A stretch of DNA of 64,000 nucleotides from Neoroseomonas eburnea (GTDB lineage Bacteria; Pseudomonadota; Alphaproteobacteria; Acetobacterales; Acetobacteraceae): the NCBI RefSeq assembly GCF_018129005.1, contig NZ_JAAEDL010000002.1:141897-205896 (forward strand). The letters run 5' to 3'. The position numbers were made by a program, and so were the translations under genes. Numbering within the stretch: the stretch's first letter is position 1; each line of letters begins with the position of its first letter. The notes beneath the pieces are model-generated. The model was not told the DNA's origin. It searched no databases and saw only the letters and a list, made by a program, of their open reading frames with translations. Positions 1 through 64,000 of this stretch are shown here, piece by piece.

Positions 1-2
1 CG

Positions 3-137
3 CCGGCCTATGTCGACCTTGCCATCGCCCGCTACCGGATGGTGTTCCCCGAGTTGAGGGTCACGCTGGAGGGGGACGGCCGGGACTACGACGCCGTCGC
101 CGCGGCACGGGCGGAGGAGATGGCCAATGCTGCCTGA
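3..137 (+). CDS. C-terminal end of a DNA methyltransferase (partial)
   Basis: Only the last 44 codons are in the window; the frame is open from base 3 and stops with TGA at 135-137. The peptide PAYVDLAIARYRMVF followed by a short acidic stretch closely parallels the end of the next gene's methyltransferase domain (PRYVDVAVLRWQAL). It is therefore most likely the tail of a second N4/N6 DNA methyltransferase. Its stop overlaps the start of the next gene, so the two are probably translationally coupled. The catalytic part lies outside the window. Confidence 0.6.
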   Translation, partial: PAYVDLAIARYRMVFPELRVTLEGDGRDYDAVAAARAEEMANAA

Positions 138-1392
138 TCTCCGCGTCGAGATGCTGCCGACGGCGGCGCTGGCGCCTTATGCCGCGAATGCGCGGCAGCA
201 CCCCGAGGCGCAGGTGCAGCAGCTGGCGGCGTCGATCCGCGAGTTCGGCTTCAACGTGCCGGTGCTGGTCGATGATGCGGGGGTGCTCATCGCCGGCCAT
301 GGTCGCGTGCTGGCGGCGAAGGCGCTCGGGCTCGCGAGCATTCCCGCCATCCGGCTCGGCCATCTCACGGAGGCGCAGGCCAAGGCCTATCGGCTGGCGG
401 ACAACCAGCTGGCGCTGAACTCCACCTGGGATGACGGGCTGCTGGCCGGTGAGCTGCGTGGCCTGCTCGATGCCGAGTTCGACCTAGGGCTGATCGGCTT
501 CGACGCCCTGACGCTGGATCGGCTGCTGGCAGGGGCCGGCGCGGAGGAACAAGGAGGGTCGGTGGATCCGGACGGGCCGGCTCCCGAGCCGTCTGCGCAT
601 CCCGTGTCGCGGCCCGGCGATCTGTGGATCCTCGGCCGGCACCGGCTGCTCTGCGGCGACGCCACCAATGCCGCGGACGTCACGCGCCTGCTCGATGGCG
701 CGAAGCCGCATCTGATGGTCAGCGATCCGCCTTATGGCGTGGAGTACGACCCGTCCTGGCGGAACGAGGCCGGCGTCTCCGCCACGGCGCGCACGGGCAA
801 GGTGGCGAATGACGACCGCGCCGACTGGCGTGAGGCCTGGGCGCTGTTCCCGGGCGACGTCGCCTATGTCTGGCATGCCGGCGTGCATGCGCGGACGGTG
901 ATCGACAGCCTCGAGGCAGTGGGCTTCGCAGTCCGCAGCCAGATCATCTGGGCCAAGCCGCGCTTCGTGCTCGGCCGCGGCGACTACCACTGGCAGCACG
1001 AGCCCTGCCTCTACGCCGTGCGCAAGGGGGCGACGGGTCACTGGCAGGGCGCGCGGGATCAGGCGACGCTGTGGTCGATCGGCTTCGGTGGCGACGAAGA
1101 TGCCGAGACGATCCATGGCACGCAGAAGCCGGTCGAATGCATGCGCCGGCCGATCGTCAACAACAGCGCGGTCGGCGACGTGGTCTACGAGCCCTTCTCG
1201 GGTAGCGGCACCACGATCATCGCGGCGGAAACCACGGCGCGGCGCTGCTACGCGATGGAGATTGATCCCCGCTACGTCGATGTCGCTGTGCTGCGGTGGC
1301 AGGCGCTGACGGGGAAGGCGGCGGTGCTGGCCGACGAAGATCGCGTCTTTGACGATGTCGCAGCACTTCGAGGTGTTGCTGCAGCGGCGTGA
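127..1392 (+). CDS. ParB-domain DNA methyltransferase (N4/N6)
   Basis: 421 aa with two domains. Residues 1-130 resemble ParB/Srx-type nuclease domains (GHGRVLAAKALG, then KAYRLADNQLA). From about residue 165 there is an adenine/cytosine-N4 methyltransferase core with the catalytic DPPY at residues 200-203 and the SAM-binding FSGSGTT near residue 360. Such fusions are common in temperate phages of Alphaproteobacteria and probably methylate phage or host DNA, for example against restriction. The gene overlaps the end of another methyltransferase and precedes the terminase genes. Target specificity cannot be read from the sequence. Confidence 0.93.
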   Translation: MLPDLRVEMLPTAALAPYAANARQHPEAQVQQLAASIREFGFNVPVLVDDAGVLIAGHGRVLAAKALGLASIPAIRLGHLTEAQAKAYRLADNQLALNSTWDDGLLAGELRGLLDAEFDLGLIGFDALTLDRLLAGAGAEEQGGSVDPDGPAPEPSAHPVSRPGDLWILGRHRLLCGDATNAADVTRLLDGAKPHLMVSDPPYGVEYDPSWRNEAGVSATARTGKVANDDRADWREAWALFPGDVAYVWHAGVHARTVIDSLEAVGFAVRSQIIWAKPRFVLGRGDYHWQHEPCLYAVRKGATGHWQGARDQATLWSIGFGGDEDAETIHGTQKPVECMRRPIVNNSAVGDVVYEPFSGSGTTIIAAETTARRCYAMEIDPRYVDVAVLRWQALTGKAAVLADEDRVFDDVAALRGVAAAA

Positions 1393-1428
1393 TATGCAAG
1401 ATGCCTCCAGCGATCGCGGAGGCGCGGA

Positions 1429-1683
1429 ATGCTCGCCAGAGATCCCGAGAAGATGGTGATAGCAACCGCGAAGGCGCTGTCGTTGGTCGATGGCGGCGGG
1501 TACACGCCGCGCATCCTCAAACTGTATGAGGACGACGCGCGGATCGTGCTGGTGGAAATCCTGAAAGCGGCGAAGCGGCAGACGTGGGAGGTGGCGGATC
1601 TCCTGCTGGAGCTTGATCCGCCGAAACCGAAATCGAATGCCATTGAAAGGAACGAGGGCCCGCCGCTGCGCGACGAGCCCTGA
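1429..1683 (+). CDS. Small phage protein of unknown function
   Basis: 84 aa, not recognised. The ATG at 1429 has a good ribosome-binding site (GGAGG about 8 bases upstream). The protein has a charged helical middle (VEILKAAKRQTWEVADLLLEL) and a proline- and acid-rich tail. It is co-directional with the methyltransferase 36 bases upstream and converges on the DUF3489 gene. No motif suggests a function. Confidence 0.55.
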   Translation: MLARDPEKMVIATAKALSLVDGGGYTPRILKLYEDDARIVLVEILKAAKRQTWEVADLLLELDPPKPKSNAIERNEGPPLRDEP

Positions 1684-1700
1684 TCGATGTTCGTGCGGGC

Positions 1701-2585
1701 TCAGCCGGCGATCGCGTAGACCGTGTAGGACCCCCGGGCGCCTTCCTTGTTCGGCCCGACCTGCCGGACCCGCTCCAGCACCGTGACCTCGATGCCCTTC
1801 TTCTTCAGCCCGGCGAAGAACCCGCGCACCGTGTGCTGCGCCCAGCCGGTCGCTTCGGCGACCTGCGCCACCGTCGCCCCCTCGGGGCGGCGCAGTAGGG
1901 CGAGCACCGCCTCCTGCTTGGTACCCTCGCGCCGCTTGCGCGGTGCGCCGGGCTCCCGCGGGGCGCGGGCCGGCTTCGTGGCCAGGGCGGCGCGCAGCGC
2001 GTCGATGGCGGTGGGCAGATCGGTGCGCATGTTCGCGTCGTCATCCCAGGCGTCCAGGATCCGCTGGGCGGCGGCGCGCAGGGTGGGGCTCGGCGTCGCG
2101 CGCGGTGTGGCCAGCGCCTGTTCCAGCAGGACGACTTCCTCCGCCAGGGACGGGGCCTGGGCGGGTTCGGTCGGCGCGGCGGGGGTATCCTGCGTGGCGC
2201 CGTCCTCTCCGCCCGTGGGCGCCGTGTCGCCAACCGCGGCCGGCTCATCGTTATCGTCCCCGTCGTTCAGGCGGAGATCCACCCCATTGCGCTCATCCCG
2301 CGGGCGGGTGTCCTCCATTTCCTCCACCTCGCCGTCCGGCGCGACGCCGATGGCGCGCAGTCCCGCGTCGGTGATGCGCAGCAGGCGCGTCCGCCCCTCG
2401 ATCTGCCAGGCGTCGCGCGCGGCGTAGGCGCTGGCGTGCTCGTCGCTGACCAGCCCTTGCTTGATCAGGGACTTCGCCACCGTCTGCCGCGCCGCGGCGG
2501 GGAGGCGCTCGGGCGGTACGGCGAGGTGGTCGTCGCGCTGGCTCGCCTGGCTGAGGATGATGCGCTGGGTGTCGGAGAGTTTCAT
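1701..2585 (-). CDS. DUF3489 family protein
   Basis: 294 aa from ATG 2585, preceded by AGGAG. A longer frame reaches 2651 but its first 22 residues look non-coding. The N-terminal third looks like a helix-turn-helix or DNA-binding region (MKLSDTQRIILSQASQRDD). The centre is acidic and disordered (residues about 105-170). The C-terminal 70 residues match the DUF3489 pattern (TKQEAVLALLRRPEGATV followed by a winged-helix-like segment ending in YTVYAI). Members are small DNA-binding-like proteins often found on prophages and mobile elements. It runs opposite to the structural genes, so it may be an accessory or regulatory phage gene. Confidence 0.75.
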   Translation of the reverse strand: MKLSDTQRIILSQASQRDDHLAVPPERLPAAARQTVAKSLIKQGLVSDEHASAYAARDAWQIEGRTRLLRITDAGLRAIGVAPDGEVEEMEDTRPRDERNGVDLRLNDGDDNDEPAAVGDTAPTGGEDGATQDTPAAPTEPAQAPSLAEEVVLLEQALATPRATPSPTLRAAAQRILDAWDDDANMRTDLPTAIDALRAALATKPARAPREPGAPRKRREGTKQEAVLALLRRPEGATVAQVAEATGWAQHTVRGFFAGLKKKGIEVTVLERVRQVGPNKEGARGSYTVYAIAG

Positions 2586-2681
2586 CGTCGGGCTCCTGGT
2601 TCGGCACCCGAGGATCCGGGTGCTACCAGCCCGAGCCCCGCCGGGGATCACCCGGTCGGGGCGGTGCGGGAGTGATCCGCG

Positions 2682-2906
2682 TTAGCGGGCATATTCGCCC
2701 CGGCGGAAATACTGGTCCGCGATGTCCTTCAGCTTCGCGGTGGCGTCGGTGAGCCAGGCGGCTTCGCCCCAGAGCACCGCGTTGGGGTCTGCCCCAAAGT
2801 GATCCGCGCTGGCCTGCTGCAGTTCGGCGAGCAATTCGTCGAACTCGGCCTTCTTCATCAGGAAGGCCTCGAGGCTGTTGAGCTGGTTGGCTTCGCGCTT
2901 GGTCAT
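2682..2906 (-). CDS. Small phage protein of unknown function
   Basis: 74 aa from ATG 2906, with a GGAG motif upstream; a longer in-frame start at 2984 lacks such a site. The sequence is helical (LEAFLMKKAEFDELLAEL) and ends in a basic tail. It lies 96 bases upstream of the DUF3489 gene on the same strand and probably shares its transcript. No family is recognised. Confidence 0.55.
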   Translation of the reverse strand: MTKREANQLNSLEAFLMKKAEFDELLAELQQASADHFGADPNAVLWGEAAWLTDATAKLKDIADQYFRRGEYAR

Positions 2907-3071
2907 CGTGGTCTCCGTCCTCCGCATCGCGTGACGGACCATTCGCGCTGAGCCGCGCCCGAGCCAAGCGCATCTGCCGATCATGATGTTGCTGAATTCG
3001 GCGCCGATCGATCATTCCGTGACGCCGTGGCGTCGCGCATCAGGGAGCCGCGCATCGCGGCGCTGCACCCC

Positions 3072-3470
3072 ATGCCCCGCAAGCCCGGCCGCCCGGCCTA
3101 CACGCCCACCGAGAAGGACCGCGCCACCGTCAAGACGATGTCCGCCTTCGGCATCCCGGACTACGAGATCGCCCGCGTACTCGCGCTCGACCCGAAGACG
3201 TTGCGCAAGCACTTCTGGACCGAGCTCGAGGTCGGCCATGTCGAAGCGAACGCGAAGGTCGCCGCCTCCCTGTTCAAGAAGGCGACCGGTGATGGCCGCG
3301 AGGCGGTGGTGGCGGCGATCTTCTGGCTGAAGTGCCGCGCCGGCTGGCGTGAGCGCCCGGCCGCGGACGAACTCGGCAAGAAGGAGCAGCGGGCCCTGGA
3401 AGCCGAGACCGCCGAGCGCGGCACCTCCTGGGAGAGCCTGCTCGAACCGGCGAGCACGCGGCTGCAGTGA
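3072..3470 (+). CDS. Putative small terminase subunit (HTH protein)
   Basis: About 132 aa from ATG 3072; a GTG at 3027 would add 15 residues. A helix-turn-helix lies near the N-terminus (GIPDYEIARVLALDPKTLRKHF), followed by a helical region AAIFWLKCRAGWRERP typical of phage HTH proteins placed directly before large terminases. Its stop overlaps the GTG start of the large terminase. Role inferred: recognition of the packaging site on phage DNA. Identification rests on position and the HTH, not on a strong family signature. Confidence 0.7.
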   Translation: MPRKPGRPAYTPTEKDRATVKTMSAFGIPDYEIARVLALDPKTLRKHFWTELEVGHVEANAKVAASLFKKATGDGREAVVAAIFWLKCRAGWRERPAADELGKKEQRALEAETAERGTSWESLLEPASTRLQ

Positions 3471-5110
3471 CCGCCTGGTCGCTGGCCTGCCCAGATTGGG
3501 CGGCGCGCATCCAGGCGGGGCAGTCGCTGCTGCCGGAGATGCCGCTGCTGCTGCGCGCCGAGGCCGAGCGGGCGGTCACGATCTTCAACCGGCTGCGGTT
3601 GCCCGACGTGCCGGGCCGGCCGCCGCTATCCACCGCCGGCGGGGACTGGCAGCGCGACATCGTCCGCGCCCTGTTCGGCTCCTGGGACGGCACCGAGCGG
3701 CACATCCGCGAGATCTTCGCCCTCGTCCCCAAGAAGAACGCCAAGACCACCGCCGGGGCGGCGATCATGGTCACCGCCCTGCTGATGAACCGCCGCCCGC
3801 GGGCGGAGTTCATCATCGTCGCACCGACTCAGGACGTCTCCGACCTCGCCTACCGCCAGGCGGTCGGCATGATCGAGGCGGATCCGGTGCTGGCGGCGAA
3901 GTTCCATGTGCAGGAACACCTCAAGCGCATCACCTACCGGCCGACCAACGCCTTCCTGAAGGTGAAGTCCTTCGATCCGAAGATCGTGACGGGGACCAAG
4001 CCGGCCGGCATCCTGCTGGACGAGCTGCACGTCATCGCAGAGGCGCCGGACGCGGACCGGGTGATCGGCCAGATCCGCGGCGGGTTGATCTCGCAGCCCG
4101 AGGGCTTCCTGATCACCATCACCACACAGTCGGAGCGACCTCCGGCCGGCGTGTTCCGCGCCGAGCTGATGAAGGCCAGGAAGGTCAGGGACGGCGTGCT
4201 GCAGGCACCGATCCTGCCGGTGCTCTACGAGTTCCCGCCGGAGGTGGAATGGCGGGATCCGGCCAACTGGAAGATGGTCACGCCGAATGACGGGCGGTCG
4301 ATCACGGTCCAGCGGTTGGTCCCGGACTATCACGCGGCGGTGGAGGCGGGGGAGGAGGAGCTCCGGCGCTGGGCGTCGCAGCACCTCAACGTCGAGATTG
4401 GCCTGGCACTGCTGTCCGATGCCTGGGCTGGCGCGGAGCACTGGGAGCCGCAGGCGGATCCCGACCTGACCCTGAATCAGCTGCTCCGGCGCGCTGATGT
4501 TGTCACCGTCGGCATCGATGGCGGCGGGCTGGATGACTTGCTCGGCCTCTCCGTCATTGGCCGCGATGCCATCACGCGGGACTGGCTGCTGTGGTCGCGC
4601 GCCTGGGCGCATCCGATCGTATTGGAGCGCCGGAAGTCAGAAGCCGCCCGGATGCAGGACTTCGCCCGTGACGGCGATCTGCGCATCGTCGCGCGGCTCG
4701 GCGACGACGTGGAGGAGGTCGCCGACCTGGTCGCCGACATCGACCGCGCCGGCCTGTTGCACGCGGTCGGCCTCGATCCGGTCGGCATCGGCGGCATCGT
4801 CGACGCGCTGGCCGAGCGGCACATCACTGGCGACCGGGTGGTCGGCATCCCGCAGGGCTGGCGGATCAGCGGCGCGATCAAGACGCTGGAACGGAAACTG
4901 GCGGACGGCACGCTGCGGCATCCCGGCCAGGCGCTGATGGCGTGGTGCGTCGGCAATGCGCGCGTCGAGCCGCGCGGCAACGCCGTCACAATCACCAAGC
5001 AGGCAGCGGGCAAGGCGAAGATCGACCCGCTGGTGGCGGCGTTCAATGCGGCGGAGCTGATGTCGCGGAACCCGGAGGCGCGCTCGGCCCCTTCGATATT
5101 TCTTATATGA
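3467..5110 (+). CDS. Phage terminase large subunit
   Basis: 547 aa, GTG start overlapping the upstream stop by 4 bases. The ATPase half has a Walker A-like VPKKNAKTT (K93) and Walker B ILLDE (residues 182-186). The nuclease half starts near TVGIDGGG (about residue 348) and has a late acidic KIDPLVAAFNA. The protein packages phage DNA into proheads. Its final residues (after RSAP) are encoded by abruptly AT-rich DNA, whereas relatives carry a longer conserved tail, so an insertion at about 5096 seems to have replaced the native end. The catalytic residues are intact. Confidence 0.95.
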   Translation: MTAWSLACPDWAARIQAGQSLLPEMPLLLRAEAERAVTIFNRLRLPDVPGRPPLSTAGGDWQRDIVRALFGSWDGTERHIREIFALVPKKNAKTTAGAAIMVTALLMNRRPRAEFIIVAPTQDVSDLAYRQAVGMIEADPVLAAKFHVQEHLKRITYRPTNAFLKVKSFDPKIVTGTKPAGILLDELHVIAEAPDADRVIGQIRGGLISQPEGFLITITTQSERPPAGVFRAELMKARKVRDGVLQAPILPVLYEFPPEVEWRDPANWKMVTPNDGRSITVQRLVPDYHAAVEAGEEELRRWASQHLNVEIGLALLSDAWAGAEHWEPQADPDLTLNQLLRRADVVTVGIDGGGLDDLLGLSVIGRDAITRDWLLWSRAWAHPIVLERRKSEAARMQDFARDGDLRIVARLGDDVEEVADLVADIDRAGLLHAVGLDPVGIGGIVDALAERHITGDRVVGIPQGWRISGAIKTLERKLADGTLRHPGQALMAWCVGNARVEPRGNAVTITKQAAGKAKIDPLVAAFNAAELMSRNPEARSAPSIFLI

Positions 5111-5760
5111 GTTAAATTACAGCATTATGAGAGTATTATATGTACTATATCTATTTCTTTTTCTGTATATTATCCATTAATTCGCGAAATCCTATTGGAT
5201 AATCGCGATCTCTGCGAGGTGGGATATCTGCTCGCTTTTTGTCATTGAAGCGGGAAGGAGTCGAGTTTTCGTTTATTGATTTGGATCTGGCCACATCATG
5301 ACCGCTAACTTGATTATGCCTGGATTCACTATGAGTGATTTTCGACACTGACGCAGAAATTTTTTGCCTAATTCTAGTTCCTCTTGCCGCATAATCAATA
5401 TCTGATGAGAACAAAAAGCTCAATAGGAATGCCACAAGGCGCGGTGACCACTCCTGGCCACAGGCTGTAAACAATCTCTTCCGATTTAAGTTCTTGGCTA
5501 CCTCCGCTGGCTTGCGAATACGAATACGAGATAGTTGCTGAATATGCGGGCGCATCTTGTTCAGAAATTCAACCCTTTTCGTATCGCCAAACTGAAAATG
5601 GTCGATTTCTGATTTTGACAATGTCTGCTGCGTTGATTCGTAGAATTCCTGCTTCGAGATTTTCTCCTCGTCATTATAATACGTGCCGCGCTGCATAGAC
5701 TTCGATTTTGACTTCAACAACGATGAAATTTCCTTCTCGCTGTGCCGCCTGCGTCTTTGG
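5096..5760. other. AT-rich foreign insert between terminase and portal
   Basis: A stretch of roughly 650 bases that is strikingly AT-rich against a background near 70% GC. The left edge is sharp, inside the last codons of the terminase gene. The right edge is gradual, around 5745-5820, just before the portal gene. It contains one reverse-strand gene (5151-5780). No inverted repeats or target duplication are obvious at its edges. Base composition indicates horizontal transfer, and the location fits a phage accessory-gene (moron) site. Confidence 0.75.
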
Positions 5761-5780
5761 GTTGCCCCGAGACTTTTCAT
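5151..5780 (-). CDS. AT-rich orphan gene in prophage, unknown function
   Basis: About 209 aa if started at ATG 5780 (other possible starts at 5789 and 5696); stop TAG at 5151. The protein is strongly basic and Ser/Lys/Arg-rich, with a short hydrophobic patch near the middle (VAFLLSFLFSSD) and a very charged C-terminus ending in KKK. Codon use is unlike every neighbour. It runs against the late phage operon, so it probably has its own promoter in the AT-rich DNA. No family recognised. A defence, exclusion or lysogenic-conversion role would fit the location but is only inference. Confidence 0.6.
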   Translation of the reverse strand: MKSLGATQRRRRHSEKEISSLLKSKSKSMQRGTYYNDEEKISKQEFYESTQQTLSKSEIDHFQFGDTKRVEFLNKMRPHIQQLSRIRIRKPAEVAKNLNRKRLFTACGQEWSPRLVAFLLSFLFSSDIDYAARGTRIRQKISASVSKITHSESRHNQVSGHDVARSKSINENSTPSRFNDKKRADIPPRRDRDYPIGFRELMDNIQKKK

Positions 5781-5876
5781 CGATCCCACACAGGTCAGCG
5801 GAGCAAAGAAGACGATGGCAGTAAAGTGTTCTGCTGCAGTCTTGTCGCTACTCGCCCCTCAGGGTCGGCGACCGCA

Positions 5877-7310
5877 ATGCGGTGGTTAGCGCGCCTAACC
5901 CGGCGTGGTCATGACGAGAGCAAGGCCGTCACCTTCGCGCCGGGCTTCTGGGAGGCGCTGCGTCCGCCCGCGAAGTCAGGCGCCACGGTGAACGCCACCT
6001 CCGCCCTGGAATGCACCACGGCACTCGCCTGCGTGCAGGCCATCGCCTGCGGTGTGGCCATGCTGCCGCTCGACATCTATCGCCCTCGTGCGGGCGGCGG
6101 TCGCGACGTCGCGACGGACGAGCCGCTGTGGGGGTTCTTCGCCGGCCAGCCGAACGAATGGCAGACCTGGCCCGAGTGGATCGAGACCACGCTGATGCAC
6201 GCCGTGCTGTGCGGCGACGGCATCTCCTTCATCAACCGGCCGAACCCGCGCGGCCCAATCCGTGAATTGATCCCCCTCGTCCCCGGCAGCGTCTCCATCG
6301 AGCAGCGCCAGGGTTACGACCTCGTCTACCACCTGGTCCTCGCCGACGGCCGCAGTCTGACGGTCGGCCGGGAGCAGGTGTTCCATCTGCGCGCGCCGTC
6401 CTGGAACGCCTATTCCGGATTGGACGCCACCAAGCTGGCCCGCGAGGCGATCGGCCTCGCCTTGGCCACCGAGGAAGCGCACGCCCGGCTGCATGCGAAC
6501 GGCGCGCGGCCGGGGGGCATCCTGACCACCGAGCAGCGGCTGACCCGCGAGCAGGTCGATGAGCTGCGCGCCGCCTGGCAGCAGACCCAGGGCGGGCTGT
6601 CCAACGCCATGCGCACCGCGGTGCTGTCCTCCGGCCTGAAATGGGAGCCGATGGGCATGACCGGGGTGGATGCCCAGCACATCGAAACCCGGCGCTTCCA
6701 GATCGAGGAGATCTGCCGCGCCTTCGGGGTCTACCCGGCCATGGTCGGGCATTCCGACAAGGCCTCGACCTACGCCTCGGCGGAGCAGTTCTTCATCGCC
6801 AATGTCGTCTACTCGCTGGGGCGCTGGACCCGCCGCTTCGAGGAGCGGATCCGGGTCGACCTGATGACGCGGGAGGAACGGCAGCGCCGGCTCTACGCGA
6901 AATTCTCCCTGCAGGCGCTGATGCGCGGCGATGCCCGCACGCGGTCGGATTTCTACAGCGCCCTGATCACCCTCGGCGTGCTGACGCGCAACGAGGCCCG
7001 CGCGCTGGAGGAACTGAACCCGCTGCCCGGCCTCGACGAGCCGCTGCGGCCACTGAACCTGGCGACGCAGGCGGAGGCGGAGGCCGCGCTCCGTGCGAAG
7101 CAGGCACCTCCTGCTCCTTCGAATGATGTCGGCGCTGACGCCGAGGGCAAGGCAGCCGCTATCGCCGCCGTCGCGCGCGCCATCGGCGAGGAGGATCCCG
7201 CCCTGGAACAGAAAATCGGCCGGATCCTCTCCGCCGCGAATGAGGCCCGCATCCGCGGCGCCCGCGACGCGCTGGATACGGTCCTCTCCCAGCTGGAGAC
7301 CACGCCATGA
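5877..7310 (+). CDS. Phage portal protein (HK97 type)
   Basis: 477 aa from ATG 5877. The frame is open from 5742, but portal homology begins at MRWLARL and continues with SALECTTALACVQAIACGVAMLPLD, the usual N-terminal signature. The core has NRPNPRG, ETRRFQIEEICRAFGVYPAMVG and YSLGRWTRRFEERI. It forms the dodecameric ring at the head vertex through which DNA is packaged and the tail joins. The end overlaps the protease start (ATGA). It would normally follow the terminase directly but is separated here by the AT-rich insert. Confidence 0.95.
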   Translation: MRWLARLTRRGHDESKAVTFAPGFWEALRPPAKSGATVNATSALECTTALACVQAIACGVAMLPLDIYRPRAGGGRDVATDEPLWGFFAGQPNEWQTWPEWIETTLMHAVLCGDGISFINRPNPRGPIRELIPLVPGSVSIEQRQGYDLVYHLVLADGRSLTVGREQVFHLRAPSWNAYSGLDATKLAREAIGLALATEEAHARLHANGARPGGILTTEQRLTREQVDELRAAWQQTQGGLSNAMRTAVLSSGLKWEPMGMTGVDAQHIETRRFQIEEICRAFGVYPAMVGHSDKASTYASAEQFFIANVVYSLGRWTRRFEERIRVDLMTREERQRRLYAKFSLQALMRGDARTRSDFYSALITLGVLTRNEARALEELNPLPGLDEPLRPLNLATQAEAEAALRAKQAPPAPSNDVGADAEGKAAAIAAVARAIGEEDPALEQKIGRILSAANEARIRGARDALDTVLSQLETTP

Positions 7311-7975
7311 GGATCCGTGGCGACATCCGCGCCCGCTTCGAGGTGAAGTCGGTGGCCGCCGACAGCGGCGCCTTCGAGGGCTACGGCGCCGTGTTCGACG
7401 TGGTCGACACCTATCGCGACGTCATCCTGCCCGGCGCCTTCGCCGAGACCCTGGCCGAGCACGCCCGCCGCGGCACCGCCCCGCGCATGCTGTGGTTCCA
7501 CGACCCCGGCAAGGCGATCGGCGCCTGGTCGGAGTTCCGCGAGGATGAGCGCGGTCTGTTCTGCGCCGGCCAGCTGGATCTCGACCATCCCGACGGCCAG
7601 AAGGCCTATGGCACCCTGCGGGGCGACGGCGCGATGGATCTCTCCATCGGCTACACCGCCATGCTGTTCGAGGTCGACCGCGCCGCCGAGCTGCGCCGCC
7701 TCAAGACTATCTGGCTCGACGAGGTGTCGCTGGCGCCCCGCGGCCATGGGGTTAACCCCGCCGCGGTGGTGACCGACTTCAAGGCCCGCGCCGGCGGCAT
7801 CCAGACCATTCGCGATTTCGAGGATTTCCTGCGGGAGGCAGGGTTCTCGCGTGACCGCGCCAAGGCGATCGCCTCGCGCGGCTTCAAGGCCAGTGCCGAC
7901 CCTCGGGAGGAGGGAGGAGAGACGGCCGCTGTGCTCGCCGGCATCCGCCGGCTGCAGCAGATCCTCCAATCCTGA
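7307..7975 (+). CDS. Prohead protease (HK97 family, peptidase U35)
   Basis: 222 aa. The fold signature AFEGYGAVFDVVDTYRD is followed by MLWFHDP with the likely catalytic His65 and by MDLSIGY with the likely nucleophile Ser113. It cleaves scaffold and capsid N-termini during head maturation. The start overlaps the portal stop by 4 bases and the capsid gene follows 12 bases later, the classical portal-protease-capsid order. Confidence 0.95.
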   Translation: MRIRGDIRARFEVKSVAADSGAFEGYGAVFDVVDTYRDVILPGAFAETLAEHARRGTAPRMLWFHDPGKAIGAWSEFREDERGLFCAGQLDLDHPDGQKAYGTLRGDGAMDLSIGYTAMLFEVDRAAELRRLKTIWLDEVSLAPRGHGVNPAAVVTDFKARAGGIQTIRDFEDFLREAGFSRDRAKAIASRGFKASADPREEGGETAAVLAGIRRLQQILQS

Positions 7976-7987
7976 CGGGACACACCC

Positions 7988-9286
7988 ATGGACACCGATG
8001 TGAAGGAGGCCCTCGATGGCCTCGGCCGCGCCTTCGAGGAATTCAAGGCGACCAACGACAACCGCCTCGACGAACTCGCCCGCAAGGGCAGCGCCGACGT
8101 GCTGCTGGAGGAGAAGCTCCAGCGGGTGAACACGGCGCTCGACCAGTTCGAGACGCTGAACCAGCGGCTGACCAAGGCCGAGCTGGAGGCCAAGGCCGGC
8201 CGCGACGCGGCGGAGGGCTCGAAGGAGGCGCTGGAAAGGATCGAGACCCGGCTGAATCGCCCCGGCATGGGCAGCGGCGACCGCCAGGCCGAGCTCAAGG
8301 CGCGGGTGAACACCTGGGCGCGGGCGGTGATCAATGCGCACACCCTCGGCGTGCCGAACCTCACCGCCGAGCAGCAGAAGGCGCTCTCCGACGTCGCCGC
8401 CGAGCACAAGGCGATGGCGATCGCTGACGACACCACCGGCGGCTACCTGGCCCCGTCGGAATACGTCCGCGAGATCATCAAGGGTGTGACCGAGATGAGC
8501 CCGGTGCGCTCGCTGGCCCGCGTCCGGGGCACGTCCAGCAAGTCCATCATGCTGCCCAAGCGCACCGGCCAATTCGCCGCCCGGCGCGTCTCCGAGCAGG
8601 GCACCCGGACGGAAACCCCGGGCCTCGCCTACGGCATGATCGAGATCACCGCGCCCGAGGTCTATGCCCTGGTCGACATCTCGCAGCACAACCTCGAGGA
8701 CAGCGCCTACGATCTCGAGAGCGAGATCCGTGCTGAGGCGGTCGAGCAGTTCGCGGTCAAGGAGGGGCAGGAGTTCGTCGGCGGCTCCGGCGTCGGCGAG
8801 GCGGAGGGCATCCTGACCAATGCCGACATCACCTTCACGGTGTCGGGCTCGGCGGCGACCATCGCCGATGCCGAGGGCCAGGGGAACGGGCTGATCACCC
8901 TCTTCCACGCCCTCAAGACCGCCTACGCGCGCAACGCCGTGTGGACGCTGAACCGGGTGACGCTGGGCTCGGTGCGCAAGCTCAAGGACGCCGACAAGAA
9001 CTACGTCTGGATGCCGGGGCTGGCGAATGGGATGCCGAACACCATCCTCGGCGCCCCCTATGTCGAGTGCCCGGACATGCCGAACGAGGGGGCGGACGCC
9101 TTCCCGATCGCCTTCGGCGACTTCCGGCGCGGCTATGTGATCGTCGATCGCATCGCCATGACCATGCTGCGCGATCCCTTCACCCAGGCGACCAGCGGCA
9201 ATGTGCGGTTCCTGTTCCGCCGGCGCATGGGCGGGGCGGTCGTGCTGGCGGAGACCATGCGCAAGCTGAAGTGCGCCGCAGCATGA
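7988..9286 (+). CDS. Phage major capsid protein (HK97 family)
   Basis: 432 aa. The first 90 or so residues form a charged coiled-coil delta region (DELARKGSADVLLEEKLQRV) that the upstream protease would remove. The HK97 core follows, with YLAPSEYVREIIKGV, ALVDISQHNLEDS, GQEFVGGSGVGEAEGI and a C-terminal DRIAMTMLRDPFTQA. It builds the icosahedral shell. A GC-rich hairpin follows the stop, which may limit read-through into the connector genes. Confidence 0.96.
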   Translation: MDTDVKEALDGLGRAFEEFKATNDNRLDELARKGSADVLLEEKLQRVNTALDQFETLNQRLTKAELEAKAGRDAAEGSKEALERIETRLNRPGMGSGDRQAELKARVNTWARAVINAHTLGVPNLTAEQQKALSDVAAEHKAMAIADDTTGGYLAPSEYVREIIKGVTEMSPVRSLARVRGTSSKSIMLPKRTGQFAARRVSEQGTRTETPGLAYGMIEITAPEVYALVDISQHNLEDSAYDLESEIRAEAVEQFAVKEGQEFVGGSGVGEAEGILTNADITFTVSGSAATIADAEGQGNGLITLFHALKTAYARNAVWTLNRVTLGSVRKLKDADKNYVWMPGLANGMPNTILGAPYVECPDMPNEGADAFPIAFGDFRRGYVIVDRIAMTMLRDPFTQATSGNVRFLFRRRMGGAVVLAETMRKLKCAAA

Positions 9287-9292
9287 CGGCCG

Positions 9293-9324
9293 GGCCCGCG
9301 TAGCCGCCATCGGCCGCGCGGGCC
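9293..9324 (+). terminator. GC hairpin after the capsid gene
   Basis: Perfect 8-bp inverted repeat GGCCCGCG (9293-9300) and CGCGGGCC (9317-9324) with a 16-base loop, 7 bases after the capsid stop. There is no U-tract, so it is more likely an attenuator or mRNA-stabilising stem than an efficient intrinsic terminator. Confidence 0.4.
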
Positions 9325-9388
9325 GCCGCGCCGGTTATCCACACACTTCACCATTCCATCAACGCAACTGAAAGGCGAGGTGCCCGCC

Positions 9389-9820
9389 ATGGCCACTCGT
9401 GACCTGTGCCACAACGTCCACCCCGTGCGGGCGATCAGCCCGGCGGCGGCCAGGACCGACAACACGCCCTTCGTGTCGGAGATCATCGACACCAAGGGCT
9501 ATGAGAGCCTGACCTTTCTGCTTGCCGCCGGCGACATCGCCGATGCTGACGCCACGCTCACCGTGCTGGTGGAGGCGAGCGATGCGGCGAACATGGCGGG
9601 CGCCGAGGCGGTACCCGACAAGGAGCTGATCGGCACCGAGGCGCAGGCGGGACTGTCCTTCGCCGACGACAACAAGACCCGCAAGATCGGCTATGTCGGT
9701 GGCAAGCGCTATGTCCGGCTGACCGTCACGCCGGCCAACAACACCGGGAACATCTTCCTCGCGGCGATCGCGCTGCTTGGTCATCCGCGCAACGCGCCGA
9801 CGCCGAACCCGCCGGTGTGA
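9389..9820 (+). CDS. Phage head protein, probably decoration or minor structural
   Basis: 143 aa from ATG 9389 (AAAGGCGAGG upstream); a GTG at 9380 would add three residues. It matches a common prophage type located between capsid and connector: MATRDLCHNVHPV start, GYESLTFLLAAGDIADADATLTVLVE, then YVRLTVTPANNTGNIFLAAIALLG. The predicted fold is mainly beta. A capsid-decorating or stabilising role is inferred from position only. Confidence 0.65.
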   Translation: MATRDLCHNVHPVRAISPAAARTDNTPFVSEIIDTKGYESLTFLLAAGDIADADATLTVLVEASDAANMAGAEAVPDKELIGTEAQAGLSFADDNKTRKIGYVGGKRYVRLTVTPANNTGNIFLAAIALLGHPRNAPTPNPPV

Positions 9821-10053
9821 GCATGACGGCGGAGGGGCAGCGACGCATCCGCGCGCTGCGGGCGTTTTCCTATTCGCTGGACGGCGTGCGGCTGATCGCC
9901 GTTGCCGTCGGCGAGGAGGTCAGCCTGCGCGCAGGCACCGCGGCGGGGCTGCTGGCGGAAGGGTATGCCGAAGCAGTGGCGGAGGATGCCCCGCCGCGGT
10001 CGCTTCCACCGGCGCCGCGCCGTCGCCGCGCCACGCCCGACGATCAGGTGTGA
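9817..10053 (+). CDS. Small conserved phage protein
   Basis: 78 aa from GTG 9817, overlapping the previous stop; an ATG at 9823 is equally possible. It has a short beta-like segment (FSYSLDGVRLIAVAVGEEVSL), an AGLLAEGYAE motif, and a Pro/Arg-rich tail. Comparable small proteins sit between capsid and connector genes in related prophages, but their function is not known. Confidence 0.55.
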   Translation: MSMTAEGQRRIRALRAFSYSLDGVRLIAVAVGEEVSLRAGTAAGLLAEGYAEAVAEDAPPRSLPPAPRRRRATPDDQV

Positions 10054-10064
10054 GGAGGGAGCCC

Positions 10065-10661
10065 GTGCTGGAGATCCTCTCCCCGGCCGCCACCGGCGAC
10101 CTCACCACGCTCGCCACCGCCAAACGCGAACTCGGCGTCACGGATGCCGTGCAAGATGCCCGCATCGTCGATCTGATCCGCGAGGCGTCCGACCTGGTGG
10201 CGCAGTGGTGCAACCGGTCGGGCTTCGGGCGGGAGACGCTGCGGCAGACCGAACGCCTCGCATCCCCGGCCGACGCCCTCGTGCTGCAGCGTGACCTCGG
10301 CGTGCTCGTCGCCTCCGTCGCCGAGGACGGTGTCGCGCTGGCCGCCAGCGAATACGAGCGCGGCGGCGTGCTGCTCTATCGGCTGCGCGGCGATGTGCGC
10401 GTGCCCTGGACGGCGCGCACGGTGGTCGTGGAGTACCAGGCCGGCTTCGCCCTACCGGACGACGCACCGTCGGCGCTGGAGCGAGTCTGCCTCGACCTGC
10501 TCGCCGGCCTCTGGCACGGCCAGGGACGGGATCCGGCAGTGCGCAACGAGACCACCGAGGGCGTCGGCGCGGTCGGCTATTTCGAGCACCGCGGCGACAC
10601 GCTGCCCCTCGCGCCCGATCGGCTGGCCGCCCTCGAACGCTATCGGCGGTTCCACCTCTGA
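10065..10661 (+). CDS. Head-tail connector protein (gp6-like)
   Basis: 198 aa from GTG 10065, preceded by GAGGAGGG. The N-terminal helical repeat LATAKRELGVTDAVQDARI followed by IREASDLVAQWCN is the signature of HK97 gp6-like adaptor proteins. The C-terminal half is extended and beta-rich. It forms the ring beneath the portal. The stop overlaps the next start (TGATG). Confidence 0.85.
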   Translation: MLEILSPAATGDLTTLATAKRELGVTDAVQDARIVDLIREASDLVAQWCNRSGFGRETLRQTERLASPADALVLQRDLGVLVASVAEDGVALAASEYERGGVLLYRLRGDVRVPWTARTVVVEYQAGFALPDDAPSALERVCLDLLAGLWHGQGRDPAVRNETTEGVGAVGYFEHRGDTLPLAPDRLAALERYRRFHL

Positions 10662-10999
10662 TGGGCGCGCTGCGCGACGCCCGCCGTCGAGCGCTCGCGC
10701 GGCGCGGGCGGCCCATGACGCTGCGGCGTCTCGTGACCCCGCCGACCACCTACGCCACCGCCGCGGTGACCGGCTTCTCGGCCGACTACGCCCCCGACGA
10801 TCTCGCCCCGCCACTGCTCCAGGGCGACCGCCGCCTCGAGATCCTGCACGCCGATCTGGTCGCCGTCGGCTTTCCCTGGCCGCCCCGCGAGCCGGACGAG
10901 GTGTTGGACGGCGCGGAGAGCTTCACCGTGATCTTCGCCGCCCCAGTGTGGGAGGGCACAGAGCGCATCGGCTGGACCCTGGCAGTGCGCGGCGGCTGA
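10661..10999 (+). CDS. Head closure/head-tail joining protein
   Basis: 112 aa. Arg-rich N-terminus, then a beta-rich body with ATAAVTGFSADYAPDDLAPPL and ESFTVIFAAPVWEGTERI. The size, position between the gp6-like connector and the tail-completion gene, and overlapping start fit a head-closure (stopper) protein. No specific motif confirms it. Confidence 0.55.
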   Translation: MGALRDARRRALARRGRPMTLRRLVTPPTTYATAAVTGFSADYAPDDLAPPLLQGDRRLEILHADLVAVGFPWPPREPDEVLDGAESFTVIFAAPVWEGTERIGWTLAVRGG

Positions 11000-11000
11000 G

Positions 11001-11738
11001 ATGGCATTCACGCGTGGGCAATTCCGCAATTTCACCCGCGAGCTTGAGGTCGGCACCCGCGGGCTGACCGGCCCGGCCGCCAGCCAGCGGCTCGCCGCCA
11101 TCGCCCGCGCCCACATCGCCGAGGTCGAGCGGCAGCAGGCGGCCCGCTCCGGCGGCGTGGTGCCGGACCACACCACCGCGGTGGACGGCCGCCTGGGCGC
11201 CGCGCCGGAGCAGGTGCGCCCCGACGGCGTCATCCTCATTGCCTGGCATTACCTGACCGAGGCGGTGATCCGTACCGTCACCTACCTCGAGGAGAACGGC
11301 CCCGAGCGCAAAGGCGGCTGGAAGGCCAGCATCACCACCTTTGTCGACGACACCGCCGTGCCACGCACCGCTCGCCTGCCGGCCGGCGCCACCGAGGCGG
11401 TGGTGGTGGTGCGCGCCGACTACGCCCGCCGGCTCGAGGTCGGCAAGCGCGACAGCGGCGGGCCCTTCGTGCTGCAGGTGCCCATGCACTTCGTCGAGCA
11501 GGCCAGCGTGGCGCTGCGGCCCGTCCTGCGCCCGCTCGGCTGGGAGCCGCGCTTCACCTATGTCGATGCGCCGGACGCCTTCGCGCTCAGCGTCGAGGCG
11601 ACCCGCCGGCGGCGTTTCGGACAGCGGGGGATCGTGATGGAGCGGTCGCCGCGCCGCGTGCCTGGCGGCCGGGACGTCGAGAGCCAAGTCCGTTATCCGG
11701 CGATCGCCATCCGCCCCATCCGGGCCGCCCGCTCATGA
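11001..11738 (+). CDS. Neck/tail-completion protein (gp10-like position)
   Basis: 245 aa. Helical N-terminus (ASQRLAAIARAHIAEVERQQA), a central KGGWKASITTFVDD, and VVVVRADYARRLEVGKRDSG typical of phage proteins placed where HK97 gp10 lies. It probably helps join tail to head. Its stop overlaps the next start (ATGA). The assignment relies mainly on gene order. Confidence 0.6.
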   Translation: MAFTRGQFRNFTRELEVGTRGLTGPAASQRLAAIARAHIAEVERQQAARSGGVVPDHTTAVDGRLGAAPEQVRPDGVILIAWHYLTEAVIRTVTYLEENGPERKGGWKASITTFVDDTAVPRTARLPAGATEAVVVVRADYARRLEVGKRDSGGPFVLQVPMHFVEQASVALRPVLRPLGWEPRFTYVDAPDAFALSVEATRRRRFGQRGIVMERSPRRVPGGRDVESQVRYPAIAIRPIRAARS

Positions 11739-12175
11739 CGGCCTCACCCTATGCCGACAGCGTCGCCGCTATCGCGGCGGCCTGGACCAGCGGTTGGCCG
11801 GCGCCGGCCGGGGTGCCGGTGCTCTGGCATCACAATGGCAGCGACGCCGTGCCCTCCCGTGCCAGCACGCAGCACTGGCTGCATCTCGCCATCGAGCACA
11901 GCAGCGAGCGGCTGGTCGCCTTCGGTGCCGGCCGCGGCGCCCATGAGAAGGAACTGCATGGCTCCGTGGTGATCCGTGTCATGGCGGCGCGTGGGCTCGG
12001 CGAGGCGACGCAGCTGGCTTTGCTCGACCAGGCCCTCGCCGTGTTCCGCAGCCGCCGCGACGGCCCGCTCTCCTTCCTTGGCACCTCGGTGATCGAGATA
12101 CCCGGTGCCTCCGCCGACGGCGCCTGGTGGGTGCGCAGCGGCATCGCCGTCTTCGTCTATCGCTTCCGCGGCTGA
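11735..12175 (+). CDS. Tail terminator-like protein
   Basis: 146 aa. The pattern TQHWLHLAIEHSSERLVAFG, then HGSVVIRVMAARGLGEA and VRSGIAVFVYRFRG at the end fits tail-terminator proteins (DUF4128/gpU-like), which cap the growing tail tube. It sits directly before the tail tube gene, as expected. Confidence 0.7.
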   Translation: MTASPYADSVAAIAAAWTSGWPAPAGVPVLWHHNGSDAVPSRASTQHWLHLAIEHSSERLVAFGAGRGAHEKELHGSVVIRVMAARGLGEATQLALLDQALAVFRSRRDGPLSFLGTSVIEIPGASADGAWWVRSGIAVFVYRFRG

Positions 12176-12211
12176 CCTGGCCGCCTCCCTCCTCAGCATC
12201 GGAGAGCATCC

Positions 12212-13465
12212 ATGCCCCTCGCCGAAGGCAGCGCGGCACGCTTCGCGTACAAATTCTACGCGGACGGTACCATGGTCACGAATGCGGAGGCGGACATCGC
12301 CACCGCGCCGGGATCGACCGGCGGCCGTATCCTCCGCCGCGTCAGCGCCGGGCTGAACTTGCGCAAGAACGCCACCCGCTCGGCCGAGATCCTGCCCTCG
12401 CGGCAGGTGCGCAGTTCCCGGCACACCTCGCGCCGGGTCGAGGGGCCGCTGGATGGCGAGTTCTCGCCCGGCAGCTACTTCGACTTCATCGAGGCGGCGC
12501 ATCGCGACACCGCGGCGCCGATCCTGCCCTCCGGCCTGACCGAAGTGCAGCTCACCAGCGTCGCCGCCGACAGCACCACCTCGAAGTTCACTTTCGGCGG
12601 GGGTGACCCGGTGGCGCTCGGCCTGCGAAAGGGGGCGATCATCCAGTTTGCGGGCCTGTCCGCGACCGGCAACAACGGCGTGCGCTTCCTGGTCACGGAC
12701 TTCGGGGGGACCTCCAACCGCGAGGTCAGCGTCTTCCCGGCGCCGACCACCATGGCGGCGGACACCAGCTTCACGCTGACCACGCCGGGGAAGTCGTCGA
12801 TCATCCCGGCCTCGGGCCATGTCCGCCGCAAGCTGGCGATCGAGCGCCACCACGAGGATCTTGACCGCGCTCGGCTCTACACGGAGCTGCGTGTCACCGG
12901 CTATCGCCTGGCCGTGCCGGCGGAGGGGAACAGCACCTTCGGCCTCAATGTCATGGGGCGGAACCGGCGCACGCTAACCGGCGCGGCGGCGCCCTACTTC
13001 ACCTCGCCGGCGGCAGCCACGACCACCGAGGTGTGCAACAGCCTCAACGGCATCCTGCGCATCGCTGGCAGCACGGTCGGCACTGTCACCGGGTTGAACC
13101 TCAACCTCGCGATGGCGGCGGACGCCCCGGCGGTGCTCGGTCAGGCTTTTCCGCCGGATGTGCTGCTCGGCACCGCCGACGTGACCGGCGACTTCACGGC
13201 CTTGGTCGACGACACCGACGCGATCAGCGCCGCCTTCGAGGAGGAACTCGAGGTTGAGCTGCTGTTCATGCTGACCGCCGGCGGCGCCACGGCCGATGCG
13301 GTGGCCTTCCACCTGCCGCGGCTCAAGCTGAACGGCGACGAGGAGAACGTGCAGGGCGAGGGCTCGCAGACCATGAACGTGCCGTTCCAGGCGCTGGAAT
13401 ACCTCGGCAGCGCGGCCGGCATGACCGGGACTACGCTGCGCTGCACGGATACGGCCGCGGTGTGA
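12212..13465 (+). CDS. Major tail tube protein
   Basis: 417 aa with ATG 12212. Starts AARFAYKFYADGTM, then GLNLRKNATRSAEI and GPLDGEFSPGSYFDF as in long tail-tube proteins of alphaproteobacterial siphophages. The C-terminal half repeats beta-rich segments (GTVTGLNLNLAMAADAPAV, and DAVAFHLPRLKLNGDEENVQ), which could be a second tube or Ig-like domain. It polymerises around the tape measure. Confidence 0.85.
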   Translation: MPLAEGSAARFAYKFYADGTMVTNAEADIATAPGSTGGRILRRVSAGLNLRKNATRSAEILPSRQVRSSRHTSRRVEGPLDGEFSPGSYFDFIEAAHRDTAAPILPSGLTEVQLTSVAADSTTSKFTFGGGDPVALGLRKGAIIQFAGLSATGNNGVRFLVTDFGGTSNREVSVFPAPTTMAADTSFTLTTPGKSSIIPASGHVRRKLAIERHHEDLDRARLYTELRVTGYRLAVPAEGNSTFGLNVMGRNRRTLTGAAAPYFTSPAAATTTEVCNSLNGILRIAGSTVGTVTGLNLNLAMAADAPAVLGQAFPPDVLLGTADVTGDFTALVDDTDAISAAFEEELEVELLFMLTAGGATADAVAFHLPRLKLNGDEENVQGEGSQTMNVPFQALEYLGSAAGMTGTTLRCTDTAAV

Positions 13466-13483
13466 GCCGCAGTTCGACGCTCG

Positions 13484-13744
13484 CTACCTGCGCCAGCCGA
13501 GCTTCTTTTCGATGTCCAGCGTGCCGCCGCGGCTGATCAGCGTGTCGGCCAGCCCATCGATGACGCCCCATTCCCATTCGTCGCCGCGGGCTGTCCCCAA
13601 GCGCAGACGCAGCAGCGTCTCGACGCGCTTCCACGTCCAAGTATCGGTCTCGGAGCGTGCCGCGTGATGCCCCTGGACATACTGCGTGCCGCTGCGGAGC
13701 GCATAGGGGATTCGCGGCTGCGGCGTTCGAGCATCGCGTGGCAT
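13484..13744 (-). CDS. Small reverse-strand gene in the tail module, unknown
   Basis: 86 aa from ATG 13744, preceded by GAGAGG; a longer start at 13780 is possible. The protein is Arg/Trp-rich (ETDTWTWKRVETLLRLRL, then GDEWEWGVIDGLADTL). It occupies an otherwise unexplained gap of about 380 bases between tail tube and chaperone and is transcribed against the operon, which suggests an accessory gene. No family recognised. Confidence 0.5.
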   Translation of the reverse strand: MPRDARTPQPRIPYALRSGTQYVQGHHAARSETDTWTWKRVETLLRLRLGTARGDEWEWGVIDGLADTLISRGGTLDIEKKLGWRR

Positions 13745-13844
13745 CTCGATCCTCTCCTTCAGCACGCAAAGGTCGCGCACTCGTCGCTGCGCTGATCTGC
13801 CAGCGCGTCTCCATCAGATCAATCTTGAACTTCAGGAGTCCACG

Positions 13845-14297
13845 ATGCCCGCTATCTTCGACACCCTGGCGCTGCCGACCGACCGTAGCGCCAAGCTCAT
13901 GCTCATCCACCCGGTGACGCGCGCGCCGCTCACCGACGAGGCCGGCGAGCAGGGCTGGATCGAGCTCTATTCCTGGGAGAGCGAGCAGGCCCAGGCGCAT
14001 CGCCTCGCGCGTGACAACGCGCAGCGCAAGCTCGGCCGAGAGTTCACCGCCGAGGAGGAATGGGAGGATATGGGCCAGATGCTGGCCCGGCTGACCAAGG
14101 CCTGGCACCTCGTCGGCCTCGACGGCCGCGCCATCGCCGCGCCCTGCAGCTTCGATCTCGCCGCCGGCGCCTTCAACGCCACCGGGCTGCGCTGGCTGCG
14201 CAATGCGGCGATCGCCTTCCTCAACGTCAGCGGGAACTTCTTCCCTTTGGCTGGCTCGACGCCCTCCGCGCCCATGGCCGCCACCAATTCTGGCTGA
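13845..14297 (+). CDS. Tail assembly chaperone, short form (G-like)
   Basis: 150 aa, the non-shifted product. The body has AIFDTLALPTDRSAKLMLIH, a WIELYSWESEQAQ segment and a C-terminal LRWLRNAAIAFLNVSGNF. It sits between tail tube and tape measure, where siphophages encode the paired chaperones that hold the tape measure during tail assembly. The slippery heptamer near its end allows the long form. Confidence 0.8.
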   Translation: MPAIFDTLALPTDRSAKLMLIHPVTRAPLTDEAGEQGWIELYSWESEQAQAHRLARDNAQRKLGREFTAEEEWEDMGQMLARLTKAWHLVGLDGRAIAAPCSFDLAAGAFNATGLRWLRNAAIAFLNVSGNFFPLAGSTPSAPMAATNSG

Positions 14298-14647
14298 GCC
14301 AGCGCCTCAAGGGCGGCGGCACGCGCCGCCAACACCTGCTGTCTGCGCAGCGGCAGAGCGGGAGGATGCCGGCGGGGCTCGTCGGCCCGCTGCGCCCATC
14401 GGGATCGGAGGCGGTCTGGCGCGCCTTCGGCGAACTGGACGCGCAGCGCCTGCATTCCGAGAGCGGCATCCCCCAGCCGATCCAGCACCGCGACGTGGAG
14501 GCCTGGTGCCGCACCATGCGCGTGCCGCTGCACCCGGCCGAGATCGTCGCCGTGCTGGCGCTCGACGGCGAGCGCCGCGCGGTCGAAGCCGAGCGCCTGG
14601 CTGCGAACTGCCCCGGTGATGCCGATCTGGAGGACGACGATCCATGA
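13845..14647 (+). CDS. Tail assembly chaperone, long form by -1 frameshift (G-T-like)
   Basis: Predicted 267-aa fusion made when ribosomes slip back one base at C CCT TTG (14243-14249). The first 135 codons are shared with the short form. Reading then continues from 14249 as GWLDALRAHGRHQFWLSQRL and on to TGA 14645-14647. The downstream frame has no good start of its own but has coherent coding character (EAVWRAFGELDAQRLH, MRVPLHPAEIVAVLALDGE). Its stop overlaps the tape-measure start. This matches the conserved G/G-T arrangement of siphophages. Confidence 0.8.
14243..14249 (+). promoter_or_regulatory. -1 ribosomal frameshift site CCCTTTG
   Basis: An exact X XXY YYZ heptamer in register with the chaperone frame (C CCT TTG). 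It lies 45 bases before the short-form stop (14295-14297) and inside the region where the -1 frame is open to 14647. GC-rich sequence just downstream could form a stimulatory stem. Confidence 0.8.
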
Positions 14648-17600
14648 GTGGGGCCATGGGCGGCGTCGAGCTGCTGTCGATCATCCGCTCCTCGCTTGAC
14701 GCCTCCGGCTATGTCGCCGGCGCTCGCCAGGTCGAGGGCGCCAATGATCGGCTCCGTGCCTCGGGCGACAAGGTCGCCGGCTCCCAGGAACGCATCACCC
14801 GTGGCATGGACCAGACCGCGCGCCAGGTGGCGCAGCTGGCCCAGCGCACCAATCCCGCGATCAAGGCGACCGTCGAACTGGTCGATGCCGAGGCCAAGCT
14901 CGACCGTGCGCTGAAACTCGGCCTGATCAGCCTCGACGACCATGCCCGGCTGCTGGTGCCACTGCAGCAGCGCCACCAGGCGGCGACCGCCGCAGCGAAC
15001 CAGACTGCCAACGCCTTTGGCGTAACGGCGCGGCAGGCGCAGCAACTGGCACCGCAGATCAACGACGTCATCACCTCGCTGCTCGGCGGGGCCAGTGCCT
15101 TCCAGGTGCTGACGCAGCAGGGCGGCCAGATCACCCAGGCCATGGGTGGGGTGGGGAACACCTTCCGCGCCATCGGCGGGCTGTTCACCCCCGTGCGGGT
15201 CGGCGTGCTCGCCGTCGGCGGGGCGCTGGTCGGCACCTTCGCCGCCTATGAGGGCACCGAGCGCCGCGTCGCCCGGCTGCGCAATGAGCTGCGTGGCTAT
15301 GCCGCCGACTATGAGACCCTCGCTCGCAACCTGGAGCGCCGTGCCCGCGAGCAGAGCCTGCTGACACCGGGCGCGGGCCGCTCGGAAGTACGGACTGCGC
15401 AGGCCCGTATCGCCCAGGTCGTGCGGCCGGAGGACCGCGAGAACCTTGAGCGCTACGTCGCGCTCGCGCTCGATCTCTCGCGCACGCTGGACAAGGACCT
15501 CTCGGCTGCGGCCGAGCGGGTGGCGCGTGCGCTGCGCCGCCCGGAGGAGGTAGCGCGCGAACTCGCCGAGCAAGGCGTGCGCGGCTTCGACGAGCAGTTC
15601 CGCCGCCACATCGAGCTCATGGTCCGTGCCGGTGATGCCAGCGGCGCCGCGGCGCAGGTGATCGCGCGCCTGACCAGCGTGGTGCAGGGCGCCACCAATG
15701 GCGGCACCGCCTTCGAGCGGGCGATCAACAACGTCGAGAAATCGCTCGCAGGCCTGTGGAACCGCATCACCGACGGGCTGACGCGGGCCGGCGGTCCGTT
15801 CATCGAGTGGCTGGCGCGGTCGGAGCGGAACTCGCGTTTCCTGGTCGAGCAGGGCGGCCTTGCCGTGCTGCAGGCGCTGCCCGGTGGGGCGCCGGTCGCC
15901 CTCGGGCTGCGGCTGCAGCAGATGCTGGGCTCCACGGCCTCGGGCGCGCAGAGCACCAGGCCGGGGCCAGCGGCCGACATCGCTGGCCTGCTGGAGGAGG
16001 CCGCCCGCGTCTCCGGTGTTGACCGCGCCCTGCTGGAGCGGGTGCAGCGCGCTGAGGGCATCCGCAATCCTGACGGCAGCTGGCGCATCAGCACGGCCGG
16101 CGCCCGCGGCCCAATGCAGGTCATGCCCGGCACCTTCGAGGAACTGGCCCGGCGCTACGGTATCCAGGGCGGCATCGATGATCCCCGCGCCAATATGCTG
16201 GCCGGCGCGCTCTACCTCAGGGAGCGCCTTCAGACCCGCGGCGACGTCGCCCTCGCACTCGCCGACTACAACGCCGGCCCGGGCCGGGTCGACCGCGTCC
16301 TCGGCGGCCAGGCGGAACTGCCGAACGAGACCGCGCGCTATGTCCGCGGCATTCGGTCGGGATACGCGGGTTCGGGCATCACAGGACCCGTGCAGCCGGT
16401 CACGCCGGCACCGACGGCGCCGCCTGTGCCGGCTGCTGGGGCCGCCGCCAACCCGCAGCCCGCATCGGTAACCGGCCCACCCACGCCGACGCCGGAGCAG
16501 CGCTTCTACGACAGCGCGCTGTCCGAGGTCCGCCGCCGCGGCACGCCGACCGGTGACGTCGCGGAGCTGACGCGGGATCTGGAACGCTTCCAGCGCGCGC
16601 AGCGCCAGGCCGCGCCGGATAGCGCCGAGTACCGCGAGTTCGGCGATGCCATCGAGCAGATCCGCGCCCGCATCACCGGCACCGAGCGGCCGATTGAGCA
16701 GTTCATCCGCGGCCAGCGCGAGGCGGCGAGGATAGCGGGGACCAGCGAGGGGGCAGCGCGCGAACTCGCCCAGGCCATGCAGGGGCTGGAGGAGGCTTCC
16801 CGCGCCCAGGGCCGCGACCCCACGGTCGAGGAGCGCGCCGCTGTGCGCGAGGCGGTCCTCGCCCGCGCCGCCGGGCAGTATCGCGACCTCACCGCCAACG
16901 TCGACCGCCAGATCGAGGCGGAGGGCCGACTCAATGAGGCGATGGGTCGCGGCGCGGGCGCGATGCAGGAGGCCGAGGCGCGGGCCAAGGCGCTGGAGGA
17001 TGTCCGCCGCGCCGGGCTCGCCGGCACCGAGCAGGAGGCGGCGGCAGTCGCCGAGCTGACCGGGCGCTACCTGCGCCTGGCGCGCGCCCAGGCCGACCGC
17101 ATCACCGCGGCCTCGCTGGAGGAGCAGCGGCGGCAGATCGAGCTGATCCGCGCCGAGGCAGGCACCATCGGCCTCGGGGAGCGGGACAGGGCGGAGGCGA
17201 TCGCCGCCATCCGCGCTCGCGCCGAGTTGGAGCGCCGCTCGCCGGGATCCTCCGAGACGGACACCGGCCGGCAGTACGTCGCCAATGCCGTCGATATCGC
17301 GCGCGCGCAGGACGATGTCCGCGTGCTCAAGGAGATCGAGGGATACGGCCGCGAGACCGCCGGCGTGCTGGTCAGCGGCTTCCGCGCCATCGCCTTCGAG
17401 GGCCGCCGCGCCAGCGACGTGCTGCGCGACATGGAACGCGCCCTGCTCGACCTCGGCACCCGCGCCCTGCTGCTCAAGCCGCTGGAGGATGCGTTGGGAC
17501 GTCTGGCTTCGTCCGCGTTCGGCGGAGCGTCGGGAGGTGGTGGCGGCCTCGGCGGCCTGCTGAACCTGATCGGATTGGGCGGCGGTGGTGGTGAGATCGC

Positions 17601-17985
17601 CGGCGTCGGCCTTGCCAAGGGCCTGGAAGGCGCCGCCGGCCTGGTCACCGCCGCCGCACCGCTGCTGCACGAGGGCGGCGTGGTCGGCGAGCCGGTGCGC
17701 CAGCACCGCGTGGTGCCACTCACCCTGTTCCACGGCGCACCACGCTTCCATCAGGGCGGCGGCTTCCTCACCCGCACCGAGTTCCCCGCCATCCTGGAAC
17801 TGGGCGAGCGGGTGCTGACCCGCCGGCAGCAGGCCGCGGTCGGCGCCGCCGTCGCCGATCGGCCACGTCCGATCATCCAGAACGTGACGATCCAGACGCC
17901 CGACGCCGGCTCCTTCCGGCAGAGCCGCGGCCAGTTGCTGGCCGAGCTCTCGCGCTCCGTCGCGCGCAGCAACCGCCATCGGTGA
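14644..17985 (+). CDS. Tail tape measure protein with transglycosylase domain
   Basis: 1113 aa, overlapping the chaperone stop. Helical, coiled-coil-rich with LDASGYVAGARQVEGAN at the start and an Ala/Gly hydrophobic stretch near residues 170-205. Around residues 455-570 is an inserted soluble lytic transglycosylase (SLT) domain: LLERVQRAEGI with the likely catalytic Glu, ARGPMQVMPGTFEELA, and ALADYNAGPGRVD. A Pro/Ala linker follows, then more coiled coil and a Gly-rich C-terminus. It sets tail length, and the SLT domain probably digests peptidoglycan during DNA entry. Confidence 0.95.
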   Translation: MSGAMGGVELLSIIRSSLDASGYVAGARQVEGANDRLRASGDKVAGSQERITRGMDQTARQVAQLAQRTNPAIKATVELVDAEAKLDRALKLGLISLDDHARLLVPLQQRHQAATAAANQTANAFGVTARQAQQLAPQINDVITSLLGGASAFQVLTQQGGQITQAMGGVGNTFRAIGGLFTPVRVGVLAVGGALVGTFAAYEGTERRVARLRNELRGYAADYETLARNLERRAREQSLLTPGAGRSEVRTAQARIAQVVRPEDRENLERYVALALDLSRTLDKDLSAAAERVARALRRPEEVARELAEQGVRGFDEQFRRHIELMVRAGDASGAAAQVIARLTSVVQGATNGGTAFERAINNVEKSLAGLWNRITDGLTRAGGPFIEWLARSERNSRFLVEQGGLAVLQALPGGAPVALGLRLQQMLGSTASGAQSTRPGPAADIAGLLEEAARVSGVDRALLERVQRAEGIRNPDGSWRISTAGARGPMQVMPGTFEELARRYGIQGGIDDPRANMLAGALYLRERLQTRGDVALALADYNAGPGRVDRVLGGQAELPNETARYVRGIRSGYAGSGITGPVQPVTPAPTAPPVPAAGAAANPQPASVTGPPTPTPEQRFYDSALSEVRRRGTPTGDVAELTRDLERFQRAQRQAAPDSAEYREFGDAIEQIRARITGTERPIEQFIRGQREAARIAGTSEGAARELAQAMQGLEEASRAQGRDPTVEERAAVREAVLARAAGQYRDLTANVDRQIEAEGRLNEAMGRGAGAMQEAEARAKALEDVRRAGLAGTEQEAAAVAELTGRYLRLARAQADRITAASLEEQRRQIELIRAEAGTIGLGERDRAEAIAAIRARAELERRSPGSSETDTGRQYVANAVDIARAQDDVRVLKEIEGYGRETAGVLVSGFRAIAFEGRRASDVLRDMERALLDLGTRALLLKPLEDALGRLASSAFGGASGGGGGLGGLLNLIGLGGGGGEIAGVGLAKGLEGAAGLVTAAAPLLHEGGVVGEPVRQHRVVPLTLFHGAPRFHQGGGFLTRTEFPAILELGERVLTRRQQAAVGAAVADRPRPIIQNVTIQTPDAGSFRQSRGQLLAELSRSVARSNRHR

Positions 17986-17988
17986 GCC

Positions 17989-18609
17989 ATGGCCTTCCAC
18001 GACGTCCGCTTCCCCGACCGCATCGCCGAGGGGGCGGAGGGCGGGCCCGAATTCTCCACCTCGGTGATCGTCTCCTCCGGCGGTCATGAGCAGCGCCAGG
18101 GCAACTGGTCCGCCGGCCGCGGCCGGTGGAACGTCGCCACCGGGCTGCAGGACGACAACGACCTCGCCGTCCTGATCGCCTTCTTTCGGGCGCGGGCGGG
18201 CCGGCTGCACGCCTTCCGGTTCAAGGACTGGTCGGACTATCAGCTCGACCGCCAGGTCATCGGCACCACCGGTGGCGGTGATGCTACCTGGCAGATTCTG
18301 CGCACCTACACCTCGGGCCCGACCTCGGTGACGCGGACCATCACCCGCCCCGTCGCCGGCACGGTGCGCTGTTGGGTCGATGGGGTGGAACGCAGCCTCG
18401 GCACGGGTGCGACGCAGTTCCAGGTCAACCTCGCCACCGGCGTCATCACCCTCGGCAGCGCGCTCGCCGGCACCACCGGCCAGGCGATCGAGGCGGCCTG
18501 CGAATTCGACGTCCCGGCGCGCTTCGACACCGACACGCTGCCGCTGCGCCTGACCGCGTTCCAGATCGGCGAGTGGTCCGACATCCCCGTGGTGGAGATC
18601 CGCGAATGA
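17989..18609 (+). CDS. DUF2460 distal tail protein (GTA gp12-like)
   Basis: 206 aa. The start MAFHDVRFPDRIAEGAEGGP and the central AFFRARAGRLHAFRFKDWSD are diagnostic of DUF2460. In RcGTA the counterpart forms the distal tail ring linking tube and baseplate. It begins 3 bases after the tape measure and its stop overlaps the next gene (ATGA). Confidence 0.92.
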   Translation: MAFHDVRFPDRIAEGAEGGPEFSTSVIVSSGGHEQRQGNWSAGRGRWNVATGLQDDNDLAVLIAFFRARAGRLHAFRFKDWSDYQLDRQVIGTTGGGDATWQILRTYTSGPTSVTRTITRPVAGTVRCWVDGVERSLGTGATQFQVNLATGVITLGSALAGTTGQAIEAACEFDVPARFDTDTLPLRLTAFQIGEWSDIPVVEIRE

Positions 18610-19466
18610 AATCCGTCTCCGCTGCGCTCGCGACGCACCTCGCCGGCGAGGCGACCACGCTCGCCACCCTCTGGCGCGTCGTGCGCCGCGACGGCGCGGT
18701 GTTCACCTTCACCGACCACGACCGTGACCTCGTCTACGGTGGCGAAACCTATGCCTGTGCCCTCGGCTATCAGCGCGCCGCCATCTCGGCGGGTGCCGAG
18801 CTCGCGGTGGACGAGACCGAGCTGCTCGGCCTGCTCGACAGCAGCGCCATCGATCCCGCCGAACTGCGTGCCGGGTTGTGGGATCACGCCGAGGTGCGGA
18901 TCTTTGCGGTCAACTGGGCGAGCCTCAGCGACGGCGAGCTGAAACTCCGCCGCGGCCGGCTGGGCGAGGTCATCGCGCAGGATAACGGCAGCTTCCGCGC
19001 CGAGCTGCGCGGCCTCGCCCAGCCGCTGCAGCAGACCATCGGCGCCATCTACCAGCCGGAATGCCGCGCCGACCTCGGCGACGCTCGCTGCAAGGTCGAC
19101 CTGACCTTCGGCGCCGGCTGGACGCAGCAGGCGATCATCGAGGCGGTGACCGACAGCGTGACGCTGGTGATGTCCGCCGCCATCGCTGGCTTCGCCAACG
19201 GCTATTTCGAGGGCGGTGTCGCCGTCTGGCAGTCCGGCGCCAACGCGGGTGTCGCGCGCGAGGTGCTGGCGTGGAACCAGGCTGGCCGCGTGCTGTCGCT
19301 CTTCGCGCCGCCGCCCTTCGCGCCGACGGTCGGCGACGTGCTGCGCATTCAGCCCGGCTGCGACAAGCGCAAGGCGACCTGCCAGGCGGTGTTCGGCAAC
19401 TACCTCAACTTCCGCGGTGAGCCCTTCATCCCCGGCGCGTTGGCGGTGCTGGAGACGCCGGCGTGA
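18606..19466 (+). CDS. DUF2163 tail hub protein (GTA gp13-like)
   Basis: 286 aa from ATG 18606. Signature segments ATLWRVVRRDGAVFTFTDHD and a C-terminal GCDKRKATCQAVFGNYLNFR, including the conserved Cys pair and the FGN motif. In RcGTA the homologue is a baseplate hub protein with an Fe-S binding Cys set. Start and stop both overlap neighbours, so the tail-tip genes form one tightly coupled unit. Confidence 0.92.
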   Translation: MKSVSAALATHLAGEATTLATLWRVVRRDGAVFTFTDHDRDLVYGGETYACALGYQRAAISAGAELAVDETELLGLLDSSAIDPAELRAGLWDHAEVRIFAVNWASLSDGELKLRRGRLGEVIAQDNGSFRAELRGLAQPLQQTIGAIYQPECRADLGDARCKVDLTFGAGWTQQAIIEAVTDSVTLVMSAAIAGFANGYFEGGVAVWQSGANAGVAREVLAWNQAGRVLSLFAPPPFAPTVGDVLRIQPGCDKRKATCQAVFGNYLNFRGEPFIPGALAVLETPA

Positions 19467-19882
19467 CCGCAGATGCCTTCGTTGCCGCCGCGCGCACTTA
19501 CGTCGGCGTGCCCTGGCGCCATCTTGGCCGCACCCGCACCGGCCTCGACTGCATCGGCCTGGTGCTGCTGGCCGCGCGCGATGTGGGATGGGACTTGCCC
19601 GATCCCGCGCCCTACGCCCGCGAGCCGCAGGGCACCCGTCTGCTGGAGGGGATCCTGGGGCATGCCCCGCGGGTGGCGGAGGCATCGCCGGGCGACGTGC
19701 TGCTGTTCCGCATGGGGCTGTACGGCGGCCATGTCGGCATCGCCTCCGACCACCCGGCCTGGGGCGTGTCCGCCTGCCTGCACGCCTATGCGCCGCGTCG
19801 CCAGGTGGTCGAGCAGCCGGTGGACGCCGAACTGCGCGCCGCCCTGCTCGGCGCCTTCCGCCTGCCGGCCCTGGAGACCTGA
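19463..19882 (+). CDS. NlpC/P60 tail peptidase (GTA gp14-like)
   Basis: 139 aa, GTG start overlapping the DUF2163 stop. The catalytic Cys30 is in GLDCIGLV and His90 in YGGHVGI, with a WRH motif upstream. This family hydrolyses peptidoglycan stem peptides. As part of the tail tip it probably opens the wall locally after receptor binding, complementing the SLT domain of the tape measure. Confidence 0.92.
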   Translation: MTADAFVAAARTYVGVPWRHLGRTRTGLDCIGLVLLAARDVGWDLPDPAPYAREPQGTRLLEGILGHAPRVAEASPGDVLLFRMGLYGGHVGIASDHPAWGVSACLHAYAPRRQVVEQPVDAELRAALLGAFRLPALET

Positions 19883-19885
19883 GCT

Positions 19886-22800
19886 ATGGCCCAGCTTGCC
19901 GTCGCCGGTGCCGGCGCGGCCATCGGCTTCGTGGTCTCGGGCTTCAACCCGCTCGGTGCCTCGATCGGCTGGGCGCTTGGCGGCGCTGCCGGCGCGTTGC
20001 TCTTCCCGCCCAAGGGCCAGGATACTCAGGGTCCGCGGCTCAACGACCTCACCGTCCAGACCTCCGGCTATGGTCTGCCAATCCCGCTCGCGGTCGGCCG
20101 GATCAAACTGGCCGGCAACGTCATCTGGAAAACCGACCTGCGCGAGCGCGCCACCACCCGCCGCCAGGGCAAGGGCGGCGGCGGCGCCAAGACCACGACC
20201 TACAGCTACTACCTCTCCTGGGCGGTCGGCCTGTGTGAATGGCTGATCCCACCCACCAACCCGCAGGTGCTGCGCATCTGGCTCGATGCCCAGCTGGTCT
20301 ACGACACCACCGGATCCAGCGAGGTGGTGCAGATCCCCGGCTTGGTCTGGCGCTTTCACTCCGGCAGCGAGACGCAGCTGCCCGACCCGCTGCTCGCCGC
20401 CACCCTGGGTGCGAACGAGGCGCCGGCGCATCGCGGCCTGGCGTACCTCGTCTTCGAGGAGGTGCCGCTGGAGCGCTTCGGCAACCGCATGCCGAACGTC
20501 ACCGTCGAACTGGCCGGCGATGCCGCCCGCAGCTTTCCGCAGGTGGTGACCATCCCGCCCGCCGTGCCGCTCTGGCCGTCCTCACCCTCGGGGCGCACCT
20601 ACATCGGCAACTGGGCCTGCAACGTCGCGGTCGATTACCGCCGCGGCCGGATCTACGAGGGCCGCGTCCGCACCTCGACCTCGGGCGGCGGCGTCAACGA
20701 GATGATCCGGGTCTACGACCTGGTGACGATGCAGACGCTCGGCGAGCACACGCTCGACCGCATCCTCTCCCCGTTGTTTCCCTTCGGCACCGTCCCGGGC
20801 CCGGACAGCACCGGCACCGGGCTGATGCATCTCGGCGTCGATGGCTTCCTTTACATCACCGGCGGCTCGGCCAACCGCGTGCCGCTGTTCAAGATCGACC
20901 CCGACGCCATGCGCGGGGTGGGCGTCTTCGGGAACCCGCTCGGCGATGGCTTCGGCTTCGGTGACACCGGCACCCGCCTGGTCAACCCGATGGCCATCAC
21001 CAGCCTGTCGGTGCCGCGGCTCGGCGCGCGCCCGCGCAGCTTCGTCATCGTGCAGGGATCCTACTCCTCGACCCTGACGATCGACGCCGACCGCATGGAA
21101 TATGTCTGGGGCGCCGGCGACGTCGCCTTCGAACCCCCGCCCGTGCCGATCGGTCTCGGCATCAGCCCGCTGACCTTCCCGGTGATCCTGGTCCCCGGGC
21201 GCACCCGCGACGATGGTGGCGTCGAGCTCTGGTTCCTGCGCGCCTCGGAACTCGCTACGCCGTTCCGCATCGATGTCGCCCGTTTCCGTTACTATTCCGG
21301 CGCGGCGAGCCTCGGCGGCGGCGCCGCCATGGGGATCTTTCGCGACGACTACACCTCGATTGATGTTCAGGCGGAGATCGACCCGCTCGCCGTCCGGCCG
21401 CTGCTGCAGGCGGCCTTCTGGGACGCCAGCGACGACACGCTGGTCATCACGCTGTCCGGCACCGGCGGGCCGCTCAGCGGCTGGGGGCGGTTCTCCACCA
21501 TCAAGTGGTCGCCCGGTAGCGGCGTGGTGTGGAAAATCATCGACCACGTCCTGCCGGCCTTTCACGACGGGCGCGGCCAGATCACCCGCGTGCTCGGCGC
21601 CACCTGGGGCCTCGGCGGCAACTTCCTGATCCAGACCGGCTCGGGCGACGTGCTGGTCAACCAGGCCGGCGCCAACTTCAAGACGCTGTTCTGGCTCGAC
21701 GAACAGCAGGCCGTGCTCGGCCAGGTCTCCGCCGGCTCCGGCGTGCGCGAGATCGCCAAGCGCTACCTCTCCCGCGCCGCAGCCAACACGCTGACGGTGG
21801 GGCAGGTGGTCGCCGCGCTGTGCCAGCGCGCCGGCCTCGCCACCGGCGACACTAACACCGCCGCGCTCACCGACGCCTTGCGCGGCTATATCCTGCCGCG
21901 GCCCACCTCGGCGCGCGACGCCATCACCCCTCTGGCGGGCGCCTTCCAGTTCGACGCGGTCGAGCAGGACGACGTGCTGCTGTTCCGCAAGCGCGGCGGG
22001 CCCGTCGTTGCCACCATCCCCTACGCGGAGATGGTTCGCGAGGATCCCGACGCCTCGGTGCTGCAGGAGCAGCGGGCGCAGGATGCCGACCTGCCGCGCG
22101 AGCTGACCGTGCGCTTTCTCGATGTCGAGCGGGGGTTCGAGCAGAACGCCCAGTCCTGGCGGCGGCCGGTCAGTCCCACCGCGACGGTCGGCGCCAACGC
22201 CTCCGCGGCGATCGACCTGCCGATCCCGCTGACCGCCGGCGAGGCCAAGGCGGTGGCAAGGCGGCTGATCACCGGCAGTTGGCGCGAGCGCACGCGCCTG
22301 TCCTGTGCGGTCGGCCCGAAACACGCCCGGCTGGTGCCGACCGACCCGGTGACGCTCACCACCCGCGACGGCGCTGCCATCCGCTGCCGCGTCCTCTCCA
22401 CGCAGCTGGGGGCGAACTGGGTGACGCGGCTGGAGGCGGTGACCGAGGACGCCGCCAGCTACGCCCTGACCGCACCGGCGGAGGGCGGCGCCGGCTGGGC
22501 CGAGCCCGGCATGCCGGCGCCCTACTTCGCCCGGCTGCTGCTGCCCGACCTCGCCCTGGTCGATGACAGCGACGATTTCGGCCAGGCCGGGCTGCGGGAA
22601 TACGCCCTGGTCGGCGCCTATGACGGCCAGCGGTTCCGCGGCGTGGTGGTGCACCGCAGCCCCGACCAGGCCAGCTGGGATGCCCTGGGCGCCATCACCA
22701 CCCCGGTGACCTGGGGCAGCGTGCAGGTAGGCCCCGCCGTGTCCGTCTCGCCCTGGATTTGGGACGAGGCCAGCGCGATGGAGGTGCAGCTGGCCGATGG

Positions 22801-23902
22801 CGAGCTCGACAGCGCCACCGAGCTCGAGGTGCTGAACGGCGCCAACCGCGCCGCGCTGGTCGGCCCGGACGGGCGGGCCGAGATCATCCAGTTCCGCGAT
22901 GCCACCGACCTCGGGGCGGGGCGCTATCGGCTGACTGGCCTGCTGCGGGGTCGGCGGGGCACCGAGGACCTGATCGCCTCCCGCGCCGCCGGCGACAGCT
23001 TCGTGCTGCTGGATGCGACCCGCTTCCAATTCCAGGCGCAGGCCAGCGAGGCAGTTGCCACGCGGCACCACCGCGCCGTGACCGTGTTCGAGACGGTGGA
23101 GACCGCAGCCAGCACGGTGACGAAATCTGGCCGGGGGCGGGCGGAGCGCCCCTACGCCCCCTGCCAGGTCACCGGCAGCCGCGACGGCTCGCAGAACCTG
23201 ACCATCGCCTGGATCCGTCGCACGCGGCTGGGCGGCGAGTGGCTCGACGGCACCGGCACCGTGCCGCTGTCGGAAGCCTCGGAGGCCTACGAGGTCGATG
23301 TGCTGAACGGGCCGCCGGCGGTCACCAGGACCTACGCGGCATCAGGCGGCACCGCCTCGGTGATCTTCGATGGCAATCCATCCACCTGGACCATTATCGG
23401 CGCCTCGCCTTCGCCGCGCACCGCCGAGGTCACCTTCGCCACCCCGCAGACCGTCCGCCAGTACGGGTTGCGCGGCGCCGCCGGGGCCACCTCCGAAAGC
23501 CCCAACGCCTGGACCGTCGAGGGGTGGAACGGCACCGCCTGGGAGCTCCTCGACACCCGAAGCGGCATCACCGGCTGGGCCGTCAACGAGCTGCGCAAAT
23601 ACAGCCTCGCCGCCCCCGCGACCTATGCCCGTCTGCGCATCGCGGTGACCGCGCTGAACGGCGGCTCCTGGTGGAACATTCCCGAGCTCGCATTCTACGC
23701 CACCGTTGGCGGGCCCGACATCGCCGCCGCCACTTACACGCAGGCGGTGGTGCGGACCATCGCCGTTACCGCGCCCACCGCGACCTACTCGGCGGCGAAC
23801 CAGACCACCGACTTCGGCGCCGCCCAGGCCGAGGCCTTTGTCCGCCTCCACCAGATCAGCGCCCTGGTCGGCCGCGGCCTGCCCGCCGAGGCCACCCTGT
23901 GA
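19886..23902 (+). CDS. Host specificity/tail tip megatron (GTA gp15-like)
   Basis: 1338 aa. Starts with a Gly-rich hydrophobic segment (FVVSGFNPLGASIGWALGG), then LPIPLAVGRIKLAGNVIW and SYYLSWAVGLCEW, typical of long GTA/phage tail-tip proteins. Central TIM-barrel-like and hub domains follow (LRGYILPRPTSARDAITPLA; ELTVRFLDVERGFEQN). Near residues 1145-1275 is a galactose-binding/discoidin-like domain (SVIFDGNPSTWTI, NAWTVEGWNGTAWELLDTRS, YARLRIAVTALNGG). It forms the central hub and fibre and probably recognises host surface glycans. Confidence 0.92.
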   Translation: MAQLAVAGAGAAIGFVVSGFNPLGASIGWALGGAAGALLFPPKGQDTQGPRLNDLTVQTSGYGLPIPLAVGRIKLAGNVIWKTDLRERATTRRQGKGGGGAKTTTYSYYLSWAVGLCEWLIPPTNPQVLRIWLDAQLVYDTTGSSEVVQIPGLVWRFHSGSETQLPDPLLAATLGANEAPAHRGLAYLVFEEVPLERFGNRMPNVTVELAGDAARSFPQVVTIPPAVPLWPSSPSGRTYIGNWACNVAVDYRRGRIYEGRVRTSTSGGGVNEMIRVYDLVTMQTLGEHTLDRILSPLFPFGTVPGPDSTGTGLMHLGVDGFLYITGGSANRVPLFKIDPDAMRGVGVFGNPLGDGFGFGDTGTRLVNPMAITSLSVPRLGARPRSFVIVQGSYSSTLTIDADRMEYVWGAGDVAFEPPPVPIGLGISPLTFPVILVPGRTRDDGGVELWFLRASELATPFRIDVARFRYYSGAASLGGGAAMGIFRDDYTSIDVQAEIDPLAVRPLLQAAFWDASDDTLVITLSGTGGPLSGWGRFSTIKWSPGSGVVWKIIDHVLPAFHDGRGQITRVLGATWGLGGNFLIQTGSGDVLVNQAGANFKTLFWLDEQQAVLGQVSAGSGVREIAKRYLSRAAANTLTVGQVVAALCQRAGLATGDTNTAALTDALRGYILPRPTSARDAITPLAGAFQFDAVEQDDVLLFRKRGGPVVATIPYAEMVREDPDASVLQEQRAQDADLPRELTVRFLDVERGFEQNAQSWRRPVSPTATVGANASAAIDLPIPLTAGEAKAVARRLITGSWRERTRLSCAVGPKHARLVPTDPVTLTTRDGAAIRCRVLSTQLGANWVTRLEAVTEDAASYALTAPAEGGAGWAEPGMPAPYFARLLLPDLALVDDSDDFGQAGLREYALVGAYDGQRFRGVVVHRSPDQASWDALGAITTPVTWGSVQVGPAVSVSPWIWDEASAMEVQLADGELDSATELEVLNGANRAALVGPDGRAEIIQFRDATDLGAGRYRLTGLLRGRRGTEDLIASRAAGDSFVLLDATRFQFQAQASEAVATRHHRAVTVFETVETAASTVTKSGRGRAERPYAPCQVTGSRDGSQNLTIAWIRRTRLGGEWLDGTGTVPLSEASEAYEVDVLNGPPAVTRTYAASGGTASVIFDGNPSTWTIIGASPSPRTAEVTFATPQTVRQYGLRGAAGATSESPNAWTVEGWNGTAWELLDTRSGITGWAVNELRKYSLAAPATYARLRIAVTALNGGSWWNIPELAFYATVGGPDIAAATYTQAVVRTIAVTAPTATYSAANQTTDFGAAQAEAFVRLHQISALVGRGLPAEATL

Positions 23903-23912
23903 GGAGCAGCCC

Positions 23913-25094
23913 ATGAGCGGCACCACCAACCTCGGCATTCCCTTCATCCAAGCAGCCCAGAACCAGAAGGAGGTGACCGCCAACGCCGCCTTCGAGGCGC
24001 TCGACGCCAGCGCTAATGCGGCGATCTCCATCGCCATGGGCGACACCAACATCACGCTCACCGACGCCCAGGCGCTGCGCGCCGGCCTCGTCACCCTGAC
24101 CGGCAGCAACACTGGCGTGCGCAAGGTGACCCTGCCGAGCAAGGCGCGACGCATTGCCATCCAGAACAGCACTGGCGGCGCGCTCGACATCACCGTGGGC
24201 TACGCCACCGGCGCCACGGTCACGGTGGGCAACGGCGCCATCGTGCTGATCCAGGGGAACGGGACGAACTGCTATGGGGTGGGCGGCGCTGCCGCGCTCG
24301 GCGATCTCGCCGACGTGGTCGGGCCGTTCCTGAACGGCGACCTGCTGCAATTCGACGGCTCCGCCTGGCGGCCGCTGGGCACAGGCATTCTCTCGCGTGT
24401 GATGCTGCCGTTCAAAGGCGCGCTGGTGCGGCGGGCCACTACGCTCTCCATCACCACCACGCCGACATCGGTGCCCTTCACCGACGCGACCTACGATACG
24501 GACGGGTTCTGGAGCGGGGCACTGCCCACCCGTCTTACCGTGCCGGCGGGGGTGACCAAGGTCCGGCTTTGGGCGCGGCTGCGCTGGACCGGCGGCAGCG
24601 CCAATCACGGGGCGCGCATCTACAAGAACGGCGCCGCCTTCGTCGGCCAGGGCGATTTCAAGGCAGCCTCCGGCTACACCGACGCCGACTACAGTTTCGG
24701 ATCCGCGGTCGTCGCCGTCACCGCCGGCGACTACTTCGAGCTGCAGCCCTACGCCTCGGCGACGCGGACGGGCGCAGCCAATGAGCTGCAGTTCGCCATC
24801 GAAGTGGTCGAAACCGCCGATGCGGCGAACCCGACCCTGCTGGCGCTGACCGACACGCCGGCCTCCTATGCCGGGGCGGCGGGAAAGCTGCTGCAGGTCA
24901 ACGGCGCTGGCACGGGCGTGGAATTCGGACCCAAGCACAACCTCACCGCGACCGCGGCGCCCACCGCCACCGACGACAGCGCGGCCGGCTACGGCGTCGG
25001 CTCGTACTGGCTCGATTCCGTCGGCGCCAAGATCTGGTTCTGCACCGATGCGACCGCCGGCGCCGCGGTGTGGAAAGGCGTGACCATCGCCTGA
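23913..25094 (+). CDS. DUF2793 tail fibre-like protein
   Basis: 393 aa from ATG 23913 (GAGGAG upstream). The opening TTNLGIPFIQAAQNQKEVT is the DUF2793 signature seen in alphaproteobacterial phage and GTA tail genes. The middle has a jelly-roll-like region (FTDATYDTDGFWSGALPTRL). The end DDSAAGYGVGSYWLDSVGAK resembles repeats of phage fibre proteins. It probably adds receptor-binding or structural fibres to the tail tip. Confidence 0.88.
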   Translation: MSGTTNLGIPFIQAAQNQKEVTANAAFEALDASANAAISIAMGDTNITLTDAQALRAGLVTLTGSNTGVRKVTLPSKARRIAIQNSTGGALDITVGYATGATVTVGNGAIVLIQGNGTNCYGVGGAAALGDLADVVGPFLNGDLLQFDGSAWRPLGTGILSRVMLPFKGALVRRATTLSITTTPTSVPFTDATYDTDGFWSGALPTRLTVPAGVTKVRLWARLRWTGGSANHGARIYKNGAAFVGQGDFKAASGYTDADYSFGSAVVAVTAGDYFELQPYASATRTGAANELQFAIEVVETADAANPTLLALTDTPASYAGAAGKLLQVNGAGTGVEFGPKHNLTATAAPTATDDSAAGYGVGSYWLDSVGAKIWFCTDATAGAAVWKGVTIA

Positions 25095-25170
25095 TCGGCC
25101 TGACCCCGCCCGGCGGTCCCCCGCAGCACCACGCCCCCCGCCGCCTGCCTCACACTCCCAGGAGAACATC

Positions 25171-25428
25171 ATGGACCTCACACCGACCCTGCTCTGGCAG
25201 GTGGTGACGACGCTCGCCATCGCGCCGCTAGCCTATTTCCTGAAGGCCTCGCTCGACCGCCTGCGGCAGATGGAGCTCTGCCTGTCGCGCACGCGCGAGC
25301 AGCTGGCGCGCGAATACGCCACCAAGGCCGACCTGCATGCCGATGTCGGCCGCGTCCTCGCCCGCCTCGACAAGCTCGACGGCAAGCTCGACCGGCTGCT
25401 CACGGCGCGGTTCGGGGGTGGCGAATGA
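25171..25428 (+). CDS. Small membrane protein of the lysis cassette
   Basis: 85 aa. One transmembrane segment near the N-terminus (LLWQVVTTLAIAPLAYFL), then a coiled coil (YATKADLHADVGRVLARLDKL). The stop overlaps the endolysin start. It could be a holin, antiholin or membrane anchor. The single helix with a long cytoplasmic coil is not decisive. Confidence 0.65.
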   Translation: MDLTPTLLWQVVTTLAIAPLAYFLKASLDRLRQMELCLSRTREQLAREYATKADLHADVGRVLARLDKLDGKLDRLLTARFGGGE

Positions 25429-26138
25429 CCCCCCGCCGCATCAGCGCCGAGGCGCTCGACCTGCTCAAGCGCTGGGAGGGCTGTGTCCTCCACGCCTATG
25501 ACGACGCCGATCCGGCGCGGCCGCCGCGGTTCATTCAGCCTGGCGATGCCATCCGCGGGACGCTGACCATCGGCTACGGGCACACCCGCACCGTGCGGCC
25601 TGGGCAGCGCATCACCGCGGCCGAGGCCGAGCGGCTGCTGCTGGAGGATCTGGCGCCAGTCGAGGCGGCGATCGCGCGCAGCGTCACGGTCCCGCTGACG
25701 GACGGCCAGCACGGCGCGCTGGTGTCGTTCGCGTTCAACCTGGGGCACAACACCGCGGCGGGGAAGCCGCTGGCCAACATCGCGGCGACGCTGAACCGCG
25801 GAGACTACGACGGCGCGATCCGGCGCATGGGGCTCTACGTGAAGCAGCGGCAGCATGGCCGCCTGGTCACCGTGCCGGGGCTGGTGAACCGTCGCGCCGC
25901 CGAGGCCGGGCTCTGGGCGCGCGGGGAGTTCGTCGCCAGCCGGCATGTCGCGCCGGCGGCGCCGCCCACCGAAGGGGCCGAGGCGGCGAAGCTGGGCGGC
26001 TATGCCGCGGCGGCGGCAACCGCGGCACCCGCGCTGCAGGCGTTGGCAGGGGTGCCGGTTTGGATCGGCGTGGCGTTGGTACTCGCCATCGCAGCAGTAG
26101 CCGTGTCCGTCCTGCTGCGGCGGGAGCGCGCGGCGTGA
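25425..26138 (+). CDS. Endolysin, GH24 lysozyme with C-terminal membrane helix
   Basis: 237 aa. T4-type lysozyme domain: LLKRWEGCVLHAYDD with catalytic Glu18 and likely Asp26/27, then TIGYGHT. It continues with LTDGQHGALVSFAFNLG and NRRAAEAGLW. Residues about 205-232 form a C-terminal transmembrane helix (VWIGVALVLAIAAVAV), unusual for a soluble endolysin and suggesting membrane tethering. It degrades peptidoglycan for host lysis. The start overlaps the upstream membrane-protein gene and the stop overlaps the i-spanin. Confidence 0.95.
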   Translation: MTPRRISAEALDLLKRWEGCVLHAYDDADPARPPRFIQPGDAIRGTLTIGYGHTRTVRPGQRITAAEAERLLLEDLAPVEAAIARSVTVPLTDGQHGALVSFAFNLGHNTAAGKPLANIAATLNRGDYDGAIRRMGLYVKQRQHGRLVTVPGLVNRRAAEAGLWARGEFVASRHVAPAAPPTEGAEAAKLGGYAAAAATAAPALQALAGVPVWIGVALVLAIAAVAVSVLLRRERAA

Positions 26139-26359
26139 TCGCATGGCTGTGGGCGCGGGTTCAGGGCTGGCTCGCACTCGCTGGCGCGACGCTGGCCGCG
26201 ATCGGTGCTGCGTATCTGGCGGGGCGTCGAGACGGTCATGACGCTGCGAAGGCAGATGCGGCCACAGCGGAGCGAACAACGAGGAGGGCAGCGGATGCAG
26301 CGGCTCGTGAGGCTGAGCGTGCTGGTGCTGCTGAGCGCCTGCGGCGCGGAGATTTCTGA
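26135..26359 (+). CDS. i-spanin-like protein (Rz)
   Basis: 74 aa from GTG 26135, overlapping the endolysin stop. N-terminal transmembrane helix (LWARVQGWLALAGATLAAIG) followed by a charged Ala/Arg helix (DAATAERTTRRAADAAAREA), the layout of inner-membrane spanins. Its 3' end overlaps the o-spanin gene in another frame. Together they would bridge the periplasm and fuse membranes in the last lysis step. Confidence 0.75.
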   Translation: MIAWLWARVQGWLALAGATLAAIGAAYLAGRRDGHDAAKADAATAERTTRRAADAAAREAERAGAAERLRRGDF

Positions 26360-26501
26360 GCGGCCCTGTCCGCGAGTGACGGAGTTCCCCGCCGATCTGC
26401 AGCGGCAGGCCGTCGCCGAACTCGCGACCGCGCCGGCGCTCGCGCGCATGATGGACGCGATGGCAGCGGATCGCGCGTTCAATCGGGCCATCTGCCGCTG
26501 A
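26295..26501 (+). CDS. o-spanin-like lipoprotein (Rz1)
   Basis: 68 aa from ATG 26295. Basic start, hydrophobic core and a lipobox LLSAC (acylation site Cys about residue 16). A short periplasmic part follows, ending in NRAICR. It begins inside the i-spanin gene in the +1 frame, the same overlap that Rz/Rz1 pairs show. Confidence 0.75.
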   Translation: MQRLVRLSVLVLLSACGAEISERPCPRVTEFPADLQRQAVAELATAPALARMMDAMAADRAFNRAICR

Positions 26502-26513
26502 CGGTCATCGCGC

Positions 26514-26567
26514 CGACCGTGCCCGGCGCTCCAGGCGTCACACGCCGAGCGGCAGCAGGCACGGTCG
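26514..26567 (+). terminator. Nested stem-loop after the lysis cassette
   Basis: An outer 10-bp perfect stem (CGACCGTGCC 26514-26523; GGCACGGTCG 26558-26567) encloses a second hairpin (GGCGT 26534-26538, loop CAC, ACGCC 26542-26546). It begins 13 bases after the o-spanin stop. It lacks a U-tract. It probably ends or stabilises the late transcript, or marks the prophage end. Confidence 0.5.
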
Positions 26568-26728
26568 ATCGCTCATGATGCGGCCGACCCTATGACGGCC
26601 GGCCTGGTGGGCACCAGCGGGTCCGCCGCCATTCCCACCGCCGCCCTTGATCCACCCCTCGTGTGGCGTCTCCGGCGGTCCCCGCGCTTTCGGGTCCGGG
26701 TCCCCATCGATGACGACCATAGGGGAGG

Positions 26729-26766
26729 CACTGACGCCTGGTCACGTAAGGAGACGAGCGTCAGTG
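26729..26766. repeat. 9-bp inverted repeat near the prophage edge
   Basis: CACTGACGC (26729-26737) and GCGTCAGTG (26758-26766) are perfect inverted copies separated by 20 bases. The structure stands between the end of the phage genes and the IS110 remnant. It could be a terminator, an attachment-site arm or an IS boundary. Confidence 0.45.
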
Positions 26767-26823
26767 CAATATGTTGAATCCGCGCAGAACGGAATCGTCG
26801 ACTTCGATGTGCAGATCAAGCTT

Positions 26824-27087
26824 GGGGTGCGGCGGATGCTGCTCAACACGCGCCGCGACGTCGAGAACGGTATTCGGGCGCTGCTGCGCGACGTCGGGCT
26901 CAAAGTCGGCACGCCGAGCCGCAAAGCCTTCCCGGCGCGCGTGCGCGAAGTGGCCGCGGATGACGCGGTGCTGGCAAGCACGAGCGTCGCCAAGCGCCGA
27001 GGCATGGCACGCGCACGCGTCGCGGTCGCCCGCAAGCTGGCCGTAATCCTCCACCGCATGTGGGTCGATGGCGGCGAGTTCCGCTGG
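26824..27087 (+). pseudogene. IS110-family transposase remnant
   Basis: A short in-frame piece joins two separated parts of an IS110/IS1111 transposase. The first is the mid-region just before the C-terminal domain (RRDVENGIRALLRDVGLKVG, 26860-26910). The second is the C-terminal end (MARARVAVARKLAVILHRMW, then GGEFRW, to 27087). The junction is near 26980. The N-terminal DEDD catalytic domain and the C-terminal Ser-containing region are missing, so the copy is inactive. It marks the border between prophage and the lipid operon region. Confidence 0.75.
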
Positions 27088-27606
27088 GCAAACAGCATAC
27101 GGCGAAGGCGGTCGCTGTATGACGAGAGGAGTTTCAGTTCCTGTCGGACGACGACGGAGCCGCGCCGTTCCCGTGGGGACGATGGCGAGGCGATCTCGCT
27201 GAGAGTCCGCAGCCGGAGCGCAGCAATGCCTCGAAGGTCGCTGACCTGACCCCATTATGTGGCGACCGCACGTCGACCGCGAAGAGAAGCGAGTTGACCT
27301 ACGGGAATGGCTCGAGGCGAGAGGGACGGGACAGAGGGACAGCTGGACGCCCACAACCCCAATCACAGAGGGCTCTCAGGTTACACAGCTTGCGGCCTTG
27401 CTCGAGGAGAAGGTCGTGGAGCTCGTCCTCGTCCGTTCGCGGCGTGACACCGGCCGAGCTTTTGGCGGCGCCGGCGCGCCGGGGGCTTCCCTCCCGCGCC
27501 GCGATGTGCTGCACCCGCACATCCATGCCTTCACCGGCGGCATTTTCCCGCGCCGGTCCGGGGCGCGCCGGGCGCGCGCGCCGCGCCATAACCGAGAGGA
27601 CCTTAG
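27088..27606. other. Intergenic region, no gene recognised
   Basis: About 520 bases between the IS110 remnant and the ketoacyl synthase gene. Several open frames exist, but none has a convincing ribosome-binding site or recognisable product. The last bases (GAGAGGACC) provide the ribosome-binding site of the next gene, so the promoter of the operon probably lies here. Confidence 0.5.
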
Positions 27607-28653
27607 GTGCGTATCGTCTCCCTGGCCTGCGCGACGCCTTCGATGCGGATCGACAACCCCACCTTCCTCACTCTGCTCGACGAACGGGTCGCCGCCGACG
27701 GAATGCCGCCGGCGGCGCGGGCCGAGGTGGCGGAGAAGGTGCGCCACATCTTCGACCGCGCCGGTACACGTGAGCGCTACATGCTCTACCCGCCGCGCCC
27801 GGGCTACGCTGCGAGCCTGCTGCAGCGCGCGGCGGAGGATGCTCTCGCCGCCGCCGGGCGCGACGCGGAGGACGTCGACCTGATCGTCTACTGCGCGGTG
27901 GCGCGCGGCTGGATGGAGCCTTCCACCGCCGCCGCCGCGCAGGCCCTGATCGGCGCGCGCAACGCCTCCTGCTTCGACGTGATGGAAGCCTGCGCCGGCT
28001 GGATGCGCGCCATCGAGGTGGCCGAGGCGCTGATGCGCTCCGGCCGCTACCGTAACGCCCTCGTCCTCGGAGTCGAGGCGGGCATGCAGGACACGATCAT
28101 GCCGCGCGGCGGTCAGACGGCGGTCTTGGACGAGCACTTGGCGGGCTTCACCCTCGGCGAGGCGGCGTCCGCCGTGCTGCTCGAACCGGGGGAGGGCGCG
28201 TCGCCCGAGATCGTGCTGCGCTCGGATGGTGAGCTCTACGACGTGTGCATGATCCCGCTGCCGACGGTCTCCGCCTTCCTGCCGGCGGAGGCGGCTGCCC
28301 AGCCCGAGCCCGGCCGCTTCCTCTCCCATGCCGACCGCCTCTTCACCCGCGTCATCACCGCGCTGGTCGGCGTGATGCGTCCCCGCTTAGCCAAGGGCGG
28401 GCATGAGGGGATCGACCTCTTCATCCTGCACGCGGCCAGCTCCCGCGCGGGTGAAGTGGTGCGCCGCGCCCTCGACATCCCGCCAGAGAAGTGGCTCTGC
28501 CCGCACGACGTGTTCGGCAACACCGTCTCGATGTCCATGCCGGTGGCGCTCGACCACGCGCTCAGGACCGGACGCGTGAAGAAGGGCGACCGGGTGTGCT
28601 TCCTGGTCGGCAGCGCGGGGATCTCCTACGGCTACGGGATCCTGACAGTGTGA
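27607..28653 (+). CDS. KAS III-like 3-oxoacyl-ACP synthase
   Basis: 348 aa, GTG start with GAGAGGACC upstream. Thiolase-fold ketosynthase of the FabH type: nucleophile Cys129 in [10 protein letters not shown], His275 in [11 protein letters not shown] and Asn305 in [10 protein letters not shown], so the Cys-His-Asn triad is complete. The N-terminus ([15 protein letters not shown]) and the wide active-site region differ from housekeeping FabH. A specialised condensation on acyl-ACP or acyl-CoA is likely. The stop overlaps the next gene, so it is co-translated with an MlaC-like and ABC export system, pointing to production of a lipid that is then moved to the envelope. Confidence 0.9.
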
Positions 28654-29225
28654 GGCGCGCCGCGGCGCTCCTACTGCCCGCCATGCTGGCGGCGGCGGTC
28701 GCCCTCGCGCAGGATGCGCGGGGCTTCGTCGCGGAGGTCGAGGCGCGGCTGCGCGCCGCGCGAGCCCTACCTGACCCGGCGGCGCGCCAGGCCGCGTGCC
28801 GTCAAGCGTTCGCGACGGCCTTCGACGCGCACGCGCTGGCGCAAACCGCCGCCGGGCCGCGCTGGGAGGGGTTCGATGCGGCGCTGCGGTCCGAACTGAC
28901 CGCAGCCACGGGGGCGCGGCTCGGCCGGGAATGCGCCCCCCTCCTCGCGGCGCCGGAGGCGGGCGCGGCTGAGGTGGTGCGGGAGCGGGCGACCTCCTCG
29001 GGCTGGCGCCTGACGACGCGCCTCGCGCGCGCCGGGACCGGCGACCTGATCCTTGTCTGGGCCGTCGCGCCGGGCGGCGCGATGGGCTGGCGCCTGACCG
29101 ACATGAGCGTGGACGGCGTCGGCTTCGGGGCCACGCTGCGCTCGGAGCTGGACGCGCTGCTCGCAGTGCACGAGGGCGACGCGCGCGCCGCGGTCGCGGC
29201 CCTCGCGGCGGGCAGCCGGCGATGA
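28650..29225 (+). CDS. MlaC/Ttg2D-like periplasmic protein
   Basis: 191 aa, GTG start overlapping the ketosynthase stop. Hydrophobic signal peptide ([16 protein letters not shown]), then a single MlaC/Tgt2-type domain: an Ala-rich helical start, [20 protein letters not shown] matching the usual FARLALGRHWR region, and [20 protein letters not shown] near the end. Members bind phospholipids or other lipids in the periplasm. The family assignment is by pattern and is weaker than for its neighbours. It lies between a ketosynthase and a LolD-like ATPase, so its ligand may be the product of the first enzyme. Confidence 0.7.
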
Positions 29226-29899
29226 CACCGCCCCTGCTGTCCCTGCGCGGCGTGCGTCGCACCTTCGACCACGGGCGGATCGTCGCGCTGGACGGAGTGG
29301 ACCTCGCGATCGTGGCCGGCGAACGGCTGGCGATCCACGGGCGCAGCGGCAGCGGCAAGTCGTGCCTGATGAACATCGCCGCCGGCCTGGACCGTCCCGA
29401 TGCGGGCTGCGTCGCTTGGCGCGGGCGGGAGGTGCGGACGCGGCGCGAATGGGCGGCGCTGCGTCGGCAATCCATCGGCATCGTCTTCCAGGAATTCCAC
29501 CTGCTGCCGACGCTGACCGCCCAACTCAACGTAGAGCTCGCCCTGATGGGCAACGGCCTGGCCGCGACGGAGCAGGTCGCGCGGGCCGAGGCGGCGCTGC
29601 GGCGCGTCGGGCTCGGTGGCCGGCTCGGCCACCTCCCGAACGAGCTTTCGGGGGGCGAGCGCCAGCGCGTAGCGATCGCGCGGGCGATCGTGCGCGAGCC
29701 GGACCTGCTTTTCGCTGACGAGCCGACCGGGAACCTCGACCGCGCCAGCGCGGCGCAGGTGGCGAGCCTGCTGTTCGAACTGCAGGACCGCACCGGGATG
29801 GCACTCGTTATCGTCACGCACGACCCCGGCCTCGCCGGGCTGTGCGGGCGGCAGGTGCGTATCGAGGATGGCCGCGGGGCTGAGGAGGCGGCGGCATGA
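29222..29899 (+). CDS. ABC transporter ATP-binding protein (LolD/MacB type)
   Basis: 225 aa, overlapping the MlaC-like gene. Walker [11 protein letters not shown]-loop [13 protein letters not shown], signature [15 protein letters not shown] and Walker [13 protein letters not shown] followed by the switch His in VTHDPGL. The LLPTLTA and DEPTGNLD forms are typical of the LolD/MacB/FtsE branch, which drives mechanotransmission rather than substrate passage through the membrane. It pairs with the FtsX-like permease downstream (ATGA overlap). Confidence 0.93.
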
Positions 29900-31002
29900 C
29901 GCTGACCGGCTTCGCCCTGCGCAACCTGTTGCGCCGGCCGGCACGGACCATCCTCACGGTGCTCAGCATCGCGCTTGCGGCCGGAACCGTGGTCGGGCTG
30001 CTCGCTCTGGGGCGCGGCATCACCGAGAGCGTAGCGCGGGGGCTCGAAGAGAGCGGCGCGGAGTTGATGGTGGCGCAGCGTGGTGCGACCGAGATCATCA
30101 GCGCGCGCCTGCCCGAGAGCTACGGGGGCCGGATCGCGGCACTGCCCGGCGTGCGCTCGGTCTCGGCCGAGCTCTATGCCTTCGCGGCGACCGCCGAGGG
30201 CCGGCAGTTCCTGCTGGTCGGCTGGTCCACCGGCGCACCGTCCTGGGCGCGCGCGCCGCTCGCCGCGGGGCGACTGCCGCGGCCGGGGGCGCGGGAACTC
30301 CTGCTGGGCGACGTGCTGGCGGAAAGCCTCCGGCTCGGGGTCGGGGCGCGCCTCGAACTCTTTGAGGAACCCTTCGAGGTCGTGGGCATCACGCGCTTCG
30401 GCACGGCGATGAACCGCGGCCTCGGCATCCTGCCGCTCGATGTGCTGCAGGCCGCCGCGCTCCGCCCGGGGCAGGTCACCGCCTTCTCGGTCGGCGCCGC
30501 CGAGGGCGCGGACCAGGCGGCGCTGCGCGCCGCCATCGCCGCGGCATTGCCGGTCACCGTCTCGGACACGCGAGAACTGCTGGAAGGAGACCGCAACATC
30601 GGCATCCTGCGCGCGGTCTCGCGCGCCATCTATGCGGTGGCCCTGGTGATGGGCGGGCTGAGCCTGTTCTCGACCCTGCTGATGTCCGTCCAGGAGCGCA
30701 CGCGGGAAATCGGCGTGATCGCCGCGATGGGGTGGTCTGATGTGCGTATCATCGGGCTGATCGCGCTGGAAGGGCTGATCCTGGGATGTGCCGGCTGCGC
30801 GGCGGGGCTGGTCGTGGGACTCCTCACCTCCAGCATCTTCGGAGCGCTACCGGCAATCGGCGACTTCGTGGCCTTCACGCCCGACCTTGCCGACATCGCG
30901 CTGCCGTTCCTGGCCGCGCTGCCGCTCAGCGCGCTGGCCGCGGCCTATCCGGCCTGGCGCGCGGTGCGGCTGATGCCGGCGGAGGCGCTGCGGCACTTGT
31001 AG
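29896..31002 (+). CDS. ABC transporter permease (FtsX/MacB type)
   Basis: 368 aa. One transmembrane helix at the N-terminus ([20 protein letters not shown]), a long periplasmic domain (about residues 45-230) and three helices at the end ([58 protein letters not shown]). [17 protein letters not shown] is the family's coupling motif. It works as a dimer with the upstream ATPase, probably passing lipid between membrane and periplasmic carrier. It ends the operon. Confidence 0.93.
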
Positions 31003-31163
31003 GGCGCGGGCGGGCCGGACGCTGGCCTGCGCCGGGGCAAGCGGCGCCTTCCGGATCCCCGCACCATCCAGGAAGCCCGAACCCCGCGGCCCCCCTGGTG
31101 GAAGCCGAGCTCGATCAGTCGACCCTGCCCGGCAATGGGCTTGCCCCGCTTTTGTGGACACGG

Positions 31164-32039
31164 TTACGCGGCTATTGCCGCTGAATGGAACGCTGCTGCC
31201 TTCTGCTCGGGTGTGATGTAGCCGAGCGCGGAGTGCAAGCGGCGCTTGTTGTAGAAACCCTCGATGTAGTGGAACACATCGGCCCTGGCTTGGTCGCGCG
31301 TCTGGTAGTCGGCCTCCTCGACGAGTTCGCCCTTCAGCGTCGCGAAGAAGCTTTCCATCGGCGCGTTGTCCCAGCAGTCGCCCTTGCGGCTCATCGAGCA
31401 GAGCATGCCATGCGCCAGCAAGCGGGCGCGATAGCGATGCGCGGCGAATTGCACGCCGCGGTCGGCGTGGTGGATCAGGCCGGGCAGCGGCCGCTGGCGC
31501 GCGATGGCCATGTCGAGTGCGGCAAGCGCCAGTTCGTGGCCGAGGTGGTCGGCCATCGCCCAGCCGACGACCCTGCGCGTGTAGAGATCGAGCACCGCGG
31601 CGAGATACAGCCAGCCTTCCGCGGTCCAGATGTAGGTCAGGTCGGCAAGCCAGACCCGGTCCGGCGCCTCCGCCGTGAACTTGCGTCCGAGCAGGTTGAG
31701 CGCGATCGGGAAGGCGTGGCTGCTGTCTGTCGTCCGCCGGAAGCGGCGCCTGCGGCGCGCCGCCAGGCCCATGCCGCGCATCAGGCGGGCGACCCGCTTG
31801 CGGCCAACCCGGCGGCCGCGGGCGCACAGTTCGGCATGCACGCGCGGGCTGCCATAGCGGCCCCGGCTGGCCGCGTGGGCGGCCTGGATCTCGGCAGCCA
31901 GCGCCCGGTCGGCGGCCGCCCGCGCGCTCTCGGCCCGGCTTGCCCAGGTATAGTAGCCGCTGCGGCTGACGCCGAGCACCTCGCACATGACGTTGACGGG
32001 GAAATCGGCGGCGTGGTCGCGCATGAACATGAAGCTCAC
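31164..32039 (-). CDS. IS3 transposase OrfB (DDE integrase)
   Basis: 291 aa, GTG start at 32039 overlapping orfA by 4 bases. N-terminal HTH_21 region (NVMCEVLGVSRSGYYTWASR), then the rve integrase core with first Asp in WLADLTYI, second in HHADRGVQF and Glu in APMESFFATLKGE, and ending RLHSALGYITPEQ. Together with OrfA it catalyses transposition. No programmed frameshift signal was clearly seen at the overlap. Confidence 0.93.
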   Translation of the reverse strand: MSFMFMRDHAADFPVNVMCEVLGVSRSGYYTWASRAESARAAADRALAAEIQAAHAASRGRYGSPRVHAELCARGRRVGRKRVARLMRGMGLAARRRRRFRRTTDSSHAFPIALNLLGRKFTAEAPDRVWLADLTYIWTAEGWLYLAAVLDLYTRRVVGWAMADHLGHELALAALDMAIARQRPLPGLIHHADRGVQFAAHRYRARLLAHGMLCSMSRKGDCWDNAPMESFFATLKGELVEEADYQTRDQARADVFHYIEGFYNKRRLHSALGYITPEQKAAAFHSAAIAA

Positions 32040-32431
32040 CTCCGGTCCGCCGCCTGGCCGAAGATGAGCGCAGCTCGCTTTAAGATGTCGCGCTCCATTC
32101 GAACGCGCTCGAGCTCCTTGCGCAGCCGGGCGATCTCGGCGGCCTGATCGGCCGGGCTCGGCCCGACGCGGCGCGCCGGCGCCGCCTGCTCTCGTCGGGG
32201 CGTCGGCGCCGGCGCGCCGCTTACCCCGGGCGAACGCCCCTCAGCCCAACGCAGCCAGGAACGGACCAGACGATCCGGCAGACCCAGTTCGGCCGCCACC
32301 TGCGATGCCGAGCGACCGCTACGCATCGCGGCAATCGCCTCCCATTTGAACGCGTCGGGGAAACTCCGACGCCGTTTCACGCCCTCCACCATCGTCACCT
32401 CCTGGCCCTTCAGCCTATCAAAGGTGTCCAC
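32036..32431 (-). CDS. IS3 transposase OrfA (HTH)
   Basis: 131 aa. HTH_Tnp_1 domain (RSFPDAFKWEAIAAMRSGRS, then QVAAELGLPDRLVRSWL), an Ala/Pro-rich linker and a C-terminal leucine-zipper-like helix (AAEIARLRKELERVRMERDI). It binds the IS ends and dimerises. It lies just inside the right inverted repeat. Confidence 0.92.
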   Translation of the reverse strand: MDTFDRLKGQEVTMVEGVKRRRSFPDAFKWEAIAAMRSGRSASQVAAELGLPDRLVRSWLRWAEGRSPGVSGAPAPTPRREQAAPARRVGPSPADQAAEIARLRKELERVRMERDILKRAALIFGQAADRR

Positions 32432-32449
32432 TCAGGCGGGGCAGGCCCA

Positions 32450-32890
32450 ATCCGCCGTTGGGCCTTGCCCGCGTGCGCGAGAGCGTTGCGTGCGAAGTGG
32501 ACGCGGCAGCGCTGCCAGGTGGCCCGCAGCACTTTGGTCACCGCCGCCTTCAGGCCTTCGTGGGCGTCGGAGATGACGAGCTTCACGCCGGCCAGGCCGC
32601 GCCGCTTCAGGGTGCGCAGGAAGTCCAGCCAGAAGGGTTCCGCCTCCGAACTGCCGACCGCCATGCCGAGGACCTCGCGCCGCCCGTCGGCGTTGACGCC
32701 GACCGCGATGGTCACGGCCACGGGAACGATGCGGCCAGCCTCGCGGACCTTCACGTAGGTGGCGTCGAGCCAGAGATACGGCCAATCACCCTCAATGGGG
32801 CGGGCGAGGAAGTCGCGGACGCGGTCATCGATCTCGGCGCAGAGGCGGGAGACCTGGCTGCGGCTGATCCCCTCCATGCCTCGCGGAGAA
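32450..32890 (-). pseudogene. IS256-family (mutator) transposase fragment
   Basis: An internal segment, in frame, starts at GMEGISRSQVSRLCAEIDD and runs through GDWPYLWLDATYVKVREAGR, GRREVLGMAVGSSEAEPFWL and VKLVISDAHEGLKAAVTKVL to RNALAHAGKAQRRI, where the IS3 right end cuts in. The N-terminal third and the C-terminal catalytic-Glu region are missing. Sequence left of the IS3 does not continue it, so part was deleted as well as interrupted. Confidence 0.88.
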
Positions 32891-32939
32891 CGGGAGCTTC
32901 TTGCTGAAGGACGCCGATTCCGATCCGGATTACGGCGCT

Positions 32940-33120
32940 GCCTGTGGGCGCCATTGCCGTCCTCATAGTCAGCGGCGATCATCAGCAGGCGGAAGCGCAG
33001 CATGTCGGCAGGGCTGCGCCGGATCCGCTCCGGGTGTGGCGGATCGCTGATCCAGTCGGCGAGGCGCTTGGCCAGGCCACAGCACGCGTTAGCCTCGCGC
33101 AGCGCCGGAAGTCTGCGATC
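32940..33120 (-). pseudogene. IS1380-family transposase fragment
   Basis: Upstream of the IS256 piece, on the same strand and frame, LPALREANACCGLAKRLADW and PADMLRFRLLMIAADYEDGN match the N-terminal region of IS1380-type transposases. It breaks off right after EDGN and is followed by unrelated sequence and the IS256 fragment. It is a remnant with no catalytic core. Confidence 0.75.
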
Positions 33121-33287
33121 CGATGATGGGGCGCAGCCGTTGAGGCGGACGCCGGTCGGGGTCAGCGCTGGCCGGGGACAATACCGCTGCCCCCTGGAAG
33201 CGGTGAGCCAGCGCAAGAATCGGAGTGTCGACCGGCCAATGCTTTCCTAACGTGGCCCATCCGGCCATCACGGAACATGCCTGCCTG

Positions 33288-34466
33288 ATGACTCAAGACC
33301 TCGCCGCACCCGATGCGCCGGATTCCCTCACAGGCTGGCTCGCCACCCTCTCCGCCTTCATCGCCGGTTTCGTGGCTTTCGGCGTGATGTACAGCTTCGG
33401 TGTGTTCTTCACGCCGATGGCGGCAGAGTTCGATGCCAGCCGCACCTCGACCTCCGCCTTCTTTGCGATCACCAGCGTCCTGTTCTATTTCTTCGGCTCG
33501 GTCACCGGCCGCCTCAGCGACCGATTCGGTCCGCGCCGCATCGTCTCGGCGGGCGCGGTCATCATGGCCGCCGGACTGGTGCTCACGGCCACGACGACGC
33601 AGATGTGGATTGGCTACCTGACCTATGGCCTTGGCGTCGGCATTGGGGCGTCCTGCGCCTATGTCCCGACGCTGGCAATCGTCGGCGGGTGGTTCAACCG
33701 CCATCGCACAACCGCCCTCGGCCTGGCCGCGGCCGGCACGGGCTGCGGGACATTGCTGATGCCCCCCGTGGCAGCGATGCTGATCGAGGCGCATGGCTGG
33801 CGGGCGGCCTACGCGGTGTTCGGCGCGGGCGCCTTCGTGCTGCTTCTGCTCTGCGCTTGGATTGCCCGCCCGCCGCCGCCCGCTCCGGAAAGCCCGGCAA
33901 CGAAGCTGCGGCGCGTCGTGCGGTCGCGCTCTTTCGCGCTGCTCTATATCTCCTGGGTGCTGGCCACGACCGGCCTCACGGCGTCGATGGTCTTCCTGGC
34001 ACCTTTCGCCCAGGCCACCGGCGTCAGCCCCGTCGCCGCCGCAATGCTGGTCTCGATCATCGGCGGAGCGAGCATCCTGGGACGGGGTGGCATCGGCATC
34101 ATCAGCCAGAAGATGGGTTCAGTACGGCTGTACAAATCCTCGGTGCTGGTGATGGCTGTGAGCTATCTGCTGTGGCTGCCATTCACCGGCTACGGCTGGC
34201 TGGTGGCGTTCGCGGCGACGCTCGGGCTTGGCTACGGCGTAAGAATTGCGCTGACGCCGGTAATCTTGATCGAGTTCTTCGGTCTTGGAAATCGCGGCGC
34301 ATTGCTGGGCGTGTTTCTCACCGCATCCAGCATATCGGCCGTGTGCGGTCCATTGCTGGCAGGCTGGATCATCGACCAGACCGGCAGCTATCAATGGGGC
34401 GTCGCATTCGCCCTGGTGATGGGGGGGCTTGGGTTCATTGCGATCGTACCGCTACGACGCGAGTGA
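33288..34466 (+). CDS. MFS transporter, monocarboxylate/oxalate-formate type
   Basis: 392 aa from ATG 33288; a longer frame begins at 33225. Twelve hydrophobic helices. Features of the MCT-like branch: FGVMYSFGVFFTPMAAEF in helix 1, TGRLSDRFGPRR in the first loop, and TLAIVGGWFNRHRTTALGLA in the fourth and fifth helices. It probably imports or exports small carboxylates. It stands alone after the transposon debris; no neighbouring catabolic gene indicates the substrate. Confidence 0.9.
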   Translation: MTQDLAAPDAPDSLTGWLATLSAFIAGFVAFGVMYSFGVFFTPMAAEFDASRTSTSAFFAITSVLFYFFGSVTGRLSDRFGPRRIVSAGAVIMAAGLVLTATTTQMWIGYLTYGLGVGIGASCAYVPTLAIVGGWFNRHRTTALGLAAAGTGCGTLLMPPVAAMLIEAHGWRAAYAVFGAGAFVLLLLCAWIARPPPPAPESPATKLRRVVRSRSFALLYISWVLATTGLTASMVFLAPFAQATGVSPVAAAMLVSIIGGASILGRGGIGIISQKMGSVRLYKSSVLVMAVSYLLWLPFTGYGWLVAFAATLGLGYGVRIALTPVILIEFFGLGNRGALLGVFLTASSISAVCGPLLAGWIIDQTGSYQWGVAFALVMGGLGFIAIVPLRRE

Positions 34467-34598
34467 TCGTGGCGGCAGCGATCTCCGGCCACGGCCAGGG
34501 TTTATTGCCGTCCGTATTGGCACCAAGGCCGCACGCAATGACTCCACCTGCGGCACCGGTGCGACGGCGAAACGCCCGTACGTCGAACCTGTCGGAAC

Positions 34599-34617
34599 GC
34601 TGACGCCCTGCGTCAGC
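34599..34617. promoter_or_regulatory. GCTGACGC inverted repeat upstream of PepSY gene
   Basis: Perfect 8-bp arms GCTGACGC (34599-34606) and GCGTCAGC (34610-34617) with a CCT loop, 81 bases before the PepSY start. The GCTGAC hexamer also occurs as a tandem repeat between the divergent PepSY genes at 38211. It could be an operator for the local response regulator or a terminator for the MFS gene. Confidence 0.45.
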
Positions 34618-34697
34618 CGGCCGACAGCGGTGCCACGCCAGTCTCCCGCGCATCGCCCTGCACCATGCAGCGCGAAGCCCCGGAGGACACAGATCCC

Positions 34698-34979
34698 ATG
34701 CGCAAGTTCGTCATCGTCGCCACCGCCTTCGCGGCCGTCGGCACCCTCGCGGCCACCACCGCCCAGGCCGCCAGCCTCGGCCGCCCCTGCACCACGGCCC
34801 CGGAAGCCCAGTGGCTCTCGCTCGACACGCTGAGGGCCAGGGTCGAGGCGGCGGGCTACCGGGTCCAGAGGGCGAAGCTCAAGGCCGCCTGCGGCGAGAT
34901 CTACGCCCTCGACCGGAACGGCGCGCGCGTCGAGCTGTTCGTCGATCCGACATCGGGCCAGATCGTCGCGACCCAGTGA
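34698..34979 (+). CDS. Periplasmic PepSY-domain protein
   Basis: 93 aa from ATG 34698 (GGAGG upstream). Signal peptide ending TTAQA, then a PepSY_2-type domain (LDTLRARVEAAGYRVQRAKL, GEIYALDRNGARVELFVDPT, GQIVAT). PepSY domains are small periplasmic regulatory or inhibitor modules, often beside redox or two-component genes. It has a Cys at about residue 43 and another in KAACGE, which could form a disulfide. Cytochrome b561 follows 15 bases later. Confidence 0.85.
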   Translation: MRKFVIVATAFAAVGTLAATTAQAASLGRPCTTAPEAQWLSLDTLRARVEAAGYRVQRAKLKAACGEIYALDRNGARVELFVDPTSGQIVATQ

Positions 34980-34994
34980 GCAGGGGGAGATGAC

Positions 34995-35603
34995 ATGACC
35001 ATCCGCAGCGATGCAGTGGTCAAAGCCGGCGGCGCGATGCCGCCGGCGACGGCTACCACCGCCGACGACCGGGACGCGGCGGCGGTGCAGACGGTCCCGG
35101 TGTGGGACCCGTTCGTGCGGGTCTTTCACTGGAGTCTGGTCGGCCTGTTCGCCCTCGCCTTCGCGACGGGCGACGAGATCGAGTGGCTGCACCTCACGGC
35201 CGGCTATGCCATCGCCGCCCTCGTCGCTCTGCGGGTCGCCTGGGGCTTCGTCGGCCCGCGGCACGCCCGCTTCGGCGACTTCGTCCGCCCCCCGCGGGAG
35301 GTGTGGACCCATTTGCGCGATGCCGCCCTGCTGCGGGCGCCGCGCCATCTGGGGCACAACCCAGCGGGGGGCGCAATGGTCGTCGCCCTGCTCGCCATGC
35401 TGGCCGGCACCGCCGCGACCGGTTTCATGATGACGACCGACGCGTTCTGGAGTGCGCAGTGGGTGGAGGACCTGCATGAGGCATTCGCCTACGCCACGCT
35501 GGGCCTCATCGGCCTCCACGTGGCCGGCGTCGCCTTCGCCAGCCTCGAGCACGGCGAGAACCTCGTCCGGGCGATGATCACCGGGCAGAAGCGGGCCCGG
35601 TGA
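34995..35603 (+). CDS. Cytochrome b561 family membrane protein
   Basis: 202 aa. Four transmembrane helices with haem-ligand histidines: VFHWSLVGLFALAF, IEWLHLTAGYAIAALVALRVAWG, GLIGLHVAGVAFASLEHGENL, plus the VGPRHARF loop typical of the nickel-dependent hydrogenase/cytochrome b561 family. It moves electrons across the inner membrane, with an unknown partner. It is paired in an operon with a PepSY protein, and such pairs usually respond to copper, metal or redox stress. Confidence 0.9.
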   Translation: MTIRSDAVVKAGGAMPPATATTADDRDAAAVQTVPVWDPFVRVFHWSLVGLFALAFATGDEIEWLHLTAGYAIAALVALRVAWGFVGPRHARFGDFVRPPREVWTHLRDAALLRAPRHLGHNPAGGAMVVALLAMLAGTAATGFMMTTDAFWSAQWVEDLHEAFAYATLGLIGLHVAGVAFASLEHGENLVRAMITGQKRAR

Positions 35604-35608
35604 GGATG

Positions 35609-37036
35609 TCACGGCGGGGGCGCCCGGGGTGGCCACCCCGCCGTGGCAGCCTCATCCCGGCAGCCCGGGAGCCGGATCTCGGCCCTCAGGCCGCCGAGGC
35701 TCGCGGATCGGTCAAGCCGGAGCCAGCCGCCATGGGCCTCCACCAGGTCGCCCACGATGGCGAGGCCCAGCCCGGCGCCGGGCTTCGTCGCGTCGAGCCG
35801 CTCGCCCCGCGCGAGCGCCCTCTCCGCCTCGTCTTCCGGGATGCCGGGTCCGTCATCCTCGACCAGGAGCAGGACCGCCGCATCGGCCGCATCATCGCGC
35901 CGGCCCGCGATGCGAATCCTGCTCCGTGCCCATTTCGCCGCGTTCTCGGCGAGGTTGCCGAGAATCTCCGCGAGGTCCTGCGCATCCACCGCGATGACGA
36001 GGCCGGCCGGGATGGCGATGTCCCAGTCCAGCGCCTGCCCCCGCGGCGTCCGGCGCAGAACGTCCACCACCTGCCACGCGACCTGCGCGGGCGCCGCATA
36101 GTGGCCGCCGCCCTCGGGCGCGGTCCGCGCCCGCGCCAACTCGCGCTCAACATGCCGCCGCATCGCCTCGGTGACCGCCTCGATCTCCTCCGCGATCCCG
36201 CCTTCACCCCGTTCCCGTAACTCCCGGGCATCGGCGGCGAGGACGGTGAGCGGCGTCTTGAGGCCATGCGCGAGGTCGGCGGCCCGCGCCCGCGCCCGGG
36301 CCAGCGCCGTGTCCTGCGCGTCGAGCAGGGTGTCTACCTCGGTGGCAAGTGGGCGCACCTCGTCCGGGAAGCCCGCCGCCCCGAGCCGCGCCTCCCGCCC
36401 CGCGCGGACGGCGGCGAGGCGGCGGCGCAATTCGCCGAGCGGCCGCAACCCGACCGCCACCTGCACCCAGGCGGCGGTGATGAGGATGGCGGCGAGCAGC
36501 CCGAGGGAGGGTGCCAATTCCACCGCGAAGGCACGCCCGGCGGCGCTGATCTCGGCCCGGTCCACCGCCACCGCGGCGCGCAGGCCGCCGCCGCCGAGGC
36601 TCGCCGGCAATGCGACGTGCCGCTCCACCGCGAGGAGCGAGGCGCCGCCGGGCCCTGGGGTGACGTGCTGGTGTACCTCCCCGCCCTGCAGCGCGTCAGG
36701 CGGCAGCCTCAACGTCGCGTCCCACAGCGAGCGCGAGCGCAACCCGGCCGCCGCGCCTGGCGCCTCCTCTGCGATCTGCCAGTAGAGCCCGCTGAGCGGC
36801 TCGGCGAAACGCGGCTCGGCCGGTAGGCGGGCAAGCCGCAGGGTGCCGTCCTCGGCGCGTTCCAACCCGTCGATCAGTTGCCGCAGATGCGCCTGCAACT
36901 CGATCGCCACGCGCCGCTCCACATGCCGCTCGAACAGCAGCACGAGGCCGGCGCCCGCCAGCGCCAGCGCCAGCAGCACGGACGCACTCGCCGCGACGAG
37001 CAGGCGCAGGCGCAGCGAGCCGCCGCGCCGCGTCAT
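35609..37036 (-). CDS. Sensor histidine kinase (PhoQ-like)
   Basis: 475 aa. Transmembrane helix 1 at residues about 10-34 (LLALALAGAGLVLLF), a periplasmic sensor domain of about 140 residues, helix 2 near 177-198, HAMP, the HisKA phosphoacceptor His257 in DLAHGLKTPL, and HATPase motifs NLAENAAKWA, DDGPGIPEDE and GAGLGLAIV. It phosphorylates the adjacent response regulator. It is 124 bases downstream of the regulator gene and converges on the cytochrome b561 gene. Confidence 0.95.
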   Translation of the reverse strand: MTRRGGSLRLRLLVAASASVLLALALAGAGLVLLFERHVERRVAIELQAHLRQLIDGLERAEDGTLRLARLPAEPRFAEPLSGLYWQIAEEAPGAAAGLRSRSLWDATLRLPPDALQGGEVHQHVTPGPGGASLLAVERHVALPASLGGGGLRAAVAVDRAEISAAGRAFAVELAPSLGLLAAILITAAWVQVAVGLRPLGELRRRLAAVRAGREARLGAAGFPDEVRPLATEVDTLLDAQDTALARARARAADLAHGLKTPLTVLAADARELRERGEGGIAEEIEAVTEAMRRHVERELARARTAPEGGGHYAAPAQVAWQVVDVLRRTPRGQALDWDIAIPAGLVIAVDAQDLAEILGNLAENAAKWARSRIRIAGRRDDAADAAVLLLVEDDGPGIPEDEAERALARGERLDATKPGAGLGLAIVGDLVEAHGGWLRLDRSASLGGLRAEIRLPGCRDEAATAGWPPRAPPP

Positions 37037-37160
37037 ACCGGCCAGCCTTGTGGCTGACCCGGTATTCGAATCTTGGTTCTGCGCGCGACCGCGCCACCAG
37101 CTCCGCGCGCGGATACCGCTCGCCCTGCCAACGACGCATCATCGGCAAGGCTCGTCGGCA

Positions 37161-37835
37161 TCACGCCGCCGGCCGCCGCTCGGGCACCAGGTAGCCGAAG
37201 CCGCGGCGGGTCTCGATCAGATCCACCCCGAGCTTGCGGCGCAGGCGCCCCATCAGCACCTCGACTGCGTTGGGGTCGCGGTCATGGTCGTGGTCGTAGA
37301 GGTGGTCCATCAATGCGGTCGGCGGCACCACCCGGCCGGCGTGGTGCATGAGGTAGCTGAGACAGCGGTATTCGAGCGCGGAGAGCGCCACCGGGACGCC
37401 CTCGACCGTCACCCGCATCTGCCGGGTGTCCAGCACGACCGGCCCGGCCGAAAGCATCGGGGAGGCGTGCCCGGCGGAGCGGCGCAGCAGGGCGCGCAGG
37501 CGCGCGAGCAGCTCCTCCATGGCGAAGGGCTTGGGCAGGTAGTCGTCGGCTCCGGCGTCGATCCCTTCCACACGCTCCGCCCAGGCGCCGCGCGCGGTCA
37601 GGATCAGCACCGGGAAGCCGCGCCCGCCGGCGCGCCACTTCCGCAGCACGGCGAGCCCTTCCATCTTCGGCAGGCCGAGGTCGAGCACCGCGGCGTCGTA
37701 TTCCTCGGTGTCACCCTGGAACCAGGCCGCCTCGCCATCGGCGACGTGGTCGACCGCATAGCCCGCGGCCTCGAGCGCCACGCGCAGGCCGCGGGCGATC
37801 CGCGCATCGTCCTCGACCAGCAGGATGCGCATCAC
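37161..37835 (-). CDS. OmpR-family response regulator
   Basis: 224 aa. Receiver domain LLVEDDARIARGL with phospho-acceptor Asp52 in LDLGLPKMEG and conserved KPF (LPKPFAMEELLARL). A winged-helix output domain follows (SALEYRCLSYLMHHAGRVV, NAVEVLMGRLRRKLG, RRGFGYLV). The start overlaps the PepSY gene, which thus belongs to its operon. Candidate targets are the GCTGAC repeats upstream of the PepSY genes. Confidence 0.96.
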   Translation of the reverse strand: MMRILLVEDDARIARGLRVALEAAGYAVDHVADGEAAWFQGDTEEYDAAVLDLGLPKMEGLAVLRKWRAGGRGFPVLILTARGAWAERVEGIDAGADDYLPKPFAMEELLARLRALLRRSAGHASPMLSAGPVVLDTRQMRVTVEGVPVALSALEYRCLSYLMHHAGRVVPPTALMDHLYDHDHDRDPNAVEVLMGRLRRKLGVDLIETRRGFGYLVPERRPAA

Positions 37836-38188
37836 TCCGTCCTTCGGCTCAGTACCCGCGCCGTGGCGGCGTCCACATAGACCTCGACCAGGCGGCCTGT
37901 GGGGCCGATCACCTTGAATTCGTAGACCCAGCGGCCGCCGCGCTCGCGCTCGAAGTCCACGCCCACCACTTCCCCGCCCAGTTCGGGGCGCACCCGCGCG
38001 AGGACCTCGGCGAGCGGGAGTGCCTCGCCGCGTTCGAGCGCCTCGCGGGCGCGGTCGTGGTCGCGGTCGCGCCGCCCGCCGGCCTGCGCGGCGGGAGCGG
38101 CCAGGATTGCCCCGCCACCGGCCGTCGCGCAGAAGCCGCCGAAGCGGATCATGTACTGGCGGCGGGTCAGGGGATCATGTGTTCTCAT
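37832..38188 (-). CDS. PepSY-domain periplasmic protein
   Basis: 118 aa from ATG 38188; a longer start at 38236 is less likely. It has an RRQYMIRFGG twin-arginine-like start, a hydrophobic stretch ending AAPAAQA, then a PepSY domain (LAEVLARVRPELGGEVVGVD, WVYEFKVIGPTGRLVEVYVD, TARVLSRR). First gene of the PepSY-regulator-kinase operon. It probably monitors or modulates the sensor kinase in the periplasm. Confidence 0.85.
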   Translation of the reverse strand: MRTHDPLTRRQYMIRFGGFCATAGGGAILAAPAAQAGGRRDRDHDRAREALERGEALPLAEVLARVRPELGGEVVGVDFERERGGRWVYEFKVIGPTGRLVEVYVDAATARVLSRRTE

Positions 38189-38210
38189 GGCCGCATCCTG
38201 CCCGGTTGCG

Positions 38211-38227
38211 GCTGACGGATCGCTGAC
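38211..38227. promoter_or_regulatory. Tandem GCTGAC repeat, probable response-regulator site
   Basis: GCTGAC at 38211-38216 and again at 38222-38227, an 11-bp period typical of OmpR/PhoB-type operators, in the 129-base space between two divergent PepSY genes. It probably controls both directions, including the autoregulated two-component operon. Confidence 0.55.
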
Positions 38228-38317
38228 ATGCATCAACAGCGGGCCGACAGCACGCCCCCGCTAGGGTCCGGCCATCGAATCCGGAATCGCTCCGGATCCA
38301 CGGAACGGAGAGCGAAG

Positions 38318-38629
38318 ATGCGAAAGACCCTGTTGACCGCCGCCCTGGCCCTCGGTGCCACCGCGGCGGCGCTGCCGACGACCGCCCCGGCCATGGCCGG
38401 CGAAGGGCGGAACGCCGGCCTCTACCACTGCCGCGTCGCCCCCGGCGAGACCCGGCTGCCGGCCGAGGCGATCCGCCGGACCCTCGAGGAGCTCGGCTAT
38501 AGGGTGGACCGCATCCGGATGGACGATGGCTGCTACGACGCCCGGGCGGTGAACGACAGCCGCATCCCGATCGAGGCCCGCTACCACCCGGTCACCGGCG
38601 AACTCGTCCGCGCCCGGCTGCGGTCGTGA
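38318..38629 (+). CDS. PepSY-type secreted protein
   Basis: 103 aa from ATG 38318 (GGAG upstream). Signal peptide ending APAMA. The mature part has one domain: LPAEAIRRTLEELGYRVDRI, DGCYDARAVNDSR and YHPVTGELVRARL. It is similar in layout to the PepSY protein at 34698, including two cysteines (YHCRV, DGCYD). Divergent from the two-component operon and likely in the same regulon. Confidence 0.82.
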   Translation: MRKTLLTAALALGATAAALPTTAPAMAGEGRNAGLYHCRVAPGETRLPAEAIRRTLEELGYRVDRIRMDDGCYDARAVNDSRIPIEARYHPVTGELVRARLRS

Positions 38630-38686
38630 GGAGGCCGGTCCGACCAGCCCCGCAAGCGGATGCGCCCGGCGACCCTGCCGGGCGCA

Positions 38687-39388
38687 TCAGCCCTCGCGGC
38701 GGCCGGCACCGCTCCAGGCTTCCAGGATCTCGGGCGCGATCACGCGGATCCGCCCGCGCGCCAGTTCGACCGCGCCCTCGCGCTCCAGGGCCTTGAGCGC
38801 GCGCTGCACCACCTCGCGCACCGTGCCGGTCATCGCCGCGAGTTGCTGCTGGGTGAGGTGGGCGCAGTGGTCGCCGGTGCCCTCGGCGAGCGGCGGCGCG
38901 CCACGGCTGCATTCCAGCAGCAGCCGCGCGACGCGCGCCGCGACGCCGCGCAGCGCGAGATCCTCGACCATCTCCGTCATCGCCCGCAGCCGCATCGCGA
39001 CCATCCGGATGACCGCCGCCGCGACCTCCGGGCGTTCGCGCAGCAGGGCATGGACTCGCTCGGCCGGCAGCAGCCCGACGACGCTGTCTTCGAGCGCCGC
39101 GACGCTCGCCGGGTTGGGGCCGCCGTCGAACACCGGCACGTCGTTGAAGCTCCGGCCGGGGCCGAGGATGCGCAGCACCTGCTCGCGGCCGTCCTCCGAC
39201 AGCTTGAACGCCTTCACCCGCCCGCGCACCACGAAGGAAAGCCCCTGGCAGGGGTCGCCCTCGGCCAGGATCAGGCTGCCGGCGGGGCAGTGCCTCTCGC
39301 GCGCATCGGCGGCGAGGCTAGCGAGCGTGGCGGCATCGAGCCCGTCGAAATAGGGCAGGCGGCCAAGGAGCGCGGCGAGGGACGACAA
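38687..39388 (-). CDS. Crp/Fnr-family transcription regulator
   Basis: 233 aa with a TTG start at 39388 preceded by AGAGGT; the frame stays open far upstream but without homology. Cyclic-nucleotide-binding-like domain (LGRLPYFDGLDAATLASLA, GLSFVVRGRVKAFKLSEDG, GRSFNDVPVFDGGPNP) and C-terminal HTH (LTQQQLAAMTGTVREVVQRA). It lacks the Fe-S cysteine cluster of FNR and resembles DNR/FixK-like regulators. It is divergent from a DUF6448 gene. A TTGAT half-site lies at 39459-39463 in the shared promoter region. Confidence 0.92.
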   Translation of the reverse strand: MSSLAALLGRLPYFDGLDAATLASLAADARERHCPAGSLILAEGDPCQGLSFVVRGRVKAFKLSEDGREQVLRILGPGRSFNDVPVFDGGPNPASVAALEDSVVGLLPAERVHALLRERPEVAAAVIRMVAMRLRAMTEMVEDLALRGVAARVARLLLECSRGAPPLAEGTGDHCAHLTQQQLAAMTGTVREVVQRALKALEREGAVELARGRIRVIAPEILEAWSGAGRREG

Positions 39389-39494
39389 GCCGGAACCTCT
39401 GAAAACGACGGTGAAGGCGACTTTGGTCGCAGAGTGCCGGCGCAGCCTACGCCATCCTTTGATGGAACGAAGCCCTTCGCCGGAGGACCACGAT

Positions 39495-40106
39495 ATGCGC
39501 AGGCTGCTGATGCTGACCGTCTTTGCCGGGGCGTTGACCGCTGCTGTCGCCGCCCCTGCCTTCGCCCATTGTGACAGCGTGGACGGGCCGGTCGCCGGCG
39601 CGGCGCTGAGGGCGCTCGATGCGCGCAACGTTAATCTCGCGCTGCCTTATGCGCCGGCCATCGCGGAACCCGAGATCACGCAGGCCTTCGCGCTTGCGCA
39701 GGCCGCGCGCGGCCAGGGCGCCGAGGCCAAGGCGCTCGCCGACCGCTGGTTCATGGAAACCGTGGTGCGCCTGCACCGCGCCGGCGAACGCGCGCCCTAT
39801 ACCGGGCTGAAGCCGGCCGGCACCGACTTCGGCCCGGCGATCCCGGCGGCGGAGCGGGCGCTGGCGACCGGCGAGGCCGGGCCGTTGACGGCGATGCTCG
39901 CGCAAGGTGTGGAGCACGGCGTCGCCGAACGGATGGAGCGCGCGCGGGCGGCACGGGAAGCCCCGTCCGAGCCGCGGACCGCGGCCGAGGTGCCTCATGC
40001 CCGTGCGCGGGTAAGCGCCGAGTTCGCCTTCATCGAGTATGTCGAAGGCATCCACCAGGCGATGAAGGGTGCCGCGGCCCATGGCGGCGCCGAGGCAGGA
40101 CACTAG
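39495..40106 (+). CDS. DUF6448 family secreted protein
   Basis: 203 aa from ATG 39495 (GGAGGA upstream). Signal peptide ending PAFAHCDSVDGPV. The mature part has NVNLALPYAPAIAEPEITQA, ADRWFMETVVRLHRAGERAP and HARARVSAEFAFIEYVEGIH, the pattern of DUF6448. Several His residues (AHCD, RLHRAGE, GIHQ) could bind metal. The function is unknown. Expression is probably set by the divergent Crp/Fnr regulator. Confidence 0.82.
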   Translation: MRRLLMLTVFAGALTAAVAAPAFAHCDSVDGPVAGAALRALDARNVNLALPYAPAIAEPEITQAFALAQAARGQGAEAKALADRWFMETVVRLHRAGERAPYTGLKPAGTDFGPAIPAAERALATGEAGPLTAMLAQGVEHGVAERMERARAAREAPSEPRTAAEVPHARARVSAEFAFIEYVEGIHQAMKGAAAHGGAEAGH

Positions 40107-40270
40107 CCTGGCCCGAGCCGCAAGCCGCGCCAGCCCCGGACGCTTGCGGCGGATCAAGGCGGCCGGCCGGTCGGAGCACCCAGGCTGGCCGGGCTGCAGG
40201 ACGGGTGCCGGGGCGCTGTCGCGAAGGCACCCGCCGCATGGATGAAGGTATCCGCCGGAGGAGAGGCGTC

Positions 40271-40735
40271 ATGACTCCCAGCATTCCCCAGCCGCTCAAG
40301 GCGGAACACGACGACCTCCACGAGGCACTGGTGCGGGCGATCCGCGCCGGCGGGCGCACCGGCGAGGCGGCGCGCGCCGTCGCCGGCGCGCTGCATCCGC
40401 ACTTCCTCAAGGAGGAGGAATACGCCTTGCCGCCGCTCGGTCTTCTCGGGCGCGTCGCACGCGGGGAGGACGTGTCCGGCGCGGCGGAGGCGGCCATCGC
40501 GATGGCGGAGCGGCTGACGGCCGAATTGCCGGACATGCTCGGCGAGCATGGCCGGATCGTCGCGACGCTCGGGGCGCTGGTCGAGGCCGCGCGTGCCGAG
40601 GGACACCCCGAACATGTCCGCTTCGCGGAGGAGCTGATCCTGCACGCTAGGACCGAGGAGGAGGTTTTGTACCCCGCGACCATTCTCCTCGGCGAATACC
40701 TGAAGGCGGGCAGGAAGCCACTCGACCATGCTTGA
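40271..40735 (+). CDS. Hemerythrin-like protein
   Basis: 154 aa from ATG 40271 (GGAGGAGAG upstream). Four-helix HHE pattern: LKAEHDDLHEAL, LHPHFLKEEEYALPPLG, LGEHGRIVATL and LHARTEEEVLYPATILLGEY. These supply His and Glu ligands for a diiron centre. It may sense or bind oxygen or nitric oxide. The C-terminus overlaps the exporter adaptor gene by 8 bases, so the two are translationally linked. Confidence 0.88.
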   Translation: MTPSIPQPLKAEHDDLHEALVRAIRAGGRTGEAARAVAGALHPHFLKEEEYALPPLGLLGRVARGEDVSGAAEAAIAMAERLTAELPDMLGEHGRIVATLGALVEAARAEGHPEHVRFAEELILHARTEEEVLYPATILLGEYLKAGRKPLDHA

Positions 40736-42050
40736 CCTTCCGGGCGGGCCGGCCAAGGCCCTCGCACCCACGGCAGCTCCCGGTGGCCGGTCAACCACGG
40801 AAGGAGCGCCCGCAGCGGAGGTGGCGCAGCAGCAGCCTGCCCCATCCGGCCCCGCGCAGGAGGCCCGCGCGCCGGCGCGGCGGTTCCGCCCGGGCCGCCG
40901 GACCGGCGTCGCGCTCCTCGTCCTCGCGGCCGCACTGGGGGCAGCGTATCTGCTGTTCGCCCAGCCCCTGGAGGTCGGCGTGGCGGCGCCTCGGCACGGC
41001 GTTCCGGTCGAGGTCTATGGGCTCGGCAGCGTCGAGGCGCGCGTGGTCGCGGTCATCGGCTTCGAGGTGCCGGGCACGATCCGCGAGTTGCACGCCGACC
41101 AGGGTGACCGGGTCGCGGCGGGCGCGCTGCTCGCCACGCTCGACACCCGCCAGCAGGCGGCCCGCGTCGCCTTGGCCGAGGCCGGCGTCACGCAGGCCCG
41201 CGCGGCGCTCGAGGAGGCCGGGTCGGGCCTCGGCCGGGCCGAGGTCGTGCTGGCGCAGGCACAGCGCACCAGCGCGCGGCGGCAGGAACTGGCGCGCGGG
41301 CGCATCGTCTCCGAGCAACTGGCCGAGGAGGCGCTGACCGCCGTCGAGACCGCGGCAGCCGAACGGTTGCAGGCGACCAGCCGGGTCCACGTCGCGCAGG
41401 CCAACCTCGAACAGGCCGCGGCGACGCTCGCGCGCGAGCGCACGCTGCTCGACCAGCACAGCCTCACCGCCCCCTTCGCCGCGGTCGTGGTGACGCGCCA
41501 CCGCGAACGCGGCGCCCCGGCGCGGGCGGCCGACCCGGTCTTTGACCTCGTCGATCCGGACACGGTGTGGGTGCGCGCCTATGTGGACGAGGCGCTGTCC
41601 GGCCGCCTGCGCGTCGGCCAGCCGGCGTCGATCCGGCTGCGCTCCCTGCCGGGACAGGCATTCCAGGGTGAGGTCGCGCGCATCGGCATCGAGAACGACC
41701 GGGTCGGCGAGGAACGGCGGGTCGAGATCGCCTGCCGCGACTGCCCCGCCGACTTCCACCTCGGCGAGCAGGCGGAGGCGGTGGTCACCACGGCCCGGCT
41801 CGACCAGGCGCTGCTGGTCCCGCACGCGGCCTTCGAGGAGTCGGATGCGCGCGGCGGCGTCTTGTGGACGGTGGAGGAAGGGCGGCTGCGGCGGCGCCGG
41901 GTCGCCTTCGGTCACCGCACCCTGGATGGCCAGGTCGAGATCCCGGCCGGCGCGCTGCCGCCGGGTGCGCGCGTGGTGGCCGAGCGACCACGAGGGCTGC
42001 GGGAAGGGCGCAAGGCCATCGCGAAACCGTCCGAAGGGGGCGCGCGGTGA
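40728..42050 (+). CDS. HlyD/RND-type membrane fusion protein (DevB-like)
   Basis: 440 aa. Cytoplasmic Pro-rich head, one transmembrane helix (GVALLVLAAALGAAYLLFAQ), split lipoyl domain (GTIRELHADQGDRVAAGALL; LTAPFAAVVVTRHRERGAPA), a long coiled coil (residues about 145-235) and a beta-barrel (VWVRAYVDEALSGRLRVGQP). It is the periplasmic adaptor of an ABC exporter with the next two genes. It overlaps the hemerythrin gene, an unusual partner. Confidence 0.93.
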   Translation: MLDLPGGPAKALAPTAAPGGRSTTEGAPAAEVAQQQPAPSGPAQEARAPARRFRPGRRTGVALLVLAAALGAAYLLFAQPLEVGVAAPRHGVPVEVYGLGSVEARVVAVIGFEVPGTIRELHADQGDRVAAGALLATLDTRQQAARVALAEAGVTQARAALEEAGSGLGRAEVVLAQAQRTSARRQELARGRIVSEQLAEEALTAVETAAAERLQATSRVHVAQANLEQAAATLARERTLLDQHSLTAPFAAVVVTRHRERGAPARAADPVFDLVDPDTVWVRAYVDEALSGRLRVGQPASIRLRSLPGQAFQGEVARIGIENDRVGEERRVEIACRDCPADFHLGEQAEAVVTTARLDQALLVPHAAFEESDARGGVLWTVEEGRLRRRRVAFGHRTLDGQVEIPAGALPPGARVVAERPRGLREGRKAIAKPSEGGAR

Positions 42051-43177
42051 ACCTCGCCTGGCGCGACATCCGCCACAACCTCGGCCGCTTCCTGTTGACC
42101 TGCCTCGGCGTCGGACTGCTGCTCGGCATCGTGCTGTCGATGATCGGCATCTATCGCGGCCTCGTGGACGACGCGCTGGTGTTGGTGCGGGCGCCGCAGG
42201 CGCAGATCTGGGTGGTCGAGGCCGAGCGGCGCGGCCCCTTCGCCGAGGCCTCCCGCCTGCCGCAGGACACGCGCGACATGATCGCCCGGCTCGAGGGCGT
42301 GGCCGCGGCGGGCGCCGTCACCTACCAGTCGGTGGAGGCGACGCTCGGGGAGCGCAAGCTGCGCCTCAACGTGGTCGGCCATGAACTCGGGCGGCCGGGG
42401 GAGCCGGCGGCGCTGGTCGCTGGCCGGCCGATCACGCGCGGGCACTACGAGTTGGTTGCCGACCGTCGCGCGCGGATCGCCCTCGGCACGACGATCCGGC
42501 TCGGGCGCAATGTCTTCACGGTGGTCGGCCTGACTGAAGGGCAGGTCGATTCCGGGGGCAACCCCGTCGTCCACATGACCCTGGCCGATGCGCAGCGGCT
42601 GCAATTCGAACTGGAAGGCGACGCCGCCCGGGCCCAGGCCGCACGCGGCACGGGGCGGACCCCGCCCACGGTCAATGCGGTCGTCGCGCGCCTCGCCCCC
42701 GGCGCCTCGGCCGAGGCTGTGGCCGCGACCATCCGGCGCTGGAAGCACCTCTCGGCGCTGACCCAGGCCGAGCAGGAGGCGATGCTGTTGGAATCCGTGG
42801 TGGAGAAGGCGCGGCGGCAGATCGGCCTGTTCACCGCCACGCTGCTGCTGGTCTCGACCGTGATCATCGCCCTGATCGTCTACACGCTCACGCTCGACAA
42901 GACGCGCGAGATCGCGACGCTGAAACTGATCGGCGCGCCCGACCGCACCATCGTCGGGCTGATCCTGCAACAGGCGCTGGCGATTGGCGCGATCGGCTTC
43001 TTCGCCGGCGCCGCGCTGCTGGTGAACCTCGTGGACATCTTCCCGCGCCGGGTCGTGCTGCTGCCGCAGGATGCGCTCGCGCTCGGGGGCGCGACGCTGG
43101 TGGTGTGCTTCATCGCCAGCGCGCTCGGCGTGCGCCTCGCGCTGCGGATCGACCCGGCGCGGGCGCTGGGTGGCTGA
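42047..43177 (+). CDS. ABC exporter permease (FtsX/DevC-like)
   Basis: 376 aa, GTG start overlapping the adaptor stop. N-terminal helix (GRFLLTCLGVGLLLGIVLSM), a large periplasmic domain, and three C-terminal helices (LFTATLLLVSTVIIALIVYT, LALGGATLVVCFIASALGVR). The motif DKTREIATLKLIGAPDRTIV is typical of FtsX-like permeases of the DevC group. It works with the adaptor and ATPase on either side. Confidence 0.93.
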   Translation: MNLAWRDIRHNLGRFLLTCLGVGLLLGIVLSMIGIYRGLVDDALVLVRAPQAQIWVVEAERRGPFAEASRLPQDTRDMIARLEGVAAAGAVTYQSVEATLGERKLRLNVVGHELGRPGEPAALVAGRPITRGHYELVADRRARIALGTTIRLGRNVFTVVGLTEGQVDSGGNPVVHMTLADAQRLQFELEGDAARAQAARGTGRTPPTVNAVVARLAPGASAEAVAATIRRWKHLSALTQAEQEAMLLESVVEKARRQIGLFTATLLLVSTVIIALIVYTLTLDKTREIATLKLIGAPDRTIVGLILQQALAIGAIGFFAGAALLVNLVDIFPRRVVLLPQDALALGGATLVVCFIASALGVRLALRIDPARALGG

Positions 43178-43178
43178 G

Positions 43179-43952
43179 ATGGCGGGCCAGGGCGATGCCG
43201 GGCGGGCGGGGGCGCGGGTGCCGCGCGTCGAGCTGCGCGGCATCTCGAAGCATTTCGGCAGCGGCGCGGCGCGGGTCGATGCGCTGAAGGATGTCAGCCT
43301 CGACATCTTCGGCGGCAGCGTGGTCGGCCTGCTCGGACCGAGCGGCTCGGGCAAGAGCACGCTGCTCAACGCGATCGCCTGCATCACCGAGCCCAGCCGG
43401 GGGCGGATGCGCCTGGACGGGGATACGGTCTACGACAACCGCTGGCTGCGCCCCGACCTGCGGCGGCTGCGGCTCGAGAAGATCGGCTTCATCTTCCAGT
43501 TCCACAACCTGCTGCCCTTCCTGACCGCGCTCGAGAATGTGCGGCTCGTGCTCGACCTGGCCGGCTGGCCGCGTGAGGCGGCACGGCAGCGGGCGGCGGA
43601 ACTGCTCGACTACCTCCAGGTCGGGGACCGCGGGCAGGCGCTGCCGGCGCAACTCTCGGGCGGGCAGGCGCAGCGGGTTGCGATCGCGCGGGCGCTCGCC
43701 AACCAGCCGCGCATCATCCTGGCCGACGAGCCGACCGCCGCGCTCGATTCCGAGCGGGCGGGGATCGTGATGGACCTGCTGCGCGGGGTCGCGCGGAAGA
43801 ACGACGCGGCGGTGGTCGTCGTCACCCACGACGAGAAAATCTTCGACCGGCTCGACGAGATCTTCTACCTGAGGGACGGTTGGCTGGTCCCGCCGGAGGC
43901 CGCACCCACGCCGCCCCGGCTGGCGATCGCCTCCAGCGACATGCGCCTGTGA
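43179..43952 (+). CDS. ABC exporter ATP-binding protein (DevA-like)
   Basis: 257 aa. Walker A GPSGSGKSTLL, Q-loop IFQFHNLLPFLTALENV, signature [15 protein letters not shown], Walker B IILADEPTAALD, and switch His in VTHDEKIFDRL. It completes a DevBCA-type exporter; relatives export glycolipids, small molecules or haem-related compounds. No outer-membrane component is encoded nearby. Confidence 0.95.
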   Translation: MAGQGDAGRAGARVPRVELRGISKHFGSGAARVDALKDVSLDIFGGSVVGLLGPSGSGKSTLLNAIACITEPSRGRMRLDGDTVYDNRWLRPDLRRLRLEKIGFIFQFHNLLPFLTALENVRLVLDLAGWPREAARQRAAELLDYLQVGDRGQALPAQLSGGQAQRVAIARALANQPRIILADEPTAALDSERAGIVMDLLRGVARKNDAAVVVVTHDEKIFDRLDEIFYLRDGWLVPPEAAPTPPRLAIASSDMRL

Positions 43953-44464
43953 TGATGTGGCGGGATCCCCGATAGAGAGCCCATCTCGCCTGCGGCTGGT
44001 GCTATGAGGTGGGTAACGACAGCGTACCTTGTCGGCGAAACTGAAGCGCAGGCCCAGTCGTGTCTCCGGGCCGAGCCCCGGCCATCACCGTGCTGTCCTG
44101 GTTCAGGCAGAGAATCAGGGCGTCACGGGCAATCGCCGGTGGTTCAGACCAGAGAGTGTTCGGTGGCGGTTCTCATTCCTACGCCACTTCCGCACTTCGC
44201 TACCTGTCTCTCCCCGGGTTAGGCCCGCCGAGAATGGCCGGTTTCGCGGGATTCTTCGCGACAGGGTGGCGGGCGCGCACATGGGGAAAGGCCGCGAGGC
44301 CGCTCTCTGCGGCCCCAGTTTCTCCGAACCTGGCGACCTATTCGATGCTCCGGCCGCGCTGGAAAGCTCAGAATTCCTTGGCTGATCAGGCGTAACGAGG
44401 CGGCCCGGTTAGCGAACCGTATGCCCCACCAATCGCCACTGCCCCGTGTCTTGGTGGCCGGCTA
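43953..44464. other. Intergenic region, no gene recognised
   Basis: About 510 bases after the exporter operon and before the converging HsdR_N gene. Short open frames occur on the plus strand but none shows a family pattern or good ribosome-binding site. It looks like degraded or non-coding DNA at a junction of acquired segments. Confidence 0.45.
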
Positions 44465-45283
44465 CTACCACCCCTGCCTCATCCATTCGTCGATGTCCCG
44501 CGATGAAAGAACCTTCTCGGTGTACTCCCAGTCCAACCCCTGATCGTCAGCCACGTCACGAAGGTATCTCAGTTCCATCGGGGGCTTGTCCGGGTAGCCG
44601 ACAGCGATGCTGGCTCGCCGCAGCGACTTTCGAATATCAGCAAGGCCGAGCTGCGGCACGCGCTTCCGGATCAAGGCGGCGAATGCATCGTCCTGAAAGG
44701 TCTGCTCCAGTGCCGCCTGAACCTGGCGGTCGACGTGCCAAGCCTGCCACAACTCATCGATGGCACGGGCGCGCATGTTGTCCCGGCCGAGCAGGCTGAG
44801 CACTCGGACCGCGTCGTCGAGTTTCTCGGGTACTTCGATCTTGACCGCGGTGAAGAGCTTCTGGTCGGCCTCGACCTGAGCGTGGACCTTGTAGATGCGC
44901 CATTCGGCGCCGTTGGTGAGTACGCACCAGTCCACCCCGGCGGCGTTGGCGTAGTTGATCGTCTGGACGATCCACTTCCTGTCATCCAGGGCATGACCGA
45001 GAGGCTTCGCCTCTACGAACAGCACCGGAGAGCGATTGAGAAAGAGAGCGTAGTCGACCGGGTTGTCAGCGGTGTTGTGCCGGTACTCGTTCCGAACCTC
45101 ATCGATGTCGAGGATGTCCCATCCCAGCGCCGCGACAGTCGGCGTGATGAGGATGCGCTTGGTATCTTGCTCGGAAATGCGGCCGCCCTGGGCGCGAAGT
45201 CGCGGAATGCGGTCCGCGATCTGGCGAAGCGCGATGGTGATCTGACCGGCGGAAACCGCTGGCGGAACTGTGGCGGGCGACAT
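44465..45283 (-). CDS. Stand-alone HsdR_N-type (type I restriction-like) protein
   Basis: 272 aa from ATG 45283; a longer start at 45370 exists. The N-terminal half matches the HsdR_N nuclease domain: ISEQDTKRILITPTVAALGW, NEYRHNTADNPVDYALF and PVLFVEAKPLGHALDD, giving the D...ExK catalytic pair, then WCVLTNGAEWRIYKV. The C-terminal 120 residues are helical and unassigned. No hsdM, hsdS or helicase part is present, so it is not a full type I system. It may be a solitary nuclease or defence protein. Confidence 0.8.
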   Translation of the reverse strand: MSPATVPPAVSAGQITIALRQIADRIPRLRAQGGRISEQDTKRILITPTVAALGWDILDIDEVRNEYRHNTADNPVDYALFLNRSPVLFVEAKPLGHALDDRKWIVQTINYANAAGVDWCVLTNGAEWRIYKVHAQVEADQKLFTAVKIEVPEKLDDAVRVLSLLGRDNMRARAIDELWQAWHVDRQVQAALEQTFQDDAFAALIRKRVPQLGLADIRKSLRRASIAVGYPDKPPMELRYLRDVADDQGLDWEYTEKVLSSRDIDEWMRQGW

Positions 45284-45582
45284 GAAGGCGATGAACTCCG
45301 GCGGCACCCCCGCCTGAGCCGGAGGCTTCCAAGCGGCGCTTATCGTGCCCCGGGATAGCCAGAATGTCATCCGTTACGTCAGCAAGCTGAGGCGGACCGC
45401 CCATCAGGAGTTGCCGGCTATAGGAGGTTGCCCTGTCCAAATGGGCGCGTCCGCGCCCAGGAAATCTTGTAATTTCAGGCGGTCCGTGTCGCGTCCGTCC
45501 AGGACCGCCTCTCGGCCCCGGCCTCGCCGACCGTGACGCGCTCCACCAGCAGCCCGACAAACGGCGCCCATCAGGAGGCACG

Positions 45583-46149
45583 ATGCCGCATGCTGGATCC
45601 AGACCAACATCGCCAGCCACGACGGGTCTGACCCTATCGGTGACCGCGGCGGGGGTGGCTTTTGTCCTGCTGGCTTGGCAGCCGCTGCTGCTGGCGCTCG
45701 GCGCGGCGGCGGAACCAGGTGGCTGGCATGAGAAGGCGGGGATCGCGCTCGGCCTCGTTGGCCTGTCGCTGCTGCTGCTGCAGTTTGCCCATTCCGGCCG
45801 CTGGCACCTCGTCTCAGGCCGCAACGGCATCGATGTTGCCATGCGCTTCCATCGCGCCGCCGCAATCCTGGTGCTCGTGATGGCGCTGCTGCATCCGGTG
45901 CTGTTCGTCCTGCCGCTGATGCTGGTCGAGGCGCCCTTCGCGATCATCTTCTCGACCGATGCGAACGTCGCGACCGTGCTTGAGGTTGCCGCGCTGTTCC
46001 CCGCGGAAAGCCATCCGGCCATCGCCTACCCCTTCGCGATCACGCGGCGTGCCGCCGGCAATGGCCAGGCGCGCGCTCTGCTCGATTTCATCACCGGACC
46101 GGAGACCGCCGCCACCTGGCAGCGCTTCGGCTTCACCCTGGCGGGCTGA
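45583..46149 (+). CDS. Chimeric frame: ferric-reductase-like N-terminus fused to ModA C-terminus
   Basis: 188 aa with AGGAGG before ATG 45583. Residues 1 to about 117 look like the first helices of a ferric-reductase-like membrane protein (VAFVLLAWQPLLLALGAAAE, MRFHRAAAILVLVMALLHPV). From about residue 118 it becomes the end of a ModA-type periplasmic molybdate-binding protein (FSTDANVATVLEVAALFPAE, SHPAIAYPFAITRRAAGNGQ, ALLDFITGP). These families are unrelated, so a deletion probably fused two genes in frame. It is likely non-functional in either role. Confidence 0.75.
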   Translation: MPHAGSRPTSPATTGLTLSVTAAGVAFVLLAWQPLLLALGAAAEPGGWHEKAGIALGLVGLSLLLLQFAHSGRWHLVSGRNGIDVAMRFHRAAAILVLVMALLHPVLFVLPLMLVEAPFAIIFSTDANVATVLEVAALFPAESHPAIAYPFAITRRAAGNGQARALLDFITGPETAATWQRFGFTLAG

Positions 46150-46153
46150 CGCC

Positions 46154-46987
46154 ATGGTCCGGCCAGACCCCGTCCCTGCCCTGCTCTGGGGGGCTGCCAT
46201 CGGTACGCTGGGCGGGCTGATCGGCCTGGGCGGTGCAGAGTTCCGCCTGCCCGTGCTGCTCGGTCTCTTCGCGCTGGCCGCACATGCCGCCGTGCGGCTG
46301 AACCTGCTGATGAGCCTCGCCACCCTCGCCGCTTCGGCGATCGGGCGGTTCGGCTTCGTGTCCTTCCCGGGGCTCGCTGGCCATTGGCCGGAGATTGTCG
46401 CCCTCATGCTGGCGGCAATGGCCGCGGCCTGGTTCGGCGCAGGCCTGCTCGCGCGCATCGATGCGCTGCGCCTGACGCGCATCATCGCCGTGCTGCTCGC
46501 TGCCATCGGCGTATTGCTGCTTGTCGAGGCCGCTGCGGGCGACGCGCTCCACCTCGGCGCCGACCCGGGCGGCTGGTGGCGCGCGCCGGCCGGTGCGGTG
46601 GCGGGTGTCGGGATCGGCCTCGTCTCGTCGCTGCTCGGCGTCGCTGGAGGCGAGTTCATCATCCCGACGCTGATCTTCGGTTTCGGGCTGGACATCCGCG
46701 CGGCGGGCACGGCGAGCCTGATCATCAGCCTGCCGGCCGTTGCGGTGGGCGTGATCCGTCACGCCCGATCCGGGGGCTATGCCGATCGGGCGATGGTGGC
46801 CGGCATCGGTCTGCCCATGGCGGCGGGTTCCGTTGTCGGCGCCCTGGCGGGGGCGGCGCTGCTGCGCTTTGTGCCGGCGGGCGCGCTGAAGCTGATCCTG
46901 GGCGCGATCCTGCTCGCCTCCTCGGTGAAGCTGTGGCGCAAGGGCGCGGCCAAGGCGGCGGCGGCACGGGCAGCGGCCGTGCGATGA
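46154..46987 (+). CDS. TauE/SafE sulfite exporter family protein
   Basis: 277 aa from ATG 46154. Eight hydrophobic helices and two repeats, GAAIGTLGGLIGLGGAEFRL and AGVGIGLVSSLLGVAGGEFI, the TauE/SafE signature. It exports sulfur-containing or other small anions. It lies between a ModA remnant and a decayed YqeB gene, suggesting a molybdenum-enzyme maturation locus; its stop overlaps the YqeB start. Confidence 0.92.
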   Translation: MVRPDPVPALLWGAAIGTLGGLIGLGGAEFRLPVLLGLFALAAHAAVRLNLLMSLATLAASAIGRFGFVSFPGLAGHWPEIVALMLAAMAAAWFGAGLLARIDALRLTRIIAVLLAAIGVLLLVEAAAGDALHLGADPGGWWRAPAGAVAGVGIGLVSSLLGVAGGEFIIPTLIFGFGLDIRAAGTASLIISLPAVAVGVIRHARSGGYADRAMVAGIGLPMAAGSVVGALAGAALLRFVPAGALKLILGAILLASSVKLWRKGAAKAAAARAAAVR

Positions 46988-47575
46988 GCGGGCTCGTGCT
47001 GATTCTCGGTGCCGGCGACATGGGCTCGGCGGTCGCCCATGCGCCGCTTGGTGCTGGATGGGCGGCGGCGATGCACGACGATCCGGCACCCCCCCATCTG
47101 CGCCTCCTCATGGCCTTCGCCGATGCGCTGTGAGACGGCGCGGCGCATCTCGCGGGGGGTCACGGCGCGGCGCGCGGATACGCCCGAGGCATTCGCAATG
47201 TTGCTCGCTGCGGGTGAGAACCTCGCCATCACCGCCCTGCCATCGACGCCGTGCCGGCGGCGCGCCCCTGGGTTGCGCTCGTGGATGCGCGGATGCGCAA
47301 GCGCGCGATCCCGCCTGACCGGCGGCCTCGCTCCACTCGCCATCGGCCTCGGCGTCGGCCTTCTCTCCGGCGGCAACGGCGACATCGCCATCGAGACGAA
47401 TTGGGAGGCGCCCGGCCAGGTGGTGCACGCGGGTGCAACCCTGCCCCTGCGCGGCGAGCCGCGTGCCATTGCCGGGGTGGGGCGTGGACGCGCCGCCCAT
47501 GTGCCGCAGTGTCATCCCCGGTTACACAGCGCAGGCGCGGCAGCCTTGCAGATGCTCCCGCCGCGAGGCTAGCAG
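46984..47575 (+). pseudogene. YqeB/EF2563-like molybdenum hydroxylase accessory pseudogene
   Basis: The homologous product is recognisable but in alternating frames: MSGLVLILGAGDMGSAVAHA (46984 on, frame 0), VTARRADTPEAFAMLLAAGE (47160-47220, frame +1), RPWVALVDARMRKRAIPPDR (47260-47325, frame 0) and IETNWEAPGQVVHAGATLPL (47390-47452, frame +1). At least three frameshifts are needed and the C-terminus is missing. The intact family is linked to selenium-dependent or XdhC-associated molybdenum hydroxylases. Confidence 0.78.
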
Positions 47576-47627
47576 TGGCGGGTCTCATGATGCCCCACGG
47601 CTTCATCGGCCGGGGATGCAGGGTTCA

Positions 47628-48020
47628 ATGATGCATCTGCTTCTTGTCGCCTTCGGCGGCGCCGTCGGGGCCTGCGGGCGCTTCTGGCTTTCCGGCGTCG
47701 TCGCCCGCCGCGTGGGCGAGACCTTCCCATGGGGCACGCTGGTCGTGAACGTCACCGGGGCGACGGCCATCGGGCTGCTCGCAGCAGGTTTCATGACCGC
47801 CGACGGCGTCCTGGAACATTGGCGTGAGGCGTGGCTGCTGCTCGTGACAGGCATTCTCGGCAGCTACACCACGGTCTCCTCATTCAGCCTGCAGACGCTG
47901 GCCCTGGCGCGCGCCGGCGAGGCCTGGAGAGCGGCGCTGAACGTGATGCTCTCCCTCGGTCTGTGCCTTTCGGCGGCGCTCGCTGGTCACCAGGCAGGCC
48001 TCTGGCTGTTCGCAGGCTGA
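47628..48020 (+). CDS. crcB: Fluoride channel FluC/CrcB, subunit 1
   Basis: 130 aa, ATG 47628. Four helices with GAVGACGRFWLSG, FPWGTLVVNVTGATAIGLL (the conserved Asn) and TGILGSYTTVSSFSLQTLAL, the family signature. Forms half of a dual-topology fluoride export channel. A second copy follows 3 bases later, so the two probably act as a heterodimer. No convincing fluoride riboswitch was seen upstream. Confidence 0.95.
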   Translation: MMHLLLVAFGGAVGACGRFWLSGVVARRVGETFPWGTLVVNVTGATAIGLLAAGFMTADGVLEHWREAWLLLVTGILGSYTTVSSFSLQTLALARAGEAWRAALNVMLSLGLCLSAALAGHQAGLWLFAG

Positions 48021-48023
48021 GGC

Positions 48024-48434
48024 ATGGCGCCGCGCACCCGCCTTTACCTCGCCATCGCCGCCGGGGGCGCGCTCGGGTCGGTGGCACGCGACCTATGCGG
48101 CCTGATGGCGCTCGCCGGCTTCGGGCCGGCCCTCCCGTTCGGCACACTCGGCGTGAACGTCGCCGGTTCCTTCCTGATCGGCCTCTACGCCACGCTCACC
48201 GAGCCGGACGGCCGACTTTTCGCGACACCCGCCATGCGCCAGGGCGTGATGGGCGGCTTTTGCGGCGGCTTCACCACCTTCTCGGTTTTCAGCCTGGAGA
48301 GCATCCGTCTGCTCGAGGCAGGGCAATGGCCGCTGGCCGCGGGCTACGTGCTGGTCTCGGCTGCGACCTGGCTGCCCGCGGTCTGGCTCGGCCACCGCCT
48401 GGCGCAACGCATGAACCGCCTTCGGGGAACATGA
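48024..48434 (+). CDS. crcB: Fluoride channel FluC/CrcB, subunit 2
   Basis: 136 aa. GGALGSVARDLCG, PFGTLGVNVAGSFLIGLYAT, and GGFCGGFTTFSVFSLESIRL are the hallmark CrcB motifs. It differs in length and loops from subunit 1, consistent with opposite membrane orientation in a heterodimer. Its end overlaps the DUF190 gene. Confidence 0.95.
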   Translation: MAPRTRLYLAIAAGGALGSVARDLCGLMALAGFGPALPFGTLGVNVAGSFLIGLYATLTEPDGRLFATPAMRQGVMGGFCGGFTTFSVFSLESIRLLEAGQWPLAAGYVLVSAATWLPAVWLGHRLAQRMNRLRGT

Positions 48435-48784
48435 CCATGACGACAAGGACGACGCCCGCGAGCCTGTTGCGCGTCTTCATCGGCGAGTCGGACGAGTACC
48501 GGGGCCGCCCCCTGCACGAGGCGATCGTGCTCAAGGCCCGCGAGATGGGCCTCGCGGGTGCGACAGTTCTGCGCGGCCCGATGGGGTTCGGTCGGTCGAG
48601 CCGGCTGCACACCTCAAAGATCCTGCGCCTGTCCGAGGACCTGCCGCTGGTGATCGAACTGGTGGACGGGGAAGCGAAGATCGAGGCGCTGATCGAGGCG
48701 TTGCACCCCATGCTCGGCAGCGCGCTGGTCACGCTCGAAGCGGTGCGGGTGGTCCGCTACGGGCATGATGGCGGGCTGAATTGA
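48431..48784 (+). CDS. DUF190 family protein
   Basis: 117 aa, ATG overlapping the second CrcB stop. The motifs LLRVFIGESDEYRGRPLHEA, LAGATVLRGPMGFG and DLPLVIELVDGEAKIEAL match DUF190, a PII-like soluble ferredoxin-fold family often linked to crcB. It probably regulates the channel by ligand binding. Confidence 0.93.
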   Translation: MTMTTRTTPASLLRVFIGESDEYRGRPLHEAIVLKAREMGLAGATVLRGPMGFGRSSRLHTSKILRLSEDLPLVIELVDGEAKIEALIEALHPMLGSALVTLEAVRVVRYGHDGGLN

Positions 48785-48824
48785 ACCGGCGTGCCGCACG
48801 CTGGCGGTGGGCGTGAGGGTTCGC

Positions 48825-48977
48825 TGACCAGCCCAACGCCGCGAAGATCAGGAAGTTGACTGCCGCATCTTCAAGGAAGTCGACGCTGTCCGCGAGCAGC
48901 GAAACGGAACCGATGGACAAGGCGACCGCGAACTCGACACCGAGATAACCAAGGTTCAGCAGCGCCACGAGCCGCAC
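48825..48977 (-). pseudogene. Cation efflux (CDF) N-terminal remnant
   Basis: Fifty-one codons with LVALLNLGYLGVEFAVALSI, GSVSLLADSVDFLEDAAVNF and LIFAALGWSA match the first two helices of CDF-type transporters. After GWSA the sequence becomes unrelated and runs into the convergent DUF190 gene, so the remaining helices are deleted. Confidence 0.75.
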
Positions 48978-49188
48978 CGAGCGACTTCAGGCGGCGTCAG
49001 ACGGTCATGCGATTACGCGCAGGCTCGGGCGGAACGCGATAGGCAAGGACGATCCATCGCGGCCGATCCCTGCGGCAGTCTTCATGGTCACGATCGCTGC
49101 ATTCTCAATCGTATCGAGCGATCCAAACGGCAAATCGAGGGCAAAGGCTCCATGGCCTCTGCATCCTTCGATGCCTTCCCGGCAGCTC

Positions 49189-49206
49189 ATGTAGCATTGA
49201 CTACAT
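49189..49206. promoter_or_regulatory. ATGTAG-N6-CTACAT palindrome, probable RpiR operator
   Basis: Perfect inverted arms ATGTAG (49189-49194) and CTACAT (49201-49206), 42 bases before the preferred RpiR start. Dimeric SIS-domain regulators bind such dyads, so autoregulation is likely. Confidence 0.55.
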
Positions 49207-49248
49207 CATCCTGATTTCTGCAGTATGCGCCCCATCCGGAGCGACACG

Positions 49249-50154
49249 ATGCCGCAACGTCTACCCCATCGACTGCGATGTGAGGCTGCAGATCCCTTCG
49301 GCGAGCGCCTTGGCGCGGCCCTGCCGCGTCTATCGCCGGCCGGGCGCCGCGTCGCCCGGTTCCTGAACGAGAACCGTCCCCTGGCGCTGGCACTGTCCGC
49401 CATGGAACTCGCAGAGCGGGCCGGCACCTCCGACGCGACCGTGGTGCGCAGCGTCCAGGCGCTCGGCTTTCGCGGCCTGCCCGAACTCAAGCGCGAACTC
49501 GCCGCCGCCCTCGCGGCTCCTCCAACCAATCCGGCCGAGGCGATGCGCGGCACCCTGGCCGAGGCAGGCGAGGAATCCTGGCACGCCGTGGATCTCGCCA
49601 TCGAGACACAGCGCGAGGCGGTGGAGGCGCTGGCGACATCCGAAGCCCGCGCGACCCTCCGGGCAGCCGTCGCGACCCTGCATCCGGCATGCCGGATCCT
49701 GGTGTTCGGCCTCGGTCCCTCGGCGGCCCTGGCGCGCTACCTGGCGACGCTGCTCGGGCGCGCGGGGCGCTCGGCGCGGGCGCTCGATGCGAGCGGCATC
49801 GCACTGGCGGACCAGATGCTCGACCTCGGACCTGGCGATGCGCTGCTCGTCCTCGCCTATGGCCGTGCCTACCGCGAGGTGGTGGCGCTGTTCGGCGAGG
49901 CGCGGCGACTGGCGCTGCCGGTCGTGCTGGTGACCGATAGCCTCGACGGATCCCTGGCGCGGCACGCCGATGTGGTGGTACCCGCGCGGCGTGGCCGCGC
50001 GCGCCGGGTCGCGTTGCACGGCGCGACGCTCGTCGCGCTCGAGGCTATCGCCCTCGGCCTGGCGGCGATGGACGGGGAGCGGGCGCTCGCCTCGCTTGAC
50101 CGCCTCAATGACCTGCGCGCCGCGATCGCGGGAGGGCGCCATGATGCGGGCTGA
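49249..50154 (+). CDS. MurR/RpiR-family transcription regulator
   Basis: 301 aa from ATG 49249 (CGGAG upstream); ATG 49225 is an alternative. N-terminal HTH_6 (RVARFLNENRPLALALSAME, AGTSDATVVRSVQALGFRGL) and C-terminal SIS domain (ILVFGLGPSAALARYLATLL, DALLVLAYGRAYREVVALFG). It senses a sugar phosphate or related ligand. An MFS transporter follows and is the probable target. Confidence 0.93.
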   Translation: MPQRLPHRLRCEAADPFGERLGAALPRLSPAGRRVARFLNENRPLALALSAMELAERAGTSDATVVRSVQALGFRGLPELKRELAAALAAPPTNPAEAMRGTLAEAGEESWHAVDLAIETQREAVEALATSEARATLRAAVATLHPACRILVFGLGPSAALARYLATLLGRAGRSARALDASGIALADQMLDLGPGDALLVLAYGRAYREVVALFGEARRLALPVVLVTDSLDGSLARHADVVVPARRGRARRVALHGATLVALEAIALGLAAMDGERALASLDRLNDLRAAIAGGRHDAG

Positions 50155-50299
50155 GCTGCGTCCAGCCTGGCTGATGGCGGCGCTCGGCGTGGCCCAGGTC
50201 CCGCTGGAACGCAGCGCAGCGCGCCACCGCGTCGGCATCCCGTTGGCGAACGTCATGCGCGCCGCACGGAAGGGCCGCCTGGCAGCATCCGGTGGCTGA
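50141..50299 (+). CDS. Possible 52-aa protein between regulator and transporter
   Basis: ATG 50141 with GGAGGG just upstream, overlapping the RpiR stop and the MFS start. The product (AELRPAWLMAALGVAQVPLE and a basic C-terminus) is not recognised. It could be a real coupling peptide or chance; the good ribosome-binding site favours translation. Confidence 0.35.
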   Translation: MMRAELRPAWLMAALGVAQVPLERSAARHRVGIPLANVMRAARKGRLAASGG

Positions 50300-51524
50300 C
50301 GCAGCCGGACCGACCGAAGGTCCTCCCGCTCCGCGACCGCGCATCCCGGGTGGCGTCTGGGCGCTCGGCTTCGTCTCGCTGCTGATGGACGTCTCCTCCG
50401 AGATGATCCACGCGCTGCTGCCGGTGTACCTGGTCGTCGGCCTCGGCGCCTCGACCCTTGCGGTGGGCTTCATCGAGGGCATCGCCGAAGCCACCGCGGC
50501 GATCACCAAGGTGTTCTCCGGCGCGCTGTCGGACCGGCTCGGCAAGCGCAAGCTTCTGGCCGCCACGGGCTATGGGATGGCGGCGCTGACCAAGCCGGTC
50601 TTCCCGCTGGCGCATACGGTCGGGTGGCTGGTCGCGGCGCGCTTCATCGACCGCGTCGGCAAGGGCATCCGCGGCGCGCCCCGCGACGCGCTGATCGCCG
50701 ACATCGCGCCGCCCGGGATCCGCGGTGCCGCCTTCGGGCTACGCCAGGCGCTGGATACGGTCGGGGCCTTCGCCGGGCCGCTGCTCGCCATCGCCCTGAT
50801 GTGGGCGACGGCGGACAGCTTCCGCTTCGTCTTCTGGATCGCGGTGCTGCCGGCGGCCGGCGCCTTCCTGCTGATCGTCTTCGCCGTGCGAGAACCGGCC
50901 CGCCCGCCTGCGACGGGCGAGCGCCGACTGCCGCTGTCGCGAGCGGAACTCGCCCGGCTGCCGGCGGCCTACTGGTGGGTCGTGGCCGTGGCTGCGGTCT
51001 TCACGCTGGCGCGATTCAGCGAGGCCTTCCTGATCCTGCGCGCGCAGCAGGCCGGGCTGGCGATCGTCCTGGTCCCCGCCGTACTCGTGCTGATGAATGT
51101 GGTCTATGCGGTCTCCGCCTATCCCGCGGGGCTGCTGGCGGACCGGATGGACCGCGGCAGGCTGCTGTCGTTCGGCCTGCTGTGCCTCATCGTCGCTGAC
51201 ATGATCCTGGCGGCATCCAGCGGGCTCGCCGGCATCGCGGTCGGGGTTGCGCTGTGGGGCCTGCACATGGGGCTGACCCAGGGGCTGCTCTCCACCCTCG
51301 TCGCGGACACCGCGCCGGCCGATCTGCGCGGCACGGCCTTCGGCATGTTCAACCTCGTCTGCGGCGTAACCATGCTGGCGGCGAGCGTGCTGGCCGGCGC
51401 GCTTTGGGACATGTGCGGGCCGGGCGCCACCTTCCTGGCCGGGGCGCTCCTGGCGATCGCATCGCTCGTCGGCCTCAACCGGCTTCAGGGGCGGTTCGGG
51501 ATCGCAACCGGCAGAGGCCGATAG
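50292..51524 (+). CDS. MFS transporter
   Basis: 410 aa, GTG start 50292. Twelve helices with LMDVSSEMIHALLPVYLVVG, FSGALSDRLGKRKLLAATGY (the loop 2-3 motif) and RVGKGIRGAPRDALIADIAP, which is the signature of a bacterial MFS group related to drug or metal efflux rather than sugar uptake. It follows an RpiR regulator and is likely repressed by it. Confidence 0.9.
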   Translation: MADAAGPTEGPPAPRPRIPGGVWALGFVSLLMDVSSEMIHALLPVYLVVGLGASTLAVGFIEGIAEATAAITKVFSGALSDRLGKRKLLAATGYGMAALTKPVFPLAHTVGWLVAARFIDRVGKGIRGAPRDALIADIAPPGIRGAAFGLRQALDTVGAFAGPLLAIALMWATADSFRFVFWIAVLPAAGAFLLIVFAVREPARPPATGERRLPLSRAELARLPAAYWWVVAVAAVFTLARFSEAFLILRAQQAGLAIVLVPAVLVLMNVVYAVSAYPAGLLADRMDRGRLLSFGLLCLIVADMILAASSGLAGIAVGVALWGLHMGLTQGLLSTLVADTAPADLRGTAFGMFNLVCGVTMLAASVLAGALWDMCGPGATFLAGALLAIASLVGLNRLQGRFGIATGRGR

Positions 51525-51921
51525 CGACGGGCTGCCGCCAAACGTCTCCTTCGCGAGAAGTTCGGGGCCCGCTTCCCTTTCCTACGCCTCGGATTTCCCG
51601 GATTCCCGCCACCTTCATCCACCGACATCCGCGGTGCATCGAAGGCCGATGCTCCGGCCGAGGGCGTGACCCGACGGCTTCACCTCGGATTCCGCCACAT
51701 GCCGCAGCAGCAAGGCACCAGCGGCCGCACGGGTGACCACGACCCTGGCAGCCATGATCCGGGCTCCTTCAAAGCGAGGGTCGCAGTCAGGCCGGGCACG
51801 CAGGTTCCCGCAGCGCGTCCGGCCGCCTTGCGTTGCGGCACCATCACATCACGCATATTGTGTAGCGTCGCTCGTCACCAGCGATCGACCCAATTGGTGC
51901 AAGGCAGCACACCCCGTGACG
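51525..51921. other. Intergenic region, no gene recognised
   Basis: About 400 bases after the MFS gene. No frame shows recognisable coding character. A short AT-richer patch (51840-51890, ATCACGCATATTGTG) lies just before the XRE gene remnant and may hold its promoter. Confidence 0.45.
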
Positions 51922-52468
51922 ATGACTGCCGCACAGTGCCGCGCCGCGAGGGCCCTCCTGAATTGGTCGCAGGATCAGCTCCAGGCCGGGGCGAAGGTCG
52001 CCCCGGAAAGCGATCGCGGACTTCGAGCGTGAGGCGCGCCAGCCCTTCCCTCGGACGCTGGAGACGCTGCGCATCGCCCTCGAAGCCGCCGGGGTCCAGT
52101 TCATCGCAGAGGATGGCGGGGGCCCAGGCGTGCGGCTGCGAAAGACGGCCGCGCCGGGCATCAGGAGCGAGCCGTCCGATGCGGCGGACCACCTGCAAAC
52201 CGAAGAGGACCAGGCGGCATATCCGGCGGAGGCCGGCGCGCGTGGCGAGCCAGCCTTGATCGCGACGGCGAAGGCCGCGGTCGCCCCCCGCGCGCCCCCG
52301 GTCGAAGCGCCGAGGCGTTCGGCCGAAGAAGGGCGAGTGACGTCACCCATGCCGGCGCTGGAGGTTGCCGCCACCCTCGGGACCGCCGGCGTCGAGTTCA
52401 ACGAAGAGGACGCGTGCCCGAGCCATGAACGAGTTGCCGCCTCACCCAGCACTCGCCCGTTACTATGA
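51922..52468 (+). pseudogene. XRE-type HTH regulator with a frameshift
   Basis: MTAAQCRAARALLNWSQDQL begins a typical XRE helix-turn-helix in one frame from 51922 and stops at 52032. The expected continuation (IADFEREARQPFPRTLETLR, EAAGVQFIAEDGGGPGVRLR) is in the next frame from about 52010. One extra base in the AAA at 52007-52009 explains the shift. The shifted frame continues with an unrelated Ala/Pro-rich tail to 52468, overlapping the methyltransferase gene. Confidence 0.72.
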
Positions 52469-53198
52469 CCGGCAGAGCCGGCGGGAGAGCTTCGTCCGCA
52501 CGCTCTTCGACCGCGGTGCGCGCGCATATGACCAGATCGACAGGGTCTTCTCCCTGGGTTCCGGTCCGCGCTACCGGCGCGATGCCCTCCGGCGCAGCGG
52601 ACTGGCACCGGGTCACCAGGTCCTGGACGTCGCGATCGGCACGGGCCTCGTCGCGCGCGAGGCGCTGCGGATCCTCGGGCACCCGGCCGGCGTCATCGGG
52701 CTCGACGTCAGTGCCGGCATGCTCCGCGAGGCGCGGCGCAACCTGCCCGTGCCGCTGCTGCAGGCGCGGGCCGAATCCATCCCCTTGGCGGATGCGGCGA
52801 TCGACCTCGTCACAGTCGGCTACGCCTTGCGGCACTTCGCGGATCTCAACCGGACCTTCGCCGAGTTCCATCGCGTGCTGCGGCCGGGCGGCAGCGTGCT
52901 GATCCTTGAGATCGACCAGCCCGAAAGCCGTGCCGGCCAGGCCGCGCTCCAGCTCTATCTGGGCCGCATCGTGCCCACGCTCTCCCGCTGGCTCGGCGGC
53001 GGCAGGGATGCCGGGGAGATGATGCGGTACTTCTGGGACACGATCGACGCCTGCGTTCCATCTGCGGCCATCGAGAAGGCGCTCGCCGGGGCTGGCTTCG
53101 CGCAGGTGTCCTGCGAGGTGCAGCTCGGCATCTTCCGCGCCTATCGGGCGAGCATCGGCGGCGGGCCCGGCGCGCAACCGCCGAACGTCAGTGCGTGA
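52425..53198 (+). CDS. UbiE/COQ5-like SAM methyltransferase
   Basis: 257 aa from ATG 52425. FDRGARAYDQIDRVFSLGSG start, SAM motif VLDVAIGTGLVAREAL, and LRHFADLNRTFAEFHRVLRP followed by GSVLILEIDQPES, as in UbiE/MenG-type quinone methyltransferases. The pattern is clear but the substrate may differ, because housekeeping UbiE normally sits with other ubiquinone genes. It lies after a broken regulator. Confidence 0.88.
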   Translation: MNELPPHPALARYYDRQSRRESFVRTLFDRGARAYDQIDRVFSLGSGPRYRRDALRRSGLAPGHQVLDVAIGTGLVAREALRILGHPAGVIGLDVSAGMLREARRNLPVPLLQARAESIPLADAAIDLVTVGYALRHFADLNRTFAEFHRVLRPGGSVLILEIDQPESRAGQAALQLYLGRIVPTLSRWLGGGRDAGEMMRYFWDTIDACVPSAAIEKALAGAGFAQVSCEVQLGIFRAYRASIGGGPGAQPPNVSA

Positions 53199-53322
53199 CT
53201 GTCGTGCGCCCTCCCGACACCTCACCGATCCCGGCCGCCTGGCTGGCCTTCGCGCCCTCGAGGCGGCATGGGCGGCGGCGCGGGCGGTGATCGGGAGCGC
53301 AGCCCTGGCAAGGGGACCTGCT

Positions 53323-53430
53323 CTAGAGCGGTTTCCGTTCGCCCTGGCTCACGGCAACCGCTCCAGCCTTCTGTTTTCGCGAGCATCTTTGCCCGATCAG
53401 GCGATTCCACCTGATCGGGATCTGCTCTAG
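53323..53430. repeat. Palindromic intergenic repeat, copy 1
   Basis: A block beginning AGAGCGGTTTCCGTTCGCCC and ending in GATCTGCTCTAG contains the long near-palindrome CCCGATCAGG...CCTGATCGGG (53391-53419). A reverse-orientation copy lies at 55866-55996. Repeats of this look are dispersed in high-GC alphaproteobacterial genomes. Its end reaches the LysR stop. Confidence 0.75.
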
Positions 53431-54326
53431 CCCTCCGCCTCGGCCAGCCCGCGGATCTGGCGGATCAGCGTGCGCGTGGCCGGCGCCGTCTCCGCGCGGC
53501 GGAAGGCGGCGACGATATCGGCGAGGATCGGCGCGCCGCGCAGCGGCCGGTAGGTCACGCCCGGCAGGGCGAGGGTCTGGCACAGGCTTTCCGGCACCAC
53601 CGCCACGCCGAGTCCTAGCGCCACCAGCGTCGCCACCGCGATCAGGTCCCGCCCCCGATGCGCGAGCCGCGGCGCGAAGCCGCCACGCTCCGCCACGGCG
53701 AGGGTGTGGTGGTGGAAGCTCATCCCGGCCTCCTGGTCGGGGATGATGAAGGCCTCGCCGGCGAGCGCCGCGGCCGGCACGGAGGGCTCGGCGATCAGCG
53801 CATGGTCCGGCGGCAGGGCGATGAAGACCGGCTCCCGCCGCAGCCGCGCGGTGACGATGCCGGGCGGCGTGGTCACCGGCGCGCGGACGAAGCCGATGTC
53901 GAGCCGGCCCTCGGCCAGCGCCTCGATCTGCGGGGCTGATTCCATCTCGTGGAGATGCAGCTCCACCTCGGGATGTTCGCGCCGCCAGGCGGCGATCGCC
54001 TGGGCCAGCACACCCGAGAGCGCGGCGGAACCCGCGAAGCCGATCTCGATGATGCCGCGTGCGCCACGCCCGGCGAGGCGCGCCACGCGCTCCGCACGGT
54101 CGAGCTGCTCGAGCGCGGGGCGCAGTTCCTCGAGGAACAGCTTGCCGGCGTCGCTCAACGCCACCGAGCGCTTGGTGCGGACGAAGAGCCGCGCGCCGAG
54201 CCGGCGTTCGAGCTCCTGCACCTGTTCGGTCAGGGAGGGCGGGGAGATGCCGAGCCTTTCGGCGGCGCGGGCGAAATGCAGCGTCTCGGCAACGGTGGCG
54301 AAGGCGCGCAGCAAGCGAAGCTCCAT
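53427..54326 (-). CDS. LysR-family transcription regulator
   Basis: 299 aa. N-terminal HTH (MELRLLRAFATVAETLHFAR, LGISPPSLTEQVQELERRLG, RLFVRTKRSVALSDAGKLFL) and substrate-binding domain (IGFAGSAALSGVLAQAIAAW, EGRLDIGFVRAPVTTPPGIV). Divergent from the MFS gene, with a LysR-type box between them, so it most likely controls both. Confidence 0.95.
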   Translation of the reverse strand: MELRLLRAFATVAETLHFARAAERLGISPPSLTEQVQELERRLGARLFVRTKRSVALSDAGKLFLEELRPALEQLDRAERVARLAGRGARGIIEIGFAGSAALSGVLAQAIAAWRREHPEVELHLHEMESAPQIEALAEGRLDIGFVRAPVTTPPGIVTARLRREPVFIALPPDHALIAEPSVPAAALAGEAFIIPDQEAGMSFHHHTLAVAERGGFAPRLAHRGRDLIAVATLVALGLGVAVVPESLCQTLALPGVTYRPLRGAPILADIVAAFRRAETAPATRTLIRQIRGLAEAEG

Positions 54327-54347
54327 GCCCGCAGACTAGGTCGGATT

Positions 54348-54364
54348 ATTCGGCTGCGCCGAAT
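54348..54364. promoter_or_regulatory. LysR box (ATTCGGC-TGC-GCCGAAT)
   Basis: Perfect 7-bp inverted repeat with a TGC centre at 54348-54364, containing T-N11-A (T54350, A54362), 22 bases before the LysR start. It is the expected regulator-binding site for the divergent pair. AT-rich DNA just to the right may hold the -10/-35 elements of the MFS promoter. Confidence 0.7.
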
Positions 54365-54489
54365 TTTTTTGCGGTGCAGCAGCAATGACCCTGTCAATGT
54401 TTCTGACCTAAATTGCGGCACGCGGCCATCGCATCCGCCAAGATTGCTCAGGGAAACGGCGTCCAGCCCATTCCAGGAGCAGTTCTGCC

Positions 54490-55743
54490 GTGAGCAGCAC
54501 AGTCGCCGGCCCCGTCACCCTCCCCGCCCAGCCCGCAACGGCGACGCCCCATATCGAGCGCGGCACGGCCGCCTTCATCCGCACGAGCATCGCGCTGTTC
54601 TGCGCGGGGCTCGCGACCTTCACCCTGCTCTACTGCACGCAGCCGCTGCTTCCGGTCTTCTCGCGGGAATTCGGCGTCAGCGCCGCCTCGGCGAGCCTTG
54701 CGATCTCGCTCCCTTCGATCGCGCTCGCGATCGGCACGCTGGTGGCGAGCTCGCTCTCGGAGAGCTTCGGCCGAAAGCCGCTGATGGTGGGTTCCGTCTT
54801 CGCCTCGGCCGGGCTGACCTTGGTCTCCGCCTTCGCGCCGAGCTGGGAAGCCTTCCTCATCCTGCGCGCGCTGCAGGGCCTGGCGCTGGCGGGCCTGCCG
54901 GCCGCGGCCATGGCCTATCTCGCCGAGGAAGTGCATCCGCGCTCCATCGGCCTGTCCATGGGGCTCTACATCAGCGGCAACGCGCTGGGCGGCATGGCCG
55001 GACGCGTCGGGGCAGGGCTGTTGAGCGAGTTCGTCTCCTGGCATGTCGCCGTGGGCGCCATGGGTGCGCTCGGCCTGGTGACGGCGACGGTCTTCCTGGT
55101 GAACCTGCGGCCATCCCGCCATTTCACGCCGCGGCCGCTGCGGCTCGGCAGCCTCGCCCAGGGCTTCGCGGGCCATCTGCGCGAGCGGGGGCTGCGCGCG
55201 CTGTTCCTGACCGGCGCCCTGCTGATGGGCGGCTTCGTGACGATGTACAACTACATCGGCTATCGGCTGGTGGCGCCGGAGATCGGCCTCTCGCCGAGCA
55301 TCGCGGGACTCGTCTACTCGGTCTATCTCGTGGGCATCGTCGCTTCGGTCAGCATCGGCGCGCTGGCCGACCGGCTCGGCCGGGCGCGGATCTTCTGGAT
55401 GAACCTGGTGGTGATCCTGGTCGGGCTCGGCGTCTCCCTGTTGCCCTCGGTGACCGGGGCGGTGGTGGGGCTGGCGTTCCTGACGCTCGGCTTCTTCGGC
55501 GCGCATGCGATCGCCTGCGCCTGGGTCGGGCGGCGCGCGCTGAAGGCCAAGGCGCAGGCTTCCTCGCTCTATCTCTTCGCCTGCTATGGCGGCTCGGCCG
55601 TGCTCGGCACCTTCGGGGGCTGGGCGCTCGAGGCCTGGGGCTGGGCCGGCGTGGTCGGGCTGATCGCCGTCTGCACGCTGGTGGCGCTGGTCGCGGCGCT
55701 TTGGCTCTCGCGGCTGAAGCCGCTGGCGCAACCGGTGGCCTGA
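54490..55743 (+). CDS. MFS transporter (YnfM-like)
   Basis: 417 aa, GTG start. Twelve helices; FCAGLATFTLLYCTQPLLPV, LSESFGRKPLMVGSVFASAG (loop 2-3), RALQGLALAGLPAAAMAYLA, and GMAGRVGAGLLSEFVSWHVA resemble the YnfM/DHA1 branch. It likely exports or imports an organic compound whose signal is read by the divergent LysR regulator. The pair is bracketed by palindromic repeats. Confidence 0.92.
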   Translation: MSSTVAGPVTLPAQPATATPHIERGTAAFIRTSIALFCAGLATFTLLYCTQPLLPVFSREFGVSAASASLAISLPSIALAIGTLVASSLSESFGRKPLMVGSVFASAGLTLVSAFAPSWEAFLILRALQGLALAGLPAAAMAYLAEEVHPRSIGLSMGLYISGNALGGMAGRVGAGLLSEFVSWHVAVGAMGALGLVTATVFLVNLRPSRHFTPRPLRLGSLAQGFAGHLRERGLRALFLTGALLMGGFVTMYNYIGYRLVAPEIGLSPSIAGLVYSVYLVGIVASVSIGALADRLGRARIFWMNLVVILVGLGVSLLPSVTGAVVGLAFLTLGFFGAHAIACAWVGRRALKAKAQASSLYLFACYGGSAVLGTFGGWALEAWGWAGVVGLIAVCTLVALVAALWLSRLKPLAQPVA

Positions 55744-55865
55744 ACGATCCCGCGCACCCGGCGCAGCCCGATCGTGCGCCGGGGGCCCGGATGTCCGATC
55801 CGTCCCGGTGGCCTGATCCGGAAGTCCTGCGCGCTTCGCGGCAAGCAGGCCGTTGAAGGCAAAGG

Positions 55866-55996
55866 CTAGAGCAGATCCCGATCAGTTGGAATCACCTGAT
55901 CGGGCAAAGATGCTCGCGAAAACAAGAGGCTGGAGCGGTTTCCGTTCGCCTTGGCTCACGGCAACCTCTCACGCCCTCTGCGTTCGCGAGCATCTC
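55866..55996. repeat. Palindromic intergenic repeat, copy 2
   Basis: AGAGCAGATCCCGATCAG starts the reverse complement of copy 1, including GGGCAAAGATGCTCGCGAAAAC (first 20 match). After GGCTGGAGCGGTT it changes to a direct-orientation copy of the other arm (TCCGTTCGCCTTGGCTCACG). It thus looks like a composite of both arms. It ends 5 bases before the thiolase remnant. Confidence 0.75.
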
Positions 55997-56000
55997 GGCC

Positions 56001-56399
56001 CTAGGCGGCCTCCAGCGCCAGCGCGATGCCTAGGCCGCCCCCGATGCACAGCGTGACCATGCCGCGGCGCAGCCCGTCTCGCCGCATCCCATGCAGCAGC
56101 CGCGTCACCAGCACCGCGCCGGTGGCGCCGATCGGGTGGCCGTGGGCGATGGCGCCGCCTTCAGGGTTGATGATGTCCTCGGGCAGGCCGAGTTCCTGTG
56201 CCACGGCGAGGGGCACGGCGGCGAAGGCCTCGTTGATCTCGATGCGCTCCAGGTCGCCGATCGCCCAGCCCGCCCGCTCCAGCGCCCGCCGTACCGCCGG
56301 TACGGGGCCGAGGCCGAACAGGCCGGGTTCCACCGCCGCGACGCCATAGCCGACCAGCCGCGCGCTGGGTTGCAGGCCGGTCGCCTCGGCGAAGGCGCG
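56001..56399 (-). pseudogene. Thiolase C-terminal remnant
   Basis: The last 132 codons of an acetyl-CoA acetyltransferase: LGPVPAVRRALERAGWAIGD, IEINEAFAAVPLAVAQELGL, AHGHPIGATGAVLVTRLLHG and VTLCIGGGLGIALALEA, with catalytic His and Cys of the C-terminal half. The N-terminal half and its nucleophilic Cys are absent. Probably the deleted end of the acyl-CoA cluster. Confidence 0.85.
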
Positions 56400-56455
56400 G
56401 CTGCGGGCGGAGTGATCGCGCTCCGGACCCGGGTCGGGGGGTGCTCCGGGCAGGA

Positions 56456-57598
56456 TCAGCCGAACGTGCCGGCGGCGCTCAGCGTGGCGATCTCCTCCTC
56501 GGCCAGCCATCCCGAGAGCGCCTCGGCCACGTGAACCGGATCGGCTTCGCATGGCGGCGTCGGCGCCTCCGGCACGGTGCGGCTGAAGCGGGGTGCCGGG
56601 CCGGGCTGCACGACGCCCTCGACCTCGATGTAGGTTCCGCGCGCGACCATGTGCGGGTGCCGTCGTGACTCCTCCATGGTGAGCACCGGCGCAAAGCACC
56701 CGTCCGTGCCTTCAAGCAGTTCGCACCATTCCGCCCTGCTCCTCGTGCGGAAGACGGCGGCCAGGCGCGCACGCGCCTCCGGCCAGCGGGCGCGATCGTG
56801 CTGCGCGGGGAAATCCTCCGCCGCGATGCCGAGGCGGCGCAGCAGCTCCGCGTGGAAGCGCCCCTCGATGGGCGCGACCGAGATCCAGCCCCCGTCGGCG
56901 CATGCGTAGCAGTCATAGAAATAGGCGCCGGAATCGAGCAGGTTCGCGCCGCGCTCCTCCTGCATCATCCCGGCGGCGAGCAGGCCATGGAAGCCGGTCA
57001 TGAGATGGGCGGTGCCGTCCACGATGGCGGCATCCACCACCTGGCCCCGCCCCGATACGCGCGCTTCCAGCAGCGCCGACAGCACCCCGACCGCGAGGTA
57101 GAGGGAGCCGCCCGCGAAATCCCCGACCAGGTTGAGCGGCGGCGTGGGCGGCTGTCCCGCGCGCCCGATCGCGTGCAGCGCCCCGGTCACGGCGATGTAG
57201 TTGAGGTCATGGCCCGCTGCCTGGGCAAGCGGCCCCGCCTGCCCCCAGCCCGTCATGCGGCCGTAGACGAGGCGCGGATTGCGCGCATGGCACGCCTCCG
57301 GCCCCAGGCCGAGGCGCTCCGTCACACCGGGGCGGAAGCCTTCGAGCAGGCAATCCGCCGTCTCGACCATGCGCAGCACAAGTTCCCGCGCTTCCGGCCG
57401 CTTGAGGTCGAGCGCCACCGCCTGCCGCCCACGCAGCGCGAGGTTCGCACGGATCGGCCGCTTCACGCCGAGATCCTGCGGATCCGGCCGGTCGATGCGC
57501 AGCACGGTCGCACCGAGATCGGCCAGCAGCATCGCGCACATCGGCAGCGGGCCGATGCCGGCGAGTTCCAGGATCCTGATCCCGGCGAGCGGTCCCAT
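56456..57598 (-). CDS. CaiB/BaiF CoA-transferase family (AMACR-like)
   Basis: 380 aa. MGPLAGIRILELAGIGPLPM and GATVLRIDRPDP start, VYGRMTGWGQAGPLAQAAGH then DLNYIA with His130/Asp131, and LNLVGDFAGG with Asp160. This His-Asp-Asp set is that of alpha-methylacyl-CoA racemases, so racemisation of 2-methylacyl-CoA is possible; CoA transfer is an alternative. It is 16 bases downstream of a Bug/TctC gene in the same operon. Confidence 0.92.
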   Translation of the reverse strand: MGPLAGIRILELAGIGPLPMCAMLLADLGATVLRIDRPDPQDLGVKRPIRANLALRGRQAVALDLKRPEARELVLRMVETADCLLEGFRPGVTERLGLGPEACHARNPRLVYGRMTGWGQAGPLAQAAGHDLNYIAVTGALHAIGRAGQPPTPPLNLVGDFAGGSLYLAVGVLSALLEARVSGRGQVVDAAIVDGTAHLMTGFHGLLAAGMMQEERGANLLDSGAYFYDCYACADGGWISVAPIEGRFHAELLRRLGIAAEDFPAQHDRARWPEARARLAAVFRTRSRAEWCELLEGTDGCFAPVLTMEESRRHPHMVARGTYIEVEGVVQPGPAPRFSRTVPEAPTPPCEADPVHVAEALSGWLAEEEIATLSAAGTFG

Positions 57599-57614
57599 GG
57601 CGATCCCTGCCCGC

Positions 57615-58601
57615 TCAGTTCATCTCGAGCACGAGGCCCTCGCGCCGGACGACGTCGCCCCATTTGGCGACCTCGGCAGCGACGAAGGCGGCGAATTGCT
57701 CCTGCGTGGTGACATGCGGATCCGAGCCGGCCTGGCGCAGCCGCGCGACCGTCTCCGGGTTCTGCAGCATGGTCCGCGCTTCGGCGTTCCAGGCGAGGAT
57801 CGCGTCGCGCGGCGCCGCGGCGTGGCCGAACAGCGCCGCCCAGGTGCTGACGTCGTAGGCGCCGAGGTCCGGCGCAGTCTCGCGCAGCGCCGGCAGGTCC
57901 GGGAAGAGCGGGCTGCGCGTGGCGGAGGTGACGGCCAGCGCGCGCAGCCGGCCCGCCTGGATATGCTGGGCCGCCGCGATCAGGTTCTCGAACATGAACT
58001 GGATGTTGCCGGCCAGGAGCTCGGTCAGCGCCGGGGCGGAACCGCGGAACGGCACATGCGTCGCCTGCGCGCCGGTGAGCTGCAGGAACCACACGGCCGA
58101 GAGGTGCGGCGACTGGCCGATGCCCGACGACCCGTAGTTCAGGGGCTGCGAGCTGCGGCGCAGCAGGGCGACGAATTCGGCGACGGTGTTCGCCTGCACC
58201 GAGGGATGCACGACCAGCACGTTCGGCCCGCGGATGAGGCCGGAGGTCGGCATGAAGGCGTCCGGCCTGTAGGGCAGGTTGCGGAACAGGGAATAGGCGG
58301 TGGCCTGCGGCCCAATGTTGCCGACCAGCATGGTGTGCCCGTCCGGCGCGGCGCGGAGGAATTCCGTGGTACCGATCACGCCGCCGCCGCCGGCCTTGTT
58401 GTCCACCACGCAGGGCTGGCCCCAGGCTTCCTGCACGCGCCCGGCCAGCAGCCGCGCCGCGATGTCGGTGATGCCGCCCGGCGGCGCCGGGACGACGATG
58501 CGCGTGGGCCGCGCCGGGCGCCATTCGCTCGCCCGGGCCGCTGGCGCGACGGCCGTGAGCGCGGCAGCGCCAAGCAGGGTGCGGCGTGTGATGTCAGCCA
58601 T
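57615..58601 (-). CDS. Bug/TctC-family substrate-binding protein
   Basis: 328 aa. Twin-arginine-like RRTLLGAAALTAVAPAARA leader, then RIVVPAPPGGITDIAARLLA and the family motifs GGGGVIGTTEFLRAAPDGHT, NYGSSGIGQSPHLSAVWFLQ, and VPFRGSAPALTELLAGNIQF. Such proteins bind carboxylates or aromatic acids in the periplasm. No TctA/TctB membrane genes are in the window. Confidence 0.93.
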   Translation of the reverse strand: MADITRRTLLGAAALTAVAPAARASEWRPARPTRIVVPAPPGGITDIAARLLAGRVQEAWGQPCVVDNKAGGGGVIGTTEFLRAAPDGHTMLVGNIGPQATAYSLFRNLPYRPDAFMPTSGLIRGPNVLVVHPSVQANTVAEFVALLRRSSQPLNYGSSGIGQSPHLSAVWFLQLTGAQATHVPFRGSAPALTELLAGNIQFMFENLIAAAQHIQAGRLRALAVTSATRSPLFPDLPALRETAPDLGAYDVSTWAALFGHAAAPRDAILAWNAEARTMLQNPETVARLRQAGSDPHVTTQEQFAAFVAAEVAKWGDVVRREGLVLEMN

Positions 58602-58653
58602 GGTCGTTCGTCTCCCGGTTCTTCCCGATGGGGTGGTGCGGCGTCGTCGCCGA

Positions 58654-60198
58654 TCAGTTCACCTGGCGCGCAAGGCCCTGCCACCAGGGCGCGCGCAGCG
58701 CCGCCTTCTGGACCTTGCCGGTGCCGCTGCGGGGCAGCGGCTCGGTGCGGAGCTCGATGGTCTTGGGGCATTTGTAGCCGGCGATGCGCGTGCGGCAGTG
58801 GGCGATGAGGCCGGCCTCCGAGAGCTCCATCCCGGCGCGCGCGACGACCACCGCGTGCACCGCCTCCCCCCAGCGTTCATGGGGCACGCCGAAGACGGTG
58901 CATTCCAGGACCGCGGGATGGTCGTGCAGCGCGTTCTCGACCTCGGCGCAATAGACGTTCTCGCCGCCGCTCACGATCATGTCCTTGAGCCGGTCGACGA
59001 GGAACAGGTAGCCGCGCGCATCGAGGTATCCGGCATCGCCCGTGTGCATCCAGCCGCCGGCGAGGGCGCGCGCGGTCTCCTCGGGACGGTTCCAGTAGCC
59101 GGCCATCACCGTCGCGCCGCGCACCTGGATCTCGCCCACCGCGCCGGGCGGGAGCGGATGGTCCTGCGGATCGGCGATGCGCAGCTCGACATTCGGCACC
59201 ACCTGGCCGGCGGAGCGCAGCAGGGCCGAACCCGCCACGTGGTCGCGCGACGACAGCATGGTCGCGACCGGCGACAGTTCCGTCTGGCCGTAGGATTGCA
59301 TGAGGCCGACATGCGGCAGCCGGTCGAGCAGCGCCTCGATCAGCGCCTGCGGCATCGGCGCCGCGCCGTAGCTCAGGGTGCGCAGGCTCGACAGGTCGTG
59401 CGCGGCGAAATCCGGCACGCCGAGCAGGGCGGTGACCATCGCCGGCACCACCACGGCCATGGTCACGCCATCCTCCGCGATGGTGCGCAGCACGGCGGCG
59501 GCATCGAAGCGCGGCAGCACCACATGCGTGCCGGCGAACACCGTGGTCGAGTAGACGCGCGCCCCGGCGCCGAGATGGAACAGCGGCCCGCAATGCAGGT
59601 GCACGGTCTCGCTCGTCATGCCGAGCATGGAGGAGACGTTGAGCGCGTTCGTCACCAGGTTCGCGTGCGTCAGCATCACGCCCTTGGCGCGCCCGGTGGT
59701 GCCGCCGGTGTAGAACAGGCAGGCGAGGTCGCCGCCGCCGCGGCCGGCATCCTCGGCCGGTGCCTGCGCGGCGATCATCGCTTCGAGATCCGCGCCGATC
59801 GTCACCACCCTGGGCGGCGCGGCCATGTCGCGCGCGAGGCTGGCGGCGAGCTCGGCATGCGCGGCATCCGCGAGCAGCACGCGTGGCGTCGCATCCTGCA
59901 GCATCTCGAGCATCTCGGCCGGGGCGAAGCGGCTGTTCACCGGGGCGAGGACACCGCCCGCCCAGGGGATGGCATGGTAGGCCTCGACATAGGCATGGCT
60001 GCTGTCGGCCAGGATCGAGACCCGGTCCCCGGGCCCGACGCCGAGGGCGCGCAGGGCGGCGGCCATCCGCGCCACGCGGTCCGCATGCTCGCGCCAGGTG
60101 AAGCGCCGCGCGCCGTCCACGACCGCGGTGCAGTCACCGCGGATGGCGGCGGCGCGCGCCACGCCGGCTGTCAGGCTCAAGGCTGCGCCGCCGGTCAC
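58654..60198 (-). CDS. AMP-dependent acyl-CoA synthetase/ligase
   Basis: 514 aa from GTG 60198; the frame is open to 60267 but homology starts here. ANL motifs: FYTGGTTGRAKGVMLTHANL (P-loop), QSYGQTELSP, GGWMHTGDAGYLDARGYLFL, KDMIVSGGENVYCAEVE and PLPRSGTGKVQKAAL with the C-terminal catalytic Lys. It activates a carboxylic acid to its CoA ester at the head of the operon; the acid is unknown. Confidence 0.95.
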   Translation of the reverse strand: MTGGAALSLTAGVARAAAIRGDCTAVVDGARRFTWREHADRVARMAAALRALGVGPGDRVSILADSSHAYVEAYHAIPWAGGVLAPVNSRFAPAEMLEMLQDATPRVLLADAAHAELAASLARDMAAPPRVVTIGADLEAMIAAQAPAEDAGRGGGDLACLFYTGGTTGRAKGVMLTHANLVTNALNVSSMLGMTSETVHLHCGPLFHLGAGARVYSTTVFAGTHVVLPRFDAAAVLRTIAEDGVTMAVVVPAMVTALLGVPDFAAHDLSSLRTLSYGAAPMPQALIEALLDRLPHVGLMQSYGQTELSPVATMLSSRDHVAGSALLRSAGQVVPNVELRIADPQDHPLPPGAVGEIQVRGATVMAGYWNRPEETARALAGGWMHTGDAGYLDARGYLFLVDRLKDMIVSGGENVYCAEVENALHDHPAVLECTVFGVPHERWGEAVHAVVVARAGMELSEAGLIAHCRTRIAGYKCPKTIELRTEPLPRSGTGKVQKAALRAPWWQGLARQVN

Positions 60199-60299
60199 GC
60201 CGCGGCCTCGCCCTCGGCCAGCCGGGCGGTGCTGTGCCGGCCTCGCTGCCCTGCGCCGGTGGCGCACGTCACCCTGCCCGCGCGTTCCATCCGCCGGCG

Positions 60300-60380
60300 C
60301 TCCTCCGCATTTTCGGTGAGGCTAGGTCACCTCCGTCGGAATGCGCAAGGTTGATCTTCTGTCCAAGAAAAGAAATTCTA
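60300..60380. promoter_or_regulatory. AT-rich promoter region upstream of the ligase gene
   Basis: An AT-richer patch between the ligase start and the IclR stop. On the minus strand it contains AATTTCTTTTCTTGGACAGA, which partly resembles ATTCCTTCCACAGAAT before the acyl-CoA dehydrogenase (61214-61229). The two could be IclR-family operators, but the match is weak. Confidence 0.3.
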
Positions 60381-61184
60381 TTAGTCGAAGCTCGTGGCCC
60401 GGCGGATGTCCACCCCCAGGGTGACGAGCTCCACCCCGATCCGCTCCAGCGAAGCGACATCGTGCTGCCCGCCGAACATGGTGGCGCTGACGACGGAGAG
60501 CCCATCCGCCCCGTGTTCCGCCACCGGCGCCGAGAGGGTGGTGACACCCAGCACGTAGTGGCCCTCATCCAACGCCCAGCCGCGGCGGCGGGTGTCCTCC
60601 ACCTGCATGAGGAAGGCCTCGAAGCTGAACGGGCGCTGCCAGCGCAACCCTTCGAAGCGCCGCCGCAGCTCCGCTTCCGGCATGCCGCCGAAGGCGCCGG
60701 CGACGCGCCCCATGGCGCCGATCAGCAGCGGCAGGCGCTGCCCGACGCCCATGCGGATGCGCATCACCTGGTCGCTCTCCGCCACCTGCGTCAGCACCAT
60801 GCGATCCGGGCCGGCGGGCCGCCACAGCGACACCGTCACCCCGTGGCGGAGCGCGAGTTGCCGCATCATCGGCAGCACGTGCGTGAGTTCAGCCCCCTTC
60901 GCGAAGGCGGCGCGCGCCAGGTCCACGAGGCCGAAGTCGAGCGCGTAGGTCTTCGCCTCCGCATCGAAGCGGACCAGTTCCCCCTGCGCCAGCGTGCGCA
61001 GGATGTTGAAGCAGGTGGAGGTGTTCAGGCCGAGCGCACGCGCCAGCGGCGTGACCCCCAGCGGCGCCGGCGCGGCGGCGAGGTGTTGAAGGATGCGGAT
61101 CGCGGCCGCCACGGCGGGAACCTCCGCCCTGGCGGCAGGGGGCCGTTCGGCCACCCCGACCATCTCCTGCCCGTCCATCCTCAT
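60381..61184 (-). CDS. IclR-family transcription regulator
   Basis: 267 aa. HTH (LGVTPLARALGLNTSTCFNI, LRTLAQGELVRFDAEAKTYA) and effector-binding domain (LRHGVTVSLWRPAGPDRMVL, GWALDEGHYVLGVTTLSAPV). It is placed between the ligase operon and the divergent acyl-CoA dehydrogenase gene, so it probably regulates both. Confidence 0.94.
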   Translation of the reverse strand: MRMDGQEMVGVAERPPAARAEVPAVAAAIRILQHLAAAPAPLGVTPLARALGLNTSTCFNILRTLAQGELVRFDAEAKTYALDFGLVDLARAAFAKGAELTHVLPMMRQLALRHGVTVSLWRPAGPDRMVLTQVAESDQVMRIRMGVGQRLPLLIGAMGRVAGAFGGMPEAELRRRFEGLRWQRPFSFEAFLMQVEDTRRRGWALDEGHYVLGVTTLSAPVAEHGADGLSVVSATMFGGQHDVASLERIGVELVTLGVDIRRATSFD

Positions 61185-61259
61185 CCCCGCTCACGGATCG
61201 CTTGCAAGAATGGTATTCCTTCCACAGAATGTCCAGAACAACGGTGAGGAAACGCCCTG

Positions 61260-62438
61260 GTGATCCCGCGAACCCTCTTTTCCGAAGAGCACACGCTCTT
61301 TCGCGAGCAGGTGCGGCGCTTCGTCGAGCGTGAACTCACGCCCCACCACGCCGCCTGGGAAGAAGCCGGCGTCGTCCCGCGCGAGGCCTGGCGCAAGGCC
61401 GGCGCCGCCGGGCTGCTCTGCTGCAACATCCCCGAGGAATACGGCGGCATGGGAGGGGATTTCCTGCACAGCGCCATCGTCATCGAGGAGATGTCCCGCG
61501 CCGGCGTGACCGGCCCGGCCTTCTCGCTGCACTCGGACATCGTCGCCCCCTACCTGCTGCACTACGGCACCGAGGCGCAGAAGCGCCACTGGCTGCCCCG
61601 CATGGCGCAGGGCGACGCGCTGGCGGCCGTCGCCATGACCGAGCCGCAGGGCGGCAGCGACCTGCAGGCCATCCGCACCACCGCGCTGCGCGACGGCGAC
61701 GACTACGTCATCAGGGGCCAGAAGATCTACATCACCAATGCGCAGGGCGCCGACGTGATCGTGGTCGCCGCCAAGACCGACCCGTCGGCGCGGGCCAAGG
61801 GCATCAGCCTGATCCTGGTCGAGACCGGCCGCCCCGGCTTCGCGCGCGGCAAGCCGCTCAAGAAGGTCGGCTGCAAGGCGATGGACACCTCCGAGTTGTT
61901 CCTCGACGAGGTGCGCGTGCCGGTCTCGAACCTGCTCGGGGAGGAAGGGCGCGGCTTCTTCCAGCTCATGACGGAACTCGCGCAGGAACGCCTGGTGCAG
62001 GCGGTGCGCGCCGTCGCGGCCGCCGAGGCGGCGCTGCAATGGACCATCGACTACACCACGGGCCGCAACGCCTTCGGGCAGACCGTCGCGGATTTCCAGA
62101 ACACCCAGTTCCGCCTGGCGGAGATGCGCGCCGAGATCGCCGTGCATCGCGTCTATGTGGATCGCTGCATGGAGGTGCATCTGGAAGGGCGGCTCGATGC
62201 CGTGGATGCGGCGATCGCCAAGATGCAGGCCACGGAGCTGCAGGGCCGCGTGATGGACCGCTGCGTCCAGCTCCATGGCGGCGCCGGCTACATGTGGGAA
62301 TACCCGATCGCCCGCGCCTGGGCGGATGCGCGCATGGCGCGCATCGCCGGCGGTTCGGTCGAGGTGATGAAGCAGATCATCGCCCGCAGCATCCTGCCCA
62401 AGCAGGAGCGGCGGCGCGACAGGTCGCAGGCGGCGTGA
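61260..62438 (+). CDS. Acyl-CoA dehydrogenase
   Basis: 392 aa, GTG start with GAGG upstream. ALAAVAMTEPQGGSDLQAIR (FAD-binding motif 1), YVIRGQKIYITNAQGADVIV, a middle KKVGCKAMDTSELFLDEVRV, and C-terminal CVQLHGGAGYMWEYPIARAW. It introduces the double bond into acyl-CoA, probably of the acid activated by the nearby ligase. Confidence 0.96.
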   Translation: MIPRTLFSEEHTLFREQVRRFVERELTPHHAAWEEAGVVPREAWRKAGAAGLLCCNIPEEYGGMGGDFLHSAIVIEEMSRAGVTGPAFSLHSDIVAPYLLHYGTEAQKRHWLPRMAQGDALAAVAMTEPQGGSDLQAIRTTALRDGDDYVIRGQKIYITNAQGADVIVVAAKTDPSARAKGISLILVETGRPGFARGKPLKKVGCKAMDTSELFLDEVRVPVSNLLGEEGRGFFQLMTELAQERLVQAVRAVAAAEAALQWTIDYTTGRNAFGQTVADFQNTQFRLAEMRAEIAVHRVYVDRCMEVHLEGRLDAVDAAIAKMQATELQGRVMDRCVQLHGGAGYMWEYPIARAWADARMARIAGGSVEVMKQIIARSILPKQERRRDRSQAA

Positions 62439-62493
62439 ACGGAACCTCCGCGACCGGCATCCGGCGCGGACGGACCATGAGGGAGAACCAGGA

Positions 62494-63468
62494 ATGACCG
62501 AGCTTCTCCGTCGACGGGCGCTGCTTGCGGCCCCTGCCGTGCTGCTCGCCCCACCGGCCGGGGCGCGGCCGCGCTATCCCGGCCAGCAGGCGGTGACGAT
62601 CGTGCTGCCCTATACGCCGAGCGGGCTGCCGACGCTGCTCGGCAACATGATGACGCAGGGGCTGGCACAGCGGCTCGGCGGCAGCTTCGTCGCCGACTAC
62701 CGGCCGGGGGCCTCGACCTCGATCGGCGCGCGCCAGGTCGCGCGGGCGCGGCCGGATGGGACCACGCTGCTGATGGGCAGCGTCACCACCTTCACCGTGG
62801 TGCCGCATGTCATCCGCAACCCCGGCTACGATCCGCTGGCCGACTTCGACCACCTGACGATGATCGGCAACACTCTGTCGATGCTGATCGGCCATCCGCG
62901 CTGGACCGACCTCGCCGCGGTGGTGGCGGAGGCGCGGCGCCGGCCCGGCGAGCTGAGCTACGCGACCTTCGGCAATGGCTCCAGCGCGCATCTCGTGATG
63001 CTGGACTTCCTGCGGCGCGCCGGCATCGAGATGCTGCACGTGCCCTTCGGCGGCTCCGGCCCGGCGATCACGGAGATCCTGGCCGGGCGCGTGGACGTCA
63101 TGTTCTCCACCTTCGCCTCGGCCAGGCCGCATGTGGAGGCCGGGCGCCTGCGCGGCTTCGGCGTGCCGAGCGCGGCGCGGGTCCGCTCCATGCCGGAGAT
63201 CCCGACGATGATCGAGCAGGGCTACGAGGGCTTCACCTTCGACGCCTGGCTGAGCGTCGCGGCGCCCGCGGGGACGCCGGAACCGATCCGCACGGTCCTG
63301 GAGGCCGCCTTCATCGAGACCTTCGCCGATACGGACAACCGGGCGCGGCTCGCGGGGCTGGGGCTTGAACCCTCGCCGCCTGGCGCGGCGGCCGTGCGTG
63401 AGAGCATCCGGCGCAACCTCGCACTCAACCGGGAGCTGCTGGCGCAGGCCGGGGTGACGCCGGAATAG
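62494..63468 (+). CDS. Bug/TctC-family substrate-binding protein, second copy
   Basis: 324 aa. Basic N-terminus (LLRRRALLAAPAVLLAPPAG) and QAVTIVLPYTPSGLPTLLGN, then GARQVARARPDGTTLLMGSV, LSYATFGNGSSAHLVMLDFL and VPFGGSGPAITEILAGRVDV. It is 55 bases after the acyl-CoA dehydrogenase, so they share a transcript. Likely the sensor or carrier for the substrate of this cluster. Confidence 0.93.
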   Translation: MTELLRRRALLAAPAVLLAPPAGARPRYPGQQAVTIVLPYTPSGLPTLLGNMMTQGLAQRLGGSFVADYRPGASTSIGARQVARARPDGTTLLMGSVTTFTVVPHVIRNPGYDPLADFDHLTMIGNTLSMLIGHPRWTDLAAVVAEARRRPGELSYATFGNGSSAHLVMLDFLRRAGIEMLHVPFGGSGPAITEILAGRVDVMFSTFASARPHVEAGRLRGFGVPSAARVRSMPEIPTMIEQGYEGFTFDAWLSVAAPAGTPEPIRTVLEAAFIETFADTDNRARLAGLGLEPSPPGAAAVRESIRRNLALNRELLAQAGVTPE

Positions 63469-63973
63469 CCGGGCCGGGACCGTGGTGCCCACGATGCTCG
63501 CCATCGGTCGCTTCGTGGCTCGACCCTCGGCGACCAGCGCGGAAGCCTGGGCAACGCGGCGCCCCTCGCGCATGCCGCCACCAGCGCGTGCGCCCCTTCA
63601 CGCCGCCGCATGGGCGGCGAAGGGAATGATGCCAACGGCCGCTATTCGCGACCGCTGGCATGGGGCTTTTCGTGCCCTCAGGCGCCGGGCGCAAACCACC
63701 GGTCTGCTTGGCTTCGCGGGACCACCGGCGGGCCGCATTCCGAATTCCCGGTCACCTTGCAAGGCAAGGTGGCTGGGTGCCCGTCGCGGCCTCGGCAGCG
63801 TCAGGAACTCGTCCGCTGGTATGACAGCGAATCGCTGATCGGCGACCCTTCCCCCGCTGGCTGATGGCCTTCGATAGGCATCCGCCGCCGAAGCGCCAGC
63901 CCCTGGACTGGACGCGATGGGGGATGGCTTGATGGCCATTCTGTGCAGCGAGTGCAGAAGCGAGGGGAGCGCC
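63469..63973. other. Intergenic region, no gene recognised
   Basis: About 500 bases with no recognisable product on either strand. Open frames exist on both strands but lack ribosome-binding sites and family patterns. The region resembles other eroded spacers of the window. Confidence 0.4.
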
Positions 63974-64000
63974 ATGCGCATGTCCGTCCTTTCTCCCTGC
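63974..64000 (+). CDS. Possible start of the next gene (cut by window end)
   Basis: ATG at 63974 with GAGGGGAG just upstream (63962-63969) opens MRMSVLSPC before the window ends. Too short to identify. Confidence 0.3.

Follow-up and report, generated by a model that had tools for sequence, protein, structure and literature searches.

The window, a stretch of 64,000 nucleotides from Neoroseomonas eburnea, carries on its plus strand at positions 27607-31002 an operon of four intact genes that encode a condensing enzyme, an MlaC-like lipid carrier, an ABC ATPase and a permease. Tentatively, and at slightly less than even chances, we read this operon as a compact unit for lipid synthesis and transfer, in which a non-decarboxylative enzyme would join two acyl-CoAs into a long-chain beta-keto acid or ketone, which the ABC pair would then extract and the MlaC-like protein carry onward.

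Operon anatomy and genomic setting

The genes run, where the sequence-only reading had placed them, from a condensing enzyme of the FabH/OleA superfamily (27607..28653, 348 amino acids, GTG start) through an MlaC-like periplasmic lipid carrier (28650..29225, 191 amino acids, GTG start) and a LolD/MacB/YbbA-type ABC ATPase (29222..29899, 225 amino acids) to an FtsX/MacB-type permease of the type VII ABC kind (29896..31002, 368 amino acids). Each of the three junctions is a 4-base overlap (GTGA, ATGA and ATGA), and all four products score above the curated Pfam cut-offs, which confirms the stop-to-start arrangement described earlier. The four genes have a GC3 of 0.89-0.91, above the value of about 0.70-0.72 in the flanking DNA, a difference in line with coding versus remnant sequence. 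A promoter scan around the operon found none, and the one terminator-like site (31131-31145) was no better than shuffled sequence yields.

Upstream lies a prophage that the sequence-only reading had overlooked, spanning about 3027-26501 of the window with terminase-like, portal, major head, tape measure, tail and endolysin genes, and extending left past the window into G000:C2 (L136); its lysis genes stop about 1.1 kb short of the operon. By eye, a serine-recombinase-like gene sits about 15 kb beyond the left edge of the window, and replication-like genes also lie to the left. Downstream, positions 31164-33216 on the minus strand hold an IS3-type orfA/orfB pair and then a fragment of a Mutator-family transposase. 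The earlier claim that the unit stands between transposon remnants is thus partly right: it holds for the downstream side, while upstream the stretch 26647-27249, which may be an IS110-like remnant, had no Pfam match and the prophage adjoins. Movement as a transposon module was not established, with no transposon seen beside the related copy described below, the window copy abutting a prophage, and the repeats around the unit being short or degenerate with no sign of a composite transposon. Phages often place cargo just beyond their lysis genes, and the unit may be such prophage cargo, or else transposon cargo or host DNA; when attachment repeats of the prophage were sought, one 17-bp, chance-like match was the sole result. 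Apart from this finding, the window holds at about 40728-43952 a second export operon, recognized by eye, with a MacA/DevB-like adaptor, an FtsX-type permease and an ATPase.

The active site of the condensing enzyme

Functionally, the first gene product is a condensing enzyme by Pfam (ACP_syn_III_C, 63.9 bits; ACP_syn_III, 41.1 bits) with no signal-like segment and with the complete Cys-His-Asn triad that had been noted before: C129 (codon at 27991..27993, plus strand, by alignment to FabH and OleA), H275 and N305. The label of KAS III-like followed from this triad, yet OleA has the same one, so that naming the enzyme from its triad alone can mask an OleA-type active site; condensing enzyme is the part of that label that stands, whereas plain KAS III is at odds with a Glu-Pro signature typical of OleA. 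This signature emerged when a profile of the enzyme clade, whose four members are the window enzyme, those of L026 and L112, and a Paraburkholderia caribensis plasmid gene (L003), was aligned to Xanthomonas campestris OleA: RDYLEPSTA of OleA falls opposite RGWMEPSTA of the window enzyme, with E104 (codon at 27916..27918, plus strand) on Glu117. Across a motif alignment of 28 sequences, the Glu-Pro pair was present in all four clade members and all nine OleA rows and absent from the 13 FabH and the two type III PKS rows. In the same alignment the FabH motif HQAN gives way in the clade to HAAS, HSVS or HASS, an HxxS form that is OleA-like, and FGDGAG gives way to a T-x-G form, as in OleA; the window enzyme reads HAAS and TLGEAAS at these two positions. 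The Glu117-Pro pair is a mark of OleA found in nearly all OleA proteins tested, Glu117 is essential for the Claisen condensation, and the beta-keto acid that OleA makes loses CO2 spontaneously to give a ketone (PMC7064751). Judged from these residues, the window enzyme, with its OleA-like signature, probably works like OleA and probably joins two fatty-acid chains, though we do not file it as an OleA.

Indeed, the enzyme falls below every NCBIfam family cut-off, with 137.7 bits against 249 and 130.9 against 292.1 for the FabH models, and 101-103 bits against 285 for PRK09258. The FabH models (137.7 bits) thus outscore PRK09258 (102.8 bits), both below cut-off, and a sequence comparison with PDB chains likewise puts FabH nearest; PRK09258 gives FabH proteins 101 bits as well and therefore does not separate OleA from FabH. 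For the two solo clade members, which lack the transporter, PRK09258 was the best-scoring model. Evolutionarily, the clade joined OleA with support of 97/93, in a tree with long branches where the grouping rests on the outgroup, and trees without the outgroup did not resolve the order of clade, OleA and FabH. An AlphaFold2 model of the enzyme, built from two sequences, had a mean pLDDT of 47 and was left out of the analysis. OleC had no match at 1e-20 in the enzyme's own genome and no match in the L026 genome, while OleD gave weak matches only in both (own-genome best 4.5e-16, 32% identity); an OleA working without these partners is still conceivable.

Compared with OleA of the Xanthomonas oleABCD cluster and of head-to-head olefin and beta-lactone pathways, the window enzyme thus has in common the triad, the Glu-Pro at Glu117, and the HxxS and TxG forms, but identity reaches about 28-34% at most among clade and superfamily relatives, the PRK09258 cut-off is missed, and a co-operonic transporter rather than oleBCD stands beside the gene. 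A true OleA with an olefin pathway was not accepted, given that missed cut-off and the lack of a convincing oleC or oleD. A housekeeping FabH role was rejected because the motifs differ and the host genome has one more gene, which is FabH-like.

The carrier, the ABC pair and their relatives

The 28650 product scores 44.3 bits on Pfam MlaC (PF05494; cut-off 26, E 2.2e-11) and begins with a hydrophobic, signal-like segment at about residues 1-20. Its AlphaFold2 model, built from five sequences, reached a mean pLDDT of 86.4, and its best structural matches were all MlaC, Ttg2D, toluene-tolerance or phospholipid-binding proteins (TM-score up to 0.74), so the predicted fold is that of the MlaC/Ttg2D phospholipid carriers and the MlaC-like assignment of the sequence-only reading passed its fold check. 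C50 and C95, invariant in five trio carriers, could form a disulfide. The hopanoid carrier HpnM was rejected as the identity of this protein (a weak match, 15 bits).

The assignment of the last two genes to a LolD/MacB-type ATPase and an FtsX-type permease was upheld as well. The ATPase matches Pfam ABC_tran (116.9 bits, 1.3e-33), keeps Walker A, LSGGE and Walker B, and scores 200.8 bits on YbbA and 195.1 bits on LolD in NCBIfam, both under cut-off (307.75 bits for LolD, TIGR02211). The permease matches MacB_PCD (71.1 bits) and FtsX (58.7 bits) but reaches 58.6 bits against a cut-off of 362.45 on the LolC/E model TIGR02212, and its profile finds LolE, LolF and MacB as closest structures; MacB_PCD and FtsX domains paired with a LolD/MacB-type ATPase make this a type VII ABC system. 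The unit therefore shares with Mla/Ttg2 an MlaC-family periplasmic carrier and its fold, whereas the ABC proteins of Mla/Ttg2 are MlaE and MlaF and the operon has no MlaE, MlaF or MlaD/MCE gene, its ABC partners being a MacB/FtsX permease and a LolD-like ATPase. With LolCDE-LolA and MacAB-TolC it shares the LolD-like ATPase and the LolE/MacB-like permease, but its carrier is MlaC-like rather than LolA or MacA, and it has a single permease gene. An MlaC-type carrier with a LolE/MacB-type ABC partner in place of MlaFEDB thus makes a transporter that combines two systems. In YbbAP-TesA, a type VII ABC pair works with an enzyme acting on acyl groups (PMC12646458); TesA is a periplasmic hydrolase, whereas the window unit has a condensing enzyme without a signal-like segment, and a separate lipid carrier.

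When GTDB contigs were scanned with a permease alignment, the four genes were found in identical order in a Rhizobiaceae bacterium (contig CAJPFN010000106.1, L026), each overlapping its successive neighbor by 1-4 bases, at identities to the window of 55.7% (enzyme), 38.9% (MlaC-like), 68.0% (ATPase) and 57.8% (permease), a 39-68% range. In the three genes measured, differences between the two copies cluster at third codon positions (48-52%, versus 20-31% at positions 1 and 2), an excess expected under coding selection. The four-gene order is beyond chance on these grounds: shared order, overlaps and third-position excess. By-eye names for the L026 neighbors are a dihydroxy-acid dehydratase and an oxidoreductase on the opposite strand.

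The four-gene unit is rare among the genomes scanned. No enzyme match was found at 1e-50 among 78 relatives (34 congeners included); a further 384 genomes of the class, in which the best few candidates per genome were scored, had none at 1e-45; 60 relatives of the L026 genome gave one distant match; a single-sequence scan of genome contigs and a scan of viral contigs found nothing; and among plasmids the P. caribensis gene was the only clade member found, and the permease had no match at 1e-25. Whether the enzyme occurs mostly apart from the transporter, as the sequence-only reading had asked, has a mixed answer: both close clade members (those of the window and of L026) have it, and both distant ones, 28-34% identical, are without it. 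No description of a condensing enzyme paired with an MlaC/type VII ABC system was found in the open-access literature, which is weak evidence. On P. caribensis plasmid 2 (L003, 9749-13390), the clade enzyme lies directly 5' of a hybrid histidine kinase with receiver and Hpt domains, a neighbor that suggests a possible signaling role for the product there. At L131 (755-8334), an OleA-like gene lies directly 3' of one for a 2178-aa polyketide synthase-like protein.

Relatives of the transporter stand beside other acyl-chain enzymes. Both Neoroseomonas lacus (L017/L028) and Roseomonas sp. HF4 (L018/L029) have an MlaC-ATPase-permease trio that lies in convergent orientation to a type III PKS, a methyltransferase and an FAD oxidoreductase, the same genes as in alkylresorcinol cassettes described in the literature (PMC10896814). 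A like transport trio thus adjoins such a cassette in two congeners, whereas in the window unit the enzyme is OleA-like and there is neither methyltransferase nor oxidoreductase. HF4 also has a further trio (L019/L027), and convergent with it (L019, 340-8326) stand two radical SAM proteins, one of which resembles the hopanoid methylase HpnR, together with an alpha-oxoamine synthase and a GNAT protein, possibly a sphingolipid-like or other specialized lipid pathway. In an alphaproteobacterial MAG (L030, 5579-9110), an oleate hydratase lies directly 5' of a type VII ATPase-permease pair, where no MlaC-like match was found. Among more distant pairs, one at L020 (2838-6301) is an ATPase-permease pair followed by a weakly LolA-like protein and a predicted metal-dependent hydrolase, so a similar ABC pair may there be served by another type of carrier, the LolA-like match being weak; L021-L023 are loci similar to L020. 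Counting type III PKS twice, and alpha-oxoamine synthase and oleate hydratase once each, a type VII ABC pair with an acyl-chain enzyme beside it is a common theme among these relatives, and YbbAP-TesA fits it; since convergent genes are not co-transcribed, the link in these convergent or adjacent cases is by neighborhood alone.

Proposed mechanism and alternatives

Mechanistically, the signature residues suggest that an acyl chain would be loaded from acyl-CoA onto C129 and that E104, like OleA Glu117, would activate a second acyl-CoA, so that the two chains join by a Claisen condensation without decarboxylation; the resulting two-chain beta-keto acid may then lose CO2 to become a ketone. With no OleC and no convincing OleD orthologue, the product probably remains at the beta-keto acid or ketone stage, or is modified by unlinked enzymes. 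Being hydrophobic, it would enter the inner membrane, from which the LolE/MacB-like permease and its ATPase would extract it by type VII mechanotransmission, and the MlaC-like protein, its fold as predicted, would bind it and ferry it through the periplasm toward the outer membrane. We infer both the functional coupling of enzyme and transporter and the outward direction.

In favor of this account we count the L026 order and overlaps, the Glu-Pro pair with HxxS and TxG, the MlaC fold, the permease type, the acyl-chain neighbors, YbbAP-TesA and the genome's other, FabH-like gene; against it stand the higher FabH scores, the long-branched, outgroup-dependent tree and the two clade members without transporter. 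Those FabH-type top scores, together with FabH as the nearest PDB chains and the complete triad, would also suit a decarboxylating KAS III that uses a malonyl donor to make a beta-ketoacyl product or primer for a specialized lipid moved by the transporter. We consider this unlikely, given the Glu-Pro at the OleA Glu117 position, the loss of HQAN and FGDGAG, and the presence in the genome of another, FabH-like gene.

It is less likely still that ordinary phospholipids or lipoproteins are the cargo of the carrier and its ABC pair, with an enzyme that is merely co-expressed, for example under envelope stress, and has no substrate in common with them. The carrier fold is that of a general phospholipid carrier, and the trio occurs elsewhere without the enzyme, as the enzyme does without the trio; the 4-bp overlaps, the L026 order and the trio's place beside acyl-chain enzymes in relatives speak against it. 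A transporter that works inward or cleans the membrane, ridding it of unwanted lipids or solvents or remodeling them in the way suggested for YbbAP-TesA, would be in line with the toluene-tolerance proteins among the close structural matches and with the extraction for breakdown that the YbbAP-TesA authors propose (PMC12646458). We hold this to be very unlikely, as the co-operonic enzyme forms bonds rather than breaking them and the type VII systems LolCDE and MacAB are outward movers.

Within the preferred synthesis-and-transfer reading, the operon could be a self-contained envelope-lipid module of a new kind, in which a non-decarboxylative, OleA-like enzyme and a dedicated Lol/MacB-MlaC exporter, perhaps prophage cargo, deliver long-chain ketones or beta-keto acids to the outer membrane, the exporter being an interchangeable delivery module for several classes of acyl-chain enzyme; this bolder version we regard as doubtful. 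Of the lipid synthesis and export unit proposed at the outset, what stands is a tight, conserved operon of enzyme, carrier and ABC pair, while outward transport was not established. Apart from phospholipid, LPS and lipoproteins, it is still poorly understood how hydrophobic lipids get to the outer membrane, and one synthase with one hybrid transporter in four genes makes a small, testable case in which sequence predicts product class and cargo. The unit also ties type VII ABC systems to specialized lipids across several enzyme families, and, with synthase, lipid pump and carrier in one kit, it may allow the cell both to produce an unusual envelope lipid and to send it outward.
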